Translations under genes and position numbers: made by a program
Source: Fimbriimonadaceae bacterium
GTDB taxonomy: Bacteria; Armatimonadota; Fimbriimonadia; Fimbriimonadales; Fimbriimonadaceae
Direction: 5' to 3'
Assembly (NCBI GenBank): GCA_019454105.1
Contig: CP075364.1
Span: 186,001-250,000, forward strand
Length of the DNA stretch: 64,000 bases
The notes under the pieces: generated by a model
Seen by the model: only the letters and a program-made list of their open reading frames with translations
Databases searched by the model: none
Told to the model about the DNA's origin: nothing
In this document: positions 1 to 64,000 of the stretch, in pieces
How positions within the stretch are numbered: position 1 is the first letter of the stretch
Layout of the letters: each line of letters begins with the position of its first letter

Positions 1-617
1 TGTCGGCTGGATCGATCATAGCGGCGCGACCGGATCTTCGGTCCTTCTTCGTGCCGTCAGAAATGGAACCGCTCTTTGAGCATTGGACGACCGGCAAGTT
101 CGACAAGAAGCAAGGAGGCGAGAGCATCGCCATGACCGCGTTTTATGCCTCGAACAACCCTCGTGTCGGTATCATCGCCCACTCCCTTGGTGTCGCGACA
201 TTTGGAGTCATGACGGCCTACATCTCCTGGACGAACGGCGTCTTGGTCGGGGCCCTGGGACACGATATGGCCAGGGTGGGCAAGCTCGGCTTCCTCTTGA
301 CGTCGATCTTGCCGCACGGTGTCAGCGAGATCGGCGGTCTCTTTGTCAGCGGTGCGGGCGGGTTTGTCCTCGGGTGGGCCTTGATCAGGCCCGGTCGTCT
401 GACTCGCGGCGAGGCGGTTCGCAGAGCGGGCCGCGACGCTTTCGTCTTGCTTGTGACCGGTCTCGCCATGATCCTGATCGCAGCGCCGATCGAGGGGTTC
501 TTCAGCTTCAATCCAGCCGTGCCCCAACCGGTCAAGCTTGTCTTCGGGCTGGCGACTCTTCTCGTTTGGTGGTTCTTTTTTGCAGGTTATGCCCGCACCG
601 AGGACCGCCGTGCCTGA
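1..617 (+). CDS. SpoIIM-family (stage II sporulation protein M-like, DUF95) integral membrane protein, 5' truncated
   Basis: The reading frame is open to the left window edge, so the N-terminus is missing; the GTG at 51 is only an internal codon that could be mistaken for a start. What remains matches the core of SpoIIM/DUF95 proteins: the NNPRVGIIAH segment, a hydrophobic span with TAYISWTNGVLVGAL, the hallmark ILPHGVSEIGGLFVSGAGG, then GWALIRPG and REAxRRAGR-like residues, and a last helix ending WFFFAGYART. Several membrane spans are visible. In this family the protein is usually found in bacteria that do not sporulate, often beside RDD or MoxR genes; its biochemical role is unknown. It overlaps the next gene and probably shares its transcript. 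Confidence 0.85.
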   Translation, partial: SAGSIIAARPDLRSFFVPSEMEPLFEHWTTGKFDKKQGGESIAMTAFYASNNPRVGIIAHSLGVATFGVMTAYISWTNGVLVGALGHDMARVGKLGFLLTSILPHGVSEIGGLFVSGAGGFVLGWALIRPGRLTRGEAVRRAGRDAFVLLVTGLAMILIAAPIEGFFSFNPAVPQPVKLVFGLATLLVWWFFFAGYARTEDRRA

Positions 618-1419
618 CGTTGTCTCCTTCTTAACCACCTTGGCTCTCATTCCGATCATGGGGGCGGCCGCTCTTTGGCTCCTGTTCAAGGCGTTGCAGG
701 GTGAGATTGGTCTTGTGGCGGCACTGGCTGGCTTCTTGACCCTCGTGGCGCTCTATGCCCTCGCGGTTTGGTCGAAGTCGATCGTCGTGGCGGGAAGCGT
801 CGTGACCGCACTCGTGGCCGGAATGGCGTTCTTCCCGTTCGCTGCAAGTCAAGTGGAGAGATCGCAACTTGAAGAGATCGACGTCGACCGAGTCGACAAG
901 GCCCACCAAGCTGTGAGCGAACGCCCGGACAATTGGTCGGCATGGTTCGAATTGTCGCGCGCGCTGCACGACTTTGGATTGGTCGCCCATGCGGTGGCGA
1001 TAGCCGAATCGGCTTTATCCCGGTTGTCGACCGAGCGAGACCCGTTCACCCAGCGTTCGACCTTGGACCTCTTCTCGGCCGAACAACGCGAAGTGGCCAA
1101 GTGGCGGCGTGAGACGAAGCCCGGTCAACTGCCCAGGGCCAAATGCTGGCAGTGCGGCCACGAAAACTCGCCAGGCGAGATTGCCTGTGGACGGTGCAAG
1201 GGGCCGTACTTGCTGGAATTGGCCAGGCGTGCGAAGGTCCGGCCGCTCGTGTACGGCAAGATCGCCATCGGTTACGCGGCAGTGGCGTTCGCCGTCGCAG
1301 CCTCTGCATGGGCCGGAGTCTCGTTCGAATGGCCGGCCAGCGTCGGGGCGATCCTGGGAGTCTTGGCTCTGGCCGGCATTGTGATTGCCGTCCTCTTTCG
1401 GCCCAAGCCGACATATTGA
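610..1419 (+). CDS. Membrane protein with TPR-like segment and zinc ribbon
   Basis: About 269 residues with three N-terminal membrane helices, a soluble middle region and two C-terminal helices. The middle has a TPR-like stretch (PDNWSAWFELSRALHDFG) and then a four-cysteine zinc ribbon, CWQCGHENSPGEIACGRCKG. I chose the GTG at 610 because GAGG lies five bases upstream and the start then overlaps the SpoIIM stop by eight bases; an ATG at 589 in the same frame is the alternative. I do not recognise a named family. A tetratricopeptide-like and zinc-ribbon domain held between membrane anchors suggests a cytoplasmic scaffold or sensor at the membrane, but this is inference. Confidence 0.7.
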   Translation: MPDVVSFLTTLALIPIMGAAALWLLFKALQGEIGLVAALAGFLTLVALYALAVWSKSIVVAGSVVTALVAGMAFFPFAASQVERSQLEEIDVDRVDKAHQAVSERPDNWSAWFELSRALHDFGLVAHAVAIAESALSRLSTERDPFTQRSTLDLFSAEQREVAKWRRETKPGQLPRAKCWQCGHENSPGEIACGRCKGPYLLELARRAKVRPLVYGKIAIGYAAVAFAVAASAWAGVSFEWPASVGAILGVLALAGIVIAVLFRPKPTY

Positions 1420-1446
1420 ATCAGCCTCGACTCTGGAAGCGTCGGC

Positions 1447-1452
1447 TACAAT
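1447..1452 (+). promoter_or_regulatory. Candidate -10 element (TACAAT) before the DUF360 gene
   Basis: TACAAT lies 12 bases before the ATG at 1465, in the 45-base gap after the zinc-ribbon gene. No good TTGACA stands 16-18 bases upstream (TTGAAT at 1416 is 25 bases away), so this is a weak internal promoter candidate. Confidence 0.3.
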
Positions 1453-1464
1453 GAAGTCCAGTCA

Positions 1465-1845
1465 ATGAAGGGTCTGCTCCTCCGATGGGTCGTGCTGGCT
1501 GTTTCAATCGTGGTCGCCTCGATGCTGGTGGGGCTTGTGTTGCCGGGAGACTTCGTGGTCAAGCTCGGGACGGTTCCCGACCTGCTCGTTCTTCTTCTCG
1601 GCGCGGCGGTCTTCGCCGTCGTGAACGGGACTCTGGGCTCGATGATCAAACTTGTGACCCTGCCCCTCAACTGCCTGACTTTGGGGTTGGTCTCGATCTT
1701 GGTGAACGCGGCGATGCTCTTCTTGGTCGGACAGCTTGGGCTCGGTTTCCAGATCAAGACGTTTTGGGCGGCCCTCCTTGGCAGTCTGTTGTTGTCGGCC
1801 TGCATGGCGGTCCTGTCGTCGTTCGTCAAAGAAAAGGATGAGTAG
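1465..1845 (+). CDS. DUF360 / mycobacterial 4TMS holin-like family membrane protein
   Basis: 126 residues, almost entirely four hydrophobic helices, with the family-typical middle segment ending in LVTLPLNCLTLGLVSILVNAAMLFL (DUF360, PF04020). The charged tail is KEKDE. The family is called phage-holin-like from membrane topology, but there are no phage genes nearby, so a lytic role is not supported. The gene ends eight bases inside yvcK, which suggests translational coupling. Function unknown. Confidence 0.8.
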   Translation: MKGLLLRWVVLAVSIVVASMLVGLVLPGDFVVKLGTVPDLLVLLLGAAVFAVVNGTLGSMIKLVTLPLNCLTLGLVSILVNAAMLFLVGQLGLGFQIKTFWAALLGSLLLSACMAVLSSFVKEKDE

Positions 1846-3148
1846 GCCAAGGTACAGCGGTTACCGGCTTCGAAAATTGCTTGCCCCGGCCTACGGGCTC
1901 AGGCGGTACGTCTTTCTTTCGTTCTTCAGCTTCTTGGTGCTGCTGGCCGGGATCGCTCTTGGCTTCAAAATCCTCTTTGAGCCGTTGGCGGTCGGCCTGA
2001 CCAAGTTCTGGAACGGACTCATCGCCGGACTCCTGCCTTATCGCTCGATCGACGAAAGCAACCATGTCCTCGGCGCCCTCCTGATGCTGCTCGGAGCGTG
2101 CGGTCTCTACTTTGGGGTCAGTTCCCTGTGGAGGAAGCTCAATGCTCCAGTCGAACAGGGTGGAACAGGGGCTGTCGGGAGATACCGGCGTCGCCAAGAA
2201 CTGGCGGTCGGGCCGAAGATCGTGGCGATCGGAGGCGGAACGGGACTCTCGACGCTCCTCCGAGGATTGAAGCGCTATTCGAGCAACATCACCGCGATCG
2301 TCACGGTCTCTGACGATGGAGGCAGTAGCGGGCGACTCGTCCAGGAAATGGGGATCCTTCCTCCTGGCGACATCCGGAACTGCTTGGTCGCCTTGGCAGA
2401 CGCCGAAAAACTGATGACCGACTTGTTCCAGCACCGGTTCAAAGCCCAGGCGGGATCATTGAGCGGACACGCGATGGGGAACCTCTTGATCGCCGCGCTG
2501 ATCGAACAGGCCGGGGGCGACATCGACAAGGCCCTTCAGATGGCATCCGAAGTTCTGGCGATCCGGGGCCGGGTCGTTCCGACGACCAAAGACCGCGTCA
2601 GGCTGCGGGCGCTGATGGAGGACGGCACGGAGATTTGCGGAGAGACGGCGATCGTCGGTTCAGGAATGAGGATCCGCCGGATCCACCTGGACGGCGACGC
2701 GCAGGCGCATCCAGTTGCCCTAGAATCGCTTGCGGACGCAGAGCTCATTTGCATCGGTCCGGGAAGCATTTACACGAGCATCGTCCCGAACTTCTTGGTG
2801 CCGGGGATCGCGGAGGCGGTGACAGCCTCCAAGGCCACGAAGGTCTATATTTGTAATGTGATGACTCAGCGGGGGGAGAGCGACGCCTTCACCTGTGCCG
2901 AACACTTGGTGGCCATGCAGGCGAACGTTCCCGACAGGCTGTTCGATTATGTCGTGGTGAACACAGGCGTCCCTTCTCAAGCGACATTGGACAAGTATCG
3001 AGACTTCCATCAGGAATTCGTTGTTCCGGATGTTGATCGCGTGGCCTCCATGGGATACCGCCCCATCACAGGAGACCTGATGAGCGACGTCGATTTCGTC
3101 CGGCACGACCCGACTCGTCTGGCCGAAAAGGTGGTGGCCCTCGTATGA
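1838..3148 (+). CDS. yvcK: YvcK/CofD-like UPF0052 protein with N-terminal membrane domain
   Basis: About 436 residues. The C-terminal two thirds is a clear YvcK domain: AIGGGTGLSTLLRGLK (nucleotide-binding loop), VTVSDDGGSSGRL, PPGDIRNCL, GHAMGNLLIAAL, GPGSIYTSIVPNFL and YICNVMTQRGE. YvcK binds UDP-sugars and links carbon metabolism to cell-wall precursor synthesis in Bacillus and mycobacteria. Unlike the roughly 320-residue soluble Bacillus protein, this one carries about 110 extra N-terminal residues with two membrane helices (around residues 22-42 and 70-88). I chose the ATG at 1838, which overlaps the DUF360 stop by eight bases, rather than the upstream ATG at 1736, whose translation is Arg/Cys-rich and not protein-like. 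It ends in an ATGA overlap with gmk. Confidence 0.93.
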   Translation: MSRPRYSGYRLRKLLAPAYGLRRYVFLSFFSFLVLLAGIALGFKILFEPLAVGLTKFWNGLIAGLLPYRSIDESNHVLGALLMLLGACGLYFGVSSLWRKLNAPVEQGGTGAVGRYRRRQELAVGPKIVAIGGGTGLSTLLRGLKRYSSNITAIVTVSDDGGSSGRLVQEMGILPPGDIRNCLVALADAEKLMTDLFQHRFKAQAGSLSGHAMGNLLIAALIEQAGGDIDKALQMASEVLAIRGRVVPTTKDRVRLRALMEDGTEICGETAIVGSGMRIRRIHLDGDAQAHPVALESLADAELICIGPGSIYTSIVPNFLVPGIAEAVTASKATKVYICNVMTQRGESDAFTCAEHLVAMQANVPDRLFDYVVVNTGVPSQATLDKYRDFHQEFVVPDVDRVASMGYRPITGDLMSDVDFVRHDPTRLAEKVVALV

Positions 3149-3693
3149 TATTGATCCTGAGCGGGCCGAGCGGCGCAGGAAAGGACACGGTGATCGATGC
3201 TTGGCAGGAGATCAACCCATTGGTGAAACGGATCGTGACCGTGACGACAAGGCGCCCACGTTCGGGAGAAACGGACGGTCTAGACTATCGTTTCGTCGAT
3301 CGGGAGGAATTCGACCGTATGGTGGATACTGCCGAGTTGTTGGAGCACAAACTGGTCCATGGGTCGATGTACGGGACGCCGGTCGATCAGGTACGTCAGT
3401 TCGAGGCCGAAGGAAGGATCGTGGTGCTCTGCATCGATGTGCAGGGCGGGGCCGAAGTCAAGAAGCTGCGGCCGGACGCGGTGTCGGTGTTCCTCATGGC
3501 GCCGAGCTTGGAGGAGCTTCGCAAGCGGCTCCAAGACCGAGGGTCGGAGACCGACGAGATGATCGAGCTGCGCATGAAGAACGCGGTCGAAGAGATTCAA
3601 GCATCCAAGGACTATGACCACCATTTGGTGAATGACACGGTTCATAACGTCGTCCGGCAATTGGAGAGCCTGGTGACCCAGGTCACTGCTTGA
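3145..3693 (+). CDS. gmk: Guanylate kinase
   Basis: 182 residues, normal for Gmk, which phosphorylates GMP to GDP with ATP in the cytosol. The P-loop is GPSGAGKD at residues 7-14; an Asp sits where most Gmk have Gly or Ser after the Lys. The GMP-binding segment follows: TVTTRRPRSGETDGLDYRF, then the Glu-rich region and GSMYGTP. The lid is RLQDRGSETDEMIELRM. The start overlaps the yvcK stop as ATGA, and the stop is three bases before coaBC, so the genes are almost certainly cotranscribed. Confidence 0.96.
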   Translation: MILILSGPSGAGKDTVIDAWQEINPLVKRIVTVTTRRPRSGETDGLDYRFVDREEFDRMVDTAELLEHKLVHGSMYGTPVDQVRQFEAEGRIVVLCIDVQGGAEVKKLRPDAVSVFLMAPSLEELRKRLQDRGSETDEMIELRMKNAVEEIQASKDYDHHLVNDTVHNVVRQLESLVTQVTA

Positions 3694-3696
3694 GCC

Positions 3697-4893
3697 ATGG
3701 CGAACATCGTCCTGGGTGTGACAGGGAGCGTGGCCTGCTACCGCGCCTGTGACTTGGCGCGAGAGCTCATGAGGCAAGGCCATGTCGTCAGGGCTTGTCT
3801 CACCAAAGCCGCCTCTGAGTTCGTCTCGCCCGCCTTGTTCGAGGCTTTGACCCAGCAACCTTGCCTCGTTGGCGTTTTTGATGAGCCTGAACCCGGTCGC
3901 ATGGCGCACATCGACTGGGCGCGGTGGGCTGACCTGGTCGTGGTGGCGCCTGCGACGGCGGACGCGATCAACAAGCTGGCGGCGGGGATCGGGGACGACA
4001 TGCTCACGACCCTGTGCTTGGCGACCGAGGCGCCTTGGGTCTTGGCCCCAGCGATGAACCCGGCAATGTACTCTCATCCGGCGACGGTTGACGCACTGTC
4101 CACCCTGTCCGCTCGGGCCGCCTGGATCGTCGAGCCGACGGAGGGCGATGTGGCTTGTGGCGAGCACGGTCAGGGCAAGCTGGCTAGCATCGCTGCCATC
4201 GTCGAGGCAATCGGAACATTGACCAAACGATCGACACGGCTGCACGGCAAGAAGGTGTTGGTGACAAGTGGGCCGACCCGAGAGCCGATAGACGACGTCC
4301 GGTTTGTGAGCAACCGCAGCAGCGGAAAGATGGGAGCGGCCCTCGCTCAGGCGGCTCTCCTGATGGGGGCTGAGGTTACGGTCGTGACCGGGCCTGTGTC
4401 TACGCCGTTGCCTGCCCGGGCGCGCGTGATCAGGGTCGAGACAGCGATCGAGATGCTGGAAGGCGCCAGGGGTTCGGCGAAGCACTCCGACCTGATCATT
4501 GGTGCGGCGGCCGTGGCGGACTACCGTCCCATCGACCCGACGCCTGGGAAGTCTCGGCGAGGCGAAGGCACTGTGACCCTCGCCTTGACGCAGAACCCGG
4601 ACATCATCGCCGCCCTCGCGAAAGAGAACCCGCGTGCTGTGGCCATCGCTTTTGCTGCAGAACCCGGCGAGGGAATCGATTACGCCAGACTGAAGCTCCA
4701 CAGCAAGGGGGTCCGAGCGATCGCCATCAACGACGTGTCTCGAGAGGACATCGGTTTCGAGTCGGACTTCAATGAGCTGGTGTGGTTGACGGAAAACCAG
4801 GAGGTTCGCTCGGGCAGGCTTCCCAAGCTCGCTTGCGCGCTTTGGCTTCTTGAACATGCAACGGGCGAACTGTCAGCGCTGAATGCGCATTGA
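3697..4893 (+). CDS. coaBC: Bifunctional phosphopantothenoylcysteine decarboxylase / phosphopantothenate-cysteine ligase
   Basis: 398 residues, the usual length of CoaBC, which makes 4'-phosphopantetheine for coenzyme A. The N-terminal flavin-dependent CoaC half has the catalytic His (MAHIDWARWADL, about residue 71), the PAMNPAMY substrate motif with Asn (about 121), and the reactive Cys in VACGEHGQGK (about 154). The CoaB half begins near residue 183 with KKVLVTSGPTREPIDDVRFVSNRSSGKMG, a hallmark of the CTP-dependent synthetase, followed by AAVADYRP. It follows gmk by three bases; rpoZ, which often lies between them in other bacteria, is absent here. Confidence 0.96.
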   Translation: MANIVLGVTGSVACYRACDLARELMRQGHVVRACLTKAASEFVSPALFEALTQQPCLVGVFDEPEPGRMAHIDWARWADLVVVAPATADAINKLAAGIGDDMLTTLCLATEAPWVLAPAMNPAMYSHPATVDALSTLSARAAWIVEPTEGDVACGEHGQGKLASIAAIVEAIGTLTKRSTRLHGKKVLVTSGPTREPIDDVRFVSNRSSGKMGAALAQAALLMGAEVTVVTGPVSTPLPARARVIRVETAIEMLEGARGSAKHSDLIIGAAAVADYRPIDPTPGKSRRGEGTVTLALTQNPDIIAALAKENPRAVAIAFAAEPGEGIDYARLKLHSKGVRAIAINDVSREDIGFESDFNELVWLTENQEVRSGRLPKLACALWLLEHATGELSALNAH

Positions 4894-6224
4894 TACGCGT
4901 CTCTTTCAACGTGATCGCCTTGGTTTCACTTGTGTTGGCTGGGGCCCAGGAGGCTTCTGCGGCTCCGAGGTTCCTAGTTGACGCCGCAAGGGTGTTGGTC
5001 ATCGATCAGCCCGAGCTTGTTTCAGCTGGCCGTGTTTTCTGGTTTGATCTTTCGCCTGACGGGAGGTTCGCCTTGTTGCTTCGGGAGCGTGACCGCTCAC
5101 GCGAGTTCGTCGCTTTCTTATCGTCGGGAAAGGAGCCGAACGACGTCGCCGATGAGTCCATCCTTGCAGTGTGGGACGCCGAGAGCGGCCAGGTGAAAGA
5201 GCTTGCGCGCGAAATGGGACGTCCATTGTTCGCCAACGCAGTTTGGACGACTGATCCGAAGATCGCGGTCATTACCTTGGCGAACCACGACCGTTCAGGA
5301 AACCCGATGGCTTTTCACCTCAGGGCAGACCTGATCAAAGGTTCGACGACCAAGCTTAGCCTTCCGCCAGGCCAGTACACCTGGACGGCGAATCCAAAAG
5401 GTGGCTCGATGGTGGCTTACGGCTACGGGGCCATTGAAAGCGGGGGCGGCCCCGTTGAGATGAAGCCGGGGCTTCGGGTGTTCGATCTAGCAGGCAAGCA
5501 ACTTTCATGGACGCCATGGCCCGAAGACCGACAAATTCCCTCCGAGTCGGCCTGGACGGAAGACGGGACACGTCTGATGTTCCGAGTGCCCGACCCAGGA
5601 CGAGGGATCCAGCGGACGAGGACGTATGTTTTTGACCCTGCCAATCCGAGGGTCATCGAAACCGAAGAGGCCCTCACTGCGCGCAAGACTCAGGAACCTG
5701 AATACTTGACGCTGGTAGAACGGATCAAGGCGCAGTCTGGGGGACAGACCGAGTGGGTGCCCGCCCTTTGGCTTGTCTGTTCTTCCCAACAGGACGCCAG
5801 AGCGCTCGTCGCCACGGAAGTCGAGAGCGAAGCAAAGTGGAGCGACAAGGGGCTCGTGGCTGCTTTCGTCTCGAGAGGGTCACTTTGGGCTACAAGAGCC
5901 CATCGGATTCCTCGAGAGCGCTACGAAGAGTGGGTCGCTGGACAAGAACGAACTCAAGCCCTGATGGCAGCAAAGGCGATGGGGCTCGCCGTTTTCTCGT
6001 ACGCTTCTGACCATGAAGACTGGATTCCGAACTCGGACCAGTGGCGATCGGCGGTCGAGAAGTACCTTCAGGGGCCAGCCGACCCCAGGTTCGTCTACAC
6101 TTTCAAAGGTGGCCGGCTTGACCAGGTCGCCGAGCCCCATGCCACCGAAGTCGGTCACATCGTCATCAGGAACGGCAAGGTGGTGCTCTACGTCGACGGG
6201 TCGGCGCGGTTCGTGAAGGACTAG
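4890..6224 (+). CDS. Secreted beta-propeller-like protein with pilin-like C-terminal module
   Basis: 444 residues from a TTG at 4890 that overlaps the coaBC stop as TTGA; a GTG at 4911 is the alternative. A signal peptide is evident (IALVSLVLAGAQEASA). The body contains repeated short strands such as WFDLSPDGRFALLL and SESAWTEDGTRLMF, typical of TolB/WD40-like propeller blades. The last 110 residues differ: a helix with MAAKAMGLAVFSYASDHED, then IPNSDQW, and a final strand ending VVLYVDGSARFVKD. This matches the post-helix part of Armatimonadota pseudopilins (compare the prepilin at 37579-38439 and the protein at 7313-8008) but no prepilin leader is present. Function unknown. Confidence 0.75.
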   Translation: MIRVSFNVIALVSLVLAGAQEASAAPRFLVDAARVLVIDQPELVSAGRVFWFDLSPDGRFALLLRERDRSREFVAFLSSGKEPNDVADESILAVWDAESGQVKELAREMGRPLFANAVWTTDPKIAVITLANHDRSGNPMAFHLRADLIKGSTTKLSLPPGQYTWTANPKGGSMVAYGYGAIESGGGPVEMKPGLRVFDLAGKQLSWTPWPEDRQIPSESAWTEDGTRLMFRVPDPGRGIQRTRTYVFDPANPRVIETEEALTARKTQEPEYLTLVERIKAQSGGQTEWVPALWLVCSSQQDARALVATEVESEAKWSDKGLVAAFVSRGSLWATRAHRIPRERYEEWVAGQERTQALMAAKAMGLAVFSYASDHEDWIPNSDQWRSAVEKYLQGPADPRFVYTFKGGRLDQVAEPHATEVGHIVIRNGKVVLYVDGSARFVKD

Positions 6225-7249
6225 CTTTCGCGGCCGAAAACGCCCGCCAGCCTTTTGACTTCGGCCATCAGGGCGGCGAACTGCTCGACCGTGAGGGCTT
6301 GCGAGCCGTCGCTCATGGCGTTCTTGGGGTCAGGATGCATTTCGACCATCGCGCCGTCGGCCCCGGCGGCGAGGGCAGCCAACGTCATGGGATGGACGTA
6401 CTTGGCGACCCCAGTGCCGTGCGATGGGTCGACGACGACCGGCAAATGAGTGTGCTCCTTCAGCACGGGCACGGCGGCGAGGTCCAAGGTGTTGCGGGTG
6501 TAACTTCGGTCGATCGGCAAGACGCCCCGTTCGCAAAGGATCACGTTGGGGTTTCCCTGGCTCAAGACATATTCGGCGGCCAGGAGGAACTCATCGATCG
6601 TCGCCGAGGGGCCGCGCTTCAAGAACACGGGCTTGCCGCTTCGACCAGCTTCGACAAGCAATGGAAAGTTCTGCATAGACCGCGCTCCAATCTGAAGAAT
6701 GTCCACGTGCTCGGCCACGATCGGCACCATGTCGGCGCTCATCACCTCGCTGACTGTTTTGAGCCCTGTCTCTTGCGCGACGGTCTGGATAATCTTGAGG
6801 CCCTCAAGCTGGAGTCCCTGAAATGAGTATGGCGAGGTCCGCGGTTTGAAGGCTCCGCCGCGCAAGACAGTTGCCCCAGCTGCTTTGACGGTGTCTGCCG
6901 CCGACCGAAACTGTTCGTAAGACTCCACCGAACATGGTCCGCCGAACACCACGAAGTGGTCAGGCCCGATCCTGACCTCGCCCACCGACACGGTCGTCTT
7001 CGCGCGGTGGAACTCGAGCGACGCCAGCTTATAGGGGCTCGTGGTCTGGGTGACCTTGCTGACTCCTTCGAGCGTGCCGAGAGCGGCTTCCATCGAAACC
7101 CGCTGGTCAGGGTCGAGCGCGGCCGGGATGCCGATGGCCACCCGCCCCTCGCCGGGGAGGACGAGCGGTTCAAAGCCTCTTTCACGGATGAGCGAGGAGA
7201 CCGCTTCGACCTGGGCCTCGGTCGCCCCCAACTGCATCACGATGATCAT
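6221..7249 (-). CDS. aroF: 3-deoxy-7-phosphoheptulonate (DAHP) synthase, type I beta
   Basis: 342 residues. DAHP synthase condenses phosphoenolpyruvate and erythrose 4-phosphate, the first step of the shikimate pathway. Residues 1-75 form the ferredoxin-like regulatory domain found in Thermotoga-type enzymes, which carries feedback control by aromatic amino acids. The barrel domain follows with FGGPCSVES, LRGGAFKPRTSPYSFQG, the metal/substrate segment LKRGPSATIDEF, CERG, and DPSHGTG. It converges tail to tail with the preceding plus-strand gene, overlapping it by four bases. The ATG at 7249 lacks a clear Shine-Dalgarno. Confidence 0.95.
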   Translation of the reverse strand: MIIVMQLGATEAQVEAVSSLIRERGFEPLVLPGEGRVAIGIPAALDPDQRVSMEAALGTLEGVSKVTQTTSPYKLASLEFHRAKTTVSVGEVRIGPDHFVVFGGPCSVESYEQFRSAADTVKAAGATVLRGGAFKPRTSPYSFQGLQLEGLKIIQTVAQETGLKTVSEVMSADMVPIVAEHVDILQIGARSMQNFPLLVEAGRSGKPVFLKRGPSATIDEFLLAAEYVLSQGNPNVILCERGVLPIDRSYTRNTLDLAAVPVLKEHTHLPVVVDPSHGTGVAKYVHPMTLAALAAGADGAMVEMHPDPKNAMSDGSQALTVEQFAALMAEVKRLAGVFGRES

Positions 7250-7312
7250 GGCGAGGCTGTCAGGATACCAGTCGCTCTCTCAGGGGCTCCGTCAGGGACC
7301 TCCAGGAGTTTT

Positions 7313-8008
7313 TCAGCGTGCGGGAGATGGGGCCACCTGCCAGCCAGAAACCAGGGCTGACTGAAAGGCGTCCTCTTTCACAAGGCGCGACGACCCATCA
7401 ACCATGCCAACCGCTCTTTGGCGGTCGGGATACGCCCGGGCCCGAAAGAACAAAAACGTGTCGGCGGGCCGCTCGACGGAAGCGAGTGGAAGCCCAGCAA
7501 GTGTTGGGTTGCCGGCGAACGGACCAGCCTCTCCATCATCAGCGTCGAACGGGTTTGTCCGCCCAAGATAAGGCTGTAAGGCGACTTTGTCGGGAGCAGC
7601 CATGTTTGGCGGGAACCTATCGTCGTGGTCGGCCAGGTAGCTGCGCATCGCGAGCCCAATCTGCTCAAGCCGACGGAGGTCCGCTTCTACGATCGAAGCG
7701 AGGCGCATCGACCCGAGAATCGGCAGAAAGACGGCGAGGGTGATTCCGATGAGGGCCAAGCACCCGACAGCAAAGGTTGCGGCCAACCAACTGAAGGCCC
7801 TTCCTTTGATCGGGTCTGTGCCCGGCTGGGGCTCGCTCCCCTCTCCTTCGACGAGTGTCGAGGCAGGGAACGGTTCGCCTCCGTCTTCCGGAGCGACCAT
7901 CGAGGTCGCCGAGACCCGACCGGAACCGACCATGGCGCGGAGTGTGTCGGCTTCGAAGGGCCCGTCCTGGCTCCCGTCGTCCCGAACAATGAAAAAGCGG
8001 CCGCTCAC
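7313..8008 (-). CDS. GYF_2-domain membrane protein with degenerate pseudopilin-like C-terminus
   Basis: 231 residues from a GTG that overlaps the helicase stop as GTGA. Residues 1-50 (FFIVRDDGSQDGPF, then LRAMVGSGRVSATSMVAPED) look like a GYF_2 domain. A linker and one membrane helix (about 72-98) follow. The rest begins LRRLEQIGLAMRSYLADHDD and RFPPNM and ends AVGMVDGSSRLV, which parallels the conserved post-helix region and C-terminal DG motif of pseudopilins, but the FTLIELL leader is missing. The likely topology is a cytoplasmic GYF domain and an extracytoplasmic pilin-like domain. Function unknown. Confidence 0.72.
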   Translation of the reverse strand: MSGRFFIVRDDGSQDGPFEADTLRAMVGSGRVSATSMVAPEDGGEPFPASTLVEGEGSEPQPGTDPIKGRAFSWLAATFAVGCLALIGITLAVFLPILGSMRLASIVEADLRRLEQIGLAMRSYLADHDDRFPPNMAAPDKVALQPYLGRTNPFDADDGEAGPFAGNPTLAGLPLASVERPADTFLFFRARAYPDRQRAVGMVDGSSRLVKEDAFQSALVSGWQVAPSPAR

Positions 8009-10215
8009 AGGGAGATTATGGTTCTCTTGGCGTCGAGCCAGACCAGGGCCCCGGTTTTGTCCAGGTTACGGTTCGAGTCGGGACAACCGCTCAGATAAAG
8101 GCACTTGGGGCACCCTTCTAGGCAGGGACAGCCCTTCAGAAGCTTCGTCGCCGCTTCCGTCCATTCATGGGCGGTCTCCATCAGCCTCTCGCTCAGGCCG
8201 ACCCCTCCAGGAGTTCGGTCGAAGACATAGACCGCCGCTTCCCCTGTCTCGTAGGTCATGGAGTACCAAGCAGACTCGATGTCAGCTCGGTCGCACCCTG
8301 CGAACAAGGGCGCGACCGACAGGAAAGCGTGTTCCAAAGCGTGGACGGCCCCGGCGTCTTGGATTCCCAATCCCTGCACACTGAGCCTGACTCCGACTGT
8401 CTCGCAAGTATCGGGAGGGAGATCCAGTTCCTCTTCTCCGAGCACCGAGCCGTCCTCCAGGGAGACACGGACAAAGCCCGTCACGACCGTCGTCACTGCG
8501 AGTCCCATCAGCTTCATCAAGCCCGACTCGTGGATCGTCGTCGTCGGGACGACCACGGAATTGACGAGAGAGCGGGTTGAATACGGCGGCTCTTCGGGTC
8601 TCAACTCGGCCTGACCTCGGGCGAGGTCGAACTCCTCGATGACGAATCTTTGGCCTCGGTGGAGATAGACCGCTCCGGTGTGGGCCTCGCGCATGGCCCG
8701 CCACTCCTCCATTTCCCCAACGACAGCCCCGGCCGACCTTAGCAAGACCGACCTTCCGCCGGCACCCCGAATGTTGACCTGCTCGGCAGGAGAACGGTCT
8801 TTCGGATAGAAGTAGCCTGCCGGTCTCGCCACCAGTTCTTGGGCCTCGGTCAGAGACTCGGCCGCACGCCGGGCGCCAGGATGGAACTGATCGAGTTCCT
8901 CGGATGAGACGGGCCGCTCGTGGGCCATGCATTTGATCTGCCCCGCGAGCACGTAGGGATTGCCCGGTCGGACCGTGGCCGCCTCGATCGATGCTCCAAG
9001 CAGCAGGTCGGGGTCTTCGACCAACGACTGTTCCAGCGGATCTTGGCGGGTCACGAGCACGGCCAGGCCGTCGCGACCTGCTCGACCTGCCCGGCCCGCT
9101 TGCTGCCAAAAGCTCGTGACCGTCCCTGGAAAGCCGTTCATCAGGACGACGTCCAGCCCGCCGATATCGATTCCTAGCTCCAGCGCGTTGGTCGAAGCGA
9201 GACCGACCAGGCTCCCGTTCAGGAGTCTGGACTCGATCTTCCTACGCTCCTCGGGGGTATATCCAGCGCGATAAGAGTCAATGACGGTGGGATCGGCACC
9301 CAGCCGGGTCAGAAGATCTCGGGCCAGCCGCAGCACGACCTCTGTTCCGACTCGAGACCGGCAGAAGGCCAGGGTCCTCACTTGGCGCGCTGCCAGCGTG
9401 GCCAAGAGGCGAGCGGTCTCATAGGCGGGACTGTAGGCGTCGTCCTCTGGCGCTTCGAGAAGGACGATCGTGCGGGATCCCTGAGGCGAGGAGTCTTCGT
9501 CCACGACCACCGGGGTTCGCCCTGTCAGGTCTTCGAGGAGTCTGGCCGGGTTGGCGATGGTCGCCGAGGTCGCGATGATGACCGGTTTGGAGCGGTTCCA
9601 CTCGCTCAACCTGAAGAGGCGCCTCATCACCCCGGCGACGTGCGACCCGAACACGCCTCGGTAGACGTGGAGTTCGTCGAGCACGACGAACCGGAGAGAC
9701 TGGAGCAAGGACCGCCAGTTCGAGTGGTTGGGCAAGATCGACAAGTGGAGCATGTCGGGGTTGGAGATCACGATCTGAGCGTGATTGCGGATCATCGCCC
9801 GCTCCCCTCGGGGCGTGTCGCCGTCGAAGACGCCGATCCTGACCCCGGTCGGAGCGACAGCTTGCAGCTTCGCCGCTTGATCGCGGGCAAGAGCTTTTGT
9901 GGGATAGAGCAAAAGGGAGCGGGCCGCTGGTTCCGAAAGTACCGAACGGAGGATCGGGAGGACGTAGCAGAGCGACTTGCCGGAGCTGGTCCGGGTGGCG
10001 ACGACGAAGTCCCGCTTCTCCGAGGCGAGCTCCAAGGCGCGGGCCTGCTGATGAAAGACGCCAGAGATGCCGATGCCCTGGAACGGGCCAGCCAAGATGT
10101 CAGTATCGTCGGGCCAGGGGCAAGTTCGGCCGGGGCGCGGTTCGATCGTGCGCACCTGAGCCCTCTCTCGACCGGTCACTTCGAGGACGAGGTCGGTGAG
10201 CTCTTTGCTAGTCAA
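8005..10215 (-). CDS. MrfA/YprA-type DEAD/DEAH helicase with DUF1998
   Basis: 736 residues, matching MrfA-type helicases (about 750), which act in mitomycin-lesion repair in Bacillus. Helicase motifs: Q-like FHQQARAL, Walker A ATRTSSGKS, YPTKALARDQ, motif II DELHVYRG, motif III ATSATIANP, and in domain 2 STNALELGIDIGGLD and QQAGRAGRAGRDG. The C-terminal DUF1998 ends in the four-cysteine cluster CPCLEGCPKCLYLSGC, as in MrfA. The start is a TTG at 10215 overlapping the tatC stop by eight bases. The exonuclease partner MrfB is not adjacent. Confidence 0.92.
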   Translation of the reverse strand: MTSKELTDLVLEVTGRERAQVRTIEPRPGRTCPWPDDTDILAGPFQGIGISGVFHQQARALELASEKRDFVVATRTSSGKSLCYVLPILRSVLSEPAARSLLLYPTKALARDQAAKLQAVAPTGVRIGVFDGDTPRGERAMIRNHAQIVISNPDMLHLSILPNHSNWRSLLQSLRFVVLDELHVYRGVFGSHVAGVMRRLFRLSEWNRSKPVIIATSATIANPARLLEDLTGRTPVVVDEDSSPQGSRTIVLLEAPEDDAYSPAYETARLLATLAARQVRTLAFCRSRVGTEVVLRLARDLLTRLGADPTVIDSYRAGYTPEERRKIESRLLNGSLVGLASTNALELGIDIGGLDVVLMNGFPGTVTSFWQQAGRAGRAGRDGLAVLVTRQDPLEQSLVEDPDLLLGASIEAATVRPGNPYVLAGQIKCMAHERPVSSEELDQFHPGARRAAESLTEAQELVARPAGYFYPKDRSPAEQVNIRGAGGRSVLLRSAGAVVGEMEEWRAMREAHTGAVYLHRGQRFVIEEFDLARGQAELRPEEPPYSTRSLVNSVVVPTTTIHESGLMKLMGLAVTTVVTGFVRVSLEDGSVLGEEELDLPPDTCETVGVRLSVQGLGIQDAGAVHALEHAFLSVAPLFAGCDRADIESAWYSMTYETGEAAVYVFDRTPGGVGLSERLMETAHEWTEAATKLLKGCPCLEGCPKCLYLSGCPDSNRNLDKTGALVWLDAKRTIISL

Positions 10216-11017
10216 GACTGTCCAGAGCCGGGTCTCTTCCTTTGCCTTTGGAAGTCAGTCGGACGGCGAACACGGAGACGAAGAACAAAGCCGCCAAGGG
10301 TAGGGCCATCGCGGTCATGGTGAACGGATCGCCGGACGGCGTCAGGCAGGCAGCGAGGAAGAAAATGGCGACTGTGGCCTGTCTCCAGTACCGGAACAAT
10401 GTCTCGGGCGCGATCACCCCGATCTTGGCCAAGAAGTAGGTGACCACCGGTAGCTCGAACCCAATCCCAAAGGCCAGGACGATCTTGACGATGAGGAAGA
10501 CCATGGCGCCCGGCTCTTGGTACAGAGCCGTGCCCGGGAAGGAAGCGAAGAAGCTCGCGAACCACTTGAACGACGGCGGGATCATCATCCAGCCGATCCA
10601 GCAGCCGACAAGAAAGAGCACGACGCTGATGGGTCCAAGAACGCGGACCGGACGAATCTCGTTGGGCTTGAGCCCGGGTTTGACGAACCCCCAGATTTCC
10701 AGGGCCATGTGCGGCAGAGCGATCGTCAAGCCGATATAGAACGCCAGCTTCAACTGAAGCATGAACGGCTGGGTGACGTCCTTGAAGGGTTGCTCGAATT
10801 TGAGCCAGGTCGGAATGTTCGCTTGGACGACCTTGTCAAGGACGACGTACGCGGGCAAGGCCAAAAACCATCCGACGACTGTCATCACGAGGAGGACGCC
10901 CAGTACGCGAAGGATCCTCGCCCTGAGTTCGTCTAAGTGTTCGCCAAGAGTCGCGCGAAAGTCTTCAGGATCGTTGTTCGACCCTGAAGACTTCTTGGGC
11001 AAGAGGGCGAAAGCCAC
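10208..11017 (-). CDS. tatC: Sec-independent (Tat) protein translocase subunit TatC
   Basis: 269 residues with six hydrophobic spans. TatC is the twin-arginine signal receptor of the Tat translocon in the cytoplasmic membrane. The conserved N-terminal HLDELRARI is present (most homologues have HLxELR), as are the region around IGWMMIPPSFKWFASF, AFGIGFELPVVTYFL, and the terminal ACLTPSGDPFTMTAMALPL. It starts at a GTG, 12 bases after the stop of the Gly-rich gene, and overlaps the helicase. tatA is not in the window. Confidence 0.95.
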   Translation of the reverse strand: MAFALLPKKSSGSNNDPEDFRATLGEHLDELRARILRVLGVLLVMTVVGWFLALPAYVVLDKVVQANIPTWLKFEQPFKDVTQPFMLQLKLAFYIGLTIALPHMALEIWGFVKPGLKPNEIRPVRVLGPISVVLFLVGCWIGWMMIPPSFKWFASFFASFPGTALYQEPGAMVFLIVKIVLAFGIGFELPVVTYFLAKIGVIAPETLFRYWRQATVAIFFLAACLTPSGDPFTMTAMALPLAALFFVSVFAVRLTSKGKGRDPALDSLD

Positions 11018-11029
11018 GCCCAGCTCTCT

Positions 11030-12556
11030 TTAGCGCTCGAGTTCGAGCGTGAAGGTGATCCGGCTTCGACTGATCATCTTCTGGTTGGCGGCACCGCCCC
11101 CGGTTCTTTGTCCGAACGTGCTGCCAGTCCCTGGGCCGCTGCCTTGCATGGCCGGGCCGCCGCCGGGTCCGCCAGGGCCGCCTTGCCGTCCGCCGCCGCG
11201 TCCGCCACGGTTCTGTCTGATCTGGAACGACCCGTCAGGGTTCACGAACCAGTCCGAGGGCCACAATCTGTGTCCGTCGTCGCGGGTCGTGCCGCGACCA
11301 CCACCGCCACCGCCGCTGTCCCCGTCGTCGCCAGCACCGGCGAGCCCGCGTCCACCGCCTGGTCCACCGGCCCGGCCCCCGCCCGCGGCGCCCCCGCCGG
11401 TCGCGCCAACGTCCACCAGGGACTCCTGCGTCAGGTTGACTTCGTTGCGCACCATCAGGCCCCGGTCAAGAGCGAAGTACATGGTGCTCGTGAAATCAAT
11501 TTTGGCGGCCTCGCCGGCGACGCTGTTCAGGTTGCGGACGTTCTTCAGGTCTTCGGCGCCCAGCGAGATGGTCTGCTTGATAAGCGCGCAGGGAAGCCCC
11601 TTGTACCAGCGGACGCCCAGGAACTCGCCTCGGGACGGGAGGACTTGAGTGAACTTGTCCACGCGCCGCATTTCGCTGAACTGCACGTTGCCGAAGGGCT
11701 GGCCCCCGCTCCAACTGTCGCCCGGCTTCACCTGCTTGCTCGGCAGAAGCGGCCAAGGCAGAAGCGCATAGTAGTTCGTGGAGGGTTCCTGACCGCTCTG
11801 AAGGTCGAGGCCGAAGTAAGCGGGCAAGGCTCCGAAAACTTCGCGTCCGACGTCCGTGATCTTTAGGTAGAGCGGCATGAGGTCGTGCTCGCTCGCGACG
11901 ACCGGCTGGTTCGACCCTTCGATGACGACCGTGGCTGTGGCCTTGCCCTTGTCAGGCAGGATCTGGATCCGCATCAAGCCAGTGCGTTGGCCTTCGTACG
12001 ATCCGACGGAATCCACAGCATAGAGCAACCGGTTCGTCCGGGTGGTCAATGAGAGACTCGGGGCTCGACCGCCGAGCCGAGCCTGGGCCTGAGAGATCAT
12101 CGAAGCTTCTTGTTCGATGTCCAGTCGATAAACCCGCTCGATTCCGGGGACAAAGTTGTATCGGAGCTTGAACCCATTGGCAGGGATCTTGATCGTCGTC
12201 TGGTTGTCCACGACGACGTTCACGCTCGAACGGCCAAGTTCATAAACCTTGCCCCCAGTCTCGTTGTACAGCCTCGTCTCGATCTTGGCTGGCCCGTCGG
12301 CGATTCCTCTGGCTTGCGTGTCCAAGTTGTAGACGTAGTCCGTGCCCTCGATATCGGGCATGACCGCTTCCAGGAACCGGTCGTTGACATAAACTCCGAT
12401 GTATCCCCCTTCAGGAATGCTTCCCTTGGGGATTCGGACTTTGACGGTCTCGCGGACGCTTGATCCTTCCAGCGGTCGGCGGATCGTGAACGTCCCCTGG
12501 GCGCAAAGGGCGGCGCTCAGCAGGATCGCGAAGGCGGCTAAGGTCAGTCTTTTCAT
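11030..12556 (-). CDS. Secreted protein with Gly/Arg-rich C-terminal region, unknown function
   Basis: 508 residues with a signal peptide (MKRLTLAAFAILLSAALCAQ). Residues 23-120 resemble an Ig-like fold seen in secreted proteins (IRRPLEGSSVRETVKVRIP). The middle has a beta-rich segment (LRYNFVPGIERVYRLDIEQEA) similar in style to the N-terminal part of the metalloprotease at 22933-26319. From about residue 392 to 490 the sequence is low complexity, rich in Gly, Arg and Asp with RGG-like repeats. The final strand is ISRSRITFTLELER. I cannot name a family. It is the first gene before tatC in the minus-strand run. Confidence 0.7.
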   Translation of the reverse strand: MKRLTLAAFAILLSAALCAQGTFTIRRPLEGSSVRETVKVRIPKGSIPEGGYIGVYVNDRFLEAVMPDIEGTDYVYNLDTQARGIADGPAKIETRLYNETGGKVYELGRSSVNVVVDNQTTIKIPANGFKLRYNFVPGIERVYRLDIEQEASMISQAQARLGGRAPSLSLTTRTNRLLYAVDSVGSYEGQRTGLMRIQILPDKGKATATVVIEGSNQPVVASEHDLMPLYLKITDVGREVFGALPAYFGLDLQSGQEPSTNYYALLPWPLLPSKQVKPGDSWSGGQPFGNVQFSEMRRVDKFTQVLPSRGEFLGVRWYKGLPCALIKQTISLGAEDLKNVRNLNSVAGEAAKIDFTSTMYFALDRGLMVRNEVNLTQESLVDVGATGGGAAGGGRAGGPGGGRGLAGAGDDGDSGGGGGGRGTTRDDGHRLWPSDWFVNPDGSFQIRQNRGGRGGGRQGGPGGPGGGPAMQGSGPGTGSTFGQRTGGGAANQKMISRSRITFTLELER

Positions 12557-12596
12557 CGAGATTCAGTCCAATTGTTGGGCAAGCGCCCCGGGCAAC

Positions 12597-12626
12597 CTTA
12601 TAGAACGGACGTCCAAGTCCGCACAA
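12597..12626 (-). promoter_or_regulatory. Candidate sigma-70 promoter for the Gly-rich secreted protein
   Basis: Reading the minus strand, TTGTGC (12621-12626) and TATAAG (12597-12602) are separated by 18 bases. The gene starts 40 bases downstream at 12556. Pattern inspection only. Confidence 0.4.
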
Positions 12627-12663
12627 ATGTTACTACGAGCGGGACATGCCGCGCTGGTTCCCT

Positions 12664-14811
12664 CTAGTCTTTGGTGAGGATCAGAGCCGTATAAGGGGCC
12701 AGGTTCACCGTCCCGCTGAAGGGCATGCCGTCGTGGGCTTGGGAATCGGCCTGGAAGTTCGGCGAGAAAAGATTGCCGAAAAGGCTCGAATACCCGCTCC
12801 AATCGCTATTGAAGGCCACGCTCCAACCCCCGCCTCGCGGAAGCCCGATCCGATAGTTGTTATAGGTCGTGTTCCTAAAGTTCGCGACGACGACGACGTC
12901 ATCGCCGGATCCTCCATTGTTCCAACGATGGAACGCGATCACCTTGTTAGAATTATTAACATGGAAGGTGTTGAGGCTTTGCCCAGTCAGGCCAGCGGTC
13001 GACCCTTGGGTGTTCTTTCGGAGGCGGATGAGATCTTTATAAAGCTGGACGATTCCTGCGTGGACCGTTGCCTTGTTCCAATCTAAGGGGTCGTTATCGG
13101 CGAACCAGCCGTCCTCGAGGAACTCCTGGCCCATAAAGATCATGGGGATGCCGGGAGCGGTCATGACGAGGGCCGCTCCCAGGGTCGAGCGCTTTTGGGC
13201 CCAATAGCTGGCGGGGTTGACCGGGTCGATCTCGCTGGGCACCCTCTGCTTGCCGTTCGCGTTCTCGTCGTGCGACTCTGTGTACACGACGCGCTGAAAA
13301 GCGTTGCCGTTGAACCGCTCGTTGATCGCGTCCCGGATCGAGAACATGTTGCGCTGGTTGTCGTCGGAAGTCTTCAGGGCAGCCCGGACGGTGTGGACGA
13401 AGTTTGACCATTGGCTGTCGAAACCGGCGCCGCCTTGACTGGTCGGGCGAGTGACCCAAGAGTTGTTCTGGAGGTCTTCGGCGATATTGATCTTCCAAGG
13501 TTGGTTCGCGTCAAGGTCGTCGTTCAGCCACTGGAGGAGGCTCCAGCCGTCGGGGTTGTCGCCCCAGTTCGTGGTGCGCATGTTGAGCACGGAATCCCAG
13601 CGGAACCCGCTGACCCGGAAGTCGTTGGTCCATTGGCGTTGGTTCTCGACGATGTACTCGCGCACGGCTTGGCGCCCAAAGTCCGGCCGGGTGTTGCCCC
13701 AGGGTGTGACGGCTCGGTCGTCGTTATAAAAGAAGACGCCTCCCCAAGGGCCTTGAGACCAGCCGTCGAACCGCCAGATGTCGAGGTCACCAGGCCCGTA
13801 GTGGTTGTGGACGAGGTCGAGCAAGACGGCCATGCCCCGCTTATTGGCCTCGTCAATGAAGCGCTTCAGGTTGTCGGGCCCGCCATAGGCCGACTCGACC
13901 GCGTAAAGGTGCGAAGGGTTATAGCCCCAAGAGAAATCGCCAGGGAACTCCTGGATTGGTAGGAGCTTGATCGCATTGGCCCCGAGGTCGCGGACATGGT
14001 CGAGTTTGGCGATCGCTGTTGAAAAGGTGCCTGGCCCGCCGCCCGGGGTGTCGTTAAACGCCCCGATGTGCATCTGGTAGACGACGAACGTGTTCCATGC
14101 CGGTGTCTGGAAGTTGTTGGTCTGCCACTGATAGACGGACTGGTCATAGATGACCGAGTTTCCGACCGAGGAGGTGAGCTGCCGGGCCCAAGGGTCGTTC
14201 TTCCAGATGGTCTGCGACCCATTCCGAATGACGAACTTGTACTGCTGTCCAGGGCGGGCATTGCGGTAGTCGAGGCTGTACCATCCGCCTCCCTCTGTCA
14301 CGAGGGGCGCTTGGGTCGTGCTCCAGGAGTTGAACTGACCAGCGATATGGACACTGTTGGCGTTGGGCGCCCAAACTCGGAAGGAAGTGCCGTTAGCAAA
14401 GGGTACGGCACCCTTTCCGTTGAATTGGGATTTGACCTGTCTGACTGATTGAGTCAGCGTGTAGAAGGTCGTCGTTCTAGCGTGCGCGCCAATGTGCCAC
14501 ACGTCGCTTGTGAGGGGCGGCGACGAGGTGTTGCCGACGGTCACGGTCTTGATGCGGTCGTTTCCAGAAACCTTGTAGTCGTAGTTTTCAAGGGTCGGTG
14601 CGGCGCCGCGCCGAAGATACAGGTCGGCGACGCCTTGACGGAGTTGGAGCGTCGCGGACAGCTCGCCTTGCCAGTCCCTGGGTTGGATCGTGGCCGTCTT
14701 CCACTCTCCTGCCTTGAGAACCTGGATCGAAGGCGGAGTGACGGTAGGCTCTTGGGACAGCAGAAAGGCTGGCATCAGCCCAATCGCCAGACAAAGTAGA
14801 TTTCTTCTCAT
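12664..14811 (-). CDS. Secreted GH13 alpha-glucan branching-enzyme-like / alpha-amylase family protein
   Basis: 715 residues with a signal peptide (LLCLAIGLMPAFLLSQ). A unique N-terminal domain (about 25-125) is followed by a CBM48/E-set-like domain (FRVWAPNANSVHIAGQFNSW) and a GH13 barrel. Catalytic regions: LLDLVHNHYG (region I), VSGFRWDSVLNM with the nucleophile Asp (region II), INIAEDLQNN with the acid/base Glu (region III) and YTESHDENANG with the stabilising Asp (region IV). The set resembles branching enzymes and their relatives more than liquefying amylases. A C-terminal beta domain follows. Secretion argues for use on external alpha-glucan rather than intracellular glycogen. GAGGAT precedes the ATG at 14811. 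Confidence 0.85.
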   Translation of the reverse strand: MRRNLLCLAIGLMPAFLLSQEPTVTPPSIQVLKAGEWKTATIQPRDWQGELSATLQLRQGVADLYLRRGAAPTLENYDYKVSGNDRIKTVTVGNTSSPPLTSDVWHIGAHARTTTFYTLTQSVRQVKSQFNGKGAVPFANGTSFRVWAPNANSVHIAGQFNSWSTTQAPLVTEGGGWYSLDYRNARPGQQYKFVIRNGSQTIWKNDPWARQLTSSVGNSVIYDQSVYQWQTNNFQTPAWNTFVVYQMHIGAFNDTPGGGPGTFSTAIAKLDHVRDLGANAIKLLPIQEFPGDFSWGYNPSHLYAVESAYGGPDNLKRFIDEANKRGMAVLLDLVHNHYGPGDLDIWRFDGWSQGPWGGVFFYNDDRAVTPWGNTRPDFGRQAVREYIVENQRQWTNDFRVSGFRWDSVLNMRTTNWGDNPDGWSLLQWLNDDLDANQPWKINIAEDLQNNSWVTRPTSQGGAGFDSQWSNFVHTVRAALKTSDDNQRNMFSIRDAINERFNGNAFQRVVYTESHDENANGKQRVPSEIDPVNPASYWAQKRSTLGAALVMTAPGIPMIFMGQEFLEDGWFADNDPLDWNKATVHAGIVQLYKDLIRLRKNTQGSTAGLTGQSLNTFHVNNSNKVIAFHRWNNGGSGDDVVVVANFRNTTYNNYRIGLPRGGGWSVAFNSDWSGYSSLFGNLFSPNFQADSQAHDGMPFSGTVNLAPYTALILTKD

Positions 14812-14834
14812 GGCATCCTCGCCGCGACTGAACG

Positions 14835-14862
14835 ATTATACGCTCAGAATTCGTATTCTGAG
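14835..14862 (-). promoter_or_regulatory. TATAAT -10 and overlapping perfect inverted repeat upstream of the GH13 gene
   Basis: On the minus strand TATAAT (14835-14840) lies 23 bases before the start of the branching-enzyme-like gene. The perfect repeat CTCAGAAT-N4-ATTCTGAG (14843-14862) sits from just upstream of it through the -35 area, where no TTGACA-like hexamer is seen. This is the layout of a regulator-dependent promoter with an operator; the regulator is not identified. Confidence 0.5.
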
Positions 14863-14894
14863 GCCGATCTTGCGGAGATTTTGCAAGATCGGCC
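14862..14894 (-). terminator. Hairpin downstream of the pullulanase gene
   Basis: A perfect 12-base-pair stem, GGCCGATCTTGC (14862-14873) and GCAAGATCGGCC (14883-14894), with a nine-base loop, begins 25 bases after the pullulanase stop on the minus strand. There is no T-run on the distal side, so it may act as a processing or stability hairpin or an imperfect terminator. It touches the inverted repeat at 14843-14862. Confidence 0.5.
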
Positions 14895-14919
14895 ATGGTC
14901 GATCCACCTTGATCCGCGC

Positions 14920-17472
14920 TTAACGGGCGAAAACACTGGCGGACAACGGGGCGAGTTCGACTTGGCCTTGAACCTTGCCAAGTCCTTGGGGGTTGGCTTG
15001 GCCACCGGTGGCAAGGACGTTCCATTGGCCCTCCGGGAGGAGCAACCGACCTCCCTGGCGAGAGCCTTGGAAAACAACGATGGTATCGGCCCATCGGCCT
15101 CCCAGCCCTCGCCCATCGACCCTGAAGCCAACGGTCGAGCCAGAGCCCGTCTCGATGAACTTCATCCGCTTCCTGACTTCATCGGTCGTCGCGAGCCGCA
15201 AGGCCGGTAGGCTCCAGCGCACTGCTATCAGGTCACGGACGTAGTTGGCCACGTCCTGATACCGGGCCGCGCGCTCCCAGTCGAACTGGTTGACGGAATC
15301 ACCCGCGTTGTAGGAGTTGTGGTTGCCGCCTTTCGTCCGACCCAGCTCAGACCCACCTTCGAGGAAGGGGATCCCTTGGCTCAAGAGGACTGTGGCGAGG
15401 GCGAACCGCAGTGACTGCTTGATTTCTGCATCCTGGGCGCCTGGCAGGGCCAGGGAAGTCTTGTCGAGCAAGGTCAGGTTGTCATGGGCCGAGACATAGT
15501 TAATGGTTCCGGACGGGTGGTCGGCAAAGTCGCGCACTTCGGACGAGAAGTCGATCGACCCGACAACGGCCCGCTTGAGCGCCAAAAGATCGGTCGGGCC
15601 TCCCATCGCGAAGCCTGGCTGGGAGCTGTCCAAGTCTCCTCTCATCGTTCCGCGAAAATGGTCGTTGAAGACCGCCATCCCGCTTCCCGCCTGCTGGGCC
15701 TTGCCGGACCGCGTCGGCCCTCCGCCCGTCCAAGGTTCCCCATAGAGAAGGGTGTCGGATCGGATCCTCCTGACTGCCTGAGACCAGTCCCGCACGGACC
15801 GCGGATCGTGCATCCCGAGGAGGTCGAACCTGAACCCGTCGATTCCGTATTCGCGCGTCCAAAAGAGGAGGCTGTCCCGAACGTACTTGCGCACCATCGT
15901 CCTCTCGTCGGCCAGGGCGTTCCCGACACCGGACTCGTTGAGAACGTCACCGCGGAGATTTGTGCGGAAGTAGTAGTAGGGAACGGTCTGCCAAAAAGCC
16001 GACAATGGGCCCTCGCTAGGCACCGTGTGGTTGTACACAACGTCGAGCACGACCCGGATTCCTGCCTTGTGAAACCCAGCGACCATCTGTTTGGTCTCGC
16101 GGATCCAGGTTACAGGGTCAGCAGGTCGGGTCGAGTACTGCTCTTCGGGCATGTTAAAGAGCGTCGTCTCGTAGCCCCAGTTGTACTGCCGACTGTGGGC
16201 GGGATTGAAATTTTGGATCGGTAGGAGGTGGACGTGGGTGACGCCGAGCCACTTGAGATAGTCAAGGCCGGTCGCTTGACCCGAGATCGGAGCCCGTGTC
16301 CCAGTTTGAACAAGGCCTAGGTACTTGCCCCTCCAGGGCTCCTTCACGCCGCTGGCCGGGCTGACTGTGAAGTCGCGCACGTGGATCTCATAGATGACCG
16401 AGTCGGTCGGCCGAGGCGGCGGGCCAGGAGCGCGGCTTGGCCAGCCTTCGGGGTCGGTGCGCCTACGGTTCAGAACCATCGTGCGCTGGAGGTCGGGGCT
16501 TGCGGCCACTCCGTAGATGTCGGCAGCCTCTCGGCTTCCCCAGGGCGAGTCGAACCGATATTGGTAGTAGCGACCGTCCAAGTTCCCTGGAACTTTGGCG
16601 TACCAAACTCCAGCCGTGCCACGCGCCATCGGCACCCGGCGGGGTGTTCCTCCATGATCGCCGGAGTAGAGCCAGACTTCTGCCCCCGAGGCGACGGGCG
16701 ACCATACTTTGAAGGTCGTGTGGTCGCGCGACCAACTGGCTCCCAGGTCGGTCTTGGAGTAGTGAAACACGTCGCGGCTCAGGAAGTCGCGGACGAAAAC
16801 AGGACGTTCAGAGTGGCCCCGCCTCCGCAAGACCATTCTTGACGAGACGTCGCGGTCGGTCACGGGCTCGGCGAGTCGGAGTCTCAAGCCGTGGAACCGG
16901 GAGGGCACCGGCTCCGGCGCGATTGGAGGAAGCTCTGTCGGCGCTGTCACTTCCTCGGGATGGTTGATGGAGTCCTTCACAAAGCCAGAGTTGAAGTCGA
17001 CGACGAACCGGACGAGCGTGCCGTCTAGGGGGATGACCAGCACGATGTTCTGCCCTCCAGGCTGCAGTCCCGCGCCCCAGTTCTTTTCCCAGGTTCCTCC
17101 TTGGGCGACCTTATATTCGTAGCGGCCCCCCGGCACGGCGACCACGAGCTCGTAGACACCGGGGGCCGTTCGACGCATCTTGGTCGAGTCGTCGTTCGGC
17201 GACCACTCTTGCCCCCCCAGGGCGGCTTGGATCGTTCCGGGAAGCGTCACCTTGTCCGGGTCTCGTTGAACGCTGTCTTGGCCGGCGTCGGAGACATGGG
17301 AGACTTGGATCGTCCTCCCTGCGACCACGAGTTCGAACACGTTGGTCATTTCGGCCACGTCGACGGCTTCGTCGAACCAGGCGTTGACCAAGTCAGGGGC
17401 GTCAAGGAACGCTGGGTTCGCCCTGTCGACAGACCCGGCCGCGAGGACGATCAAGGTGGAGAGAAGGGTCAT
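14920..17472 (-). CDS. Secreted type I pullulanase (GH13)
   Basis: 850 residues. Pullulanases hydrolyse alpha-1,6 branch points in pullulan and starch. A short hydrophobic N-terminus (LLSTLIVLAAGSVDRANPA) suggests export. Residues about 60-150 look like an X25-type module (RTAPGVYELVVAVPGGRYEY). A CBM48-like domain (TFKVWSPVASGAEVWLY) precedes the barrel. The type I signature is YNWGYETTLFNMPEEQYS; the usual Asp-Pro after YNWGY is replaced by Glu-Thr. Catalytic regions: LDVVYNHT, GFRFDLLGMHD (nucleophile), LLYGEPWTGG (acid/base) and YVSAHDN. With the neighbouring branching-enzyme-like protein it forms a secreted alpha-glucan pair. It begins 12 bases after the mrpG stop and may be cotranscribed. 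Confidence 0.92.
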   Translation of the reverse strand: MTLLSTLIVLAAGSVDRANPAFLDAPDLVNAWFDEAVDVAEMTNVFELVVAGRTIQVSHVSDAGQDSVQRDPDKVTLPGTIQAALGGQEWSPNDDSTKMRRTAPGVYELVVAVPGGRYEYKVAQGGTWEKNWGAGLQPGGQNIVLVIPLDGTLVRFVVDFNSGFVKDSINHPEEVTAPTELPPIAPEPVPSRFHGLRLRLAEPVTDRDVSSRMVLRRRGHSERPVFVRDFLSRDVFHYSKTDLGASWSRDHTTFKVWSPVASGAEVWLYSGDHGGTPRRVPMARGTAGVWYAKVPGNLDGRYYQYRFDSPWGSREAADIYGVAASPDLQRTMVLNRRRTDPEGWPSRAPGPPPRPTDSVIYEIHVRDFTVSPASGVKEPWRGKYLGLVQTGTRAPISGQATGLDYLKWLGVTHVHLLPIQNFNPAHSRQYNWGYETTLFNMPEEQYSTRPADPVTWIRETKQMVAGFHKAGIRVVLDVVYNHTVPSEGPLSAFWQTVPYYYFRTNLRGDVLNESGVGNALADERTMVRKYVRDSLLFWTREYGIDGFRFDLLGMHDPRSVRDWSQAVRRIRSDTLLYGEPWTGGGPTRSGKAQQAGSGMAVFNDHFRGTMRGDLDSSQPGFAMGGPTDLLALKRAVVGSIDFSSEVRDFADHPSGTINYVSAHDNLTLLDKTSLALPGAQDAEIKQSLRFALATVLLSQGIPFLEGGSELGRTKGGNHNSYNAGDSVNQFDWERAARYQDVANYVRDLIAVRWSLPALRLATTDEVRKRMKFIETGSGSTVGFRVDGRGLGGRWADTIVVFQGSRQGGRLLLPEGQWNVLATGGQANPQGLGKVQGQVELAPLSASVFAR

Positions 17473-17484
17473 GTGGGGTCTGTC

Positions 17485-17874
17485 CTAAGCGGGGTCTCGG
17501 GCGGGATCGGGCTGTCGGTCGTCCTTGCCCTGGAGGATCTCGTTGGCGAAATCATATCTTCCGTCAAGGTCGTCTCGAGTGGTCTTGTCCCAGAGTGGCA
17601 CGCCCAGCAAGTAGGCGGCACGAGCGATCATCTGGCCCGAGAGAGGGGAGGTCATGAAAACGAAGAGTCCGAGCGCGATCAACCGGAGCCAAACCCAAAG
17701 GTCGTTCAGAGCGAGCCCGGCCCCAAGAAGGATGGTGACGAGCCCGAGGGTCTGGGCTTTGGTCGAAGCCTGGAGCCTCCCAAAGAAGTCAGGCATGCGC
17801 ACGAGGCCGACCGCAGCAAGCAACCCGACGAAACTGCCCAGGAGCAGGAGGCATCCGGCAACAACGTCCGTCAT
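17485..17874 (-). CDS. mrpG: Mrp-type Na+/H+ antiporter subunit G
   Basis: About 129 residues, the normal size for MrpG (PhaG family). Three hydrophobic helices are visible; the conserved segment VGLVRMPDFFGRLQASTKAQTLG is typical of the family. I chose the ATG at 17874 because it overlaps the mrpF stop by four bases (ATGA); the longer frame upstream is not protein-like. The charged C-terminal tail (residues 93-129) is unusually long and hydrophilic. MrpG is an essential small subunit of the seven-protein complex in the cytoplasmic membrane. Confidence 0.92.
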   Translation of the reverse strand: MTDVVAGCLLLLGSFVGLLAAVGLVRMPDFFGRLQASTKAQTLGLVTILLGAGLALNDLWVWLRLIALGLFVFMTSPLSGQMIARAAYLLGVPLWDKTTRDDLDGRYDFANEILQGKDDRQPDPARDPA

Positions 17875-18140
17875 AGCTTCCTCTCCAGGTATCTGGCGAA
17901 GGCGGCTGTGCCGAGGAACGAGACAAGACCGAGCATGATGGCGGGATCCGTCAGCCAGGCGTCCTTGGTCGAGACTGACAGACAGGCCATCCACCCGACC
18001 GATAGGATCGTCATGAGGTCAAGGGCCGCGACCCGGTCTGGGACGCTGGGGCCAACGATGACTCGGTAAAGGCAGAGGACGCAGGCCAGGCCGATGACGA
18101 CGAGAGCGACCTGGGTGCAGGCGAAGAGGAACGGGTTCAT
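17871..18140 (-). CDS. mrpF: Mrp-type Na+/H+ antiporter subunit F
   Basis: 89 residues, three membrane helices, with the conserved LYRVIVGPSVPDRVAALD motif of MrpF/PhaF. The ATG at 18140 overlaps the mrpE stop by four bases, and the stop overlaps mrpG by four. In characterised complexes MrpF packs with MrpE and MrpG at the interface between the two NDH-like halves. Confidence 0.93.
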   Translation of the reverse strand: MNPFLFACTQVALVVIGLACVLCLYRVIVGPSVPDRVAALDLMTILSVGWMACLSVSTKDAWLTDPAIMLGLVSFLGTAAFARYLERKL

Positions 18141-18460
18141 GAGAACGCCTCCCGTACAAGTCTCACCAGGTCGCCCTCCAGTGACCGCTTGGCCTCCTCG
18201 GGGTCGTTCGCTTCGAGCACATGGATGTACATCGTCCGTTTGTCGCTGGAAACGTCGAGGGCCAGCGTCCCTGGTGTCAGGCAGATCAAGTTGGCAAGGA
18301 CGGCGATCTCCCAATCGCTCTTGGCCTCGAGGTCGATCGCCAAGACGGCAGGCCGAAACTTGGGCTTGATTGAGAGGACATGCCGGATGACGGTGATGTT
18401 CGAAAGGATCAAGAGGGTCAAGAACCGACCGATCAGCCTTAAGATCCGCCAAATCTTCAC
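18137..18460 (-). CDS. mrpE: Mrp-type Na+/H+ antiporter subunit E
   Basis: 107 residues from a GTG at 18460 that overlaps the mrpD stop as GTGA. One membrane helix (LIGRFLTLLILSNITVIRHVL) is followed by the MrpE domain with KPKFRPAVLAIDLEAKSDWE and ANLICLTPGTLALDVS. It is shorter than Bacillus MrpE (about 158 residues), lacking the first helix pair and part of the C-terminus, as seen in several bacteria. Confidence 0.9.
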   Translation of the reverse strand: MKIWRILRLIGRFLTLLILSNITVIRHVLSIKPKFRPAVLAIDLEAKSDWEIAVLANLICLTPGTLALDVSSDKRTMYIHVLEANDPEEAKRSLEGDLVRLVREAFS

Positions 18461-19857
18461 CGCAGAACCTCTCCTTGGACAGTTTCTTTCAGGCCCGAGA
18501 CGGCCGGGCCGGCGAGAAGCCCGCCAGCAAGGGTCAAGGCTGCGGTCGCGGCGCAGACCGCCGGGACGGTCCACCCCAGCTTGGCGCCGCTTTTCTCGCT
18601 CTCGTGAGCCGTGGACTGCCAGGCTTGGAGCAGGGCGAACAGAGAGAGAAGGCTACTGAGCAGGACAGCACCGACCGCCAGAGGGTTTTCGGCCAGCAGT
18701 CCCGCTTGCACAAAGGCGAACTTGGCGACAAAGCCAGAAGTCGGCGGGATTCCGGCAACAGCGAGGGCGCAGACGAGGAACCCGCCTCCTACCGCGAGCC
18801 TCGCGACCGGTGAACTCCCGGTTCGGCCAAGCGCCGCCACAGCGAAGAAGAGGCCTGCCATGGCGACCATCTCATGGGCGATCAACAGCACCACGACGCT
18901 GGCGGATTGGAGGCCGATCGCCACCAGCACAGTCCCCATCTGACTGGCCAGCAAGAACGCGAGCCTTCTCCGGACGTCGTTGATCGCGATGGCCGCCAGT
19001 GCCCCAGCGATCGTCGTTGCCGCACCGGCCCAGACAAGGATGTCGAACCAGAGTCCGCCCGCCGGAGGGAAGAGCGCCGTCCCGATGCGAAGCAGAGCGA
19101 AGGCGGCGACCTTGGTGGAGACAGCGGCGAGCAGGGCCGCGATCCCGGGAGGGGGCGCCGTGTAGGCGTCGGGCAACCAAGCGTACATGGGGAACATGGC
19201 CGACTTGATCGCCAGCGCGACCAGAGCCAATCCTCCGATCATGTTGGGGCCCGGCCCCGAGAACGAGCTTTGAAGTTCCGCGATCTTGGCCAGATCCAAG
19301 TTGCCGTACCACCCATAAGCCAATCCACAGGCACAGAGGAAGAAGACCGACGCCATGAGGCTGATCAGCAGATACTTGAATCCGGACGCCAATTGGGCTG
19401 GCGTGGACCCGAGAGTCACAAGAACGAACGATGCCGTCAGCATGAGCTCGAACCAGACAAAGAGGTTGAAGAGGTCACCTGAAAGCAGCGCGCCCGACGC
19501 GGCCGCCAGCACGACTTGGGCGATCGAATGGAACCCGCGGCGCAACCGGGGCCGGTCCATGGTCGCCGTCGCGACCACCAGGGCCGCTGTGACGACCCAA
19601 GACATCAGGGCGACGAGACCAGCGGACGCAGGGGTCGCCTCGAAGAAGATTGTGAAGGGGCGAGGGAACGACCCCAGGCGTGTCTCGATCGTTCCCTGGT
19701 GCGCGACCGTAGCGAACAGGAGGGTCGAAACCGTCGCATGGAGCAGTCCGCCGATGATTCCCTTGACCCGGTGTTCGCTCCCGAACCGTGTCGTGAGGGC
19801 CATGAACACGGCCATCGCCAAGGGCACCACGACAGGGAGGACCGGTAGCCAAGTCAT
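18457..19857 (-). CDS. mrpD: Mrp-type Na+/H+ antiporter subunit D (NuoN/NuoM-like)
   Basis: 466 residues with about 14 membrane helices, a proton-translocating subunit related to complex I NuoL/M/N. Family residues seen include the Glu in FVWFELMLTASFVLV, the Lys segment LALVALAIKSAMFPMYAWLPDAYTAPPP, LLAAVSTKVAAFALLRI, and the discontinuous-helix region GIPPTSGFVAKF. It overlaps mrpC and mrpE by four bases each. Confidence 0.95.
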   Translation of the reverse strand: MTWLPVLPVVVPLAMAVFMALTTRFGSEHRVKGIIGGLLHATVSTLLFATVAHQGTIETRLGSFPRPFTIFFEATPASAGLVALMSWVVTAALVVATATMDRPRLRRGFHSIAQVVLAAASGALLSGDLFNLFVWFELMLTASFVLVTLGSTPAQLASGFKYLLISLMASVFFLCACGLAYGWYGNLDLAKIAELQSSFSGPGPNMIGGLALVALAIKSAMFPMYAWLPDAYTAPPPGIAALLAAVSTKVAAFALLRIGTALFPPAGGLWFDILVWAGAATTIAGALAAIAINDVRRRLAFLLASQMGTVLVAIGLQSASVVVLLIAHEMVAMAGLFFAVAALGRTGSSPVARLAVGGGFLVCALAVAGIPPTSGFVAKFAFVQAGLLAENPLAVGAVLLSSLLSLFALLQAWQSTAHESEKSGAKLGWTVPAVCAATAALTLAGGLLAGPAVSGLKETVQGEVLR

Positions 19858-20204
19858 AGTTCGGCCTCTTCGTCGATCTTGTCAAGGTCGTCGTCTCCCA
19901 TGGACTGAGAAAGCCGGCGAGCGAGGGCGAGGGCCAAGACGGTCAGGGCGAACGAAATGACGATGGCCGTGAGGACGAGGGCTTGGGCCACCGGGTCGCT
20001 GGCCCCAGGTGGCATGGCGTAGTCTTTGCCTTCCAAGATCGGAGGCGCCGCCAACCGCATCCCGGCAGAGCTGAAGACAAGGAGGTTCGCCGCGTTGCCG
20101 ATCAGGACGATGCCAAAGAGAACCTTGACCACTGTGTGACGTTGGATGAGGAACAGGCCGCTCGCGAACAACACCAGGACGAGCGCCGGGAGGACGATCG
20201 TCAT
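19854..20204 (-). CDS. mrpC: Mrp-type Na+/H+ antiporter subunit C (NuoK-like)
   Basis: 116 residues with three helices, matching MrpC/NuoK: FLIQRHTVVKVLFGIVLIGNAANLLVF, then DPVAQALVLTAIVISFA. The ATG at 20204 overlaps the mrpB stop as ATGA. The acidic tail DDDLDKIDEEAEL is a local peculiarity. Confidence 0.94.
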   Translation of the reverse strand: MTIVLPALVLVLFASGLFLIQRHTVVKVLFGIVLIGNAANLLVFSSAGMRLAAPPILEGKDYAMPPGASDPVAQALVLTAIVISFALTVLALALARRLSQSMGDDDLDKIDEEAEL

Positions 20205-20614
20205 TCGCCTTCCTCCCCGATCCGCCTTTCGAACGTCAGCGCGAACTGCATGAGGACGCCGAACACCAGGAGGTAGACGCCGATATCGAAGAGGAGCGGC
20301 GTTCCAATCTTGAGGTCGGCGTTCCAGATTCCCGTCAAGAACGTCCGGTTGTAGAAGTAGGCGACGAACCCGCTGAGCACCGAGAAGCCGAGCCCGGCCC
20401 CAATCAGGGCGAGAGGTTGGGCCGGAAGTAGCTTCCTGGCTTCGGCGACGCTGTAGGCCAGGCCATAGAGGGCCACTCCGGTCGCAGCGAGGATGCCCCC
20501 TGCGAACCCTCCGCCTGGAGAGTTGTGTCCTCGGTAGAGAATCCAAAGCGAGAACAGGAAGGTGAGCGGGACCAGCAGCTTGGCCCAAGTGCGGAGCACC
20601 AAAGAGGGGATCAT
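20201..20614 (-). CDS. mrpB: Mrp-type Na+/H+ antiporter subunit B
   Basis: 137 residues, four helices, with the conserved LYRGHNSPGGGFAGGILAA segment of MrpB. The ATG at 20614 overlaps mrpA by four bases. MrpB is separate here rather than fused to MrpA as in some group 2 systems. Confidence 0.94.
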   Translation of the reverse strand: MIPSLVLRTWAKLLVPLTFLFSLWILYRGHNSPGGGFAGGILAATGVALYGLAYSVAEARKLLPAQPLALIGAGLGFSVLSGFVAYFYNRTFLTGIWNADLKIGTPLLFDIGVYLLVFGVLMQFALTFERRIGEEGE

Positions 20615-22839
20615 GCTTCCTCCTTGTGGGCCAGGCTCTTGCCGAAGAGGCTGGTGACTCCGAGCGCGGCCGCAGCGAGGACGGTGATCTCGCCGAGAGT
20701 GTCCATCGCGCGGAAATCGACGATGATTGTATTGACGACATTTTTGCCCAAAGCCAGGGGCATGGAGTTGGCAGCGTAGAACTCCGCGGACCTTGCGAGG
20801 TCGGGGCGCCCCGTGACGGACAGGAGGGCCAGTGTCAGGAACCCGGCCAAGACGAGCGCTGCGACGGCGTCCCGCATCCGGATCGACCGAGTCGCGTGAT
20901 AGCCGATCCGTGGCAAGTGGTGGAAGACGAGGACGAAGATGACGACCGTCACAATCTCGACGGTCAATTGGGTCATGGCGAGGTCCGGCGCGCCCATGAG
21001 CAGGAACAGAAGGGCCAGCCCCAGCCCGGTCACACCGAGCGAGACGATGCCGGAGATCCGGGTCGGTGCGAAGACGGTCGCGACCGCCCCTCCAAAGATG
21101 AGAGTGGCGACCAGGAGCACCGGAACTGTGGGCAGCTGGAGATCCGGCCAGACCATCGACGGATCGGCCAGGAAACCGATAGCGAGGACGGTCGTAGCGA
21201 CCAGGATGACGGTCAGCACCCTCTTGCGAACGGGCTTGTCTTGGGTCGTCGCACGGACGGACTCCCCCGTTTGGCGGAGCCAAGCGACGACCGACCCATA
21301 AGCGCGTTCGGCTAGGGTGACGGCATTGGTGGGACGGGTCTTCAGAGCCAGCCAAATGCCGACCCCAAGGGCCAGGAGCGTAGCCAAGAGGGCCGCGTCA
21401 AGCTCAGGAATGACCGAAAATCTCTTGAGCCCTGGCCCGACGACTGGATCGATCAGCCAGCTTTGGATGGCCGTCGGGGCGAAACCGCCCGCCAGGCTCA
21501 TCGCCCCGAGCAGGACCGGCGGAAGGAGCATGGCAAGTGGCAGGGGACGGGCGCCCGTTGGAGTCGGACCGAGGAATGGAGCGAACGCGAGGCGCCAAGC
21601 ACAGGCCACGAGCATCGGCGACGCCACCGCGAGGGCGATGAGCATGGAAAGGGGCGCAGCCTTGAAAGCGACTTCCTTACCGACAAAGGCGAGCACCGGC
21701 CCGAACCCGGCCAATCCCAGCTCTGCGACCAGGGCCGACGCCCAAAGCAAGGGGTAGGCCCTCCCAAGCCCCGAGAGGCGGCTCGCCTTCTTTTCTCCCG
21801 AAATGAAGGTGAAGTTGCCCGCGACCATGAACAGGGCGCCTTTGTAAAGGCAGTGCCCGAGCAAGAAGACGAGCACAGCTCCAGTGGCAAGCTGTTTGGA
21901 GAGCCCGACCAACGCGACCATCAGTCCGAGCGAAGAGACCGTGGTCCCGGCGAGGATCCGCTTGAGGTCGTCGGCTTGCCAGGCCAGGTGGGCCCCCGCG
22001 AGCGCGGTCAAGCATCCCACCGTGGCCAAGATCGGCGTCCAAGCCAGGCTCTTGCCAAGGATCGGCCCCAATGTCAGCAAGAGGAACACCCCTGCCTTGA
22101 CCATGGTCGCCGAATGTAGGTAGGCGCTGACGGGGGTGGGAGCCTCCATCGCCGAAGGGAGCCAAAATTGGAAAGGCACCTGCGCCGACTTGGCCATCGC
22201 CCCCAAGGCGACTAGGCCGACGATCCAAGGGGTGCTGGGATGGGAAGAGAGGTCCGGGATCTGATCGAGCCGCCAAGTGCCGGCGACTTGGTAGATCATC
22301 ACGAACCCAGCCAACATGGCCAGGGCTCCTGCCCCAGTGACGACAAAGGCCTGGACGGCGGCCCGGCGGGCGGACTCGCGCTCTCTCTCGATGCCGATGA
22401 GGAGGAAACTGGTGACGCTGGTGAGTTCCCAGGCCACAAAGAGGGTGACCAAGTCTGCGGCGAGGACGACTCCCAACATCGACACCATGAAGGCGGCGAG
22501 CAACCCGATGCATTCCCCGCGTCTTTCATAGTCGCGCAGGTAGCGAGAAGCGTATGCGAACACGAACGTCCCCATGCCGCAAACGACCAGACCGAACAGT
22601 CGACTGAGCCCAGTGATATGGAGAGACCACTCGACGGACCAGTCCGGTATCCAGGGCACCGAAGCCCGGGTTCCCAGGGGGGTCAGTCCAATGACCACCG
22701 CCATCAAGGCAGAAACCGCCGCCAGCCCCCACGAAATCCCCTCTGCGACCCTTGGACGCACGGCCGCCGCACCGCCCAAGATCAACGCAAGGCAGGAAAG
22801 GACGAGCAAAGGTTGGAGGCTGGTCAAGTCAAAGTTCAT
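20611..22839 (-). CDS. mrpA: Mrp-type Na+/H+ antiporter subunit A (NuoL-like with MbhD/E-like C-terminus)
   Basis: About 742 residues with roughly 20 helices. The NuoL-like part includes LVTLFVAWELTSVTSFLLIG (conserved Glu), GAMAKSAQVPFQFWLPSAMEAPTPVSAYLHSATMVKAG split over two helices, and FVGKEVAFKA. The C-terminal part has MGAPDLAMTQLTVEIVTVVIF and NTIIVDFRAMDTLGE, characteristic of MrpA. I chose the ATG at 22839; an upstream in-frame start at 22887 lies in the terminator of the preceding gene. It is the first gene of a complete A-B-C-D-E-F-G operon that exchanges cytoplasmic Na+ for protons. Confidence 0.94.
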   Translation of the reverse strand: MNFDLTSLQPLLVLSCLALILGGAAAVRPRVAEGISWGLAAVSALMAVVIGLTPLGTRASVPWIPDWSVEWSLHITGLSRLFGLVVCGMGTFVFAYASRYLRDYERRGECIGLLAAFMVSMLGVVLAADLVTLFVAWELTSVTSFLLIGIERERESARRAAVQAFVVTGAGALAMLAGFVMIYQVAGTWRLDQIPDLSSHPSTPWIVGLVALGAMAKSAQVPFQFWLPSAMEAPTPVSAYLHSATMVKAGVFLLLTLGPILGKSLAWTPILATVGCLTALAGAHLAWQADDLKRILAGTTVSSLGLMVALVGLSKQLATGAVLVFLLGHCLYKGALFMVAGNFTFISGEKKASRLSGLGRAYPLLWASALVAELGLAGFGPVLAFVGKEVAFKAAPLSMLIALAVASPMLVACAWRLAFAPFLGPTPTGARPLPLAMLLPPVLLGAMSLAGGFAPTAIQSWLIDPVVGPGLKRFSVIPELDAALLATLLALGVGIWLALKTRPTNAVTLAERAYGSVVAWLRQTGESVRATTQDKPVRKRVLTVILVATTVLAIGFLADPSMVWPDLQLPTVPVLLVATLIFGGAVATVFAPTRISGIVSLGVTGLGLALLFLLMGAPDLAMTQLTVEIVTVVIFVLVFHHLPRIGYHATRSIRMRDAVAALVLAGFLTLALLSVTGRPDLARSAEFYAANSMPLALGKNVVNTIIVDFRAMDTLGEITVLAAAALGVTSLFGKSLAHKEEA

Positions 22840-22880
22840 CTTTGTCAAGGGCCGGAGGTTGGCACCGCCGGGCGGGAGTA

Positions 22881-22915
22881 AAAACAAGGACCGGGCCAGT
22901 GAGACCTGGCCCGGT
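22881..22915 (-). terminator. Rho-independent terminator of the metalloprotease gene
   Basis: Perfect ten-base-pair stem ACCGGGCCAG (22890-22899) and CTGGCCCGGT (22906-22915) with a six-base loop; on the minus strand it is followed by CCTTGTTTTT. It lies 17 bases after the metalloprotease stop and separates that gene from mrpA. Confidence 0.85.
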
Positions 22916-22932
22916 ACGCCGTCTTGTCCAGG

Positions 22933-25900
22933 TCAGGGTTTGGGCTGGAGCTTTTCCTTGTCTCGACCGCCCAACAGGAGGTCGAGGAGGCTCGGGGCCG
23001 CCTGCGACTGTCCGCCCAAGGATTCGACGGCGTTGAACGCCCTGACGATCCGCGTCGCGCACTCCTGGAGATGGGCGGGCGTGTATTCGTCCTGCGCCTT
23101 GCCTTCGGCCGCCCAGATCTTCTCAAGCACCGTCCGGAGCGAGTTCCAGGAGAGCATGCGAGCGTCTGCCGGCAGACCGCTTGCAGGTCTCAACGCGTTT
23201 TGGATCAGAAGGTCGAGATGACGCCTCTGAAGCGATCTCCGAAGGGCCGAGACCGGCTTGCCTGAGTCCAACTCGGACCAGACGGCGCGGTCGACGGCCC
23301 TGAAGACTGTCGCCAGGGTGAGCGCGTCTTGGGGCCGAGCGGCCTTGAACTCGTTGTTCGCGACCCGGCTCAGTCGGGACGGGGACAGGAGGTTGTTCAG
23401 GATCGAGTTTTGGAAGTTAGAGATCTGGTCGAGCACCGGATAGGAGTTGTTGCCCGAGAGGAACGCGGTCATGAAGTCGGCGTCCGGGTTCGGGGCGAAC
23501 TTGTCGAAAAGCGACTTCGGGAAGTTGAAGGCCCCTTCTGTCAAGATTGTCGAAGTGAGTGTGTCGAGGGCCGCCCTTTGCTCTTGGCCCGAGATGGGCG
23601 CCAGAGGCGGTTGCTCACCGGGATCGCCCTTGAAGTTCGCGTTTCGCCTGAGCCCTCCAATCGTTTTGACGACTTGGTTGGCGGCCTGGCCGTGCATCGC
23701 AAAGAGCACGCCGTAGTCCCGCGTGAACTCCCAGTAGCTGCGTCCCCTGGCCGGGCGCCTCGAATCGAGGCTCATGATCAAGTCTCGCGTGAGGCCGAGC
23801 ATCCGCATCCAGTATTCGCCGGGGCGGGCGCTGAGGTCGAACCTCGAAACATAAGGGTCGAAGTTGTCGGCCGCTTCGTCGCTTTGATAAGCCAGGCCGG
23901 GGGAGTTGGTCTGCGAGGCGAGCCTGGTCAAGTCCCGCGTCTCGTCGCCCGGGCTCATCGCACCGAACTCGGTGTAGCCGTACTTGACCGCCCAGTGGTC
24001 GTAGCTCCCCAGTCCAGAGTAGAAGGGGACGCCTTTTTGCCCGATGGCCGAGACGTTGAACGGCACGTAGTCCATCACTGAGGCGGAAGTGCTCAGTTCG
24101 CCGACTTTGGCTGGATCCTTCAGTTGCTCAAGTGTCAGCTCGGTGCTGGCAATGAAGTTGTGCCGGAGCCCAAGTATGTGACCGAACTCGTGGGCGACGA
24201 CGTGCATCACGAACTGGTTCAAGTATTCCTTCTCAGTCGTCTTGCCTGCGCCGAGGAGGTCCAGAGCCAGCCGACCCGTGTAGGCCTGCAACATTCCTTC
24301 TTTTGTGAGGCGGCAGGAGCGCGGGTCGTCGCACCGTTCCGATCTTTCAACCTCGAAAGACGCGGGATCGACGAGGGACGTCTTCTCGTTGGCTGTGTAG
24401 CGGACGATGCCAGAATCGACGAGGATCGAGGCATTGAGAATCTGGCCTGTGAGCGGGTTCGGTCTGAAAAGCGCGACGGCGTAAGCCGAGTCTGCTGAGG
24501 CGACCCAGCGCACCACGTTGTAGCGCATGTCAGCTGGATCCCAGTCGGCGTCATCGGGCATTTGTTCAACAACGATCGCGTTTTTGAACCCGGCCCCCTC
24601 GAAGGCCTTGTTCCAGACGGTCAGGCCCTGCTTGACGGCTTCGCGGTACTGCAGCGGGATCGCGTTGTCGAGCCAGAACTTGATCGGGGTAACAGGCTCG
24701 GAGAGTGCGGCGGACGGGTCCTTCTTGCGAAGATCCCACCGCAAGATCCATTGTCGGATCTGGCTGGCGTCCCGCTCGTTGGTCAAGTCTTGGAACATTG
24801 TGGTGAAGTAGCCGACGCGCGCGTCGTACCGGCGAGGGACGTAGCCGTTGTCGACCGGAAGGGCCGAAAGGTTGTAGACCACTCGGACGACGACGCTCCT
24901 CGGGTCGCCAGAAGTCGCCCCGCCGCCGAGCATCGCGTCGAGCCCGCCGCCACCGCCACTGCCCACGAAGTTGTAAACAGTTTCGGCGACGAAGTTTTCT
25001 GGGAAGACTTTCAGTTTGTCGACGTAGCTTTTCTCTCGGTCAAGACTGTAGCTTCTACCCCCACCCAGGCCGGGGATCGGGAACTGACCGCCCTGGAACA
25101 GGCTCGAAATCCGGGCGATGTCGCCACGCAAGAAATCACTGACATCGATGAGAAGGCTCTTTCGGTCGGGTTGGCGCGCCTCAACGTTGAACTGCTCAAG
25201 GAACGATTCGGCAAAGCTTCGTTGGACAGCACGATCGACCGGTTCCGAAGGCGAGGCGCGGAAACTATAGTTCGGCACGACGAGAGTGATCCGGTCTGAC
25301 TGGAGCTCTTGGAACTTGAAGACCAGATCGTTGATCGGGTTGCCCGTGACGACTTGCTCCGAGTTACCGGTCGCAGCCGTGCACTGAAGCATCATCAGTT
25401 GGCCAAGTTGATCTTCTTTGAGCTCAAAGTAGATCGTGGTCCGTCCCGACTCTCGCTTTCGGTAAACCGTGACCAAGCCGTCCATCTTCTCGAAGCCTTT
25501 GGTCACGTCGTCGATGAGCTTCGGTTTGGGGGTTTCGGAAGCGTCCGTCCCTTGGGCGCCCTTGACTGGGCTCCCCTCGGTGCGCTCGGACTGACCCTTG
25601 GCCGTCGCGTAAACGGTGTCTCCTGTTGGGCCAGGGAAGGGGACTTGATTGAACTCGTAATCAGAGCGGACCGTGTCGCCGGAAGCGACTTCGACCCATT
25701 GGGTCGTCTGGCTCGTGATCCCTTGCGCGCCGGTCTCGGCATATTTGGTCCTGATCTTGGCCACGCGCACGCCTTTGAAGTCTTCGAACGACAAAAGCTC
25801 ATAGTCGGCCTTGGCCGCCACGGCGCCTGAGGACGCGTTTGCAGAGAACGAGTGGCTCCATTTGGTGCCTACACCCGCTTCTGTCTTTGGGAACACCAAG

Positions 25901-26319
25901 GCTTGCGCTTGGTAAAGCCGGATCGAGAGGTTCGTCGGATCGTCCTGCTCGCCTGAGTTCTTGATCGAAACGAGCGACCCGTCAGCCCGGACGACCAGCG
26001 TCACCACGTCGTCGGAGCCCTGCGAAGGGATCTTCTCGCCGTTGATGGTCTGTTCGCTATCCTCGGTCTTTCGCTCAAAAGTGACGTTTCCGTCCTTGTC
26101 CACGTTCGTGACGGTGAGCTTCGAGGTCTCTTTGGAGACAAGAGTGACCGACTGGCCCATCATCGACAGGCTGACGCTCGTTTCCGCCTTGTACCGGGCA
26201 ATCCGGCCAGGCTCGCCTTTGACCTGAAGGAGGGCTTTTTCTTGGGCGGAAGACACACCGGGCGCAAGGACGGCCGCCAACGCCAGCAAGTAGGAAACGG
26301 CGCTCATTTTCGTGGACAT
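22933..26319 (-). CDS. Large secreted zinc metalloprotease (DUF5117/DUF4953-type metzincin)
   Basis: About 1128 residues with a signal peptide (AVSYLLALAAVLAPGVSSAQ). The zinc site is HVVAHEFGHILGLRHNF, an extended HExxHxxGxxH metzincin motif, and SASVMDY supplies the Met-turn. Before it, KFWLDNAIPLQYREAVKQGL and the long region after it fit DUF5117/DUF4953 proteins. The first 270 or so residues form an extra beta-rich domain (KETSKLTVTNVDKDGNVTFE) that such proteins usually lack. I chose the ATG at 26319; a GTG eight codons upstream is possible. It most likely acts in the periplasm or outside. It has its own terminator. Confidence 0.85.
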   Translation of the reverse strand: MSTKMSAVSYLLALAAVLAPGVSSAQEKALLQVKGEPGRIARYKAETSVSLSMMGQSVTLVSKETSKLTVTNVDKDGNVTFERKTEDSEQTINGEKIPSQGSDDVVTLVVRADGSLVSIKNSGEQDDPTNLSIRLYQAQALVFPKTEAGVGTKWSHSFSANASSGAVAAKADYELLSFEDFKGVRVAKIRTKYAETGAQGITSQTTQWVEVASGDTVRSDYEFNQVPFPGPTGDTVYATAKGQSERTEGSPVKGAQGTDASETPKPKLIDDVTKGFEKMDGLVTVYRKRESGRTTIYFELKEDQLGQLMMLQCTAATGNSEQVVTGNPINDLVFKFQELQSDRITLVVPNYSFRASPSEPVDRAVQRSFAESFLEQFNVEARQPDRKSLLIDVSDFLRGDIARISSLFQGGQFPIPGLGGGRSYSLDREKSYVDKLKVFPENFVAETVYNFVGSGGGGGLDAMLGGGATSGDPRSVVVRVVYNLSALPVDNGYVPRRYDARVGYFTTMFQDLTNERDASQIRQWILRWDLRKKDPSAALSEPVTPIKFWLDNAIPLQYREAVKQGLTVWNKAFEGAGFKNAIVVEQMPDDADWDPADMRYNVVRWVASADSAYAVALFRPNPLTGQILNASILVDSGIVRYTANEKTSLVDPASFEVERSERCDDPRSCRLTKEGMLQAYTGRLALDLLGAGKTTEKEYLNQFVMHVVAHEFGHILGLRHNFIASTELTLEQLKDPAKVGELSTSASVMDYVPFNVSAIGQKGVPFYSGLGSYDHWAVKYGYTEFGAMSPGDETRDLTRLASQTNSPGLAYQSDEAADNFDPYVSRFDLSARPGEYWMRMLGLTRDLIMSLDSRRPARGRSYWEFTRDYGVLFAMHGQAANQVVKTIGGLRRNANFKGDPGEQPPLAPISGQEQRAALDTLTSTILTEGAFNFPKSLFDKFAPNPDADFMTAFLSGNNSYPVLDQISNFQNSILNNLLSPSRLSRVANNEFKAARPQDALTLATVFRAVDRAVWSELDSGKPVSALRRSLQRRHLDLLIQNALRPASGLPADARMLSWNSLRTVLEKIWAAEGKAQDEYTPAHLQECATRIVRAFNAVESLGGQSQAAPSLLDLLLGGRDKEKLQPKP

Positions 26320-26406
26320 AGTGATTCCGATCGGCCGCGTCACCGCAGACCGACTCTATTATGCCTGGCATTCCGGCGGGCGCCGCCCGAGGGCCCGAAC
26401 GGTAGT

Positions 26407-26412
26407 CATAAT
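26407..26412 (+). promoter_or_regulatory. Candidate -10 (CATAAT) directly before pepQ
   Basis: CATAAT ends six bases before the pepQ ATG, which would place the transcription start at or beside the start codon, i.e. a leaderless mRNA. No -35 hexamer is seen at the right distance. A mirror CATAAT for the minus strand lies at 26358-26363, facing the metalloprotease. Confidence 0.35.
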
Positions 26413-26418
26413 CGTCCT

Positions 26419-27534
26419 ATGACCGCTGAGACCAGACGTCGCGGCCGTCTTGGGCAACTTCGGGACTCGATGGCGCGCGAAGGCGTCAAGGTCTTTGTCA
26501 TGAGCAGTCCGGTGACGATGGACTATTACATCGGGCTGAACGAAGACGGTGGCGAGAGGCTCCTCGCCTATTTTGTCAAGGTCGATGGAGGAGAGCGGCT
26601 GATCTGCCCCGCTCTGACGGCCAATCAGGCCAGACGACACGGACTCAATGAGGTCGCCGAGTGGCGGGACGGCCAAGATCCGTGGCCCATGGTCGGAAGT
26701 CTCTTCGAGGAGTGGGGCGTCCAAGGATCGACCGTCGCTGTCGAGGACGACTGCCGCGCGTCTGTGCTCCTCGGCCTCATGAGCGTCAGTCCAGCGAGCC
26801 GGTTCGTGACTGGGGGCCTTTTGGTCGCGGACGGTGCTCGGGTCAAGGATGCGGAGGAACTGGGACGGCTCCGCGAAGCGGGACGGATGGCCGACCAAGC
26901 CTTTGGCCCAGTGTTGGCCAAGCTTGAGCCTGGAGTCACGGAGACGGAAGTCGCAAGGCTCCTGACGGCGGAGATGTCGGCTTTAGGTGGCACGCCTGTT
27001 TTCGCGATCGTAGCCACTGGTCCGAACGGGGCCGAGCCTCACCACCATAGCGACGCCACACCTCTGGAGACGGGCCATGTCGTGATCATGGATTTCGGCT
27101 GCGACTTCAAGGGCTACAAGAGCGATATCACTCGGACAGTGTGCCTGGGCCAACCGAGCCAAGAAGCTTCCGATGTCTATGGGATCGTCCACGAGGCGTT
27201 CATGGCCGCACGCCGGGAGATCGGGCCGGGGACACCGGCTTCTGCCGTGGATCGGGCGGCTCGGTCGGTCATTGAAAGGGCCGGGTTCGGGGAGTTTTTC
27301 GTCCACCGTACGGGCCATGGGCTCGGAATGAAGATCCATGAGGAGCCCTACATCCGGCACGGCAACGACGAGCCGCTTCGCGTGGGCGAAGTCTTCAGCG
27401 TCGAGCCTGGGATCTATTTGCCCGGAAAGTTCGGCGTCAGGATCGAGAACATCGTGACGGTGACGGAATCGGGCCACGAAAGCCTGAACGAAGAGCCCTC
27501 TCCTGCTCTTCGCCAGGCTTCGCCTCGCCCCTAA
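26419..27534 (+). CDS. M24-family Xaa-Pro aminopeptidase/dipeptidase (PepQ-like)
   Basis: 371 residues. An N-terminal creatinase-like domain (1-125) precedes the pita-bread domain. The dinuclear metal ligands are all visible: the two Asp in IMDFGCDFKGYKSDITRTV, the His in HRTGHGLGM, the Glu in FSVEPGIYLPG and the Glu in VRIENIV. Such enzymes cleave X-Pro bonds in the cytosol. I chose the ATG at 26419, which begins the conserved protein; the longer frame overlaps the divergent promoter region. It converges with the PEP-CTERM gene nine bases downstream. Confidence 0.92.
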   Translation: MTAETRRRGRLGQLRDSMAREGVKVFVMSSPVTMDYYIGLNEDGGERLLAYFVKVDGGERLICPALTANQARRHGLNEVAEWRDGQDPWPMVGSLFEEWGVQGSTVAVEDDCRASVLLGLMSVSPASRFVTGGLLVADGARVKDAEELGRLREAGRMADQAFGPVLAKLEPGVTETEVARLLTAEMSALGGTPVFAIVATGPNGAEPHHHSDATPLETGHVVIMDFGCDFKGYKSDITRTVCLGQPSQEASDVYGIVHEAFMAARREIGPGTPASAVDRAARSVIERAGFGEFFVHRTGHGLGMKIHEEPYIRHGNDEPLRVGEVFSVEPGIYLPGKFGVRIENIVTVTESGHESLNEEPSPALRQASPRP

Positions 27535-27542
27535 AGCCTGCT

Positions 27543-28283
27543 TTACCGGCCCTTGAAGTTCTTGCGGGCCCGGACTGTCGCCCAACCGGCTGCCACGGCG
27601 AAGACGGCCATCGTCGTGGGCTCTGGGATCGGGTCTGGGTCGCTGGTGTTCAAGCCGAACGCCAGACCCCCGACAATCGGAATGATCAAAAGCGGGCTGA
27701 TCGTCTGGCCTCGGACCGATGGGATCGACATCTCCGGGGGTATCGCGGCGATGGCGCTCGTTTGCGCGAGGTTCGGTGACATCGCCTCCGGTGCGAAATC
27801 ACTGGGAACGGTGTCCGGCGTCGAGAGGGCGATGAGGTCTCGGGGGCCGGCGCTCGTCAGAAGACCCACTGAAGGCGAGACTTTGGCCATGCCGATGTCG
27901 GTACCCCTGACCATGGGGTTGCCGCAAGAGGCCTTCAGAATCGGGTTGCCTTGCTGGTCTGTCCAGACCAGGGTGCCTTTCCGATAGAAGACGGCGCGGG
28001 ATCGCACCTCTTCCCAGTCCGGCACGTTGTAGATGAGATAAACGCCGTCCGACTTGAGGCGGGTGAGCTCAAGCGTGGAGAAGTAGTCGATGACCTCTTC
28101 TTTCGACATCCCGAAGTGCCTGGTGAACCGACTGGCCACGACTTTGTCATCCCGAACCTGCGAGAGGAGTTCCGACAAGGTGTTAGCAGGTCGGTTGATG
28201 AAGCTGTTTGGCTCGGTGCGCGCCATCGCCAACGTGGCAGGCACTACCAACGCCATGAACATGGCAACTCTGAGGAATTTCAT
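27543..28283 (-). CDS. Secreted protein with PEP-CTERM sorting signal
   Basis: 246 residues. The N-terminus is a signal peptide (VAMFMALVVPATLAMA). The C-terminus has the tripartite PEP-CTERM signal: DPIPEPTTMAVFAVAAGWAT (PEP motif and hydrophobic helix) and then the basic RARKNFKGR, implying processing by an exosortase encoded elsewhere. A second hydrophobic stretch (LLIIPIVGGLAFGL) lies about 30 residues upstream. The mature region (about 30-130) has no family I recognise. Such proteins are usually surface or biofilm-matrix components. Confidence 0.8.
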   Translation of the reverse strand: MKFLRVAMFMALVVPATLAMARTEPNSFINRPANTLSELLSQVRDDKVVASRFTRHFGMSKEEVIDYFSTLELTRLKSDGVYLIYNVPDWEEVRSRAVFYRKGTLVWTDQQGNPILKASCGNPMVRGTDIGMAKVSPSVGLLTSAGPRDLIALSTPDTVPSDFAPEAMSPNLAQTSAIAAIPPEMSIPSVRGQTISPLLIIPIVGGLAFGLNTSDPDPIPEPTTMAVFAVAAGWATVRARKNFKGR

Positions 28284-28286
28284 GAT

Positions 28287-28366
28287 AAGGCTCCGACTCA
28301 GGCGGCTCCAATTGGCTCCAAGTCCTGAGCAGACAGTCGTTCTAATGACCGACTGCGCCTATTATG
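28287..28366 (-). promoter_or_regulatory. Candidate promoter and long structured leader of the PEP-CTERM gene
   Basis: On the minus strand CATAAT (28361-28366) is the best -10; its -35 is weak. It would give a leader of about 70 bases that holds three copies of GGAGCC (28314-28319, 28304-28309, 28289-28294), the last at Shine-Dalgarno distance from the ATG, and a CTCAGG/CCTGAG pairing that encloses two of them. Confidence 0.3.
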
Positions 28367-28415
28367 CCAATGTTCGGAGTCAGAATAAAACTGGCAAAGG
28401 CGCTGGGTCCCAGTC

Positions 28416-29141
28416 CTATGCGTCCGAAAGGCGATCCGAGAGGAGAAGGGCCCGCGCCCGTCTCGTCCGCTCGATGACTTCCAGAGCGTCCCTCGCCGCG
28501 GCTTGCTCGGCCTCTTTCTTCGAACGGCCAAAGCCTTCGCCCATGACCTCGTTGTCGAAAATCACCTCGACAGTGAACCTCCGGTCATGGGCGGTGCCGC
28601 CCTCACCGGCAACGCGATAGATCGGAGTCCGCCGCCAGATCGACTGGGCGACTTCTTGAAGTCTGGACTTGTAGTCGTTCGGGCTCACATCGCCCGCGCT
28701 GACTTGGAGCAGGTAAGGATGAAGCTGTTCCAAGACGAACCAACGGGCTTTTTCGAGCCCGGACTCAATGTAGACAGCCCCGACAACGGCCTCAAAGACG
28801 TCGCAGAGCACGGAAGGTCGGTGCCTGGCCCCGGAGGCCTCCTCGCTCTGGCTGAGTTCCAGGCAGGAGTCGAGACCGAGGCGAACGGCGGTCTCGGCCA
28901 AGGGCCCTTCTTGCACCACGCTCGACCGGGCTTTGCTCATCATGCCCTGGTCCCAATCGGGATGATGCTCGTAGAGATACTGGGCAACGATGAGGCCGAC
29001 CACGGCGTCGCCGAAGAACTCGAGCCGTTCATAGCTGTCCCTGACAGAGTCTTGGGCGGCCGATCGGTGACGCATCGCGAGCAGGAAGAGCGGCTCGCTC
29101 TTGATGGGGATAGCCTTTGGGATCAATGGGGCAGGTTGCAA
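28416..29141 (-). CDS. rnc: Ribonuclease III
   Basis: 241 residues. RNase III cuts double-stranded RNA in rRNA precursors and mRNAs. The signature ERLEFFGDAV lies at residues 38-47, the second metal site DVFEAVVGAVYIESG at 114-128, and a double-stranded-RNA-binding domain ends with RSKKEAEQAAARDALEVI. The start is a TTG at 29141 supported by GAGAGG four bases upstream; the N-terminus before HRS is a little shorter than in most homologues. It overlaps the aminotransferase by 19 bases. Confidence 0.93.
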   Translation of the reverse strand: MQPAPLIPKAIPIKSEPLFLLAMRHRSAAQDSVRDSYERLEFFGDAVVGLIVAQYLYEHHPDWDQGMMSKARSSVVQEGPLAETAVRLGLDSCLELSQSEEASGARHRPSVLCDVFEAVVGAVYIESGLEKARWFVLEQLHPYLLQVSAGDVSPNDYKSRLQEVAQSIWRRTPIYRVAGEGGTAHDRRFTVEVIFDNEVMGEGFGRSKKEAEQAAARDALEVIERTRRARALLLSDRLSDA

Positions 29142-30313
29142 AGCGCCTCTCGAATTCGGGCCATGGCGTCGCGGATTTGTTCTTGGCTACAGGCGAACGA
29201 CAGTCGAAGCGTCCCAGGCGCACCGAAGACAGAGCCAGGAACCGTCGCCACCTGGGCCTTTTCCAGGAGCCAGGTCGCCAACCGACAGTCGTCATCAATC
29301 GCTGGCGTCAGCAGCTGTTTGACGTTCGCGAGGACGTAGAAGGCCCCCTGTGGCAGGGTGCAGCTCATTCCTGGCACGTCCCTGACCAGTCCGACCATGA
29401 GGTCGCGCCTGATTTCGAATTCGGCGCGCATCGATTCGACGATATGTGCGGGTAAGAGAAGGGCTGCGACCGCAGCAGCTTGAGCGATGCTGGTCGCGTT
29501 GCTCGTCACTTGATCTTGAAGGTTCGAGACAGCCTGGGCCACTCGGGTCGGGGCGGCCAAGTAGCCAATTCGCCAGCCTGTCATCGCGTACGTCTTGCTG
29601 CACCCGTTGATCGTGATGGTGCGGGAAGCCGTCTCCTCACTCAGAGAGGCCACGCTCACGGGTTCGTAACCGTCGTAGACCAGCTTCTCATAGATCTCGT
29701 CGCTCAGCACCCAGAGGTCGTGACGGGCGGCGATCGCAGCCGCCTGGCCAAGCCACTCCCGGGTCACGGCCGCTCCCGTTGGGTTGCAAGGAAAGTTCAG
29801 GATCACCGCCTTGGTCCGAGGGGTGATGGCTTGTTCGAAGGCTTGGACAGAAGGGGCAAATCCGTCCTGAGGCTTGGCTTCAACAATGACGGGGAAGCCT
29901 CCTGCAAGGACGATCTGGTCCAGGTATGTCATCCAGTAGGGTGCGAAGACGATGACCTCGTCTCCTGGGTCGATCAAAGCCATGAGCGACCCGAAGACAG
30001 CATGTTTCGCGCCACATGTCACGACGACGCCCTCTGGCGGCACTCGGATACCGTTTTCCCTCGCGAGCTTCTCTGAAACCGCCTCACGGAGGCTTGGCAG
30101 GCCGGCGCTCGGCGTGTACTTGGTGAGCCCGTCCGTCATGGCCTTGACCGCGGCTTCGCAGATCGGTTCCGGGGTGTTGAAATCGGGCTCGCCAGCGGCC
30201 AGGCTCAAGACGTTGTGCCCCTCGGCTCGCAGTTTCTTGGCCTTCGCCGTGATCGCCAAAGTTGGCGAGGCCTTAAGAGCCTGGGTTCGAAGGGCCAGTG
30301 CGTCTGTCGGCAC
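29123..30313 (-). CDS. Pyridoxal-phosphate aspartate aminotransferase (class I/II)
   Basis: About 396 residues. Conserved features of the aspartate/prephenate aminotransferase subgroup: SLAAGEPDFNTP, YTPSAGLPSLREAV, NFPCNPTGA, SDEIYEKLVYDG, the PLP-binding Lys in NGCSKTYAMTGWRIGY, and the substrate Arg in GTLRLSFA. It transfers amino groups between aspartate or prephenate and 2-oxoglutarate. I chose the GTG at 30313; TATCCT at 30322-30327 on the minus strand lies eight bases before it. A TTG at 30322 would extend it by three residues. The longer frame runs into the divergent permease gene. Confidence 0.92.
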   Translation of the reverse strand: MPTDALALRTQALKASPTLAITAKAKKLRAEGHNVLSLAAGEPDFNTPEPICEAAVKAMTDGLTKYTPSAGLPSLREAVSEKLARENGIRVPPEGVVVTCGAKHAVFGSLMALIDPGDEVIVFAPYWMTYLDQIVLAGGFPVIVEAKPQDGFAPSVQAFEQAITPRTKAVILNFPCNPTGAAVTREWLGQAAAIAARHDLWVLSDEIYEKLVYDGYEPVSVASLSEETASRTITINGCSKTYAMTGWRIGYLAAPTRVAQAVSNLQDQVTSNATSIAQAAAVAALLLPAHIVESMRAEFEIRRDLMVGLVRDVPGMSCTLPQGAFYVLANVKQLLTPAIDDDCRLATWLLEKAQVATVPGSVFGAPGTLRLSFACSQEQIRDAMARIREALCNLPH

Positions 30314-30340
30314 GACCGTCAAGGATACCCGCGCGGTGCT

Positions 30341-31351
30341 ATGCTGGCGGTCGTGAGTCGGCGGGGCGGACCAGGACTGCTGGCCCTTTTGGGCGCGGTC
30401 CTCCTGGCCTTGGCCCTGTATGTCGCCTTGGGAGGCTCCGTGTCTTTGCCACTCACAGAAGTCGTTCGGCAAGTGTTCTCGGGCGATACTGGCGAGCCCG
30501 GCGCGAACGCGATCCTGTGGCGAGTGAGGCTGCCGCGCGCGGTGGCCTGTGGCCTGGTCGGGGCGATGCTGGGGGCGGTCGGTTGCTCGTTCCAGGCTCT
30601 GTTCCGAAACCCTTTGGCCGACCCTTACGTCGTCGGGGTCTCAAGCGGCGCCGCCGTGGGAGGAACCTTCGCGGTGCTTCTGGGATGGGAGGCGGGACTG
30701 GCTCAACCAGCCATGGCGTTCGTCTTTGGTCTTGGGGCCCTGGGATTGGTCATGGCGATCGGTCGGAAGGCTGGCTCCGGCGGTACTTCACTCCTACTGG
30801 CTGGTGTCGTCACCGGGGCGATGCTGGCCGCCTGGGTGACTGTGAACCTATCTTTGGCAGGGCAAGACTCTGGTCGGGTTCTCCGCTGGCTCTTGGGGAG
30901 CACGACGCCGATGTTCTGGGACCGGGTGGCATGGCTAGCGGTCTTCTGTGGGGCCGGGACTCTGGCCCTTTGGTCGGTGTCCAGGAAGCTTAATGCCGTT
31001 GCCGTCAGCGAGTTCATGGCGGCCCGCCAGGGCATCGACACGGCCCGAGTTGGCCGGTTCGTCCTGGTCGTCGGTTCGGCCATGGTGGCGGCGACTGTCG
31101 GAATGGTGGGCATGATCGGCTTCGTCGGACTCGTTGCGCCCCACATCGCTCGCCGGACTTTCGGCAACGACTTGCGAGTGGCCTTGCCGGCTTCGGCATT
31201 GGCTGGGGCTTTGCTCCTGATGGCGGCCGACGTCGCTGCGCAAAGAATCCAGCCAGGCAGTGAGCTTCCGCTTGGGGCCGTGACGGCCGTGCTCGGAGCG
31301 CCCTTCCTTCTGGCCCTCTTGAGGAGCGGGCCTCGTTCCGTGCCCACTTAG
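30341..31351 (+). CDS. FecCD/BtuC-family ABC transporter permease (orphan)
   Basis: 336 residues, about ten helices. Family features: LWRVRLPRAVACGLVGAMLGAVGCSFQALFRNPLADPYVVGVSSGAAVG near residues 60-105, LRWLLGS, the cytosolic coupling segment, and MIGFVGLVAPHIARRTFGND. These permeases import siderophore-iron, haem or cobalamin. The usual neighbours, a periplasmic binding protein and an ATPase, are not adjacent: the flanking genes are an aminotransferase and a TIGR03790 lipoprotein. The stop overlaps the converging gene by four bases. Confidence 0.9.
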   Translation: MLAVVSRRGGPGLLALLGAVLLALALYVALGGSVSLPLTEVVRQVFSGDTGEPGANAILWRVRLPRAVACGLVGAMLGAVGCSFQALFRNPLADPYVVGVSSGAAVGGTFAVLLGWEAGLAQPAMAFVFGLGALGLVMAIGRKAGSGGTSLLLAGVVTGAMLAAWVTVNLSLAGQDSGRVLRWLLGSTTPMFWDRVAWLAVFCGAGTLALWSVSRKLNAVAVSEFMAARQGIDTARVGRFVLVVGSAMVAATVGMVGMIGFVGLVAPHIARRTFGNDLRVALPASALAGALLLMAADVAAQRIQPGSELPLGAVTAVLGAPFLLALLRSGPRSVPT

Positions 31352-32424
31352 TCCTTGGCTCGATACGGGTTGCAAAGTGGGTCGCCGATGACCACGTCCT
31401 TCCAACTGGTGACGAGGGACGCCATGTAGAACGACTCGGCCAACGTGTAGCCCCGTGTGTACCGGTCGAACAGGATTTCTGGGCGGGCCAAGGCGAACGT
31501 GTAAGGTTCGCTGACATATCCCTTGACCCCGGTGACGCCCCCGGCGATGAGGTCCGTGATGAGGCTCTGGCCGCTGTCGGTGGGCGAGAAAGTGCGGGCG
31601 CTGGTCGAGACGAACGTCTCGGCGATGGCCCCGGGAAGGAAGCGCAACCTGCGGTATTTCGCCAAGTCGAAGCTGGCGTCGTTGCTGCCCCAAGAGGCGT
31701 AGCCCGCCAAGGGTTCGGTCGGAGCGGCGAACGCTCCTGTCTGCTCAAGAGCGGTCACAAAGCCTCGGCGGGCGAGGAGGTCCGACGTCGTCTTCAGGGC
31801 GTCGTTGAGGGTCTTATAACCGTCACTGTCGCGGTTGGCGGCTTGGTCGAAGAAGAATGGCCCCTTCTCAGGTCGTGCCGCCACGGAGTTGTCGATGAGG
31901 CGCTTCACCGTGGCGACGCTCGGGCCGTCGAGTCGCGTGACGAGGAACATGCCGAACTTTTCGCTCGAAAAGGCTTCGTCCTTATTGAAGTAAGGGTTCA
32001 GAGACTGGCGGATCTGCTCCGGCTTCGGCTCCCGGATCGGGGTCAGGCCGAGGTTCATCGCGACCAAGCGACCATCGACCGAGTAGCCGTTGTCGTCACC
32101 GATCCGGAAAGGCACGCCTTTCGTGAGGACAATGAAGTCGATGCGGTTGTCCGACTTCTTGATCGCATCTTTGACTTTCTGAAGGATGCCGGCTTCAAAT
32201 TCGCCAGTACTGATGTTGTCGGTCGTGCTCGTGTCGATGCGGACGAGATTGGCCGTGGGGATCGCCCTTTTGGCCAAGTAATGTCCGGCGATCTCCTTGC
32301 TGTCGGCGCTCGCGATGTTTGTCACCACCAGGACTCGCTTGGCGTCGGAGCTCTCCCATGGTGAGGGTGCGGGAGACTGGGCGCAACCCGTGAGGGCCAA
32401 AGCGAACAGGGCAGACGACAACAT
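31348..32424 (-). CDS. TIGR03790-family lipoprotein
   Basis: About 358 residues. A short hydrophobic segment ends in the lipobox LTGC, so the mature protein is probably a lipoprotein. The body matches TIGR03790: RVLVVTNIASADSKEIAGHYLAKR, FIVLTKGVPFRI, and near the end GGVTGVKGYVSEPYTFALARPEILFDRY, VTSWKDVVIGDPLCNPY. The function of the family is unknown. I used the ATG at 32424; a TTG at 32442 overlaps the sufE stop as TTGA and would give a longer signal peptide. It is the last gene of the rhodanese-sufE run. Confidence 0.82.
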   Translation of the reverse strand: MLSSALFALALTGCAQSPAPSPWESSDAKRVLVVTNIASADSKEIAGHYLAKRAIPTANLVRIDTSTTDNISTGEFEAGILQKVKDAIKKSDNRIDFIVLTKGVPFRIGDDNGYSVDGRLVAMNLGLTPIREPKPEQIRQSLNPYFNKDEAFSSEKFGMFLVTRLDGPSVATVKRLIDNSVAARPEKGPFFFDQAANRDSDGYKTLNDALKTTSDLLARRGFVTALEQTGAFAAPTEPLAGYASWGSNDASFDLAKYRRLRFLPGAIAETFVSTSARTFSPTDSGQSLITDLIAGGVTGVKGYVSEPYTFALARPEILFDRYTRGYTLAESFYMASLVTSWKDVVIGDPLCNPYRAKD

Positions 32425-32438
32425 GGCAATAAAGGGGT

Positions 32439-32891
32439 TCAACCCGGCGCGGCCCCCGAGCGTTCCGCTTCTCGGGCAAGGGCCTTGACGAGTCTTACCA
32501 TGTTGGAGAGGCCGAGGCTCTTGCCCATCGAAAGTTCGCTTCCGAAGAGCTCGAATATGATTTCTTCGGGGACCCGCGCAGCGGCGTCCGGAGGTTCGCC
32601 GTTCAGGCCTCGTTTGAGCACCTCGGCGAGGGCCTTGGCCGAGACGCCCTGTGGGTTCTCGACAGCAAAGTCGAGAGCGAGCTTTCCCTCCAGGTCCAAG
32701 TTCACCCACGCGAACGCTTCGCTCTCGCAACCTGGCACTCGGTGCGACTCGTCAAACGGGCGCAGAGCTGTGTCCGTTCCGACCTCTCGGAAGCTCTCGG
32801 CCAACGCGACTAGAGCCTGGATCCGGTCTTGGCGGTCAGAAAGCAGCCTCAGGTCGTCGATGATCTCCTTGAGCGACGGAGGCAGGCCCAT
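32439..32891 (-). CDS. sufE: SufE-family cysteine-desulfurase sulfur acceptor
   Basis: About 150 residues. SufE accepts persulfide sulfur from SufS on a conserved Cys, here in HRVPGCESEAF (Cys about 55). Other family parts are SLKEIIDDLRLLSDRQDRI at the start and GLNGEPPDAAARVPEE, LGLSNMVRLVKAL near the end. I chose the ATG at 32891; a TTG two codons upstream overlaps the rhodanese stop. Being downstream of a rhodanese and away from sufBCD suggests a rhodanese-linked sulfur relay. Confidence 0.9.
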   Translation of the reverse strand: MGLPPSLKEIIDDLRLLSDRQDRIQALVALAESFREVGTDTALRPFDESHRVPGCESEAFAWVNLDLEGKLALDFAVENPQGVSAKALAEVLKRGLNGEPPDAAARVPEEIIFELFGSELSMGKSLGLSNMVRLVKALAREAERSGAAPG

Positions 32892-32893
32892 GG

Positions 32894-33739
32894 TCAACGC
32901 TCGATAGGGACACCGACGCTGTTACCCCACTCTGTCCAACTGCCGTCGTAGTTCCGCACTCTGGGATATCCGAGGATGTGCTTGAGAACGAACCAGGTGT
33001 GGCTCGAGCGTTCCCCAATCCGGCAATAAGCGACGACATCATCGGAGGGCGACAGTCCGGCTTCTTGCTCATAGATCTCTCTCAACCTCTCGATCGGCCA
33101 GAACTCGCCGGTCTCGGGATTCACAGCCCGGGCCCAGGGAACGTTCTTGGCCCCGGGGATGTGGCCGCCCCTCAGGGCGCCTTCGTTCGGGAAGTCGGGC
33201 ATATGGAGGCGGGTTCCGGCGAACTCTTCGGGGCTTCGCACGTCGATCAGCTTCGTTCTTCCCAGGCTTGCAAGCACTTCGTCGCGAAAAAGGCGATCGG
33301 TCTTGTCGTCCCTTTCGGAGGCGACATAGTCCGTCTGAGCGAACGCGGGGACTTCCGTCGTCATCTCCCGACCCTCATTGAGCCACTTGATCCTTCCGCC
33401 GTCCATGATGGAGGCCCTGGTGTGTCCAAAAAGCGCCGCCACCCAAAGGGAGTAGCACGCCCACCAGTTGTTCCGGTCTCCGTAGAACACCAAGTGAGTC
33501 TCAGGTGTGACGCCGATCCGTGACATCAAGGCAGAGAAGCCCTGCTTGTCGACGTAGTCGCGACGCAGGGGGTCGTTCAAGTCGCGTGTCCAGTCGACTT
33601 CGACCGCGTTAGGAAGGTGTCCCGTCGAATAGAGCAGCGGATCCTCGTTCGACTCGATGACGCGCACTGTCGGGTCGTCCAGTCTCTCTGCCACCCATGA
33701 CGTGCTGACCAAAGGCTGATATCCGGTCTGTGCGGCCAT
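32894..33739 (-). CDS. sseA: Thiosulfate sulfurtransferase (tandem rhodanese)
   Basis: 281 residues, two rhodanese domains. The first (residues 10-120) is inactive; the second has the active Cys in [16 protein letters not shown]. The signatures [16 protein letters not shown] and [11 protein letters not shown] are typical of SseA/CysA-type enzymes, which move sulfane sulfur from thiosulfate to thiols or cyanide. It stops three bases before the sufE start. A palindrome-centred divergent promoter region lies upstream. Confidence 0.9.
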
Positions 33740-33751
33740 GATTTACTCAGG

Positions 33752-33795
33752 ATACTAAATGAACAGCCAAGAGCTCTTGGACAGTCGGCTATTCT
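33752..33795. promoter_or_regulatory. Palindrome at the centre of divergent promoters
   Basis: The perfect 14-base palindrome CCAAGAGCTCTTGG (33767-33780) lies between sseA (-) and the lipoprotein gene (+). TAGTAT (33752-33757, minus) and TATTCT (33790-33795, plus) are placed so that exactly 17 bases separate each from the nearer-strand half-site. The palindrome therefore covers both -35 regions and could be an operator for one regulator controlling both genes. Confidence 0.45.
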
Positions 33796-33804
33796 AGGGA
33801 CCTC

Positions 33805-34722
33805 ATGTGGGCAAAAAGTCTCCTCATTTTCGGAGCTGCCGTAGTCATCGCCGGTTGCGGCAACGTTAGCAGTTCCAGCGAACTCGCTGCCGACGGCAGC
33901 ATCGTCCAGCGGGTCCGACTTTCGGTGCCAAAGGCAGAGCTTCCCAGCCCTGAGCCGCCCCCTGCGCTCGCAGACCTCGTGAAGTTCGCTCCTGACGGAG
34001 GCTGGAAGACGGAGGAGTCTTCGGACGACAACTCGAAGTGGATCGAGGGCGTCCGCTCTCGAGGGACTGGCGAGGCGCTGCCGATGTTCGTGGTCCACGA
34101 CAAGAAGGGCGCCTACCTGCAGTCTTCCTGTCGAGTCGAGAAGACCGCGGACGGAATGCTGGTCTTCACCGAAACGTACGAATGGGTGCGAGAGATCAAG
34201 AACCCGCCGCTGAGCCAGACGGCGGGAATGTTTGACGAACTCAAGAAGGACTTTGACAAGGCCGAACTGACGGACGACCAAGCGAAAGCCATGGAGCGCG
34301 AGCTCGGCGAGATGGTCTGGTACACCGTCTTCGGGCCGAGCGACCCGCTCCTCGGGCTCTTGATGACGAACCCGGCCGCTGCCGAGAAGCGCATGGGGTC
34401 GCTCATGGGCACAAAGATGATCGAGATTGTCTCGAAGTACGCTGGGGACAAAATGACCCGCGACGAGATCATCGCCGTCGTGCGGGAAGGCAAGAAGAAG
34501 GTCACCGAGGCGGGCGGCTTCAACCGGGACAAACAGATGTCCGAGTCGGCTTCTGAAGAGGAGCCCAACCTCATGGGGATGCTTGTCGCGATCAAGGGCC
34601 CGGGTCGGATGGTCGAGAGCAACGGGATCTACGACCCGATCGAGAACGAGGTGTACTGGTCGTTCTACGATATGTCGGCGCAGATCGGGCCTGTGGTTCT
34701 TCGGGCCGTCTTCCAGCCTTAG
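33805..34722 (+). CDS. Lipoprotein of unknown function
   Basis: 305 residues with a lipoprotein signal peptide (SLLIFGAAVVIAGCGN, lipobox IAGC). The mature part begins with a Ser-rich linker and SSELAADGSIVQRVRL. A helical middle (LKKDFDKAELTDDQAKAMERE) and a closing strand region (NGIYDPIENEVYWSFYDM) follow. I recognise no family. It is transcribed divergently from sseA and lies 25 bases before the HerA-like gene, so the two may be cotranscribed. Confidence 0.65.
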   Translation: MWAKSLLIFGAAVVIAGCGNVSSSSELAADGSIVQRVRLSVPKAELPSPEPPPALADLVKFAPDGGWKTEESSDDNSKWIEGVRSRGTGEALPMFVVHDKKGAYLQSSCRVEKTADGMLVFTETYEWVREIKNPPLSQTAGMFDELKKDFDKAELTDDQAKAMERELGEMVWYTVFGPSDPLLGLLMTNPAAAEKRMGSLMGTKMIEIVSKYAGDKMTRDEIIAVVREGKKKVTEAGGFNRDKQMSESASEEEPNLMGMLVAIKGPGRMVESNGIYDPIENEVYWSFYDMSAQIGPVVLRAVFQP

Positions 34723-34732
34723 GTCGGAGGGG

Positions 34733-34738
34733 TAACCT
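34733..34738 (+). promoter_or_regulatory. Candidate -10 (TAACCT) before the HerA-like gene
   Basis: TAACCT ends nine bases before the ATG at 34748, in the 25-base gap after the lipoprotein gene. Pattern only; no convincing -35. Confidence 0.2.
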
Positions 34739-34747
34739 CACCTTCGA

Positions 34748-36256
34748 ATGAGCGACGAGATCTACTTCGGACAAGGCGCCAGGGCCGTCAACTTCCAGCC
34801 GAAGTTCGGCAACCGCCATGGCCTCATCGCCGGGGCGACGGGAACCGGCAAGACGGTCAGTCTTCAAGTCTTGGCCGAAGGCTTCAGCGCCCGGGGCGTT
34901 CCCGTCTTCATGGCCGACGTGAAAAGCGACTTGTCCGGGATCAGCCAGGCGGGCGGGGGCAACCCCAAGCTCGAAGAGCGGGCCAAGCAGATCGGTATTG
35001 ACTTGCAGTACCGAGGCTTCCCGGTCGTTTATTGGGACGTCTTCGGCGAGAAGGGGCATCCGGTGCGGGCGACGGTGAGCGAGATGGGCCCGTTGCTGCT
35101 GTCTCGGATGCTCGGGCTCAACGACACGCAAGAAGGGGTCTTAAACGTCGCGTTCAAGGTCGCCGACGACGAGGGACTGCTGCTTCTCGACATGAAGGAT
35201 CTGAGGTCGATGCTGACCTTTGTGGCCGACAACGCCGACCAGATCCGGGTCAGCTATGGCAACGTCAGCCCGGCGACGGTGGGGACGATCCAGCGTGCCT
35301 TGCTCGTGCTTGAAGAGCAGGGAGGGTCGCAGTTCTTCGGTGAACCCGCCCTGAAGCTCAAGGACTTGATGCGTACCAACATCGACGGTCGTGGGTTCAT
35401 CAGCCTGCTTGCTGCGGAGCGATTGATGCAGAGCCCGAGGCTCTACGCGACCTTCTTGCTGTGGCTCTTGAGCGAGCTGTTCGAGGGGTTGCCGGAAGTC
35501 GGGGACTTGGACCAGCCGAAGCTCGTGTTCTTCTTCGACGAGGCCCACTTGCTGTTTGACGATGCGCCACCGGCCTTGGTGGACAAGGTCGAACAGGTCG
35601 TCCGACTGATCCGGTCAAAGGGTGTCGGGGTCTTCTTCGTCACTCAAAACCCGTTGGACGTGCCCGACAAGGTCTTGGGCCAGCTTGGCAACCGGGTCCA
35701 GCACGCGCTTCGGGCCTTCACTCCCAGGGATCAGAAGGCGGTGAGTTCGGCGGCCGACACGTTCCGGCCGAACCCCGCGTTCAAGACGAGCGAGGTGATC
35801 ACCCAGTTGGCCGTGGGCGAGGCCCTAGTTTCGTTCCTCGAGGAGAAAGGCGTCCCGATGGTCGTCGAGCGGACTCTCGTGAGGCCGCCCGACTCTCGTC
35901 TAGGCCCAGCCACAGACGATGAGCGCGCCAAGGCCATCGCCGGAAGCCCGGTCTCAGGCGAGTACGACGAAGCGATCGACCGAGAGTCGGCCTTTGAGAA
36001 GCTGAGGGCCAAGGCGGAGGAGGCGACCCGAGAGCGTGAACAGGCCGAAGCGGCCAAGGTTGAGGCCAAGGCCCAAGCCGAAGCGGCCAAAGTCGCCGCG
36101 AGGGAAGAGGCGGCGCGGCGACGCGACCCGCTGGCCCCCGAGAACATGGTCAAGACGATCGTGCGCTCGGTCGTCGTCACTTCTGGAGCCCATTTCGGCC
36201 GTCAACTGGTGCGAGGCGTGCTAGGCGGATTGTTGAAAGGCTCGAAAGGAAAGTGA
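34748..36256 (+). CDS. HerA/YjgR-type ATPase (DUF853)
   Basis: 502 residues, the normal length of YjgR/DUF853 proteins. The Walker A is [14 protein letters not shown] (about 28-41); DVKSDLSGI follows; the Walker B is [16 protein letters not shown] (about 256-271), then [15 protein letters not shown] and [17 protein letters not shown]. The C-terminus has a charged Ala/Glu/Lys coiled coil (about 420-460) before a final hydrophobic patch. Family members are related to HerA/FtsK translocases; a DNA-related or membrane-linked pump role is assumed but not established. It converges with the CoA-transferase gene. Confidence 0.9.
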
Positions 36257-36274
36257 GGCCAAAGGCTCCTTGGC

Positions 36275-37543
36275 TCATCGATGGAAACGCTCGACGGCCG
36301 CACGTTCCAGGGCTTCGCGATGGTCGGGATGGGCGATGTCGATGAGGGCTGTGGCTCTTTGCCGCAGGTTCTTCCCGTAAAGGTCGGCGACCCCGTGCTC
36401 CGTCACGACAAAGTGGACATGTGCCCGTGTCGTGACGACACCGGCCCCTGGCTTGAGAACTGGAACGATCCGGCTCTCGCCCTTCGATGTGGTGCTAGGG
36501 AGAGCGAAGATCGGTTTGCCGCCCGGGCTGAGCGACGCGCCCCGGACAAAGTCCATTTGGCCGCCGACCCCGCTGTAGAGCTTGGTTCCAATCGAATCGG
36601 CGCATACCTGTCCGGTCAAGTCGATCTCAATCGCGCTGTTGATGGCGGTCATCTTGGGGAGCTTCCTGATCGCGCTCGTGTCATTCACATTGGCGATGTC
36701 GAGCAGCAAGACGCGCGGATTGTCGTCGACGAAATCATAGAGCCGCTTCGTGCCGCTCACGAATCCGCTCACGACTTTGCCGCGATAGAGGGTCTTCTCT
36801 TCTCCGGTAACGACGCCTGACTCAACCAGGTCAACGAGGCCGTCGCTGAACATTTCGGTATGGACGCCCAGTCGACGGTGGCCAGACAGCGCGGCCAGCA
36901 CCGCGTTGGGGATCGCCCCGATCCCCATCTGAAGAGTCGCACCGTCTTCGACCAGTTCTGCGACGCGGGCTCCGATCTTCACGTCCCTCTCGGTCATGGG
37001 AGGCGGTGGCATCTCGATGAGGGGATGGTCGACTTCGACGAACTGATGAAACATGGACACCGGCAAGTTCCCGTCGCCATGGGTGCGCGGCATGTTTGGG
37101 TTGACCTGGGCCACAACTCGCTCGGCCGACTCCACCGCGGCGAGACTGCAATCGACAGAGACCCCAAGCGAGACGCACCCGTGTTTGTCGGGCGGCGAGA
37201 CAGTGACGAAGGCCCAATCGAGCGGCATGACCCCTTTGCGGAACAGCGCTGGGATCTCGCTCAAGAAGACCGGGACATAGTCGGCCCTGCCTTCGGCGAC
37301 GGCTTGGCGGACGTTGCTTCCGATGAAAAGATTGTTGACAAAGAAGCTGTCCTGAAACTCGGGCCTGGCGTAAGTCGCATCGCCTTCGGTGTGCAGATGC
37401 ACGATTTCGACTCCGCGCAATTCGTCAGCTCTGGCGACCAGGGCGTCCATGAGGCAGCGAGGAAACGCGCTCATTCCATGGACATAGATCCTCTGCCTTG
37501 ACCGAACCTCGCTGACCGCCTCGTCCGGCGAGACCGTCGACAT
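36275..37543 (-). CDS. Acetyl-CoA hydrolase/transferase family (4-hydroxybutyrate CoA-transferase-like)
   Basis: About 422 residues. The catalytic Glu is in HTEMFSDGLVDL; other family segments are SPPDKHGCVSLGVSVD, LQMGIGAIPNAV, the oxyanion-loop GVGGQMDFVRGA and VTEHGVADLYGKNLRQRA. Class I CoA-transferases of this type move CoA between acetyl-CoA and acids such as succinate, butyrate or 4-hydroxybutyrate; the exact acceptor cannot be read from sequence. I chose the ATG at 37543; a GTG directly before it adds one residue. Confidence 0.88.
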   Translation of the reverse strand: MSTVSPDEAVSEVRSRQRIYVHGMSAFPRCLMDALVARADELRGVEIVHLHTEGDATYARPEFQDSFFVNNLFIGSNVRQAVAEGRADYVPVFLSEIPALFRKGVMPLDWAFVTVSPPDKHGCVSLGVSVDCSLAAVESAERVVAQVNPNMPRTHGDGNLPVSMFHQFVEVDHPLIEMPPPPMTERDVKIGARVAELVEDGATLQMGIGAIPNAVLAALSGHRRLGVHTEMFSDGLVDLVESGVVTGEEKTLYRGKVVSGFVSGTKRLYDFVDDNPRVLLLDIANVNDTSAIRKLPKMTAINSAIEIDLTGQVCADSIGTKLYSGVGGQMDFVRGASLSPGGKPIFALPSTTSKGESRIVPVLKPGAGVVTTRAHVHFVVTEHGVADLYGKNLRQRATALIDIAHPDHREALERAAVERFHR

Positions 37544-37578
37544 CACGGCAGGAGTCTATCTTGCCGACAGCCTTCTCT

Positions 37579-38439
37579 CTAGGTGTCGGCCGCCCCGCCG
37601 ATGATCCCGCTCAAGTCGGTAGGGAGTGTGTAGGTGTCGCACTCGGGTGCGTTGTTCTTACATCCGCTGATCGACTTTCCTTCGATCTTGCCTGTGCGCT
37701 TGTAATGCTTGGAGTGGCCGTCAGCGAACGAGATGTTGAATCCGTTGGCGTGCCGTGGATCCGCGGGCATGATGTTCCCAGCGAAAAACCCGTCGTTGAT
37801 CAGCTCTTGGAAAGTCGGCTTTTTGAATCCCGGTGGGATCTCGCCGTCTGGAGTGTTGGGCAGCAGGAGGAACGCGTCATAGAAAGCGACCGTCTTGGCG
37901 ATCTCCTGGCACATACCACTGTGGATGGTTGGGTCGTCGTCACCCAGGCTGGCGATCCCAGGATCTTGGAAAAGAGCCCAGTTGAAGCCGTAGCTGCTCT
38001 TCTTGCTGAACTCCGTGAACCTCACGTTGGGCGGTGTCTGGATTCCAAAGGTCCAAGGGAACAGATTGTCGAGATTAACGGAGCCGATCTTACTGGGACA
38101 CTGCTGGACTTCCTTTGACTTCGTGTACGGCTGGTGGGCGTCGTACACGGTGAAAAAGTCGTTCTCGGTGTCAAAAATCAACTGAAGCACCGCGCCGGCG
38201 TTGCCGCCAAGGTTGCGCTGCCTGCTATAGAGACTTTGGGCGAAGAAATCGTTGTTGTCTCCCAGATAGAGCTGGACAGCCGTCGCCAGCTGCTTGTTGT
38301 TCGACAGGCAGGCCGAGGACTTGGCCGCCTCCTTGGCTTGGGCGAACACAGGGAACAGGATCGCGGCCAAAATGGCAATGATGGCGATGACCACGAGGAG
38401 CTCGATCAGCGTGAAGGCCCGGCGGCGGAGACTCATCAT
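37579..38439 (-). CDS. Type II secretion/type IV pseudopilin-like protein with DUF1559-type C-terminus
   Basis: 286 residues. After a short basic leader comes the class III prepilin signal [20 protein letters not shown], cut before Phe by a prepilin peptidase, and the Armatimonadota-typical [12 protein letters not shown]. The globular part has [19 protein letters not shown] and ends with the H-x9-DG motif [13 protein letters not shown], as in DUF1559 and related pseudopilins. These proteins are numerous in this phylum and in Planctomycetes; their individual roles are mostly unknown. I chose the ATG at 38439; ATG 38436 is also possible. The upstream extension to 38478 is not part of a prepilin leader. 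Confidence 0.93.
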
Positions 38440-38448
38440 TAACCAGCC

Positions 38449-38479
38449 AGTATGGCGCTTCTGATTGTTTAGAAACAAT
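38449..38479 (-). promoter_or_regulatory. Pseudopilin promoter with inverted repeat on the -35
   Basis: On the minus strand TTGTTT (38473-38478) and CATACT (38449-38454) are 18 bases apart; the latter ends nine bases before the ATG. The repeat ATTGTTT-AG-AAACAAT (38464-38479) covers the -35, which suggests repressor or activator binding. Confidence 0.45.
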
Positions 38480-38552
38480 TAACGATTGTGAGGGTCGCTA
38501 TGAGGCCGGAAAGAGGAGGCACCGACCTTCCAGGTAGTCTGGCGTCCGATCA

Positions 38553-38714
38553 ATGAGCGCCATCCGAGTCCTCGCCTGCTTGATCCTGCCGCCCTTGGCG
38601 GTGCTCGATAAAGGGTTCAAGGCTATTCTCCTGACCGCCGTTCTGACTTTTTTGGGTTGGATTCCAGGTGTCGTCGCCGCTCTGGTCTATTCTTCCAAGC
38701 CGGTCAAGGCTTAG
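38553..38714 (+). CDS. YqaE/Pmp3-family small membrane protein
   Basis: A 53-residue gene: MSAIRVLACLILPPLAVLDK followed by GFKAILLTAVLTFLGWIPG and VVAALVYSSKPVKA. Two hydrophobic helices joined by a short loop, with LPPLAV and the LGWIPGVVAAL segment, match the Pmp3/YqaE (UPF0057) family. These proteolipid-like proteins occur across life and affect membrane potential and salt or cold tolerance. TAGTCT (38535-38540) lies 12 bases before the ATG. It sits between the pseudopilin (divergent) and the SLH-like gene (convergent, four-base gap). Confidence 0.88.
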   Translation: MSAIRVLACLILPPLAVLDKGFKAILLTAVLTFLGWIPGVVAALVYSSKPVKA

Positions 38715-38718
38715 GCGC

Positions 38719-39246
38719 TCACCTCATCATCCGAGGTGTGAACCGAGGGTCTGGCTCCGTTGTCAGGGCGGCCACTTGACTGAAGAAGTGCCCGAGAGCC
38801 GTTCCCGCTTGACTGACCGTGAGCGTCGGCTCGGGGCCGACAGCAAGCGGCCCGACCGGAGCGACAAGCCCAAACGACACGAGACTCTTCAACGCTGGGC
38901 GGTCGGCCTCGGGGTTCCGTTCGTCGATCACGGCCAAGTTGACGCGGTTGCCATACGGAGTGAACCGAAACTTGGGACTGAACTGTCCTTTGAGGCGTGA
39001 AAGGTGGGCGATGACTTCGCTCCGAGTCACTGGCTCCTCGCCCCGGTCATAGGGTCTGGCTGCTGGGACGGGCATGTCGAGTCCCCGGGCGGCGGCCCAT
39101 GTGAGCCTGTCGGCGGCTCCATAGAACTCTGATCGGGTGGCTGGCCTTTCTGGCAGCGGGGCCGGCTTGGCGGCGCCTAAGCCGGTCTTGTCCTGGGCCA
39201 CCATCGTGGCGGCGACCAGCAGAAGTCCAAGACCCGTCAGCCTCAC
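38719..39246 (-). CDS. Small secreted SLH-like protein
   Basis: 175 residues with a signal peptide (MRLTGLGLLLVAATMVAQ). The mature part has two segments that resemble S-layer-homology repeats: TRSEFYGAADRLTWAAA and VTRSEVIAHLSRLKGQF, then a segment with SFGLVAPVG and LTVSQAGTALGHFFSQV. The match is weak and should be treated as tentative. The start overlaps the mreB stop as ATGA, so it is coupled to murA-mreB. Confidence 0.65.
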   Translation of the reverse strand: MRLTGLGLLLVAATMVAQDKTGLGAAKPAPLPERPATRSEFYGAADRLTWAAARGLDMPVPAARPYDRGEEPVTRSEVIAHLSRLKGQFSPKFRFTPYGNRVNLAVIDERNPEADRPALKSLVSFGLVAPVGPLAVGPEPTLTVSQAGTALGHFFSQVAALTTEPDPRFTPRMMR

Positions 39247-40256
39247 AACCGAGTCACCGCCCCGCTCTTGATGATCTCGTCGAGGCCTTCGAGGGCGCGC
39301 CCCGTACCGACCGCGACGGAGTGGAGCGCATTGTCGGCGACCTCGACAGGAATCTGTGTGATCTCTGAGAGCAACCTGTCGAGCCCTCGCAGAAGCGCTC
39401 CTCCGCCCGTGAGCATGATGCCTCTTTGAATGATGTCGCTCGCCAATTCGGGCGGCGTCCTTTCCAGCACGGAGCAGAGTTTCTCGGCGATCTGCCGCAC
39501 CGGTTCGGTCAAGGCATCGCGGATCTCCTCGCTGGTGACTTCGATCGTCTTGGGAAGACCTGCCACCAGGTCGCGACCCCGAATCGGCATGCGAAGCTCT
39601 TGCTCGAGCGGATAAGCCGATCCCACCCTGATCTTCACTTCTTCTGCCGTTTGGTCGCCGATCATGAGGTTGTAGGCGTTGCGAATGTGGCGGACGATAG
39701 CCTCGTCCATCTTGTTGCCCCCGACCCTCAAGCTTTCGGAGATCACGATCCCGCCCAAGGAGACGACAGCGATGTCGGTAGTGCCGCCTCCGATATCGAC
39801 GATCATGTTGCCGGCGGCGTTAGCGATGGGGAGGCCGCAGCCGATGGCGGCCGCCATGGGTTCTTCGATCGTCATGGCCCGGCCAAATCCGGCTGCGTGC
39901 GCCGCTTTGATCACGGCGCGCCTTTCGACGTTGGTGACCCCGCTGGGGACGCAAATGAGGACGGTCGGCCGAAAGAGTTGGGCCCGGCCGCAAGTCTTGA
40001 GCCTGATGAACTCGAGCATCTTATGGGTCACGGTGTAGTCGGCGATCACCCCGTCTTTCAGCGGACGGATGGCCATGATGTTGCCTGGGGTCCTTCCGAT
40101 CATCTCACGGGCGGCGTTTCCAACAGCGAGGACGCGCTTGTTCGTCGTGCTGACGGCCACGACGGTCGGTTCGCTCAGGATGATGCCCTTTCCCCGCCGA
40201 TAGACCAGGATATTGGCCGTACCAAGGTCGATACCGATCTCAGGGACGAGTCTCAA
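39243..40256 (-). CDS. mreB: Rod shape-determining protein MreB
   Basis: 337 residues, an actin-fold ATPase that organises lateral wall synthesis. Motifs: IGIDLGTANILVY (phosphate 1), IMAIRPLKDGVIADY, CVPSGVTNVERRAV, MIVDIGGGTTDIAV (phosphate 2) and IMLTGGGALLRGLD (adenosine). The start is a TTG at 40256, four bases after the murA stop; no other start fits the conserved N-terminus. mreC and mreD are not downstream, where a small SLH-like gene is found instead. Confidence 0.96.
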   Translation of the reverse strand: MRLVPEIGIDLGTANILVYRRGKGIILSEPTVVAVSTTNKRVLAVGNAAREMIGRTPGNIMAIRPLKDGVIADYTVTHKMLEFIRLKTCGRAQLFRPTVLICVPSGVTNVERRAVIKAAHAAGFGRAMTIEEPMAAAIGCGLPIANAAGNMIVDIGGGTTDIAVVSLGGIVISESLRVGGNKMDEAIVRHIRNAYNLMIGDQTAEEVKIRVGSAYPLEQELRMPIRGRDLVAGLPKTIEVTSEEIRDALTEPVRQIAEKLCSVLERTPPELASDIIQRGIMLTGGGALLRGLDRLLSEITQIPVEVADNALHSVAVGTGRALEGLDEIIKSGAVTRL

Positions 40257-40260
40257 GGTT

Positions 40261-41553
40261 CTAGTTGAACCGCTGCCCGAGGCCCATCCTCTCTGACTCG
40301 TGCTCCCCGATTCGCTCGACGACCGCTCCCAATGACATGAGCGTCTGCTCGAACCGTTCGTAGCCCCTATCGATAAAGTGCACGTTCTTAATGATCGTCT
40401 GGCCCTGGGCAGCGAGGCCGGCCAGCACGAGCGCGGCGCCGGCCCGCAGGTCGGTCGCTTCGACCGTCGCTCCGGTCAATCTTTCGACACCGTTGATCAG
40501 GGTCAGCCGGCCGCTCACCCTCATGTCGGCGCCCATGCGGTTGAGCTCCTGGACGTGCCCAATTCGGCTCTCGTAAAGCGTTTCTTCGATCGAGCTCGAT
40601 CCGGACGCGAGCGCCAACAAGGCTGACAACGGTTGCTGCATGTCGGTTGGAAACCCGGGATAGGGCATGGTCTTGATCGAGATCCCTGTTGGCCGGCAGT
40701 CTCCCACGACCCTGATTCGATCGACGCCCTCTTCCACGGTCAGCCCGGTCTCTCGCAGCTTGTTCACCAAGGCCGTCTGCGGCTCTGGAAGAACCCCAGA
40801 GACGGTGACGTCTCCGCCGGTGACGGCTCCGGCCAGCAGGTAAGTGCCCGCCTGGAGACGGTCTTCGGGCACGCGGAACTCGCAACCGCCCAGCCGTTCG
40901 ACCCCGGTCACGGTGATGGTGCTCGTGCCAGTGCCTTCGATCCGGGCTCCGAGCCGCACCAAGAAATCAGCGAGAGCGACGACTTCGGGCTCCATGGCCG
41001 CGTTGTGGATGGTCGTAATGCCATGGGCGAGCACGGCGGTGGACATCAAGTGCTGGGTCGCGCCAGCGCTCGGCTGATCGAGATAGATCTCGCAGCCTTC
41101 CAGCCTGGGCGCGGTCGCCTGATATCGACCATTTTGGAGTTCGATCTTCGCGCCGAGTGCGGCGAGGCCCTTGAGGTGGTAATCGACCGGTCTTGCGCCG
41201 ATCTTGCATCCGCCTGGGACGGGAATGTCCGCTTTGCCGACCCGGGCGAGCATGGGGCCAAGGACATAGAAACCGGTCCTAATGGGCCTGACCGTCTCGG
41301 CGTCAGCTACGTGCGAGTCAAGATGTGAGCAATCGATGAAGAGCGACCCTTCGCGCGACTCGACCTGCGCACCGAGTTGGCGGAGCAACCGGATCTTGAT
41401 TTGGACGTCTGTCACATCGGGAACGTTGTGCAGGACGATCGGCTCCTGACCCAGCACGACCGTCGATAAGATGGCCAAGGCGGCGTTCTTGCTGCCCGGC
41501 ACCTGGACCTCACCGCATACGGGGCGACCCCCGTCGATCCTCAAAACTTGCAT
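40261..41553 (-). CDS. murA: UDP-N-acetylglucosamine 1-carboxyvinyltransferase
   Basis: About 430 residues. MurA adds enolpyruvate to UDP-GlcNAc, the first committed step of peptidoglycan synthesis. The catalytic, fosfomycin-binding Cys is in [16 protein letters not shown] (about residue 116). Other conserved parts are [29 protein letters not shown] and [16 protein letters not shown] chose the ATG at 41553; the frame continues upstream to 41646 but that stretch overlaps the TAGAAT (41585-41590, minus) promoter candidate. It heads a murA-mreB unit. Confidence 0.96.
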
Positions 41554-41584
41554 GGACGACACGCTCCCTCCGTGGAGCGGTCGC

Positions 41585-41590
41585 ATTCTA
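41585..41590 (-). promoter_or_regulatory. Candidate -10 (TAGAAT) for murA
   Basis: TAGAAT on the minus strand lies 31 bases before the murA ATG. The -35 is not recognisable. Confidence 0.3.
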
Positions 41591-41694
41591 CACCAACCTG
41601 CAGGGCGCCCTCCGGCGGTCTTGAAAGGGCCAGGAGGCTCAGTCAAGTATTAAGGCAGTGTTATTGCGGTGCTTTTCTGGGTCGCGGACCGTTC

Positions 41695-41836
41695 AGAATA
41701 ATGTAGCCGTGAAATGGAGCCGTGAAGACCGCTCGCGTCGCGTGTGGCCCCCGATGTGGGACGACACGATAGGAGCCGACGTGCCATCCTCAAGGCCCTC
41801 ACAGGCCCGCAAGCCCTTGGCATGCGGGCTTTTTTT
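41695..41836 (+). ncRNA. Candidate structured leader RNA or small RNA upstream of the HNH gene
   Basis: The 317-base gap between murA and the HNH gene has no credible coding frame but has RNA-like structure. A compound stem is formed by CGTCGCGTGT (41736-41745) with ACACG (41764-41768) and CGACG (41777-41781), enclosing CCC/GGG. The nonamer AGCCGTGAA is repeated in tandem near 41705 and 41718. The segment ends in a strong intrinsic terminator at 41805-41836, only 35 bases before the HNH start. CAAGG (41791-41795) can pair with CCTTG (41815-41819), which would break the inner part of the terminator. This resembles an attenuator or riboswitch, or a separate short RNA; AATAAT (41697-41702) is a possible -10. 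Confidence 0.4.
41805..41836 (+). terminator. Intrinsic terminator before the HNH gene
   Basis: GCCCGCA (41805-41811) pairs with TGCGGGC (41823-41829), and inside it GCC (41813-41815) pairs with GGC (41819-41821) around CTT; seven T follow (41830-41836). This is the best rho-independent terminator in the window, yet on the plus strand there is no gene before it. Confidence 0.85.
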
Positions 41837-41870
41837 GGCTTTCCGGACTCACGGCGGAGGTGAATGAACG

Positions 41871-42404
41871 ATGTCTGTGCACGACGTGCTGCTGTTAAAC
41901 GCGAACTACGAGCCTCTCAACGTCTGTAACCTGCGAAGGGCCGTGACCCTGATCATGCTCGGAAAGGCCGAACTGATCGAAGAGGCCCCGAAGGGCCTCA
42001 GCACGTCGTCGGGCTCTTTGACGGCTCCGTCGGTCGTCAAGATGCGATATCACGTCCGGAGGCCGATGCCGGAACTGCGGCTGTCCCGGCACTCAGTGCT
42101 CGCTCGCGACAACTACACCTGCCAATATTGCGGCTCCAAACGTGACCTCACGATCGACCACGTCGTGCCTCGGTGGTGCGGAGGGCCGCACACTTGGGAC
42201 AACTTGGTCGCTTGCTGTCGGAAATGCAACCTTAAGAAAGGGGACAAGACACCGCCACAAGCGAACATGAAGCTCAAGCGGCGACCCAAAAGGCCCCATT
42301 ACGTGCCCTATCTCTCATTGCCGAAATACCTGCGGGCCATGCAGAGGGAAGAGTGGGCTTTCTACCTGCCAGTTTTCAACGAGTTCTCTTTGGTGGTCAA
42401 TTAG
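41871..42404 (+). CDS. HNH endonuclease family protein
   Basis: 177 residues. The N-terminal part, VLLLNANYEPLNVCNLRRAV and LIMLGKAELIEE, and the C-terminal HNH domain with CQYCGSKRDLTIDHVVPR, GGPHTWDNLVACCRKCN and KKGDKTP (two CxxC pairs and the His-Asn) match a widespread bacterial HNH family whose members are not tied to restriction or homing and whose target is unknown. GGAGGTGA (41856-41863) seven bases before the ATG is the strongest Shine-Dalgarno in the window. The gene lies behind a terminator-bearing leader. Confidence 0.92.
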   Translation: MSVHDVLLLNANYEPLNVCNLRRAVTLIMLGKAELIEEAPKGLSTSSGSLTAPSVVKMRYHVRRPMPELRLSRHSVLARDNYTCQYCGSKRDLTIDHVVPRWCGGPHTWDNLVACCRKCNLKKGDKTPPQANMKLKRRPKRPHYVPYLSLPKYLRAMQREEWAFYLPVFNEFSLVVN

Positions 42405-42440
42405 GCTCTTGGGAACGGATGTCGTCTAGAGAATATCAGA

Positions 42441-42914
42441 ATGCAAGGGAATCTCGCCAACGTCTTTGCCGCTAATTATCTTGTCTTCGGGCTTCCCCAG
42501 GACAAAATCGACGAGATCGCCTCAATGGCCATGTTTGAGACGTTAGGGCCGGGAGCCAGCGTCGTCTCGGTGGGAGACAAGAGTTCGGACCTCTTCGTGA
42601 TTCTTGATGGAACGGTTTTGATCCACACCAAACATGGAGACAAACTTGCCGAAGCGGGTTCAGGCAGTGTCATCGGGGAAGTGGCCCTGGTCGACGATCA
42701 GCCCCGCTGCGCCAACGTCACGACCAAGGGATCAGTCTATATGGCAAGGTTGCCAGCAAGCGACCTTCGCGCCTATATGGCGAAGAACCGGGAAGTTGGG
42801 TTTTTAATGCTTGCCAACTTGGCAAGAGTCCTCAGCATGAGGCTCAGAAACCTGGATCAAGTCGTGGAAGGGCTCTTTGGAAAAGCCAGAGACCCGTGGG
42901 ACCTGGCGACTTAG
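42441..42914 (+). CDS. Cyclic nucleotide-binding domain protein (stand-alone)
   Basis: 157 residues that make one CRP-type effector domain: FETLGPGASVVSVGDKSSDLFVILDG, then HGDKLAEAGSGSVIGEVALVDDQPRCANVTTKGS, where the phosphate-binding cassette is GEVALVDDQPRCANV. There is no helix-turn-helix or other output domain; a short helical tail follows. It may bind cAMP or another ligand and act by protein contact. It follows the HNH gene by 36 bases. Confidence 0.85.
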   Translation: MQGNLANVFAANYLVFGLPQDKIDEIASMAMFETLGPGASVVSVGDKSSDLFVILDGTVLIHTKHGDKLAEAGSGSVIGEVALVDDQPRCANVTTKGSVYMARLPASDLRAYMAKNREVGFLMLANLARVLSMRLRNLDQVVEGLFGKARDPWDLAT

Positions 42915-43016
42915 AACCGGTCTATTTTCTGGTTCTTCACTCATTCGGCATAAGTCACGGTTCAAACCAAGGCTCAAAACTGGCACATTCTCAGTGAGGC
43001 GGAAAGGATCAGTCCG

Positions 43017-43238
43017 ATGATCAATCCTTCCAGTGTCAGTTTGATGGCGTCGCTTGCTGGACTCCGGAAAGTCCAGTTCCAGGCGTTTCAAGCTATGGCC
43101 TTAGCCGGACAAGTCACCCATGATCCGGAAGCCCGGTCCATGGTCGACCAAGCGGCAAGTTTGATCGTCAAGACCAACGAGGCGACAGCCGAGGTTGGAA
43201 AGGCCCTTCGTCAGACGACCTTCGACATCAAGATTTAA
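43017..43238 (+). CDS. Small protein of unknown function
   Basis: 73 residues: an Ala/Leu-rich helix (LMASLAGLRKVQFQAFQAMALAG), then a second polar helix (DQAASLIVKTNEATAEVGKAL). GGAAAGGA lies seven bases before the ATG. The size and helix pattern faintly recall YjfB-type motility proteins, but I would not assign it. The reading frame looks real because of its ribosome-binding site and amino-acid balance. Confidence 0.5.
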   Translation: MINPSSVSLMASLAGLRKVQFQAFQAMALAGQVTHDPEARSMVDQAASLIVKTNEATAEVGKALRQTTFDIKI

Positions 43239-43508
43239 CCCGCCGATAGAGCGGGACGTGGGAAATATGTGTTCCAAGGCGGCGGACACGTCATGACCCC
43301 CACACTCCACCAGCGAACCCCCGCAAGGCCCTTCCAGTGCGCCGACCCGCTGAATCCGCGAGAATCTCGCCCGGCGACCGCCATGGGCCTTCCATGCCGG
43401 CTTGCCAAGCAGTCCGTCCACTTAGCGCCGCTCTCGGGCCCCTTTGGCTTCTTTGGGCATCCCGTCCCACATGTGACCGAAATCACAGTTTGAACCATGA
43501 CCTTCCGG
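43239..43508. other. Gene-free stretch with one hairpin
   Basis: About 270 bases between the small protein and the MarR gene. Directly after the stop codon CCCGC (43239-43243) and GCGGG (43251-43255) form a short hairpin without a T-run. I see no credible gene, tRNA or known riboswitch in the rest; short frames there are shadows. Confidence 0.4.
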
Positions 43509-43519
43509 TACCCTAACAC
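43490..43519 (+). promoter_or_regulatory. Candidate promoter of the MarR gene
   Basis: TTGAAC (43490-43495) is 18 bases before TAACAC (43514-43519), or TACCCT (43509-43514) can be read as a -10 that ends six bases before the ATG at 43521. Either reading places the transcript start at or close to the start codon. Confidence 0.35.
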
Positions 43520-43520
43520 T

Positions 43521-43958
43521 ATGACAAGCGAGCAGATTGGCGCCAGGATCGCGACCCTTTACGAGCTTCAGTCTGCTTGGCTGGAACCCCGCTTGGCCGG
43601 CATGGGAGTGAGCTGGACCACGTTCCAACTCTTGGCCACTGTCACGGCCGCAGGCCGCGCCGCATCGCAGGTGGAGGTGGCGAGACGGCTCGGCGTGACG
43701 CCAGCCACCCTCAGCGAGACCGTGTTCTTGCACGTGAAGCGCGGATTGCTCGAGCAAGTGACGTCGTCCCGTGACCGGCGGGTCAAAGTCCTCCGGTTGA
43801 CCCCAGACGCAAAGACTCTCATGCGGCAGATCAAGAGACTCCTGGAAGAGTCCGAGTCGCTTATGACTGCGGGAATCGGCCAGGAAGACAGCGCCAACGC
43901 GGCGAGAATCCTCGACCGACTGAGAGAAAATCTCGAGACTGCCCTCTATCCGAACTGA
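43521..43958 (+). CDS. MarR-family transcriptional regulator
   Basis: About 145 residues. The winged helix is clear: WTTFQLLATVTAAGRAASQVEVARRLGVTPATLSETVFLHVKRGLLEQV over several segments, and the wing SSRDRRVKVLRLTPDAKTLM. Flanking helices would form the dimer interface. Such proteins usually repress their own or a neighbouring gene and are released by phenolic or oxidising ligands. I chose the ATG at 43521; ATG 43497 in the same frame would overlap the promoter candidate. Confidence 0.9.
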   Translation: MTSEQIGARIATLYELQSAWLEPRLAGMGVSWTTFQLLATVTAAGRAASQVEVARRLGVTPATLSETVFLHVKRGLLEQVTSSRDRRVKVLRLTPDAKTLMRQIKRLLEESESLMTAGIGQEDSANAARILDRLRENLETALYPN

Positions 43959-43962
43959 CGGC

Positions 43963-43982
43963 TTTCCACAGATCGTGGATAA
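43963..43982. promoter_or_regulatory. Inverted pair of DnaA-box-like sequences
   Basis: CTTTCCACA ending at 43970 matches TTATCCACA at seven of nine positions, and CGTGGATAA (43974-43982) matches TGTGGATAA at eight of nine. They face each other in the gap after the MarR stop. This could be a small DnaA site, an operator or chance. No dnaA or dnaN gene is near. Confidence 0.3.
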
Positions 43983-44037
43983 GTGTGTGCAGAGAATCTT
44001 AACGTTGTCGCACCGATATCCGCTTTGCGTGCGTCAG

Positions 44038-44044
44038 TATAAAT
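44038..44044 (+). promoter_or_regulatory. Candidate -10 (TATAAAT) for the gene at 44058
   Basis: TATAAAT lies 13 bases before the ATG. No convincing -35 stands at the usual distance. Confidence 0.4.
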
Positions 44045-44057
44045 ACAGGTCGCAGGC

Positions 44058-44429
44058 ATGATCCGGATCGTGGGAGTTCAGAAGAGCGACAAGGCGGGCC
44101 AAGAGTTCGTTCTGTTGCAAAACCAGGGAAGCATGCGGGTTCGATTGCGCGGGCACGTGGTGGTCGCCGAAAACGCTTTGGCTACGGGCGGCTACTCGAA
44201 CGCGATCCACCTCTTTTCAGACGACGTCGAAGTTATGCCAGGCTGGTATGTCCTCTTGCGAACCTCTCTCGGTGAACCTCGTTGGTCTTCCACAAGCGAG
44301 GGCCAACGGGTCTTTTACACCTACATGAACCGAGAGTCACCTGTATGGCAGGAGACCGAGGGACATCTGCACCTGTTGGCTCCGCAGCATAGCTTCATGG
44401 AGAGGTCGGCCGAGGCCGTCCTCGTCTAG
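44058..44429 (+). CDS. Small protein, possibly lamin-tail-domain-like
   Basis: 123 residues, beta-rich, no signal peptide. The pattern QEFVLLQNQGSMRVRLRGHVV, then SDDVEVMPGWYVLLRTSLGE and a closing HLHLLAPQHSF recalls LTD (lamin-tail) folds, in which EYVEL-N and a Gly-Trp occur at similar places. This is a weak resemblance. It converges with pth, overlapping it by four bases. Confidence 0.6.
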   Translation: MIRIVGVQKSDKAGQEFVLLQNQGSMRVRLRGHVVVAENALATGGYSNAIHLFSDDVEVMPGWYVLLRTSLGEPRWSSTSEGQRVFYTYMNRESPVWQETEGHLHLLAPQHSFMERSAEAVLV

Positions 44430-45025
44430 GTTCTGTTAACCTCGTTCATCGTTTGGTCGACGCCAAACTCGAGCCATATCTCGCACGCAGTGGCCGACCT
44501 CTCGATCGCTCGGTCAATTTCGATCGACTCATCGGAGTTGAACCGGCTCAGCACGTGCTCGACAGTGGGATCGTCGGTCTTGCCGATACCGATCTTGATC
44601 CGAGGATAGTCCTGTGTGCCGAGCGAGGCGATGATGGACTTGTGCCCATTGTGGCCCCCTGAACTGCCTTTGGCCCTGACTCTGACTCGCCCGGTTGGAA
44701 GGTCGAGGTCGTCGGCCACGACCAGGATCCGGTCAGGTTTGATCCCGTAGGACTTTGACAATGCGGCCACCGCCTGGCCGCTCAGATTCATAAATGTCAG
44801 TGGTTTGCAGAGCACCACAGGACGGCCATGGACGAGCCCGACTCCAAAGTTGGATCGATGTTGATTCTTGTCCAACTTCACACCGTGGACTTTAGCCAAT
44901 CTTTCGATGACGGCAAATCCGACATTGTGGCGGGTACCAGCATACTGCGGGCCTGGGTTGCCAAGGCCCACGATCAAAGCTTCTGGGGGTAGGACAGGAT
45001 CCCGGTTCTTCTTGAGCCACTTCAC
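44426..45025 (-). CDS. pth: Peptidyl-tRNA hydrolase
   Basis: 199 residues. Pth frees tRNA from prematurely released peptidyl-tRNA. Conserved: VGLGNPGPQYAGTRHNVGF with the catalytic His (about 33) and Asn, KPLTFMNLSG, VADDLDLPTGRVRVR and SSGGHNGHKSI. It starts at a GTG, 11 bases after the uppP stop. rplY, its common partner, is not present. It is the last gene of the long run from secE. Confidence 0.95.
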   Translation of the reverse strand: MKWLKKNRDPVLPPEALIVGLGNPGPQYAGTRHNVGFAVIERLAKVHGVKLDKNQHRSNFGVGLVHGRPVVLCKPLTFMNLSGQAVAALSKSYGIKPDRILVVADDLDLPTGRVRVRAKGSSGGHNGHKSIIASLGTQDYPRIKIGIGKTDDPTVEHVLSRFNSDESIEIDRAIERSATACEIWLEFGVDQTMNEVNRT

Positions 45026-45036
45026 CTAGAAACTCC

Positions 45037-45858
45037 CTATCCTTGATGGAAAAACCCGTTGACCGCGAGGCCAAGGATCGTCAAGCCGAGGAGGATCCGA
45101 TAGACCACGAACACGGTCATCGACCGAGTCTGGACGAACTTCATGAGAAATGCGATGGCCCAGTATCCGCTTGCGAACGAGACGACGGTCGCAACGATCG
45201 TCGGTGTCAGACCCGCTCCCAAGAGTTCAGATCTTTCCTTGTAGAGCTTGTACAAACCACTGATCAGGATCGCGGGAATGGAGAGCAAGAATGAGAAACG
45301 GGCGGCGGTCGTTCGGTCAAGACCGAGAAAAAGCCCTCCTGTGATGGTCGATCCGCTGCGGCTTGAACCTGGAATCAAGGCCAGGGCTTGCCACATGCCG
45401 ATGACAAGGCCGTCGCGGACCGTGATGCTCTCTTGGCCACGGTTTTGGCGGCCGACCCGCTCCGCGACCGCCAAGAACAGGGCGAGGACGATCAAAGTCG
45501 CCGACACGACCCAAGGCGACCTGAACTCATGGTCGATCCATCGCTGGCCGACAAGTCCGGCCAAACAGACGGGCACGGTCCCTCCGAGGAGCGCCCAAGC
45601 GAGCCTCGACTCGACTGAGTCTCTTTCCTTTCCCGAGAGTCCTGCCAGGAAGCCTCGAGAAATGTTGAGGAAGTCGCTCCAAAAGTAAACAAAAACCGCG
45701 GCGAGCGTGCCCAGTTGAATCACAGCCGTGAAACCTGATCCGGGATCTTTCCAACCGGCAAAAACCGGCAGAAGATAAAGGTGTCCACTGCTCGATATGG
45801 GGAGGAACTCGGTCAAGCCTTGAACGATTCCCAAGACGATCGCTTGGATCAAGTCCAT
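45037..45858 (-). CDS. uppP: Undecaprenyl-diphosphatase
   Basis: 273 residues, about eight helices. UppP (BacA) recycles undecaprenyl diphosphate to the monophosphate lipid carrier. The two conserved motifs are GLTEFLPISSSGHL (about 14-27) and ALIPGSSRSGSTI (about 158-170). It overlaps wecB by ten bases, so the carrier-recycling step is tied to the polymer genes. Confidence 0.96.
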   Translation of the reverse strand: MDLIQAIVLGIVQGLTEFLPISSSGHLYLLPVFAGWKDPGSGFTAVIQLGTLAAVFVYFWSDFLNISRGFLAGLSGKERDSVESRLAWALLGGTVPVCLAGLVGQRWIDHEFRSPWVVSATLIVLALFLAVAERVGRQNRGQESITVRDGLVIGMWQALALIPGSSRSGSTITGGLFLGLDRTTAARFSFLLSIPAILISGLYKLYKERSELLGAGLTPTIVATVVSFASGYWAIAFLMKFVQTRSMTVFVVYRILLGLTILGLAVNGFFHQG

Positions 45859-46982
45859 GGATGCTCCAATGCGGTAGCGATCCCCAGGAACTCACAGACT
45901 TTGTATCGGATCCGGGCCGAGGCCCGTCCGTCGCCGTAAGGACTCACCGCTTGGGCCATGGCCGCATAGGCGGTCGGATCGCTGAGGAGCGAAGTAGCCT
46001 CGCGGAGGATCGTCTCCTCGTCCGTCCCGACGAGCTTGGCTGTTCCTGCCTCAACGCCTTCTGGTCGTTCCGTGGTTTCTCGCATGACCAGCGCCGGTTT
46101 ACCGAAGGCAGGGGCCTCCTCCTGGATCCCGCCCGAATCGGTCAAGACGATCGTGCACCGCTCGATAAGCTTGACAAACTCGGGATAGTCGGGCGGCTCG
46201 ATCAAATCGATCCGCTCAGCGCCATCGAGAACAGACCTCAACGTTTCGCGCACGCTAGGATTGCGGTGCATCGGGACGACTACGCGAAGCGCAGGGAACC
46301 GATCGGCGAGCGACCTGACCGCTCTCGCGATCCTGAGCTGGGGTTCGCCCCAGTTTTCCCGGCGGTGTGTGGTGACCAGCGCCAGAGGCCCTGAATGTTC
46401 GGAGTACCACTGCATCTGGCTCTCTTCCGCCACCTTCTTGACCGCGTCGATCCCCGTGTTCCCCGTGACGAACACCGACTCAGGGGCAACGCCCTCCCGT
46501 AATAGGTTGTCAGCCGACCATCGGGTGGGAGGAAAATGGAGGCGGGCGACAAGGCCTACGGCCCGTCTGTTGAACTCTTCCGGAAACGGATCGTCGATCT
46601 CGGGAGTCCGGAGTCCGGCCTCGACGTGGGCAAATGGCACCCGCCGATAGAAGGCCGAAAGACCGGCGAGGAAGGTGGTGGTCGTGTCTCCTTGGGCCAG
46701 GACAATCGAAGGTTCGGTGCGGGCAAGGGCATCGTCAAGGCCCGTCATGATCCTTGCGGTCAGCTCGGCCAGGGTCTGACCGTGTGACATCACGTCCAAG
46801 TTGAGGTCTGGCCGCAAGCCGAACGATCCGAGGGCCTGGTCCAACAGTTCCCGGTGTTGACCGGTCGAAACGAGCACAGTGTCGATCTTGTCGGCATACT
46901 TCTGGAACTCGAGGACGACCGGGGCCGACTTGATAGCGTCCGGTCGAGTTCCCACCACGAACACAGCCCGTGGCTTAGCCAT
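45849..46982 (-). CDS. wecB: UDP-N-acetylglucosamine 2-epimerase (non-hydrolysing)
   Basis: 377 residues. It interconverts UDP-GlcNAc and UDP-ManNAc for envelope polymers. Family residues: VGTRPDAIKSAPVV at the start, STGQHRELLDQAL, QGDTTTTFLAG, HVEAGLRTPEIDDPFPEEFNR, TTHRRENWGEP and LTDSGGIQEEAPAFGKP. It overlaps both neighbours by a few bases. Confidence 0.96.
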   Translation of the reverse strand: MAKPRAVFVVGTRPDAIKSAPVVLEFQKYADKIDTVLVSTGQHRELLDQALGSFGLRPDLNLDVMSHGQTLAELTARIMTGLDDALARTEPSIVLAQGDTTTTFLAGLSAFYRRVPFAHVEAGLRTPEIDDPFPEEFNRRAVGLVARLHFPPTRWSADNLLREGVAPESVFVTGNTGIDAVKKVAEESQMQWYSEHSGPLALVTTHRRENWGEPQLRIARAVRSLADRFPALRVVVPMHRNPSVRETLRSVLDGAERIDLIEPPDYPEFVKLIERCTIVLTDSGGIQEEAPAFGKPALVMRETTERPEGVEAGTAKLVGTDEETILREATSLLSDPTAYAAMAQAVSPYGDGRASARIRYKVCEFLGIATALEHPWT

Positions 46983-48009
46983 ACACCCTCATGATCGTGA
47001 TCAAGGCGCCGCAAAGGGCCACGGCGACGGCGTAGAGGATCCAAACCGCCTGTCGCTGGCTCAAGCCGCGCTGAAGCAGTTGGTGGTGCAAGTGACGTTT
47101 GTCGGCTTGTGAGATGGGTTGTCGCGAGGCGATTCGGCGAAAGACCACGGTCATAGCGTCGAACAACGGAACGGCAAAGACCAGCAGGGGTACCAATATT
47201 GCCAAGGCGGCGGCGGTCTTCAGGGCTCCGACGATCGAAAGACTTGCCAAGACGAACCCTAGGAACTGGGCTCCGCCCGTTCCCATGAAGACTTTGGCCG
47301 GGTTGTAGTTGTAGCGCAAGAACCCGATGCTCGCCCCGGCGGTCGCTGCTGCGACCAGAGCTACCCTCGGCTGGCCCTCATAGGTCGCGATGATCGACAG
47401 AGTCGAAGCGGCGATGGCAGCGATCCCGGCCGCGAGGCCATCGATCCCGTCGATCGTGTCCATCGTTTTCGTGATGACAAAGATGTAGACGGCAGTAATG
47501 GGTACCGCCCAGACCCCGAACGCCGTCCATTGTTGCTCGCTGGCAAAGAAGGGCGTCTCGATCCCCTGAATCTTGACCCGGCCGACCGAATCATAAAAGA
47601 ACTGGATCGCGACCCCGGCCCCGAGCAAGTAGAGCAACTGCCATTTGGCCGAAAGCTGCTTGAGGTCGTCGACCGCCCCCATAACGACGATAACAGCGCC
47701 GATCCCGAGAATGCCAAGCAAGTAGGGGGGGAACGGCGAGTGGGGGTATGCCAGCGGCAAGACGACAAGCAGGGCCAAAGCGACCCCGCCGAAAATGGCC
47801 ATCCCGCCCCAGCGGGGGGTGGGTTCCTTGTGGACCCGTCGGTCATCGCGGGTCGGATCGTCCACCGCGCCTTGCGCCAGGGCCAGCTTGCGGGCCAGGG
47901 GGGTGAGGACGAGGGTGAAGACCAGCGCGACCGCCATGCCCAAAAGTGGATAGCGGAACCCATCCATGAAGTCCCCGGTCGCGGCAGCCAGCCATCCGTC
48001 AATCGACAT
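46975..48009 (-). CDS. TagO/WecA-type polyprenyl-phosphate N-acetylglucosamine 1-phosphate transferase
   Basis: 344 residues, about 11 helices. It loads GlcNAc-1-P onto undecaprenyl phosphate to begin a surface polymer. Conserved: RRVHKEPTPRWGGMAI, MGAVDDLKQL (two Asp), MDTIDGIDGLAAG (Asp pair) and the HLHHQLLQRG motif. The usual MGDxGSxxLG is MGTGGAQFLGF here, so the Asp held to bind Mg2+ in MraY relatives is Thr (codon 47278-47280). It overlaps the dCMP deaminase and wecB genes. Confidence 0.9.
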   Translation of the reverse strand: MSIDGWLAAATGDFMDGFRYPLLGMAVALVFTLVLTPLARKLALAQGAVDDPTRDDRRVHKEPTPRWGGMAIFGGVALALLVVLPLAYPHSPFPPYLLGILGIGAVIVVMGAVDDLKQLSAKWQLLYLLGAGVAIQFFYDSVGRVKIQGIETPFFASEQQWTAFGVWAVPITAVYIFVITKTMDTIDGIDGLAAGIAAIAASTLSIIATYEGQPRVALVAAATAGASIGFLRYNYNPAKVFMGTGGAQFLGFVLASLSIVGALKTAAALAILVPLLVFAVPLFDAMTVVFRRIASRQPISQADKRHLHHQLLQRGLSQRQAVWILYAVAVALCGALITIMRVYG

Positions 48010-48487
48010 GGGCTTTGTCCGTCACTACTTCAAGAAGACGGCCCTGATCGTAAGTGTAGACCTCGGTCCCTGCCTCTCGAAACAATTCGATCGAAAAGGG
48101 ATCCGGATAGTCTCCCTCGTAGACGACTCGCACGATCCCAGCGTTGATGATCATCTTGGCGCAGGTATTGCAGGGCTGGCATGTCACGTAGATCATCGAG
48201 CCTTCGAGGGCCACGCCGATCATGGCGGCCTGAAGAATGGCGTTTTGCTCAGCGTGAAGGGACCGAATGCAGTGCCCCGCCCGCATGCAGCCCTCTGGCC
48301 AATCGTGATCGGCGCCACCCTCCGGACAATGAGGCAAACCTCGAGGCGCCCCGTTGTAGCCTGTGGCGAGGATCCGACGATCGCGGACGACGACAGCCCC
48401 GACTTGACGCCGAGGGCAGGTCGCCCGTGTTTTCACCAGGTGGGCGATCTGTATGAAATAGGTGTCCCAGCTTGGGCGCTCGACCAT
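47999..48487 (-). CDS. dCMP deaminase (ComEB-like)
   Basis: 162 residues. It deaminates dCMP to dUMP for dTTP supply. The zinc site is SLHAEQNAILQAA (His and catalytic Glu) and TCQPCNTCAKMI (two Cys). The CPRRQVGAVVVRD, TGYNGAPRGLPHC and an extra Cys/His cluster before the HAE motif are typical of bacterial dCMP deaminases. It lies 22 bases after nusG. Confidence 0.93.
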   Translation of the reverse strand: MVERPSWDTYFIQIAHLVKTRATCPRRQVGAVVVRDRRILATGYNGAPRGLPHCPEGGADHDWPEGCMRAGHCIRSLHAEQNAILQAAMIGVALEGSMIYVTCQPCNTCAKMIINAGIVRVVYEGDYPDPFSIELFREAGTEVYTYDQGRLLEVVTDKAHVD

Positions 48488-48509
48488 CAGGCCCGGTCCG
48501 CTTCGGCCG

Positions 48510-49037
48510 TCACATCTTCTCGACTTGGGTGAAGTCGAGCTCGACGGGAGTATCTCGGCCGAAGATGGAGATGAGGACTTTGAGCTTCTCCTTCTCAGCG
48601 TTGACTTCTTCGATCTTGCCGGTGTAGTCGATAAACGGGCCGTCGATGACCCTGATGACCTCGCCTTTGTCGAAGGCGACGCGCGGGGCCTCCTTGCTCG
48701 CCTCCAGGTTCTTCATGATTCGACGGACCTCGTACTCCTCCATCGGAATGGGGCGGTTGCCGCTCTGGACGAAACCGGTGACGCCAGACGTGTTCTTGAC
48801 GAGCTTGTAAGTCTCGTCGGTCAGGTTCATCTCGACCAGGATGTAACCAGGGAACACCTTGCGCTCGACTGTCACTCGCTTGCCGGCGCGGATCGCGAGT
48901 TCTTGCTCAGTCGGGATGAGGATCGAAAAGAGGTCGAGTCCCCAAAAGCCATGCACGGTGGCCCGGCGGGTCAGCAGTTCTCTGACTTTGCCTTCATGGC
49001 CGGAGATCGTGTGGACAGCGTACCAAGCTCGAGCCAT
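48510..49037 (-). CDS. nusG: Transcription termination/antitermination factor NusG
   Basis: 175 residues: NGN domain (WYAVHTISGHEGKVRELL, FPGYILVEM, VTGFVQSGNRPIPM) and KOW domain (FDKGEVIRVIDGPFIDYTG). It binds RNA polymerase to suppress pausing and couples to ribosomes or Rho. It follows secE by three bases as usual, but the next gene is dCMP deaminase rather than rplK. Confidence 0.97.
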   Translation of the reverse strand: MARAWYAVHTISGHEGKVRELLTRRATVHGFWGLDLFSILIPTEQELAIRAGKRVTVERKVFPGYILVEMNLTDETYKLVKNTSGVTGFVQSGNRPIPMEEYEVRRIMKNLEASKEAPRVAFDKGEVIRVIDGPFIDYTGKIEEVNAEKEKLKVLISIFGRDTPVELDFTQVEKM

Positions 49038-49040
49038 GTG

Positions 49041-49277
49041 TCAGACCCCGATCCCGATCAGTTTGAGGAACACCTCAAAGGCGATGGAAAGCCCGAACAG
49101 CAGAAGGGTGATCATGATGCAGACGCCCAAGACGGTGCCAGTGAGGCGAGTCGCCTCGCTGGGTGTGGGCCAAGTGACGTGCCGCATCTCGCGCACAACC
49201 TCTCGAACGTATCCGGCTGGCCCTCCTCGGTACTTCTTCATCCGAGGCAATGGGACGTGGGTCTGCGGTTTGCTCAT
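49041..49277 (-). CDS. secE: Preprotein translocase subunit SecE
   Basis: 78 residues with one C-terminal membrane helix (VCIMITLLLFGLSIAFEVFL) after the conserved amphipathic part REVVREMRHVTWPTPSEATRLT, the standard SecE pattern. TAGAAT (49314-49319 on the minus strand) is a possible -10 37 bases upstream. Confidence 0.95.
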   Translation of the reverse strand: MSKPQTHVPLPRMKKYRGGPAGYVREVVREMRHVTWPTPSEATRLTGTVLGVCIMITLLLFGLSIAFEVFLKLIGIGV

Positions 49278-49350
49278 TTTCAGCGCTCCCCGACCTTCAG
49301 GAACGCTTTCGCCATTCTAGGGCCGTTGGGGACGTAGGGATCTTACCCAC

Positions 49351-49372
49351 GCCCACAGTCGCTTCAGTGGGC
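49351..49372 (-). terminator. Hairpin downstream of greA
   Basis: GCCCAC (49351-49356) and GTGGGC (49367-49372) form a six-base-pair stem eight bases after the greA stop. There is no T-run, so it is a weak terminator candidate. Confidence 0.3.
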
Positions 49373-49380
49373 CATCCCTG

Positions 49381-49878
49381 TCACTTGGTGATCTTGGCGA
49401 TTTTGTAGCGAAGGACGCCGGCTGGAGCCTCAAACTCAGCGATTTCACCGACTTTGCATCCCATCAGGGCTTGACCCATCGGAGACTCTTCGCTGATCAG
49501 GTCGGCGTCCGGATCGGCCTCGACGGTCGTCACCATGCGGACACTGAACTCGACGCTGCGCTCGGCATCTTGGACGTGCACGACTGAGCCAAGACCAACC
49601 CGCTCGGTCGGGATCTGGGCGGCATCCAGGATCTCGGAGTTCGAAAAAACTGTCCGAAGGTGGTTGATCCTCTCTTCGACGATGGCTTGCTCTTGTTTGA
49701 CCTCGTCAAGCTCGTTGTTGTCTTCGCTGAACTCTCCGTGGTCTTTGCTTTCCCGGATGCGCTCGGCGATTTCGGCCCGCTTGACCATGGTCAAGTGATT
49801 GAGCTCCTCTTGGAGCCTCTTGTGCCCTTCCGGTGTCAAAAGGATGGGCTGCGACTGTTCGAGTTCCAGTTCTTCCAT
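49381..49878 (-). CDS. greA: Transcription elongation factor GreA
   Basis: 165 residues: N-terminal coiled coil and C-terminal FKBP-like domain. GreA stimulates RNA cleavage by backtracked RNA polymerase. The coiled-coil tip reads DHGEFSEDNNELDEVKQEQ, where most GreA have GDLSENAEY; the first acidic residue is Glu instead of Asp, and the second Glu is kept. The C-terminus has EESPMGQALMGCKVGE. TACAAT (49897-49902, minus) lies 18 bases before the ATG. Confidence 0.95.
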   Translation of the reverse strand: MEELELEQSQPILLTPEGHKRLQEELNHLTMVKRAEIAERIRESKDHGEFSEDNNELDEVKQEQAIVEERINHLRTVFSNSEILDAAQIPTERVGLGSVVHVQDAERSVEFSVRMVTTVEADPDADLISEESPMGQALMGCKVGEIAEFEAPAGVLRYKIAKITK

Positions 49879-49896
49879 GGCGGTCAGAGGCGGGCG

Positions 49897-49902
49897 ATTG
49901 TA
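49897..49902 (-). promoter_or_regulatory. Candidate -10 (TACAAT) for greA
   Basis: TACAAT on the minus strand, 18 bases before the greA start. The -35 region has no clear TTGACA. Confidence 0.35.
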
Positions 49903-50013
49903 GCACGGTCAGCCAGGTTGGTACTGGGCTGAATACTTCAAGACGTTCTGTCTGATTGATCCGTTTCACGTCGCGAACCGTCGCCCTATCGGTCCAGGTA
50001 CCTTGCAGGAACC

Positions 50014-50718
50014 TTGAAGAGCCTATTGACCTGCGCGATCCTGGTTGCCGCGGTCGTGAGCTGGTCCCAGTCTGAGTTCGATTTGGAGCCGCCTCAAGTG
50101 ACAGTGACTGTGACCGAGCACCCGACGACGGCCGAAATGGTGGAAGTCACGGTCCTCCATCCCGATTATCCGGCAGAACTCCTCAAACAGCAAGCGGAGG
50201 CCATTGGTCGGAACGCGGGCTCTGATTCGCGCGGGATCGCCGTCTTCAAGGCCGGGTCGAACGAAAGAATCCGGTTCCTCAAGGCCCGCTTCGCCACCGA
50301 CAACCTGATCGATCGCAAGAGCTCGACCTTATGGTTGGATCCGATCGTCAAAGCCTTCCTCGGTGCGCCTGATCCTTTCACGGTCACGTCGCTGCTGGTC
50401 ATCTTCGACGGTGAGAAGCCGGTCTCGGGCAAGACCTTGCAAGACTTCGCCTCGAAAGGTGTCGAACTCACGGCCAAGAGCCACGAGTCACCAAGGGCCG
50501 TCGAGTATCGGATCGTCGTGAAGTCGCAGGATCCGCGGTTGGTCTCGATCCCCAAGGAGCATGTGGCCAAGGTGCGGCCCGAGTCCAGCGGCAAGGTCTC
50601 TCCCGGCCCTCAGCCGACAGTGGTCGCTCTTCTTGCCCTGGCAGGCTTGGCAGGGGTCGCCTTGGTATACTTCCTCGTCTCCTCCAGGCAGGGCACCAAG
50701 CGCTCCGGAGGAGCCTAG
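50014..50718 (+). CDS. Membrane-anchored exported protein, unknown function
   Basis: 234 residues from a TTG at 50014 with GCAGGA four bases upstream. It has an N-terminal signal (LLTCAILVAAVVSWSQS) and a C-terminal membrane helix (TVVALLALAGLAGVALVYFLV) followed by a basic tail, so the body is probably extracytoplasmic and held at the membrane. The body contains VTVTVTEHPTTAEMVEVTVL and a strand-rich region. No family recognised. It stops 13 bases before pilT, which suggests a link to pilus function or at least cotranscription. Confidence 0.65.
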   Translation: MKSLLTCAILVAAVVSWSQSEFDLEPPQVTVTVTEHPTTAEMVEVTVLHPDYPAELLKQQAEAIGRNAGSDSRGIAVFKAGSNERIRFLKARFATDNLIDRKSSTLWLDPIVKAFLGAPDPFTVTSLLVIFDGEKPVSGKTLQDFASKGVELTAKSHESPRAVEYRIVVKSQDPRLVSIPKEHVAKVRPESSGKVSPGPQPTVVALLALAGLAGVALVYFLVSSRQGTKRSGGA

Positions 50719-50731
50719 AAGGACCTGACGC

Positions 50732-51811
50732 ATGATCGATGCTTCGACTCTCGACATTCGCCAACTTATTGAAGCAGGGTTCGAGGCCGCGGCTTCGGAC
50801 GTCATGATCAAAGCTGGCCACAAGCCGACCATGAAGCAGTTCAGTGCGATCCAGCCGCTGCCCGGCGATTGGCCTGTTCTCGAAGAAGAGACCATCGAGA
50901 GGATGCTGTTCTCGGTCATGAGCGAACGTCAAAAGCGAAAGTTCGACGCGACGAACGAAATGGATCTGGCGTTCAAACTTGAAGGAAAGTGCCGGGTCAG
51001 GACGAACGTCTATCGCCAAAGGGGCTCCGTGGCCTCGGTCATGCGCATCATCCCCACGAGGATCCGAACCCTTGAGGAGTTAGGCTTGCCGACCGTCCTC
51101 GCGGAGCAGACCAAGCACCGGCAAGGGCTGATCCTGTGCACCGGGCCGACAGGGTCCGGTAAGACGACGACGCTCTCGGCCCTCATTGACATCATCAACT
51201 CGTCGCGGCCGGTCCACATCGTCACGATCGAGGACCCGCTCGAGATCGAGCACGTCGACAAACAAGGCTACGTGAGCCAGCGTGAAGTCGGCATGGACAC
51301 CGAAGACTTTATGCCCGCGCTCAGGGCCGTTGTCCGCGAAGCCCCCGATGTGATCCTCATTGGTGAGATGCGGGACACGGTGACCATGAACGCAGCCTTG
51401 CAGGCCGGTGAGACGGGCCACTTGGTCTTCTCGACTGTCCACACGGCCAGCGCCTATGAGACGCTCGACCGCATCATCAACATGTTCCCCCCGCACGAGA
51501 AAGTGCACCTCTGTCAGCGCTTGGCGAACTCGCTCCGGGCCATCATCGCCCAGAAGCTGGTGCCGCGCGCCGATGGCAACGGTCGCGTCGTCGTGGCCGA
51601 GATCCTCATCTGTACTCCGACCGTATCGAAAGCGATCGAGGACGGCCACTTCGGCGACCTCTACCACCTGATGAACGAGGGCGGATTCTGGGGCATGCAG
51701 ACAATGAACCAGAACCTGGCCAGATACGTCAAGGCTGGCATCATCGCCGAGGAAGTGGCGCTCAACTACGCAGGAATTGTCTCGGAACTCAAGCAAATGT
51801 TGCGGCGTTGA
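50732..51811 (+). CDS. pilT: Type IV pilus retraction ATPase PilT
   Basis: 359 residues, the usual PilT size. Walker A GPTGSGKT (138-145), Asp box VTIEDPLEIEH, Walker B DVILIGEMRD, His box ETGHLVFSTVHT, and the AIRNLIRE-like region is less conserved at the C-terminus (GGFWGMQTMNQNLA). The N-terminal PAS-like domain begins ASDVMIKAGHKPT. PilT powers pilus depolymerisation and twitching. AAGGA precedes the ATG. pilB, pilC and pilM-Q are not in the window. Confidence 0.94.
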   Translation: MIDASTLDIRQLIEAGFEAAASDVMIKAGHKPTMKQFSAIQPLPGDWPVLEEETIERMLFSVMSERQKRKFDATNEMDLAFKLEGKCRVRTNVYRQRGSVASVMRIIPTRIRTLEELGLPTVLAEQTKHRQGLILCTGPTGSGKTTTLSALIDIINSSRPVHIVTIEDPLEIEHVDKQGYVSQREVGMDTEDFMPALRAVVREAPDVILIGEMRDTVTMNAALQAGETGHLVFSTVHTASAYETLDRIINMFPPHEKVHLCQRLANSLRAIIAQKLVPRADGNGRVVVAEILICTPTVSKAIEDGHFGDLYHLMNEGGFWGMQTMNQNLARYVKAGIIAEEVALNYAGIVSELKQMLRR

Positions 51812-51861
51812 GCGCCAGTTCTCGATAGTTTTTCTGCCATGTGGGCAAGTACACTGCCCCC

Positions 51862-52542
51862 GTGGACTTTCTGCTGATCCTGCTCGGTTTGTCGCAAGTC
51901 TCAAATGGGGACGAGCCCCTGTATCTGATGCCAGCGGACTTCGCACCGGCACAAGTCTCCGTTCCAGTGCGGCTCGTGGTCGGCCAATCGCCGGTGCCCT
52001 GGTCGAGCGCCCCGGCGTCTTATCTCTTCGTCAAGACTACGAGTACTCAAGAGAACCAAGATGACGCCGCTTCTTGGATCGCTTCCGACGGCACGTTTGT
52101 CGCCCCCCTCGTCGGGGGCGGGCCAGCCATGATCGGAGTCGATTTCCGGCCGCGCACGGTTCGCGGAAAGACAGTCCACCGTACGGCAGTGACCCTCGTC
52201 CGTGGACGAATGGACGGCAATCAGCCCGACGGGGCCGTGACGACTTCGCGGTCTGGTTTGACGGCCGAGATCCGGCCCATGATCGATCCGACCAGGTTCC
52301 AGGGGGGCGACCTCGCCTTTCGAGTCTATGCAGGAGGAGAAGCTGCCGAATCGGGGACGCTGTTGGCGGTCTCCGCGTCCGGCAAAAGGGCCACCGTCAC
52401 TCTGGATCCCAAGGGTTTCGGACACTTTACGCCACAAGAGAGGGGCCTCTGGAAGCTGACCTTCAAGACTGAGCGGGGTGGATCGGCCTACGTAGCGACG
52501 CTCACTTTCAAACTGCCCACGGCCCAGGAGGGCAAGCCGTGA
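51862..52542 (+). CDS. Secreted beta-sandwich protein, possibly DUF4198-like
   Basis: About 226 residues with a short signal peptide (FLLILLGLSQVSNG). The C-terminal half, GGDLAFRVYAGGEAAESGTL, then VTLDPKGFGHFTPQERGLWKLTF, resembles DUF4198-type periplasmic domains in order of strands. I used the GTG at 51862; TACACT (51850-51855) ends six bases before it. A GTG at 51841 in frame would add seven residues. It overlaps the next gene as GTGA. Confidence 0.6.
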   Translation: MDFLLILLGLSQVSNGDEPLYLMPADFAPAQVSVPVRLVVGQSPVPWSSAPASYLFVKTTSTQENQDDAASWIASDGTFVAPLVGGGPAMIGVDFRPRTVRGKTVHRTAVTLVRGRMDGNQPDGAVTTSRSGLTAEIRPMIDPTRFQGGDLAFRVYAGGEAAESGTLLAVSASGKRATVTLDPKGFGHFTPQERGLWKLTFKTERGGSAYVATLTFKLPTAQEGKP

Positions 52543-54611
52543 GACCGTTCGTTGCTCTGGCCCTCTTGCCGGGACTGGCTCTGGCCCAGAACTGGCAGGA
52601 ACTCGGCCCGTCTCCCATCGCAGGCGGATTCACCGGCCGGGTCTCGGCCCTGGCGGTCAGCCACATTGATCCCAACAAATATTATGTTGGAGGGGCGGAC
52701 GGAGGTGTCTGGCTGACGACCAACGGCGGCTCGACATGGAAGCCTCTTACCGACCAGCAGTCGACGAGCGCCGTTGGCGCCATTGCGCTCGATCCTGGCA
52801 ATGACGAAGTCATTTACGTCGGTACGGGCGAGGCGAACTATGCGAACCACTCCCGCTATGGGCTTGGTATGCTGAAGTCCACGGACGGAGGCAAGACATG
52901 GGCGCTCTTGGGACAAAGCGTCTTTGCTGGAAGGACGTTCAGCAAGATCGCGATCGACCCGACAAGTCCTCAGACCGTCTATGCGGCCATCGCCGCGGCC
53001 GGGGGCTTTCCTGAACTCGCGGCGGCGAAAGGGCACCCCCTCGCGAGCGGCCCGCTCGGCGTCTTCAAGTCGACGGACGGCGGTCAGACTTGGGCTCATC
53101 TGACAGGGCTCCCTCAGGAGGCCTGCACCGACATTGCCTTGGTTCCCGGCGCCCCGAACGTTCTGTACGCGGCCATCGGCAGGCCGTTCGGATCGGCATC
53201 GAACGGGATCTATCGGTCAGTCAACGGCGGCACGACCTGGTCCAAGCTTGGCGGAGGGTTGCCGACGGCCAACGTCGGGCGGATCAGTGTGGCGAGCTCG
53301 GCAAGCGACCCGAACCGGGTCTACGCGCTCTTCGTCAGGAACGCTGACGCGAACGGTGGCGGCGCCTCGACCTTGGGCGGCTATCGGTCTGACAATCAAG
53401 GCGACACCTGGACGAGCGTGCCTGTCGGCAGCTTCCAATCGAGCTACGGGTGGTTCCTGTGCGCTGTGGGGGTCAAGCCCACGAATGCTGATGTGGCGGT
53501 CTTCGCCGGTCTCTCGCTCATTCGAACGAGCAACGCGGGGGGAAGTTTCTCGACGATCACGACCCCTCACGTCGACCATCACGCGATCGCTTGGGACGCC
53601 AGCGGGCGGCTCGTCGTCGGTTCGGACGGCGGGGTCTTCCGCTCGACGAACGACGGGACGAGTTGGACGAACTTGAACACGGGACTGGGCATCTGCCAGT
53701 TCTATGCCGCGCTCTCGCTTCACCCGGACGACCCCAACGTCGTCATAGGGGGCCTCCAGGACAATGGGACAGTCGTGCGGAACGCCCAAACCCGGACTTG
53801 GGGAAACTACATCGGAGGTGACGGCGGCTACACGGCGCTCGACCAGCTCTTGCCTTCGCGCGCCTTCGCCCAGTTCCAAGGGTCCGGCAACCTCTATCGC
53901 ACCAGCAACGGTGGGTCTGCCTGGTCGTTCTCGGGCTCGGGAATTTCGAACACTGACAGGAACGCCTTCTTCTCCCCGGTCGAGATTGACCCGACGACCT
54001 CGAACCGTATCTTGGCCGCCACCTACCGGATTTATCGAAGTACGAACGGGGGGACGTCGTGGACGGCGATCAGCGGAGACGTCTCGAACGGCAGCGGGTC
54101 AGTGCGGGCCTTGGCGATCGCTCCCTCAGATCCCCAGGTCGTCTGGGCGGCGACCAACGATGGGAACGTTTCAAAGTCGGTGGACGGGGGCGTCACGTGG
54201 AGCAAGATGCTCCAAGGCATCCAAGGGTGGCCCCGGGTCACCCGAGAACTCTGGATCGACCCGCAAGACGCGCAGACCGTCTATCTGGCCGTCGCCAGGT
54301 ACGGCCTCGATCAAGTACGGCGAACCAAGAACGGCGGCGTCACCTGGCAGACATTGGACGGCGATCTTCCCGACGTCCCGGTGAACTGCTTGGCGACCTA
54401 TGGTTCGGCGATCATTGCGGGGACGGACGACGGAGTCTGGTGGTCCGTGAACGATGGAGCCCACTGGAGTCGCCTGGCCAGGGGCTTGCCACGAGCTTGC
54501 GTGATCGACATCAAGATCGACTTGGTCCGGAGGCGGTTGGTCGCTGGAACCCAGGGCCGAGGGGCCTGGTGGCTGGCGTTGCCCGCCCCGCCGGGCAAAC
54601 AAGGGACTTGA
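52539..54611 (+). CDS. Secreted multi-Asp-box (BNR/sortilin-like) beta-propeller protein
   Basis: 690 residues with a signal peptide (FVALALLPGLALAQ). About twelve Asp-box motifs (S/T-x-D/N-x-G-x-T/S-W) are spaced along it: TTNGGSTW, STDGGKTW, STDGGQTW, SVNGGTTW, SDNQGDTW, STNDGTSW, TSNGGSAW, STNGGTSW, SVDGGVTW, TKNGGVTW and SVNDGAHW among them. This is the pattern of VPS10/sortilin, GH74-type and photosystem-stability-factor propellers, probably two seven-blade propellers. No sialidase Arg triad or GH74 acids are evident. Substrate unknown. It starts at a GTG overlapping the previous stop. Confidence 0.85.
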   Translation: MRPFVALALLPGLALAQNWQELGPSPIAGGFTGRVSALAVSHIDPNKYYVGGADGGVWLTTNGGSTWKPLTDQQSTSAVGAIALDPGNDEVIYVGTGEANYANHSRYGLGMLKSTDGGKTWALLGQSVFAGRTFSKIAIDPTSPQTVYAAIAAAGGFPELAAAKGHPLASGPLGVFKSTDGGQTWAHLTGLPQEACTDIALVPGAPNVLYAAIGRPFGSASNGIYRSVNGGTTWSKLGGGLPTANVGRISVASSASDPNRVYALFVRNADANGGGASTLGGYRSDNQGDTWTSVPVGSFQSSYGWFLCAVGVKPTNADVAVFAGLSLIRTSNAGGSFSTITTPHVDHHAIAWDASGRLVVGSDGGVFRSTNDGTSWTNLNTGLGICQFYAALSLHPDDPNVVIGGLQDNGTVVRNAQTRTWGNYIGGDGGYTALDQLLPSRAFAQFQGSGNLYRTSNGGSAWSFSGSGISNTDRNAFFSPVEIDPTTSNRILAATYRIYRSTNGGTSWTAISGDVSNGSGSVRALAIAPSDPQVVWAATNDGNVSKSVDGGVTWSKMLQGIQGWPRVTRELWIDPQDAQTVYLAVARYGLDQVRRTKNGGVTWQTLDGDLPDVPVNCLATYGSAIIAGTDDGVWWSVNDGAHWSRLARGLPRACVIDIKIDLVRRRLVAGTQGRGAWWLALPAPPGKQGT

Positions 54612-54617
54612 AACAGA

Positions 54618-54644
54618 CCCGGGCCGCCTGAACGGCGGCCCGGG
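54618..54644. terminator. Bidirectional hairpin between converging genes
   Basis: Perfect 11-base-pair stem CCCGGGCCGCC (54618-54628) and GGCGGCCCGGG (54634-54644) with a five-base loop, between the Asp-box gene (+) and hsp20 (-). T-runs are weak on both sides. Confidence 0.65.
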
Positions 54645-54655
54645 AGGGTCTCGAG

Positions 54656-55102
54656 TCAGTTCTTCTCGAGAGCCTTGACAGGGACTTTGATGGGAGTCGG
54701 CTTTTCCGCGATCACCCTCGGGATCGTCACGGTCACGAACCCGTTGTCGAACGTCGCCTCGACTTGGGAAACGTCGGTCTCCTCGGGGAGACGAATCGAC
54801 CGAGCGAAGGTTCCCGTTGAGATCTCCCGCCGATAAACCTTAGCGTCCTTGTGCTCTTCGTCGAAGCGGAGTTCACCACGGATCGTGAGGATCCCGTTGT
54901 CGATACTGACGTCGACGTTCTCCGGCCTCACGCCAGGAAGGCTGGCGCGAACCAGGATCCGGCCGTCCTTCTCGATGATATCAAGGGGAAGGGAGGTCCC
55001 TTCGGGCACGGAGACCTGGGGTCTGGTGGCGAAGAACGAGTCGAAGATCGAGTTGAAGCGGTCGAATTCAGAAATCGGGTCGAAGATCGGAAGTTTGGTC
55101 AT
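54656..55102 (-). CDS. Hsp20-family small heat-shock protein
   Basis: About 148 residues. The alpha-crystallin domain runs from LPLDIIEKDGRILVRASLPGV through NGILTIRGELRF and GTFARSIRLPEETD to ATFDNGFVTVTIPR; a C-terminal tail PTPIKVPV has the I-x-V anchor. These ATP-independent chaperones hold unfolding proteins. I chose the ATG at 55102 because GGAGG lies eight bases upstream; the ATG at 55123 would start before that site. Confidence 0.93.
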   Translation of the reverse strand: MTKLPIFDPISEFDRFNSIFDSFFATRPQVSVPEGTSLPLDIIEKDGRILVRASLPGVRPENVDVSIDNGILTIRGELRFDEEHKDAKVYRREISTGTFARSIRLPEETDVSQVEATFDNGFVTVTIPRVIAEKPTPIKVPVKALEKN

Positions 55103-55120
55103 TGCTTTCCTCCTACACTC

Positions 55121-55146
55121 CATATAATTGAGCGCAAAGGGCTCAA
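55121..55146 (-). promoter_or_regulatory. Promoter region of hsp20 with inverted repeat
   Basis: TTGAGC (55128-55133) and GCTCAA (55141-55146) form a six-base inverted repeat with seven bases between, just upstream of an AT-rich TTATATG (55121-55127, minus). It is not the CIRCE or HAIR sequence. A second palindrome, AGTCCTAGGACT, lies at 55155-55166. Confidence 0.35.
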
Positions 55147-55191
55147 GATTTCTGAGTCCTAGGACTTATGATGACGAGTCCAGGAGGAGGA

Positions 55192-55213
55192 GCCTGGCCC
55201 CAGTGGGCCAGGC
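55192..55213 (-). terminator. Hairpin downstream of the tricorn protease gene
   Basis: GCCTGGCCC (55192-55200) pairs with GGGCCAGGC (55205-55213) around CAGT, 12 bases after the tricorn stop. No T-run on the minus strand. Confidence 0.55.
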
Positions 55214-55225
55214 TTTGACGAGCGG

Positions 55226-58200
55226 CTATCGGAGGCGCTTGAGGAGCTCGGAGACGGCCCTTTCGAGCTGGACGTCCTTGCCTGCGGCCTCGGCTTTCGG
55301 GTCGCGGAGGACTTCGATGTCCGGTTTCCTCCCGTTCCGTTCCAGGTTTTCGCCGTCGATGTCGAACGCGCCGCTTCCAGGCATTCGGATCATTCCACCG
55401 TCCCAAAGCCGGTAGGCGCCGGTTCCGATGACACCGCCGGCAGTCGCCTCGCCAACAATGGGCCCCAGCTTCATTCGCCTGAAGCCTTCTGCGAAGATCT
55501 CAGCGTTACTGAACGAGAACTGGTTGATGAGGCAAGCGGCCGGGAGTTCCAAGGCGTTGCCCCGAAAGGCGTTCTCGCTGTAGCGGAACTCGTTGTCCCG
55601 TGTGGTGCGGATCAGCCATGGCTCTTTCCGCATGATATTGAGAATGATGTGGCTCGTGAAGCCGCCCCCATTGAAACGGACATCGACGATGACGCCTTGT
55701 TTGCCTTCGAGTTCGGTCTCGATCTCTCGCAAGAACACATCAAGGCTCGAGGCGTCCATGCTCTGGACATGAAGGTAGCCTAGCTTGCCACCGCTCAGCC
55801 GGTCGGTTTCCTGGCGGTTGCCGCGCACCCACTCTTGGTAGGCGAGGCCGTTCCTGGCTGAATATCGGAGCGGCTTGATCGTCACTTCTCGTTCGGCACC
55901 GTCCCTTTCGATCCTGAGCACGACCTTCCGATCAGCCTTCTCCGCAAGGAGGGAGGCGGCGATGGCGCCCTTGGAAAGCGAAGTCCCGTCGATCGCGACG
56001 ATTCTATCGCCGGGTTTGAGTTCGGACGACGGGTGATCGGCCGGGCTGCCGGGAACCACCGACGCGACACTGTAGGCGCCATGGTCGTCCAAGGCTCGCC
56101 AGTCCCATTCGACCCCGATCCAACCGGTGTCCTCGCTCAGGCCCGTCGTGGCGCGCATGGCGACTGGGGAACTGGCCCCGAGGTGGGAGGAGTCGAGGCG
56201 CTCCATCATTTCACCCAGAAGGTCATAGAAGTCCTCGCGGCTTTGAGCCTGGGGTACAAGCCCGGCGAATTCGGCCTTTATGGCCTGCCAATCGCGCCCG
56301 TTCATATCGGGCCGGTAGTAGAGCCGGGACATCGCCCACCAAGCTTCGGCGAACAACGCTTCCTCTTCCTGTGCGAGGACGACGTTGTATTGGCCCTGGA
56401 GGGCCATCGGCGAAGCCTGTCCCCCTGGAGCGAGGGTAAATGGCCTGCCCGTTTGGATCAAGATCGCCCGTTTTCGGGCCGAGTCCCAAACAAGATCGGC
56501 CACACTTCCCGTGACCCCGGCCACGGCCTTGACGGTTCCCGTCTTGATCTCGATGGTTGAGAACTGACCGTCGACATTGGCATAGAGGGTCTTGGCGTCC
56601 GGTCCCGGCCAGGCTCCGGTCACGCTCGTCCCGGTGAGGGGCCGCCGCAGCTGAAGGACGCTGGGATGGACCGGCGGCACTGTCGGTTCGGGCTGCTTGT
56701 CGTCCTTGGGCTCGTCGATCTTGTCGAGGTCGTCCTCGCTGAACTCGATCGGCCGAGGAGCGAGATCGACCATGTACAGCGGGGACGTGGAGTTGCGCGA
56801 CTCCGAGTAATTCAGTCCCTCTATGGCGGTGAAGTAGACACCAGAACCATCGATGGTGAATTGGGGTCTTGAGAGGGATTTTCCGACTCGGGCGATCAAT
56901 GTCTTCAGTTTGCCGTCGGCAGACGCGAGGAAGACCGAGTTGCCCCGGGCGGTCTGGGTTTTGTAGACCAAGTGCTTGCTGTCTGGAGACCAAGAATAGT
57001 CGGGAGAGCCAGTCAGTCCGCCTCCGAAGTCGCCCGTACCGACCACGACCGGATTGCTCCCGTCCGAGCGGGCGATCAAGATCTCGCGGTCGCCTCTTTG
57101 ATAGGCGATCGACTTGCGGTCGGGCGACACCAGGGGGCCGACAAGGTCCTTGGCTTCTTCCGCGAGCGTTTCGGCGGGTTTGTCCAGGACTTGTTTGACG
57201 AGCCGGCGCTTGCCAAGCATGTCCGCGGCGGCATAGACCACGGTCTTGTCGTCCAGCCATTGCGGCTGTCCATCGTAAGCGGGGTTCTCAGAGAGCCTCT
57301 TGGTCGTTCCTCCTTTGTCGGTGGTGATAAAGATGTCGCCTCGCGACTCGAACACAGCTCGTTTGCCGTTGGGTGAGAACGAAGGCGAACTGACTCCTGT
57401 GCCGACCGTCAGCCTTTGGACTGGGTCGCGCTGGGCATCCGTAGGGGCGAAGATCTCGACTGGCCGGGCTTCGCCCTTGGCGACATCGGCCAGCCAGACG
57501 CGGGAATCCCTTTGGAACGCCACCTGCCTACCGTCTCTCGAGGCGGTGAGGGAGCGGATCGTGCCCGAGCCAAACCGGGTGACTTGGGTCGCACGACCAT
57601 TCGGAGCCTTTAGGGTCCAGACGTTTGGGGCGCCCGACCGATTGGAGACGAAGGCAACCGTCTCAGAGTCCAAGCAGACCGGATACATATCGTGCTGGTC
57701 TCCTTGGGTGAGCTTGCGGTAATCCGTCAGGGGAACGCCGGTCCGCGCCACCCAAATCTTTCCAGTGTTCGCGCCACGTTGGGCTGGGTTGCGCCAAGCT
57801 CCCCCGCTTGACCCGGCCACGAAGTAGACCGACGCGCCATCGGGGCTCACGGTCGGACTGTGTTCGGTCTCGTATGGATGACCGGTCAGTCGGATCATAT
57901 CGCCGCCAGCCAGCGAGACTCGGAAGAGGTCGCTTCGGCCCCATGCGTTTGTGTGCCCAAAGACATGGGTGGCTGTTACCGCCGCGGGAACCTCGGTCGA
58001 GCTCTCGTAAGTAAGGCGCCGCAGGCCGCGCCCTTGGGCGTCGATGGTAAAGAGGTCGGCGGAACCAAAGCGGTCGCTCGCGAAGACGAGGCTCTTGCCG
58101 TCTGGGCTCCAGCGGGGGCTTGTCTCTCGGGCAGGGTGGACAGTCAGCCGCCGAGCTTCACCGCCAGCGGCGGGCACAGTCCAGAGGTCTCCTTGCCAGC

Positions 58201-58300
58201 AAAAGGCGATCGTACTGCCGTCGGGCGACAGGGCTGGGTCGCTGGTTCGAGCGATCGGGGTCATGGCGGCGGCGAGAGCCACCGGCGCAAGCCAAAGCAT
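55226..58300 (-). CDS. Tricorn-type protease with signal peptide
   Basis: About 1024 residues, close to archaeal tricorn (about 1070). After a signal-like N-terminus (LWLAPVALAAAMTPIA) come two propellers with TolB/PD40 blades (DPALSPDGSTIAF, SPRWSPDGKSLVF, SPSFSPNGKRAVF), a C1 region, a PDZ domain (GAYSVASVVPGSPADHPSSELKPGDRIVAID split over strands) and the S41-type protease core with VDVRFNGGGFTSHI and INQFSFSNAEIFAEGF (probable Ser nucleophile) and GEATAGGVIGTG. Archaeal tricorn trims peptides in the cytosol; here export is likely. I chose the ATG at 58300. It follows an alpha-amylase gene by 35 bases. Confidence 0.9.
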   Translation of the reverse strand: MLWLAPVALAAAMTPIARTSDPALSPDGSTIAFCWQGDLWTVPAAGGEARRLTVHPARETSPRWSPDGKSLVFASDRFGSADLFTIDAQGRGLRRLTYESSTEVPAAVTATHVFGHTNAWGRSDLFRVSLAGGDMIRLTGHPYETEHSPTVSPDGASVYFVAGSSGGAWRNPAQRGANTGKIWVARTGVPLTDYRKLTQGDQHDMYPVCLDSETVAFVSNRSGAPNVWTLKAPNGRATQVTRFGSGTIRSLTASRDGRQVAFQRDSRVWLADVAKGEARPVEIFAPTDAQRDPVQRLTVGTGVSSPSFSPNGKRAVFESRGDIFITTDKGGTTKRLSENPAYDGQPQWLDDKTVVYAAADMLGKRRLVKQVLDKPAETLAEEAKDLVGPLVSPDRKSIAYQRGDREILIARSDGSNPVVVGTGDFGGGLTGSPDYSWSPDSKHLVYKTQTARGNSVFLASADGKLKTLIARVGKSLSRPQFTIDGSGVYFTAIEGLNYSESRNSTSPLYMVDLAPRPIEFSEDDLDKIDEPKDDKQPEPTVPPVHPSVLQLRRPLTGTSVTGAWPGPDAKTLYANVDGQFSTIEIKTGTVKAVAGVTGSVADLVWDSARKRAILIQTGRPFTLAPGGQASPMALQGQYNVVLAQEEEALFAEAWWAMSRLYYRPDMNGRDWQAIKAEFAGLVPQAQSREDFYDLLGEMMERLDSSHLGASSPVAMRATTGLSEDTGWIGVEWDWRALDDHGAYSVASVVPGSPADHPSSELKPGDRIVAIDGTSLSKGAIAASLLAEKADRKVVLRIERDGAEREVTIKPLRYSARNGLAYQEWVRGNRQETDRLSGGKLGYLHVQSMDASSLDVFLREIETELEGKQGVIVDVRFNGGGFTSHIILNIMRKEPWLIRTTRDNEFRYSENAFRGNALELPAACLINQFSFSNAEIFAEGFRRMKLGPIVGEATAGGVIGTGAYRLWDGGMIRMPGSGAFDIDGENLERNGRKPDIEVLRDPKAEAAGKDVQLERAVSELLKRLR

Positions 58301-58335
58301 GTGCTCTTTTACTCGATTTGAGAGGCACTTTACGC

Positions 58336-59865
58336 CTAGGGAACCCGCTTGTACGGCGTCGCGCCGTTGATGGGATCGGTGACGGGGAAATACAAGCGGA
58401 CTGATTTGGGCGGGAGTTCTACGTCTAAAAGGCCGTTCACAGATCGGAGGCTCTCCCCAGTGACCAGGTCTCGCACTTCGCCCCAACTGAGCACGCGTCC
58501 GAGTCGTGTGGCGAAGGTTTCTTGGACCGTCTCGTTTGTCGGATTGATGACGATGATCACGGACTCTCGCAACTTCTCCGTTTGCCGCGAGTAAGCGATC
58601 AGACGTTCTGTTTCGACAGTGAGGAAATCCCCGTACCGAAGAGACGGGAACTCCTTTCGCCAGCGGGTCAGTTTCTTGATCCAGGCGAGATCCAGGTTCT
58701 CATTTGTAGCGAGATCCCACCGCATGGGGCCTCGGTTCGAGGGGTCGCCATCTCCAGTCATACCAAGTTCCGAGCCGTAATAGACCACTGGCGAGCCGGG
58801 ATAGGTGAATTGGACAGCTTGGACGATTCTCCGGTCGGCAGGGTCAGGAACAGTCGTGGCCAGTCTCGGAGTGTCGTGATTGTCGACGAGCAGCCAAGTC
58901 TTGAGCAAGTTCTCGATGCCCGCATCTTTAACGATTTGATCGAAGAGTTTTCCGACCCTTCCTCCGGTGATTCGTGCATTCAGGGAGCGTTCGACGAGTC
59001 GACAAGGCGTGAAGTTGAAGACGCCGTCCAAGCAATCAAACCACCCATTTGGATACCCGCTTATCTCGCCGATCACGGCCGAGCCTGGCTTGGCGCGATG
59101 CGATGCCTTTCGAATCTCTCCAAGATACTTGGGTCCGAGCTCGATCGCGACGTCCAATCGCCATCCGTCCGCTCCCCTTTTCAGCCAAAACGGGACCACA
59201 GAGTTCGGGCCAGACCAGAGCTCGTGCCGGACTCCAGGATCCTCGATGTTCAGCTCGGGAAGGTTCTTGACGCCGAACCAAGCTCGATAGCCATCGGGAA
59301 ACTCGTCTCCGAAGACAAACCAGTTCCGGTAAGGGCTGTTTGGGTTCGAATTGGCATCCTTGAACCGGCTCGCAGTCTTGCCCATATGGTTAAACACACC
59401 GTCTAGCACGATCTTTAGACCTTTGGTCTTCGATAAGGTCACCAACTGGTCAAAGGCCCGTTGGCTTCCCAGGATGGGGTCGATCTGGCGATAGTCTTGG
59501 GAGTCGTACCGATGGTTGGTCCATGCGGAGAAGACGGGGGTGAGGTAGAGGACGTCGGCGCCGACATCCTTGACATAGGACAGGCGAGAGGCCACCCCGG
59601 CCAGATCACCTCCCCAGAACTCGAGCTCATGGCTATAGACCCCTTCGTCGGGCAACAGTCGACCGGCTGTCGGCCTCTCCTCCCAATCTCTGAAAATTTG
59701 CGGCCGTTTCAGTTTGGCCTGGACCGCAGCGGGATCAGCCGGAGGCGCGAACCGGTCGGGAAACACTTGGTAGACCACGGCTCCGTGGCGCCAATCCTTG
59801 GCCCGGGCCTGGAAATCGACGTCTTGTGGCCCGAGGAGGCACCAGGCAGCGAAGGAAGCTAACAC
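58336..59865 (-). CDS. Secreted GH13 alpha-amylase / neopullulanase-like enzyme
   Basis: 509 residues from a GTG at 59865, with a short hydrophobic N-terminus (LASFAAWCLLGPQ). Barrel: VVYQVFPDRF at the first strand, DGVFNHMGKTA (region I), GWRLDVAIELG with the nucleophile Asp (II), SAVIGEISGYPNG with the acid/base Glu (III) and LLVDNHDTPRLAT (IV). The FPDRF start and GEISG are like cyclomaltodextrinase/neopullulanase relatives (GH13_20/21). No N-terminal CBM34 is present. It probably cleaves maltodextrins made by the upstream-acting pullulanase and amylase. Confidence 0.88.
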   Translation of the reverse strand: MLASFAAWCLLGPQDVDFQARAKDWRHGAVVYQVFPDRFAPPADPAAVQAKLKRPQIFRDWEERPTAGRLLPDEGVYSHELEFWGGDLAGVASRLSYVKDVGADVLYLTPVFSAWTNHRYDSQDYRQIDPILGSQRAFDQLVTLSKTKGLKIVLDGVFNHMGKTASRFKDANSNPNSPYRNWFVFGDEFPDGYRAWFGVKNLPELNIEDPGVRHELWSGPNSVVPFWLKRGADGWRLDVAIELGPKYLGEIRKASHRAKPGSAVIGEISGYPNGWFDCLDGVFNFTPCRLVERSLNARITGGRVGKLFDQIVKDAGIENLLKTWLLVDNHDTPRLATTVPDPADRRIVQAVQFTYPGSPVVYYGSELGMTGDGDPSNRGPMRWDLATNENLDLAWIKKLTRWRKEFPSLRYGDFLTVETERLIAYSRQTEKLRESVIIVINPTNETVQETFATRLGRVLSWGEVRDLVTGESLRSVNGLLDVELPPKSVRLYFPVTDPINGATPYKRVP

Positions 59866-59874
59866 TCCGGCATC

Positions 59875-60969
59875 TTACAGCCTCTCGTCCTTGATCGGTT
59901 CCAGCCCAAACTCCTCTCGAAGGAAGGTTGCCAGGTGATCGATGGCGTCGGGCACGACGGGGCCGACGATGCCAAGGTCGGTCGCTTTCTCGACCGGCTT
60001 GAGGTTGTGGCTCGCCAGGGGCAGCAAGAACATCTCAGCCTTGCCTCTCTTCTTCAGCGCGTTGAAGAGCGGTTCGGCGTCGAGTTTCGGATCGACCTGG
60101 ATGTCCATCTCGCCTTGGATCAACACGACCGGTCCGGAGTATCTTGCGGCAGCGGTGACAGGGTCCAAGTCGGCCAGCTGCTGCATGTATCGGCCTACAG
60201 ACCGATTATAGAGAGCGGCCAGAGCGGGGGGTATATCGCTCGGCGTCGTTCCTGACTTCTTGATCTCGGCCATGATCCGTTCGTTGTCGGCGAGGAGCTG
60301 CCTTGAGAAAGACTCGGACAAACCGGATCGCTTGAAAGACCTCTCCAATTGCCAGGCCACAACATCGCCGAACTTTCTGCCCGGGGTCGCGAGGAGCCCG
60401 AGGGCTGCGGGCTTGACCCGATTGGCCAGTTCGATGGTAATGAGCCCGCCCTCGCTGTGACCCACGATCCCCAACCGTTTCTCATCGGTTCCGCCCGCTT
60501 GGGTCATGGCCCAGAAGGCGGCTTCCGCGTCTTCGATGTGACGGCTCCAACTGAAGAACTCGCCAATCTGATCGGGGTCTTTGGGCCACTTCGAGGCGTT
60601 CGTAGCGACGGCGCGCTTGTCAAACCGGAAGGAGGCGATGCCGTTGTCGGCAAGACCCCACGCGAGGTCTCGAAGCAGGTTGGTCGTGAATCCTGGCTGG
60701 TTCCCGTCGCGGTCGGTCGGCCCGCTGCCTGGAAGGAGCAACACGGCGGGGACGTCCTTGACCACCCCTCCGGCAGGCAAGGTCATCGTGCCGGCCAACT
60801 CGGTGCCATCGGCCGACTTGAACTTTATCTCTGATTCGTTCCGGCTGGCGGTTCTGGGCAACCTGATTTCCTCCACGCCGTGGAGCATCTTGCGCTCGCA
60901 TCCGGCGAGAAACTGGAACGAGACAAGGAGGGCGAGGGTCAAACGGAACGTGTTACGTAAGGCTGGCAT
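59875..60969 (-). CDS. Alpha/beta hydrolase lipoprotein
   Basis: About 364 residues. The signal peptide ends in the lipobox LAGC. Hydrolase features: PAVLLLPGSGPTDRDG (oxyanion region), LGIVGHSEGGLITIELA with the Ser nucleophile (GHSEGG), the acid in VVLIQGEMDIQVD and the His in LPLASHNLKPVE. It is like YbaC/S9-type esterases. I chose the ATG at 60969, which overlaps the oxidoreductase gene by 17 bases. Confidence 0.88.
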   Translation of the reverse strand: MPALRNTFRLTLALLVSFQFLAGCERKMLHGVEEIRLPRTASRNESEIKFKSADGTELAGTMTLPAGGVVKDVPAVLLLPGSGPTDRDGNQPGFTTNLLRDLAWGLADNGIASFRFDKRAVATNASKWPKDPDQIGEFFSWSRHIEDAEAAFWAMTQAGGTDEKRLGIVGHSEGGLITIELANRVKPAALGLLATPGRKFGDVVAWQLERSFKRSGLSESFSRQLLADNERIMAEIKKSGTTPSDIPPALAALYNRSVGRYMQQLADLDPVTAAARYSGPVVLIQGEMDIQVDPKLDAEPLFNALKKRGKAEMFLLPLASHNLKPVEKATDLGIVGPVVPDAIDHLATFLREEFGLEPIKDERL

Positions 60970-62026
60970 GGACAGGTTGCTCCTGGCCGGTCGCGGCCGA
61001 CTTGTACAGGGCGTCAAAGATGGCGTTCAGCGCCAGGCCATGTTCGCCTGGGATCGGAGAGGGGTCGCCGTTGAGGGCGGCCCGGACGAAGGCTTGGATC
61101 TCTGCCGTGTGGGCCGACTTGACGTCGGGGACGTTTCTCGGAGTCATGTCAAAAAGCTGGCGGTCCCGCTCGCTGTAGATCTCGATTGCGTTCTCGCCCC
61201 AACCTTTGACCAAGGCCCCGGACTTCGTTCCAAAGAGCTCCGTTCGGAAGAGCTCGTCTTTGATGTTGGCCATGAATGAGCTTTCAAGAACGACCACGGA
61301 TCCGTTGTCGAACCGGATCAAACCGACCGCCATGTCTTCGACCGTGAACTTGGTTCGGTCATAGTCGCCCCACGGGTTCACGATGTTGGGATCCTTCCCA
61401 AGCCGGTCCCACGTGGCCCCGCTTGCCGTCACGGGTTTGGGGTGGCCCATCAGGTGGAGGGTCAGGTCGAGTATGTGGACACCGATATCGATCAGCGGCC
61501 CCCCGCCTTGCTTCTCCTTGTCGATGAAGACGCCCCAGTGCGGCACGCCTCGACGGCGCAGCGCCTGGGCCCGAGCGTAATAGACGTCGCCCATGTGCCC
61601 AGCGTCGATGTACTGCCTCATGAAGAGGGCAGGCCCAGCGAACCGCATTTGGAGGGCGACCATGAGGATCTTCCCGGCCTTGCGGGCTGCCAGGCACATC
61701 TCTCGCGCCTCCACCGCGTTCATGGCGAGCGGCTTTTCGCAAATCACGTGCTTTCCGGCGTTCAGGGCGTCGATCGTCGGCTGTTTGTGAAAGGCGTTGG
61801 GCGTCGTGACGCTCACGGCACCGATCTCAGGGTCTGACAAAAGGTCTTGGTAGTTGTGGGTCGATCGGGCCCCGGGAACCAGAGCCCTGGCTCCGTCGAG
61901 TGCTTCGGGGCTCACGTCGCAGATCCAAACGATCTCGCACTCATCGGGAATCGAGAGGAACCCGGGGATGTGGCACGATCTGGCGATGCCGCCTGTGCCG
62001 ATCAAGCCGACCTTGAGCTTGTTCAC
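60953..62026 (-). CDS. Gfo/Idh/MocA-family oxidoreductase
   Basis: 357 residues. N-terminal Rossmann fold VGLIGTGGIARSCHIPGF, the conserved EKP in HVICEKPLAMN, and the catalytic region GGGPLIDIGVHILDLTLHLMG with the Asp and His. Family members oxidise or epimerise sugars with NAD(P). The exact substrate is unknown; the glycoside-hydrolase neighbour suggests a sugar. It starts at a GTG overlapping the terC stop (GTGA). Confidence 0.9.
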   Translation of the reverse strand: MNKLKVGLIGTGGIARSCHIPGFLSIPDECEIVWICDVSPEALDGARALVPGARSTHNYQDLLSDPEIGAVSVTTPNAFHKQPTIDALNAGKHVICEKPLAMNAVEAREMCLAARKAGKILMVALQMRFAGPALFMRQYIDAGHMGDVYYARAQALRRRGVPHWGVFIDKEKQGGGPLIDIGVHILDLTLHLMGHPKPVTASGATWDRLGKDPNIVNPWGDYDRTKFTVEDMAVGLIRFDNGSVVVLESSFMANIKDELFRTELFGTKSGALVKGWGENAIEIYSERDRQLFDMTPRNVPDVKSAHTAEIQAFVRAALNGDPSPIPGEHGLALNAIFDALYKSAATGQEQPVHASLT

Positions 62027-62778
62027 GAAGCGTCAGGATACTTAGTTTCAGCCGGGGTCGGCGCGGGTCTGAGCCAAGCCGCGACCGCAAACCCGGCGAT
62101 GATCACGGCCATGACAGTCCAGAACACCGTGTGGTCCATTTCGTGGACCACAAACGGGAGATCGACTGGGTTCGTCTTGTTGTAAGACTCCACGAAGTTG
62201 TGCCCGGTCATGAAGCAAAGCTTCACCGCGACCCAACCGACGAGCGCATAGGCCATGTGTTCCAACACCGGGAAGCGGGCCAACAAGTTAATGAAGATCG
62301 TCGCCGCGAACCGAAGAAGAACGACGCCAAAGATCGCGCCGAGGTAGATGACCCACACCTTGTCGGCCCCTCTGACGAGGGCGACGGCGGCCACCACCGA
62401 ATCGATTGCGAAAGCGATGTCGGCCAGCTCGACCGCTACGACCGTCTGCCAAAAGCCGCGACCCTCAGTCTTGGGTTTGGCATGGTGTGACTGAGAGTGG
62501 AGCCAAAAGTGCCTGACAAACAGCCACAAGAGGTAAGCGGCGCCGATGGCTTGGAGCCACCATAGGTTGATGATCCAGGTGACGGTCAGGATGGCGATCA
62601 AGCGGAAGACGAACGCACCGCCGAGCCCATACAGAAGCGCTTTCCGCTGGAGCTTGCCGGGCAGGTGGCGAACCATGATCGCCAGGACAAGGGCGTTGTC
62701 CGCCGAAAGCAAGCCTTCGAGCAGGATGAGAAACGCGACGACGGACAGGTCTGGCCAAGCAAAAGTCTGCCCGAACAT
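62023..62778 (-). CDS. TerC-family integral membrane protein
   Basis: About 251 residues, seven to eight helices. TerC features: LLEGLLSADNALVLAIMVRHLP near the start and AVELADIAFAIDSVVAAVALV in the middle, each with the conserved Asp/Glu likely to bind a metal. TerC proteins are linked with Mn2+ export and metal loading of exported proteins (MeeF/MeeY type). I chose the ATG at 62778 with GGAGA before it; it is part of an inverted repeat shared with the divergent gene. Confidence 0.9.
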   Translation of the reverse strand: MFGQTFAWPDLSVVAFLILLEGLLSADNALVLAIMVRHLPGKLQRKALLYGLGGAFVFRLIAILTVTWIINLWWLQAIGAAYLLWLFVRHFWLHSQSHHAKPKTEGRGFWQTVVAVELADIAFAIDSVVAAVALVRGADKVWVIYLGAIFGVVLLRFAATIFINLLARFPVLEHMAYALVGWVAVKLCFMTGHNFVESYNKTNPVDLPFVVHEMDHTVFWTVMAVIIAGFAVAAWLRPAPTPAETKYPDAS

Positions 62779-62837
62779 GGGTCTCCGAGCATTGTGCCAT
62801 GCCGAGGAATGAGGGCTGCGGTACACAATGGAGACCC

Positions 62838-62840
<3 letters not shown>
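62776..62840. repeat. Inverted repeat joining two divergent start sites
   Basis: CATGGGTCTCC (62776-62786), four bases, then ATTGTG (62791-62796) mirrors CACAAT (62824-62829) and GGAGACCCATG (62830-62840). Both start codons and their ribosome-binding sites (GGAGA) are in the arms. The left arm differs only by an inserted GAGC. Confidence 0.75.

Positions 62841-64000
<1,160 letters not shown>

Follow-up and report, generated by a model that had tools for sequence, protein, structure and literature searches.

Mirrored start sites of terC and a LolA-like gene in a Fimbriimonadaceae genome: probably two independent near-leaderless promoters

In the genome of a Fimbriimonadaceae bacterium, terC and a gene for a LolA-like protein diverge from each other, and both begin inside the arms of one inverted repeat. 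This raises the question of why two unrelated start regions should be mirror images, and whether the likeness reflects common control, an RNA structure, a copying event or nothing more than two promoters of the same kind placed back to back. The locus was analysed within a stretch of 64,000 nucleotides (the window; contig CP075364.1, positions 186,001 to 250,000). The arrangement is probably made of two independent, divergent, back-to-back promoters, each giving a near-leaderless mRNA; the inner GGAGACCC of the two arms would then most likely be alike by chance.

The inverted repeat and the two genes

The inverted repeat is real. Its left arm, CATGGGTCTCC (62776–62786), and its right arm, GGAGACCCATG (62830–62840), are complementary at 11 of 11 positions and separated by 43 nt. 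Next to them on the side of the loop, CATTGTG (62790–62796) and CACAATG (62824–62830) are complementary at 7 of 7 positions, in a register shifted by 4. The earlier note on this DNA described 11 plus 6 bases in each arm, which is correct if one 4-base gap is allowed; the extra bases are on the terC side (62787–62790, minus strand), and their exact placement is ambiguous. The left arm, read on the minus strand, is GGAGACCC-ATG of terC, and the right arm is GGAGACCC-ATG of the LolA-like gene. The start codon closes each arm (terC ATG, 62778–62776, minus strand; LolA-like ATG, 62838–62840, plus strand), so that both genes do begin within the arms as the note had it. The complementarity stops at both ATGs and does not extend past either.

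The minus-strand terC gene (62023–62778) encodes a YkoY-type TerC membrane protein. The product matches Pfam TerC with an E value of 1.5e-51 and the NCBIfam model TIGR03716 (R_switched_YkoY) at 243.5 bits (cut-off 138.5). Its start is supported by the MFGQTF-type beginning, which is kept in many homologues. The plus-strand gene (62838–63611, ATG at 62838) encodes a protein of 257 amino acids with a likely signal peptide. No Pfam or NCBIfam model matched this protein at E ≤ 1, and one of 11 aligned members matches DUF2092 at E 0.002. The predicted structure (mean pLDDT 83.3) has LolA (1iwl) as its best match, with a Foldseek E value of 5.9e-10; the name "LolA-like", also used in the earlier note, is therefore right at the level of the fold. 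Homologues of this gene were found in 13 of 60 other genomes and, at E ≤ 1e-10, in 12 of 85 family genomes, its own included. None of the 13 has the gene beside terC; the nearest terC and LolA-like matches on one contig elsewhere are about 13 kb apart (G011). The pairing is thus seen in the window's genome only, as compared with the 60 others.

The frequency of such repeats was estimated in the window and in a genome sample of 464 kb out of 2.74 Mb (the window and L046–L065). Perfect 11-nt inverted repeats with loops of 0–60 nt occur six times in the window, whereas 20 Markov-1 shuffles contain 1.45 on average. If the loop is restricted to 20–60 nt, the window has three and the 464-kb sample, which includes the window, has 13. 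The five other perfect repeats of the window are at 10959, 14862, 28538, 51756 and 54618, with loops of 5–40 nt. An exact match of at least 8 bases directly before ATG was seen in 19 of 180,475 cross-gene pairs of candidate ATGs, the present pair included. Gapped match scores were computed for 64 divergent pairs; the terC/LolA-like pair scores 11, a value equalled or exceeded by 18 of 4032 combinations of mismatched partners. With about 380 divergent pairs in the genome, this rate gives an expectation of one or two such pairs per genome by score, and a lower number once matches are required to end at the two ATGs. For a single pair of starts such a repeat is uncommon, and across a whole genome it is unremarkable. 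A second divergent pair, at 18457–20276, ties the score of 11. A terminator-like stem of 8 pairs also lies over the terC arm and the first codons (62768–62791, minus strand); one such stem was found where 0.4 were expected, and its position inside the terC start is probably chance.

Candidate -10 boxes and predicted near-leaderless starts

A -10 box is the best reading of the outer CACAAT in each arm. On the terC side it belongs to a putative extended -10 element, TGGCACAAT (62791–62799, minus strand), which ends 12 nt before the ATG. On the other side the putative -10 element is TACACAAT (62822–62829, plus strand), in which CACAAT is 8 nt, or TACACA 10 nt, upstream of the LolA-like ATG. Both genes thus have a -10-like hexamer a few bases before the start. 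The outer parts of the arms would then resemble each other as two -10 boxes do, and the likeness at the start codons is simply that of two ATGs. RNA polymerase would bind CACAAT at 62796–62791 on the minus strand, and the terC transcript would begin near 62784. Binding of (TA)CACAAT at 62822–62829 on the plus strand would give a LolA-like transcript beginning near 62834–62836. If transcription starts about 7 nt after the box, the leaders would be about 2–6 nt long, so that both mRNAs would be leaderless or nearly so and ribosomes would initiate on an ATG that lies at the 5' end or close to it. The boxes and their spacing, like the genome-wide peak and the separate ancestry described below, are read from the sequence; where transcription starts and how the mRNAs are translated are predicted from them.

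The earlier note saw in each arm a promoter end, a ribosome site and a start codon. The likely -10 hexamer and the ATG stand, and the ribosome site finds no support, since the predicted transcripts begin inside or after GGAG. It should be mentioned that a sigma-70 scan of 62600–63000 found no promoter with a -35 element; the same scan also misses the promoters proposed here.

Placement of -10-like hexamers close to start codons is common in this genome, as judged from the 464-kb sample. Enrichment of k-mers upstream of first starts was too noisy for the -10 box, and anchoring on the hexamer succeeded. In 120 genes with unambiguous starts, 12 of the 13 [TC]A.AAT hexamers within 44 nt upstream sit 5–12 nt from the start codon. 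In a start-free test, made with no gene calls, [TC]A.AAT was followed by ATG at gaps of 6 and 7 in 13 and 12 cases, respectively, over a background of about 3.7 cases per gap (gaps 13–39). Gap 8, as in the LolA-like gene, gave six cases. The terC gap of 12 nt is at the edge of the peak, with five cases, close to background. Among 120 letter permutations of the hexamer, [TC]A.AAT ranks second (32 of 315 sites; median rate, 4.3%); the one that outranks it, TAAA.[TC], is itself -10-like. At gaps of 5–8 the own genome holds 29 [TC]A.AAT cases against 10.4 expected. The reversed hexamer, as a control, shows a smaller excess (8 against 4.1), which means that part of the hexamer excess is unspecific. 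Samples of 100 kb from four relatives gave, at the same gaps, 8 against 3.1 (G009), 9 against 3.5 (G017) and 14 against 7.8 (G041), and no excess in the fourth (G032, 6 against 5.2). For Shine–Dalgarno (SD)-like 4-mers the start-free test, whose power is low here at about 70 cases per gap, gave no positional peak; in the set of genes with clean starts they rise mildly. The clustering of [TC]ANAAT at 5–8 nt before starts suggests that leaderless mRNAs are widespread in this lineage.

Each of the two genes appears to have brought its own -10 box. For terC, the starts were compared at 28 loci of relatives, drawn from 54 other genomes with a TerC match (30 loci with the own one; the own locus, L002, was left out of the relatives' counts, and L024, whose match begins at residue 39, was dropped from the start counts). 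Of the 28, 16 have the motif TG.CA[GC]AAT in the 120 nt that precede terC, where about 0.0018 would be expected per 120 nt. The gap from this box to the terC start is 14–49 nt in those 16 relatives and 12 nt for TGGCACAAT in the window. Eight of the 28 carry the motif on the opposite strand too, because the box is nearly palindromic. For the LolA-like gene, 10 of 16 loci were used; L035, whose upstream region is identical to that of L034, and the weaker L041–L045 were left out. In 7 of these 10 homologues (L033, L070, L071, L034, L036, L037 and L038) a hexamer beginning with TA ends 6–7 nt before the ATG, although that of L038, TAGGTA, would be a poor -10 box. The corresponding control in the window's genome was 50 of 602 candidate ATGs. 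GGTAGAA is retained in the three closest relatives of the LolA-like gene, and GGTA.A does not vary where the window is aligned with four homologues hand-picked from the 10, namely the three closest by E value and L036. This separate inheritance of the -10 boxes argues against the two promoters being mirror copies of each other. The argument covers the outer boxes and leaves the inner GGAGACCC outside.

In most of the relatives terC has other surroundings. The divergent neighbour of terC in 22 of the 28 relatives is a gene beginning with MPTYVYEC or similar, which we take, from this motif, to be of the FmdB type. Between fmdB and terC, many family genomes have a near-palindromic, promoter-like box with the consensus ATTGTGGCAGAAT (L003–L031 upstream of terC, for example L008, L009, L013 and L015; L100 and L102–L108). 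In the 16 relatives with the right half of this box, the left half is A in 13, T in 11, T in 15 and G in 12. The pattern A.T at box positions 1–3 is found in 13 of 14 loci with an FmdB neighbour and in neither of the two without; the window, which is also without, has GGC. These numbers are small, and they fit a box made of two extended -10 elements that share a TGNCA core, in which the FmdB half decays once FmdB leaves. ATTGTGGCAGAAT is thus a possible bidirectional promoter. Judged from these positions, the box of the window species no longer has its fmdB half.

The best match to PF09723 (FmdB-type) in the own genome lies at G000:C1:260764–260883 (L073), about 12 kb from terC, and has CATAAT 8 nt before its ATG. 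This gene starts with GAGAGACCCATAATGGAGGGCG-ATG, and the words GAGACCCAT and AATGGAG are common to it and the arms in another order; this sharing is probably chance. Of the 85 family genomes, 52 contain the palindrome ATTNTGNCASAAT and 16 contain the backward-read control; the palindrome has mostly 0–2 positions per genome. A wider regulon marked by it was considered and rejected: at 14 hand-picked sites, 13 in relatives and one in the window's genome, terC or fmdB was present at eight (L100, L102–L108), and the other six had unrelated or no clear genes. Another palindrome, ATTGTGTCACAAT, is upstream of a gene for a prepilin-like protein (L096, about 1972; G000:C1:72171–72183).

Alternative explanations of the mirrored starts

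The alternative that survives best, and is still rather unlikely, is a tiny local inverted duplication by template switching, which would have copied GGAGACCC-ATG between the two starts. The rarity of the exact 8-nt match per pair speaks for it, and to that extent counts against a chance origin of this match. The excess of 11-nt inverted repeats in the window over the Markov expectation points the same way, as does the spacer length of both genes, which is unlike that in most relatives examined. Against it, mismatched pairs reach comparable scores, and the match ends at both ATGs. Furthermore, the -10 boxes were seemingly inherited separately, each with its gene, and therefore at most the inner 11 bases could have been copied; the earlier note's idea of a local inverted duplication, taken to cover the start region as a whole, is not supported, given this separate ancestry. 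The shared GGAGACCC itself may stem from chance, which is likelier, or from a tiny duplication.

A common operator, by which one regulator would act on both promoters through the arms, is improbable. Each arm sits where transcription of its gene is predicted to begin, which would be a working place for a repressor. A shared regulator site, which the earlier note had offered as one reading, would be expected to recur in the genome or to be conserved; instead, GGAGACCCATG is scarce, with only four copies in the whole genome, two of them the arms, and GGAGACCC stands directly before the terC start in 0 of 28 relatives, with one copy elsewhere within 400 nt upstream in L020. Nor is the terC/LolA-like pairing itself conserved across the 60 other genomes compared.

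Slightly less probable again is a combined history, in which the FmdB partner and the symmetric promoter would have been lost and short inverted copying would then have made both stretches from -10 to ATG alike, as a mirrored, near-leaderless double start. If it were true, terC, for metal export, and a lipoprotein-carrier-like gene would initiate from the same initial sequence, and any factor working at the transcript start would affect both in the same way.

The weakest reading, a hairpin between the arms that conceals the start codons in mRNA, is very improbable: RNA spanning both arms would fold well (plus strand, -33.3 kcal/mol, z -3.01; minus strand, -34.9 kcal/mol, z -2.33), but the predicted promoters sit between the arms and read outward, so that each predicted mRNA carries one arm only and holds neither the other arm nor the full GGAG, the 81-nt stretches from the start region onward have no excess of structure (z -0.86 and +1.06), and the sigma-70 scan, which misses the proposed promoters too, gave no promoter in 62600–63000.

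Comparison with known systems

The yybP-ykoY manganese riboswitch occurs upstream of YkoY/TerC genes. The terC of the window matches the NCBIfam model named R_switched_YkoY. A riboswitch of this type upstream of terC was rejected as a candidate: an Rfam search of 61800–63700, up to E 10, gave only a sub-threshold match to sucA, at 20.5 bits against a gathering threshold of 40.

Bidirectional promoters with symmetric -10 elements are reportedly the subject of work by Warman et al. in 2021. The near-palindromic fmdB-terC box of the relatives, ATTSTGNCASAAT, resembles such symmetric promoters as described in PMC10268837, and the window is like them in that divergent promoters would arise from mirrored -10 sequences. 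That source defines them by divergent starts 7–25 bp apart and overlapping -10 elements. In the relatives the predicted starts would be about 25 bp apart, as compared with the usual 18. In the window, the boxes (62791–62796 and 62824–62829) are clear of each other, and about 50 bp separate the predicted starts; the window therefore does not seem to hold one symmetric promoter of the kind described in PMC10268837.

The pattern around start codons may matter more widely than the repeat. If -10 boxes abut start codons in this lineage, both the annotation of start codons and the prediction of promoters are affected; the repeat itself is less worth keeping than the leaderless pattern and the fmdB-terC box. 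Among the matches listed in a literature search at the level of titles, none was on leaderless genes in this group (phylum Armatimonadota). The motif scan of PMC12340547 spans the bacterial domain, and its main text does not contain "Armatimonad-". According to PMC10783764, the share of genes with SD sequences is 25% in the class Fimbriimonadia, the class of the window's genome, against 70% in Chthonomonadetes.

The closest likeness is to the leaderless genes of Deinococcus-Thermus and Actinobacteria. PMC3160421 reports TA-like signals about 10–12 bp before the start as the mark of leaderless genes, and PMC12340547 describes a -10 motif adjoining open reading frames in Deinococcus-Thermus. As far as these two accounts go, the two starts of the window and their genome share with such genes the -10-like hexamer 5–12 nt upstream, the lack of a detected -35 element, the weak SD sign and the genome-wide positional peak. 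By this analogy, the positional peak of the hexamer corresponds to the known signature of leaderless genes. Unlike the genes described there, the hexamer of this genome often has C as its first base (CANAAT beside TANAAT), the window has two such starts back to back, and the transcript starts are predicted ones. On this reading, the locus illustrates that ordinary promoter rules can be enough to produce mirrored, divergent starts, with no operator, hairpin or duplication.
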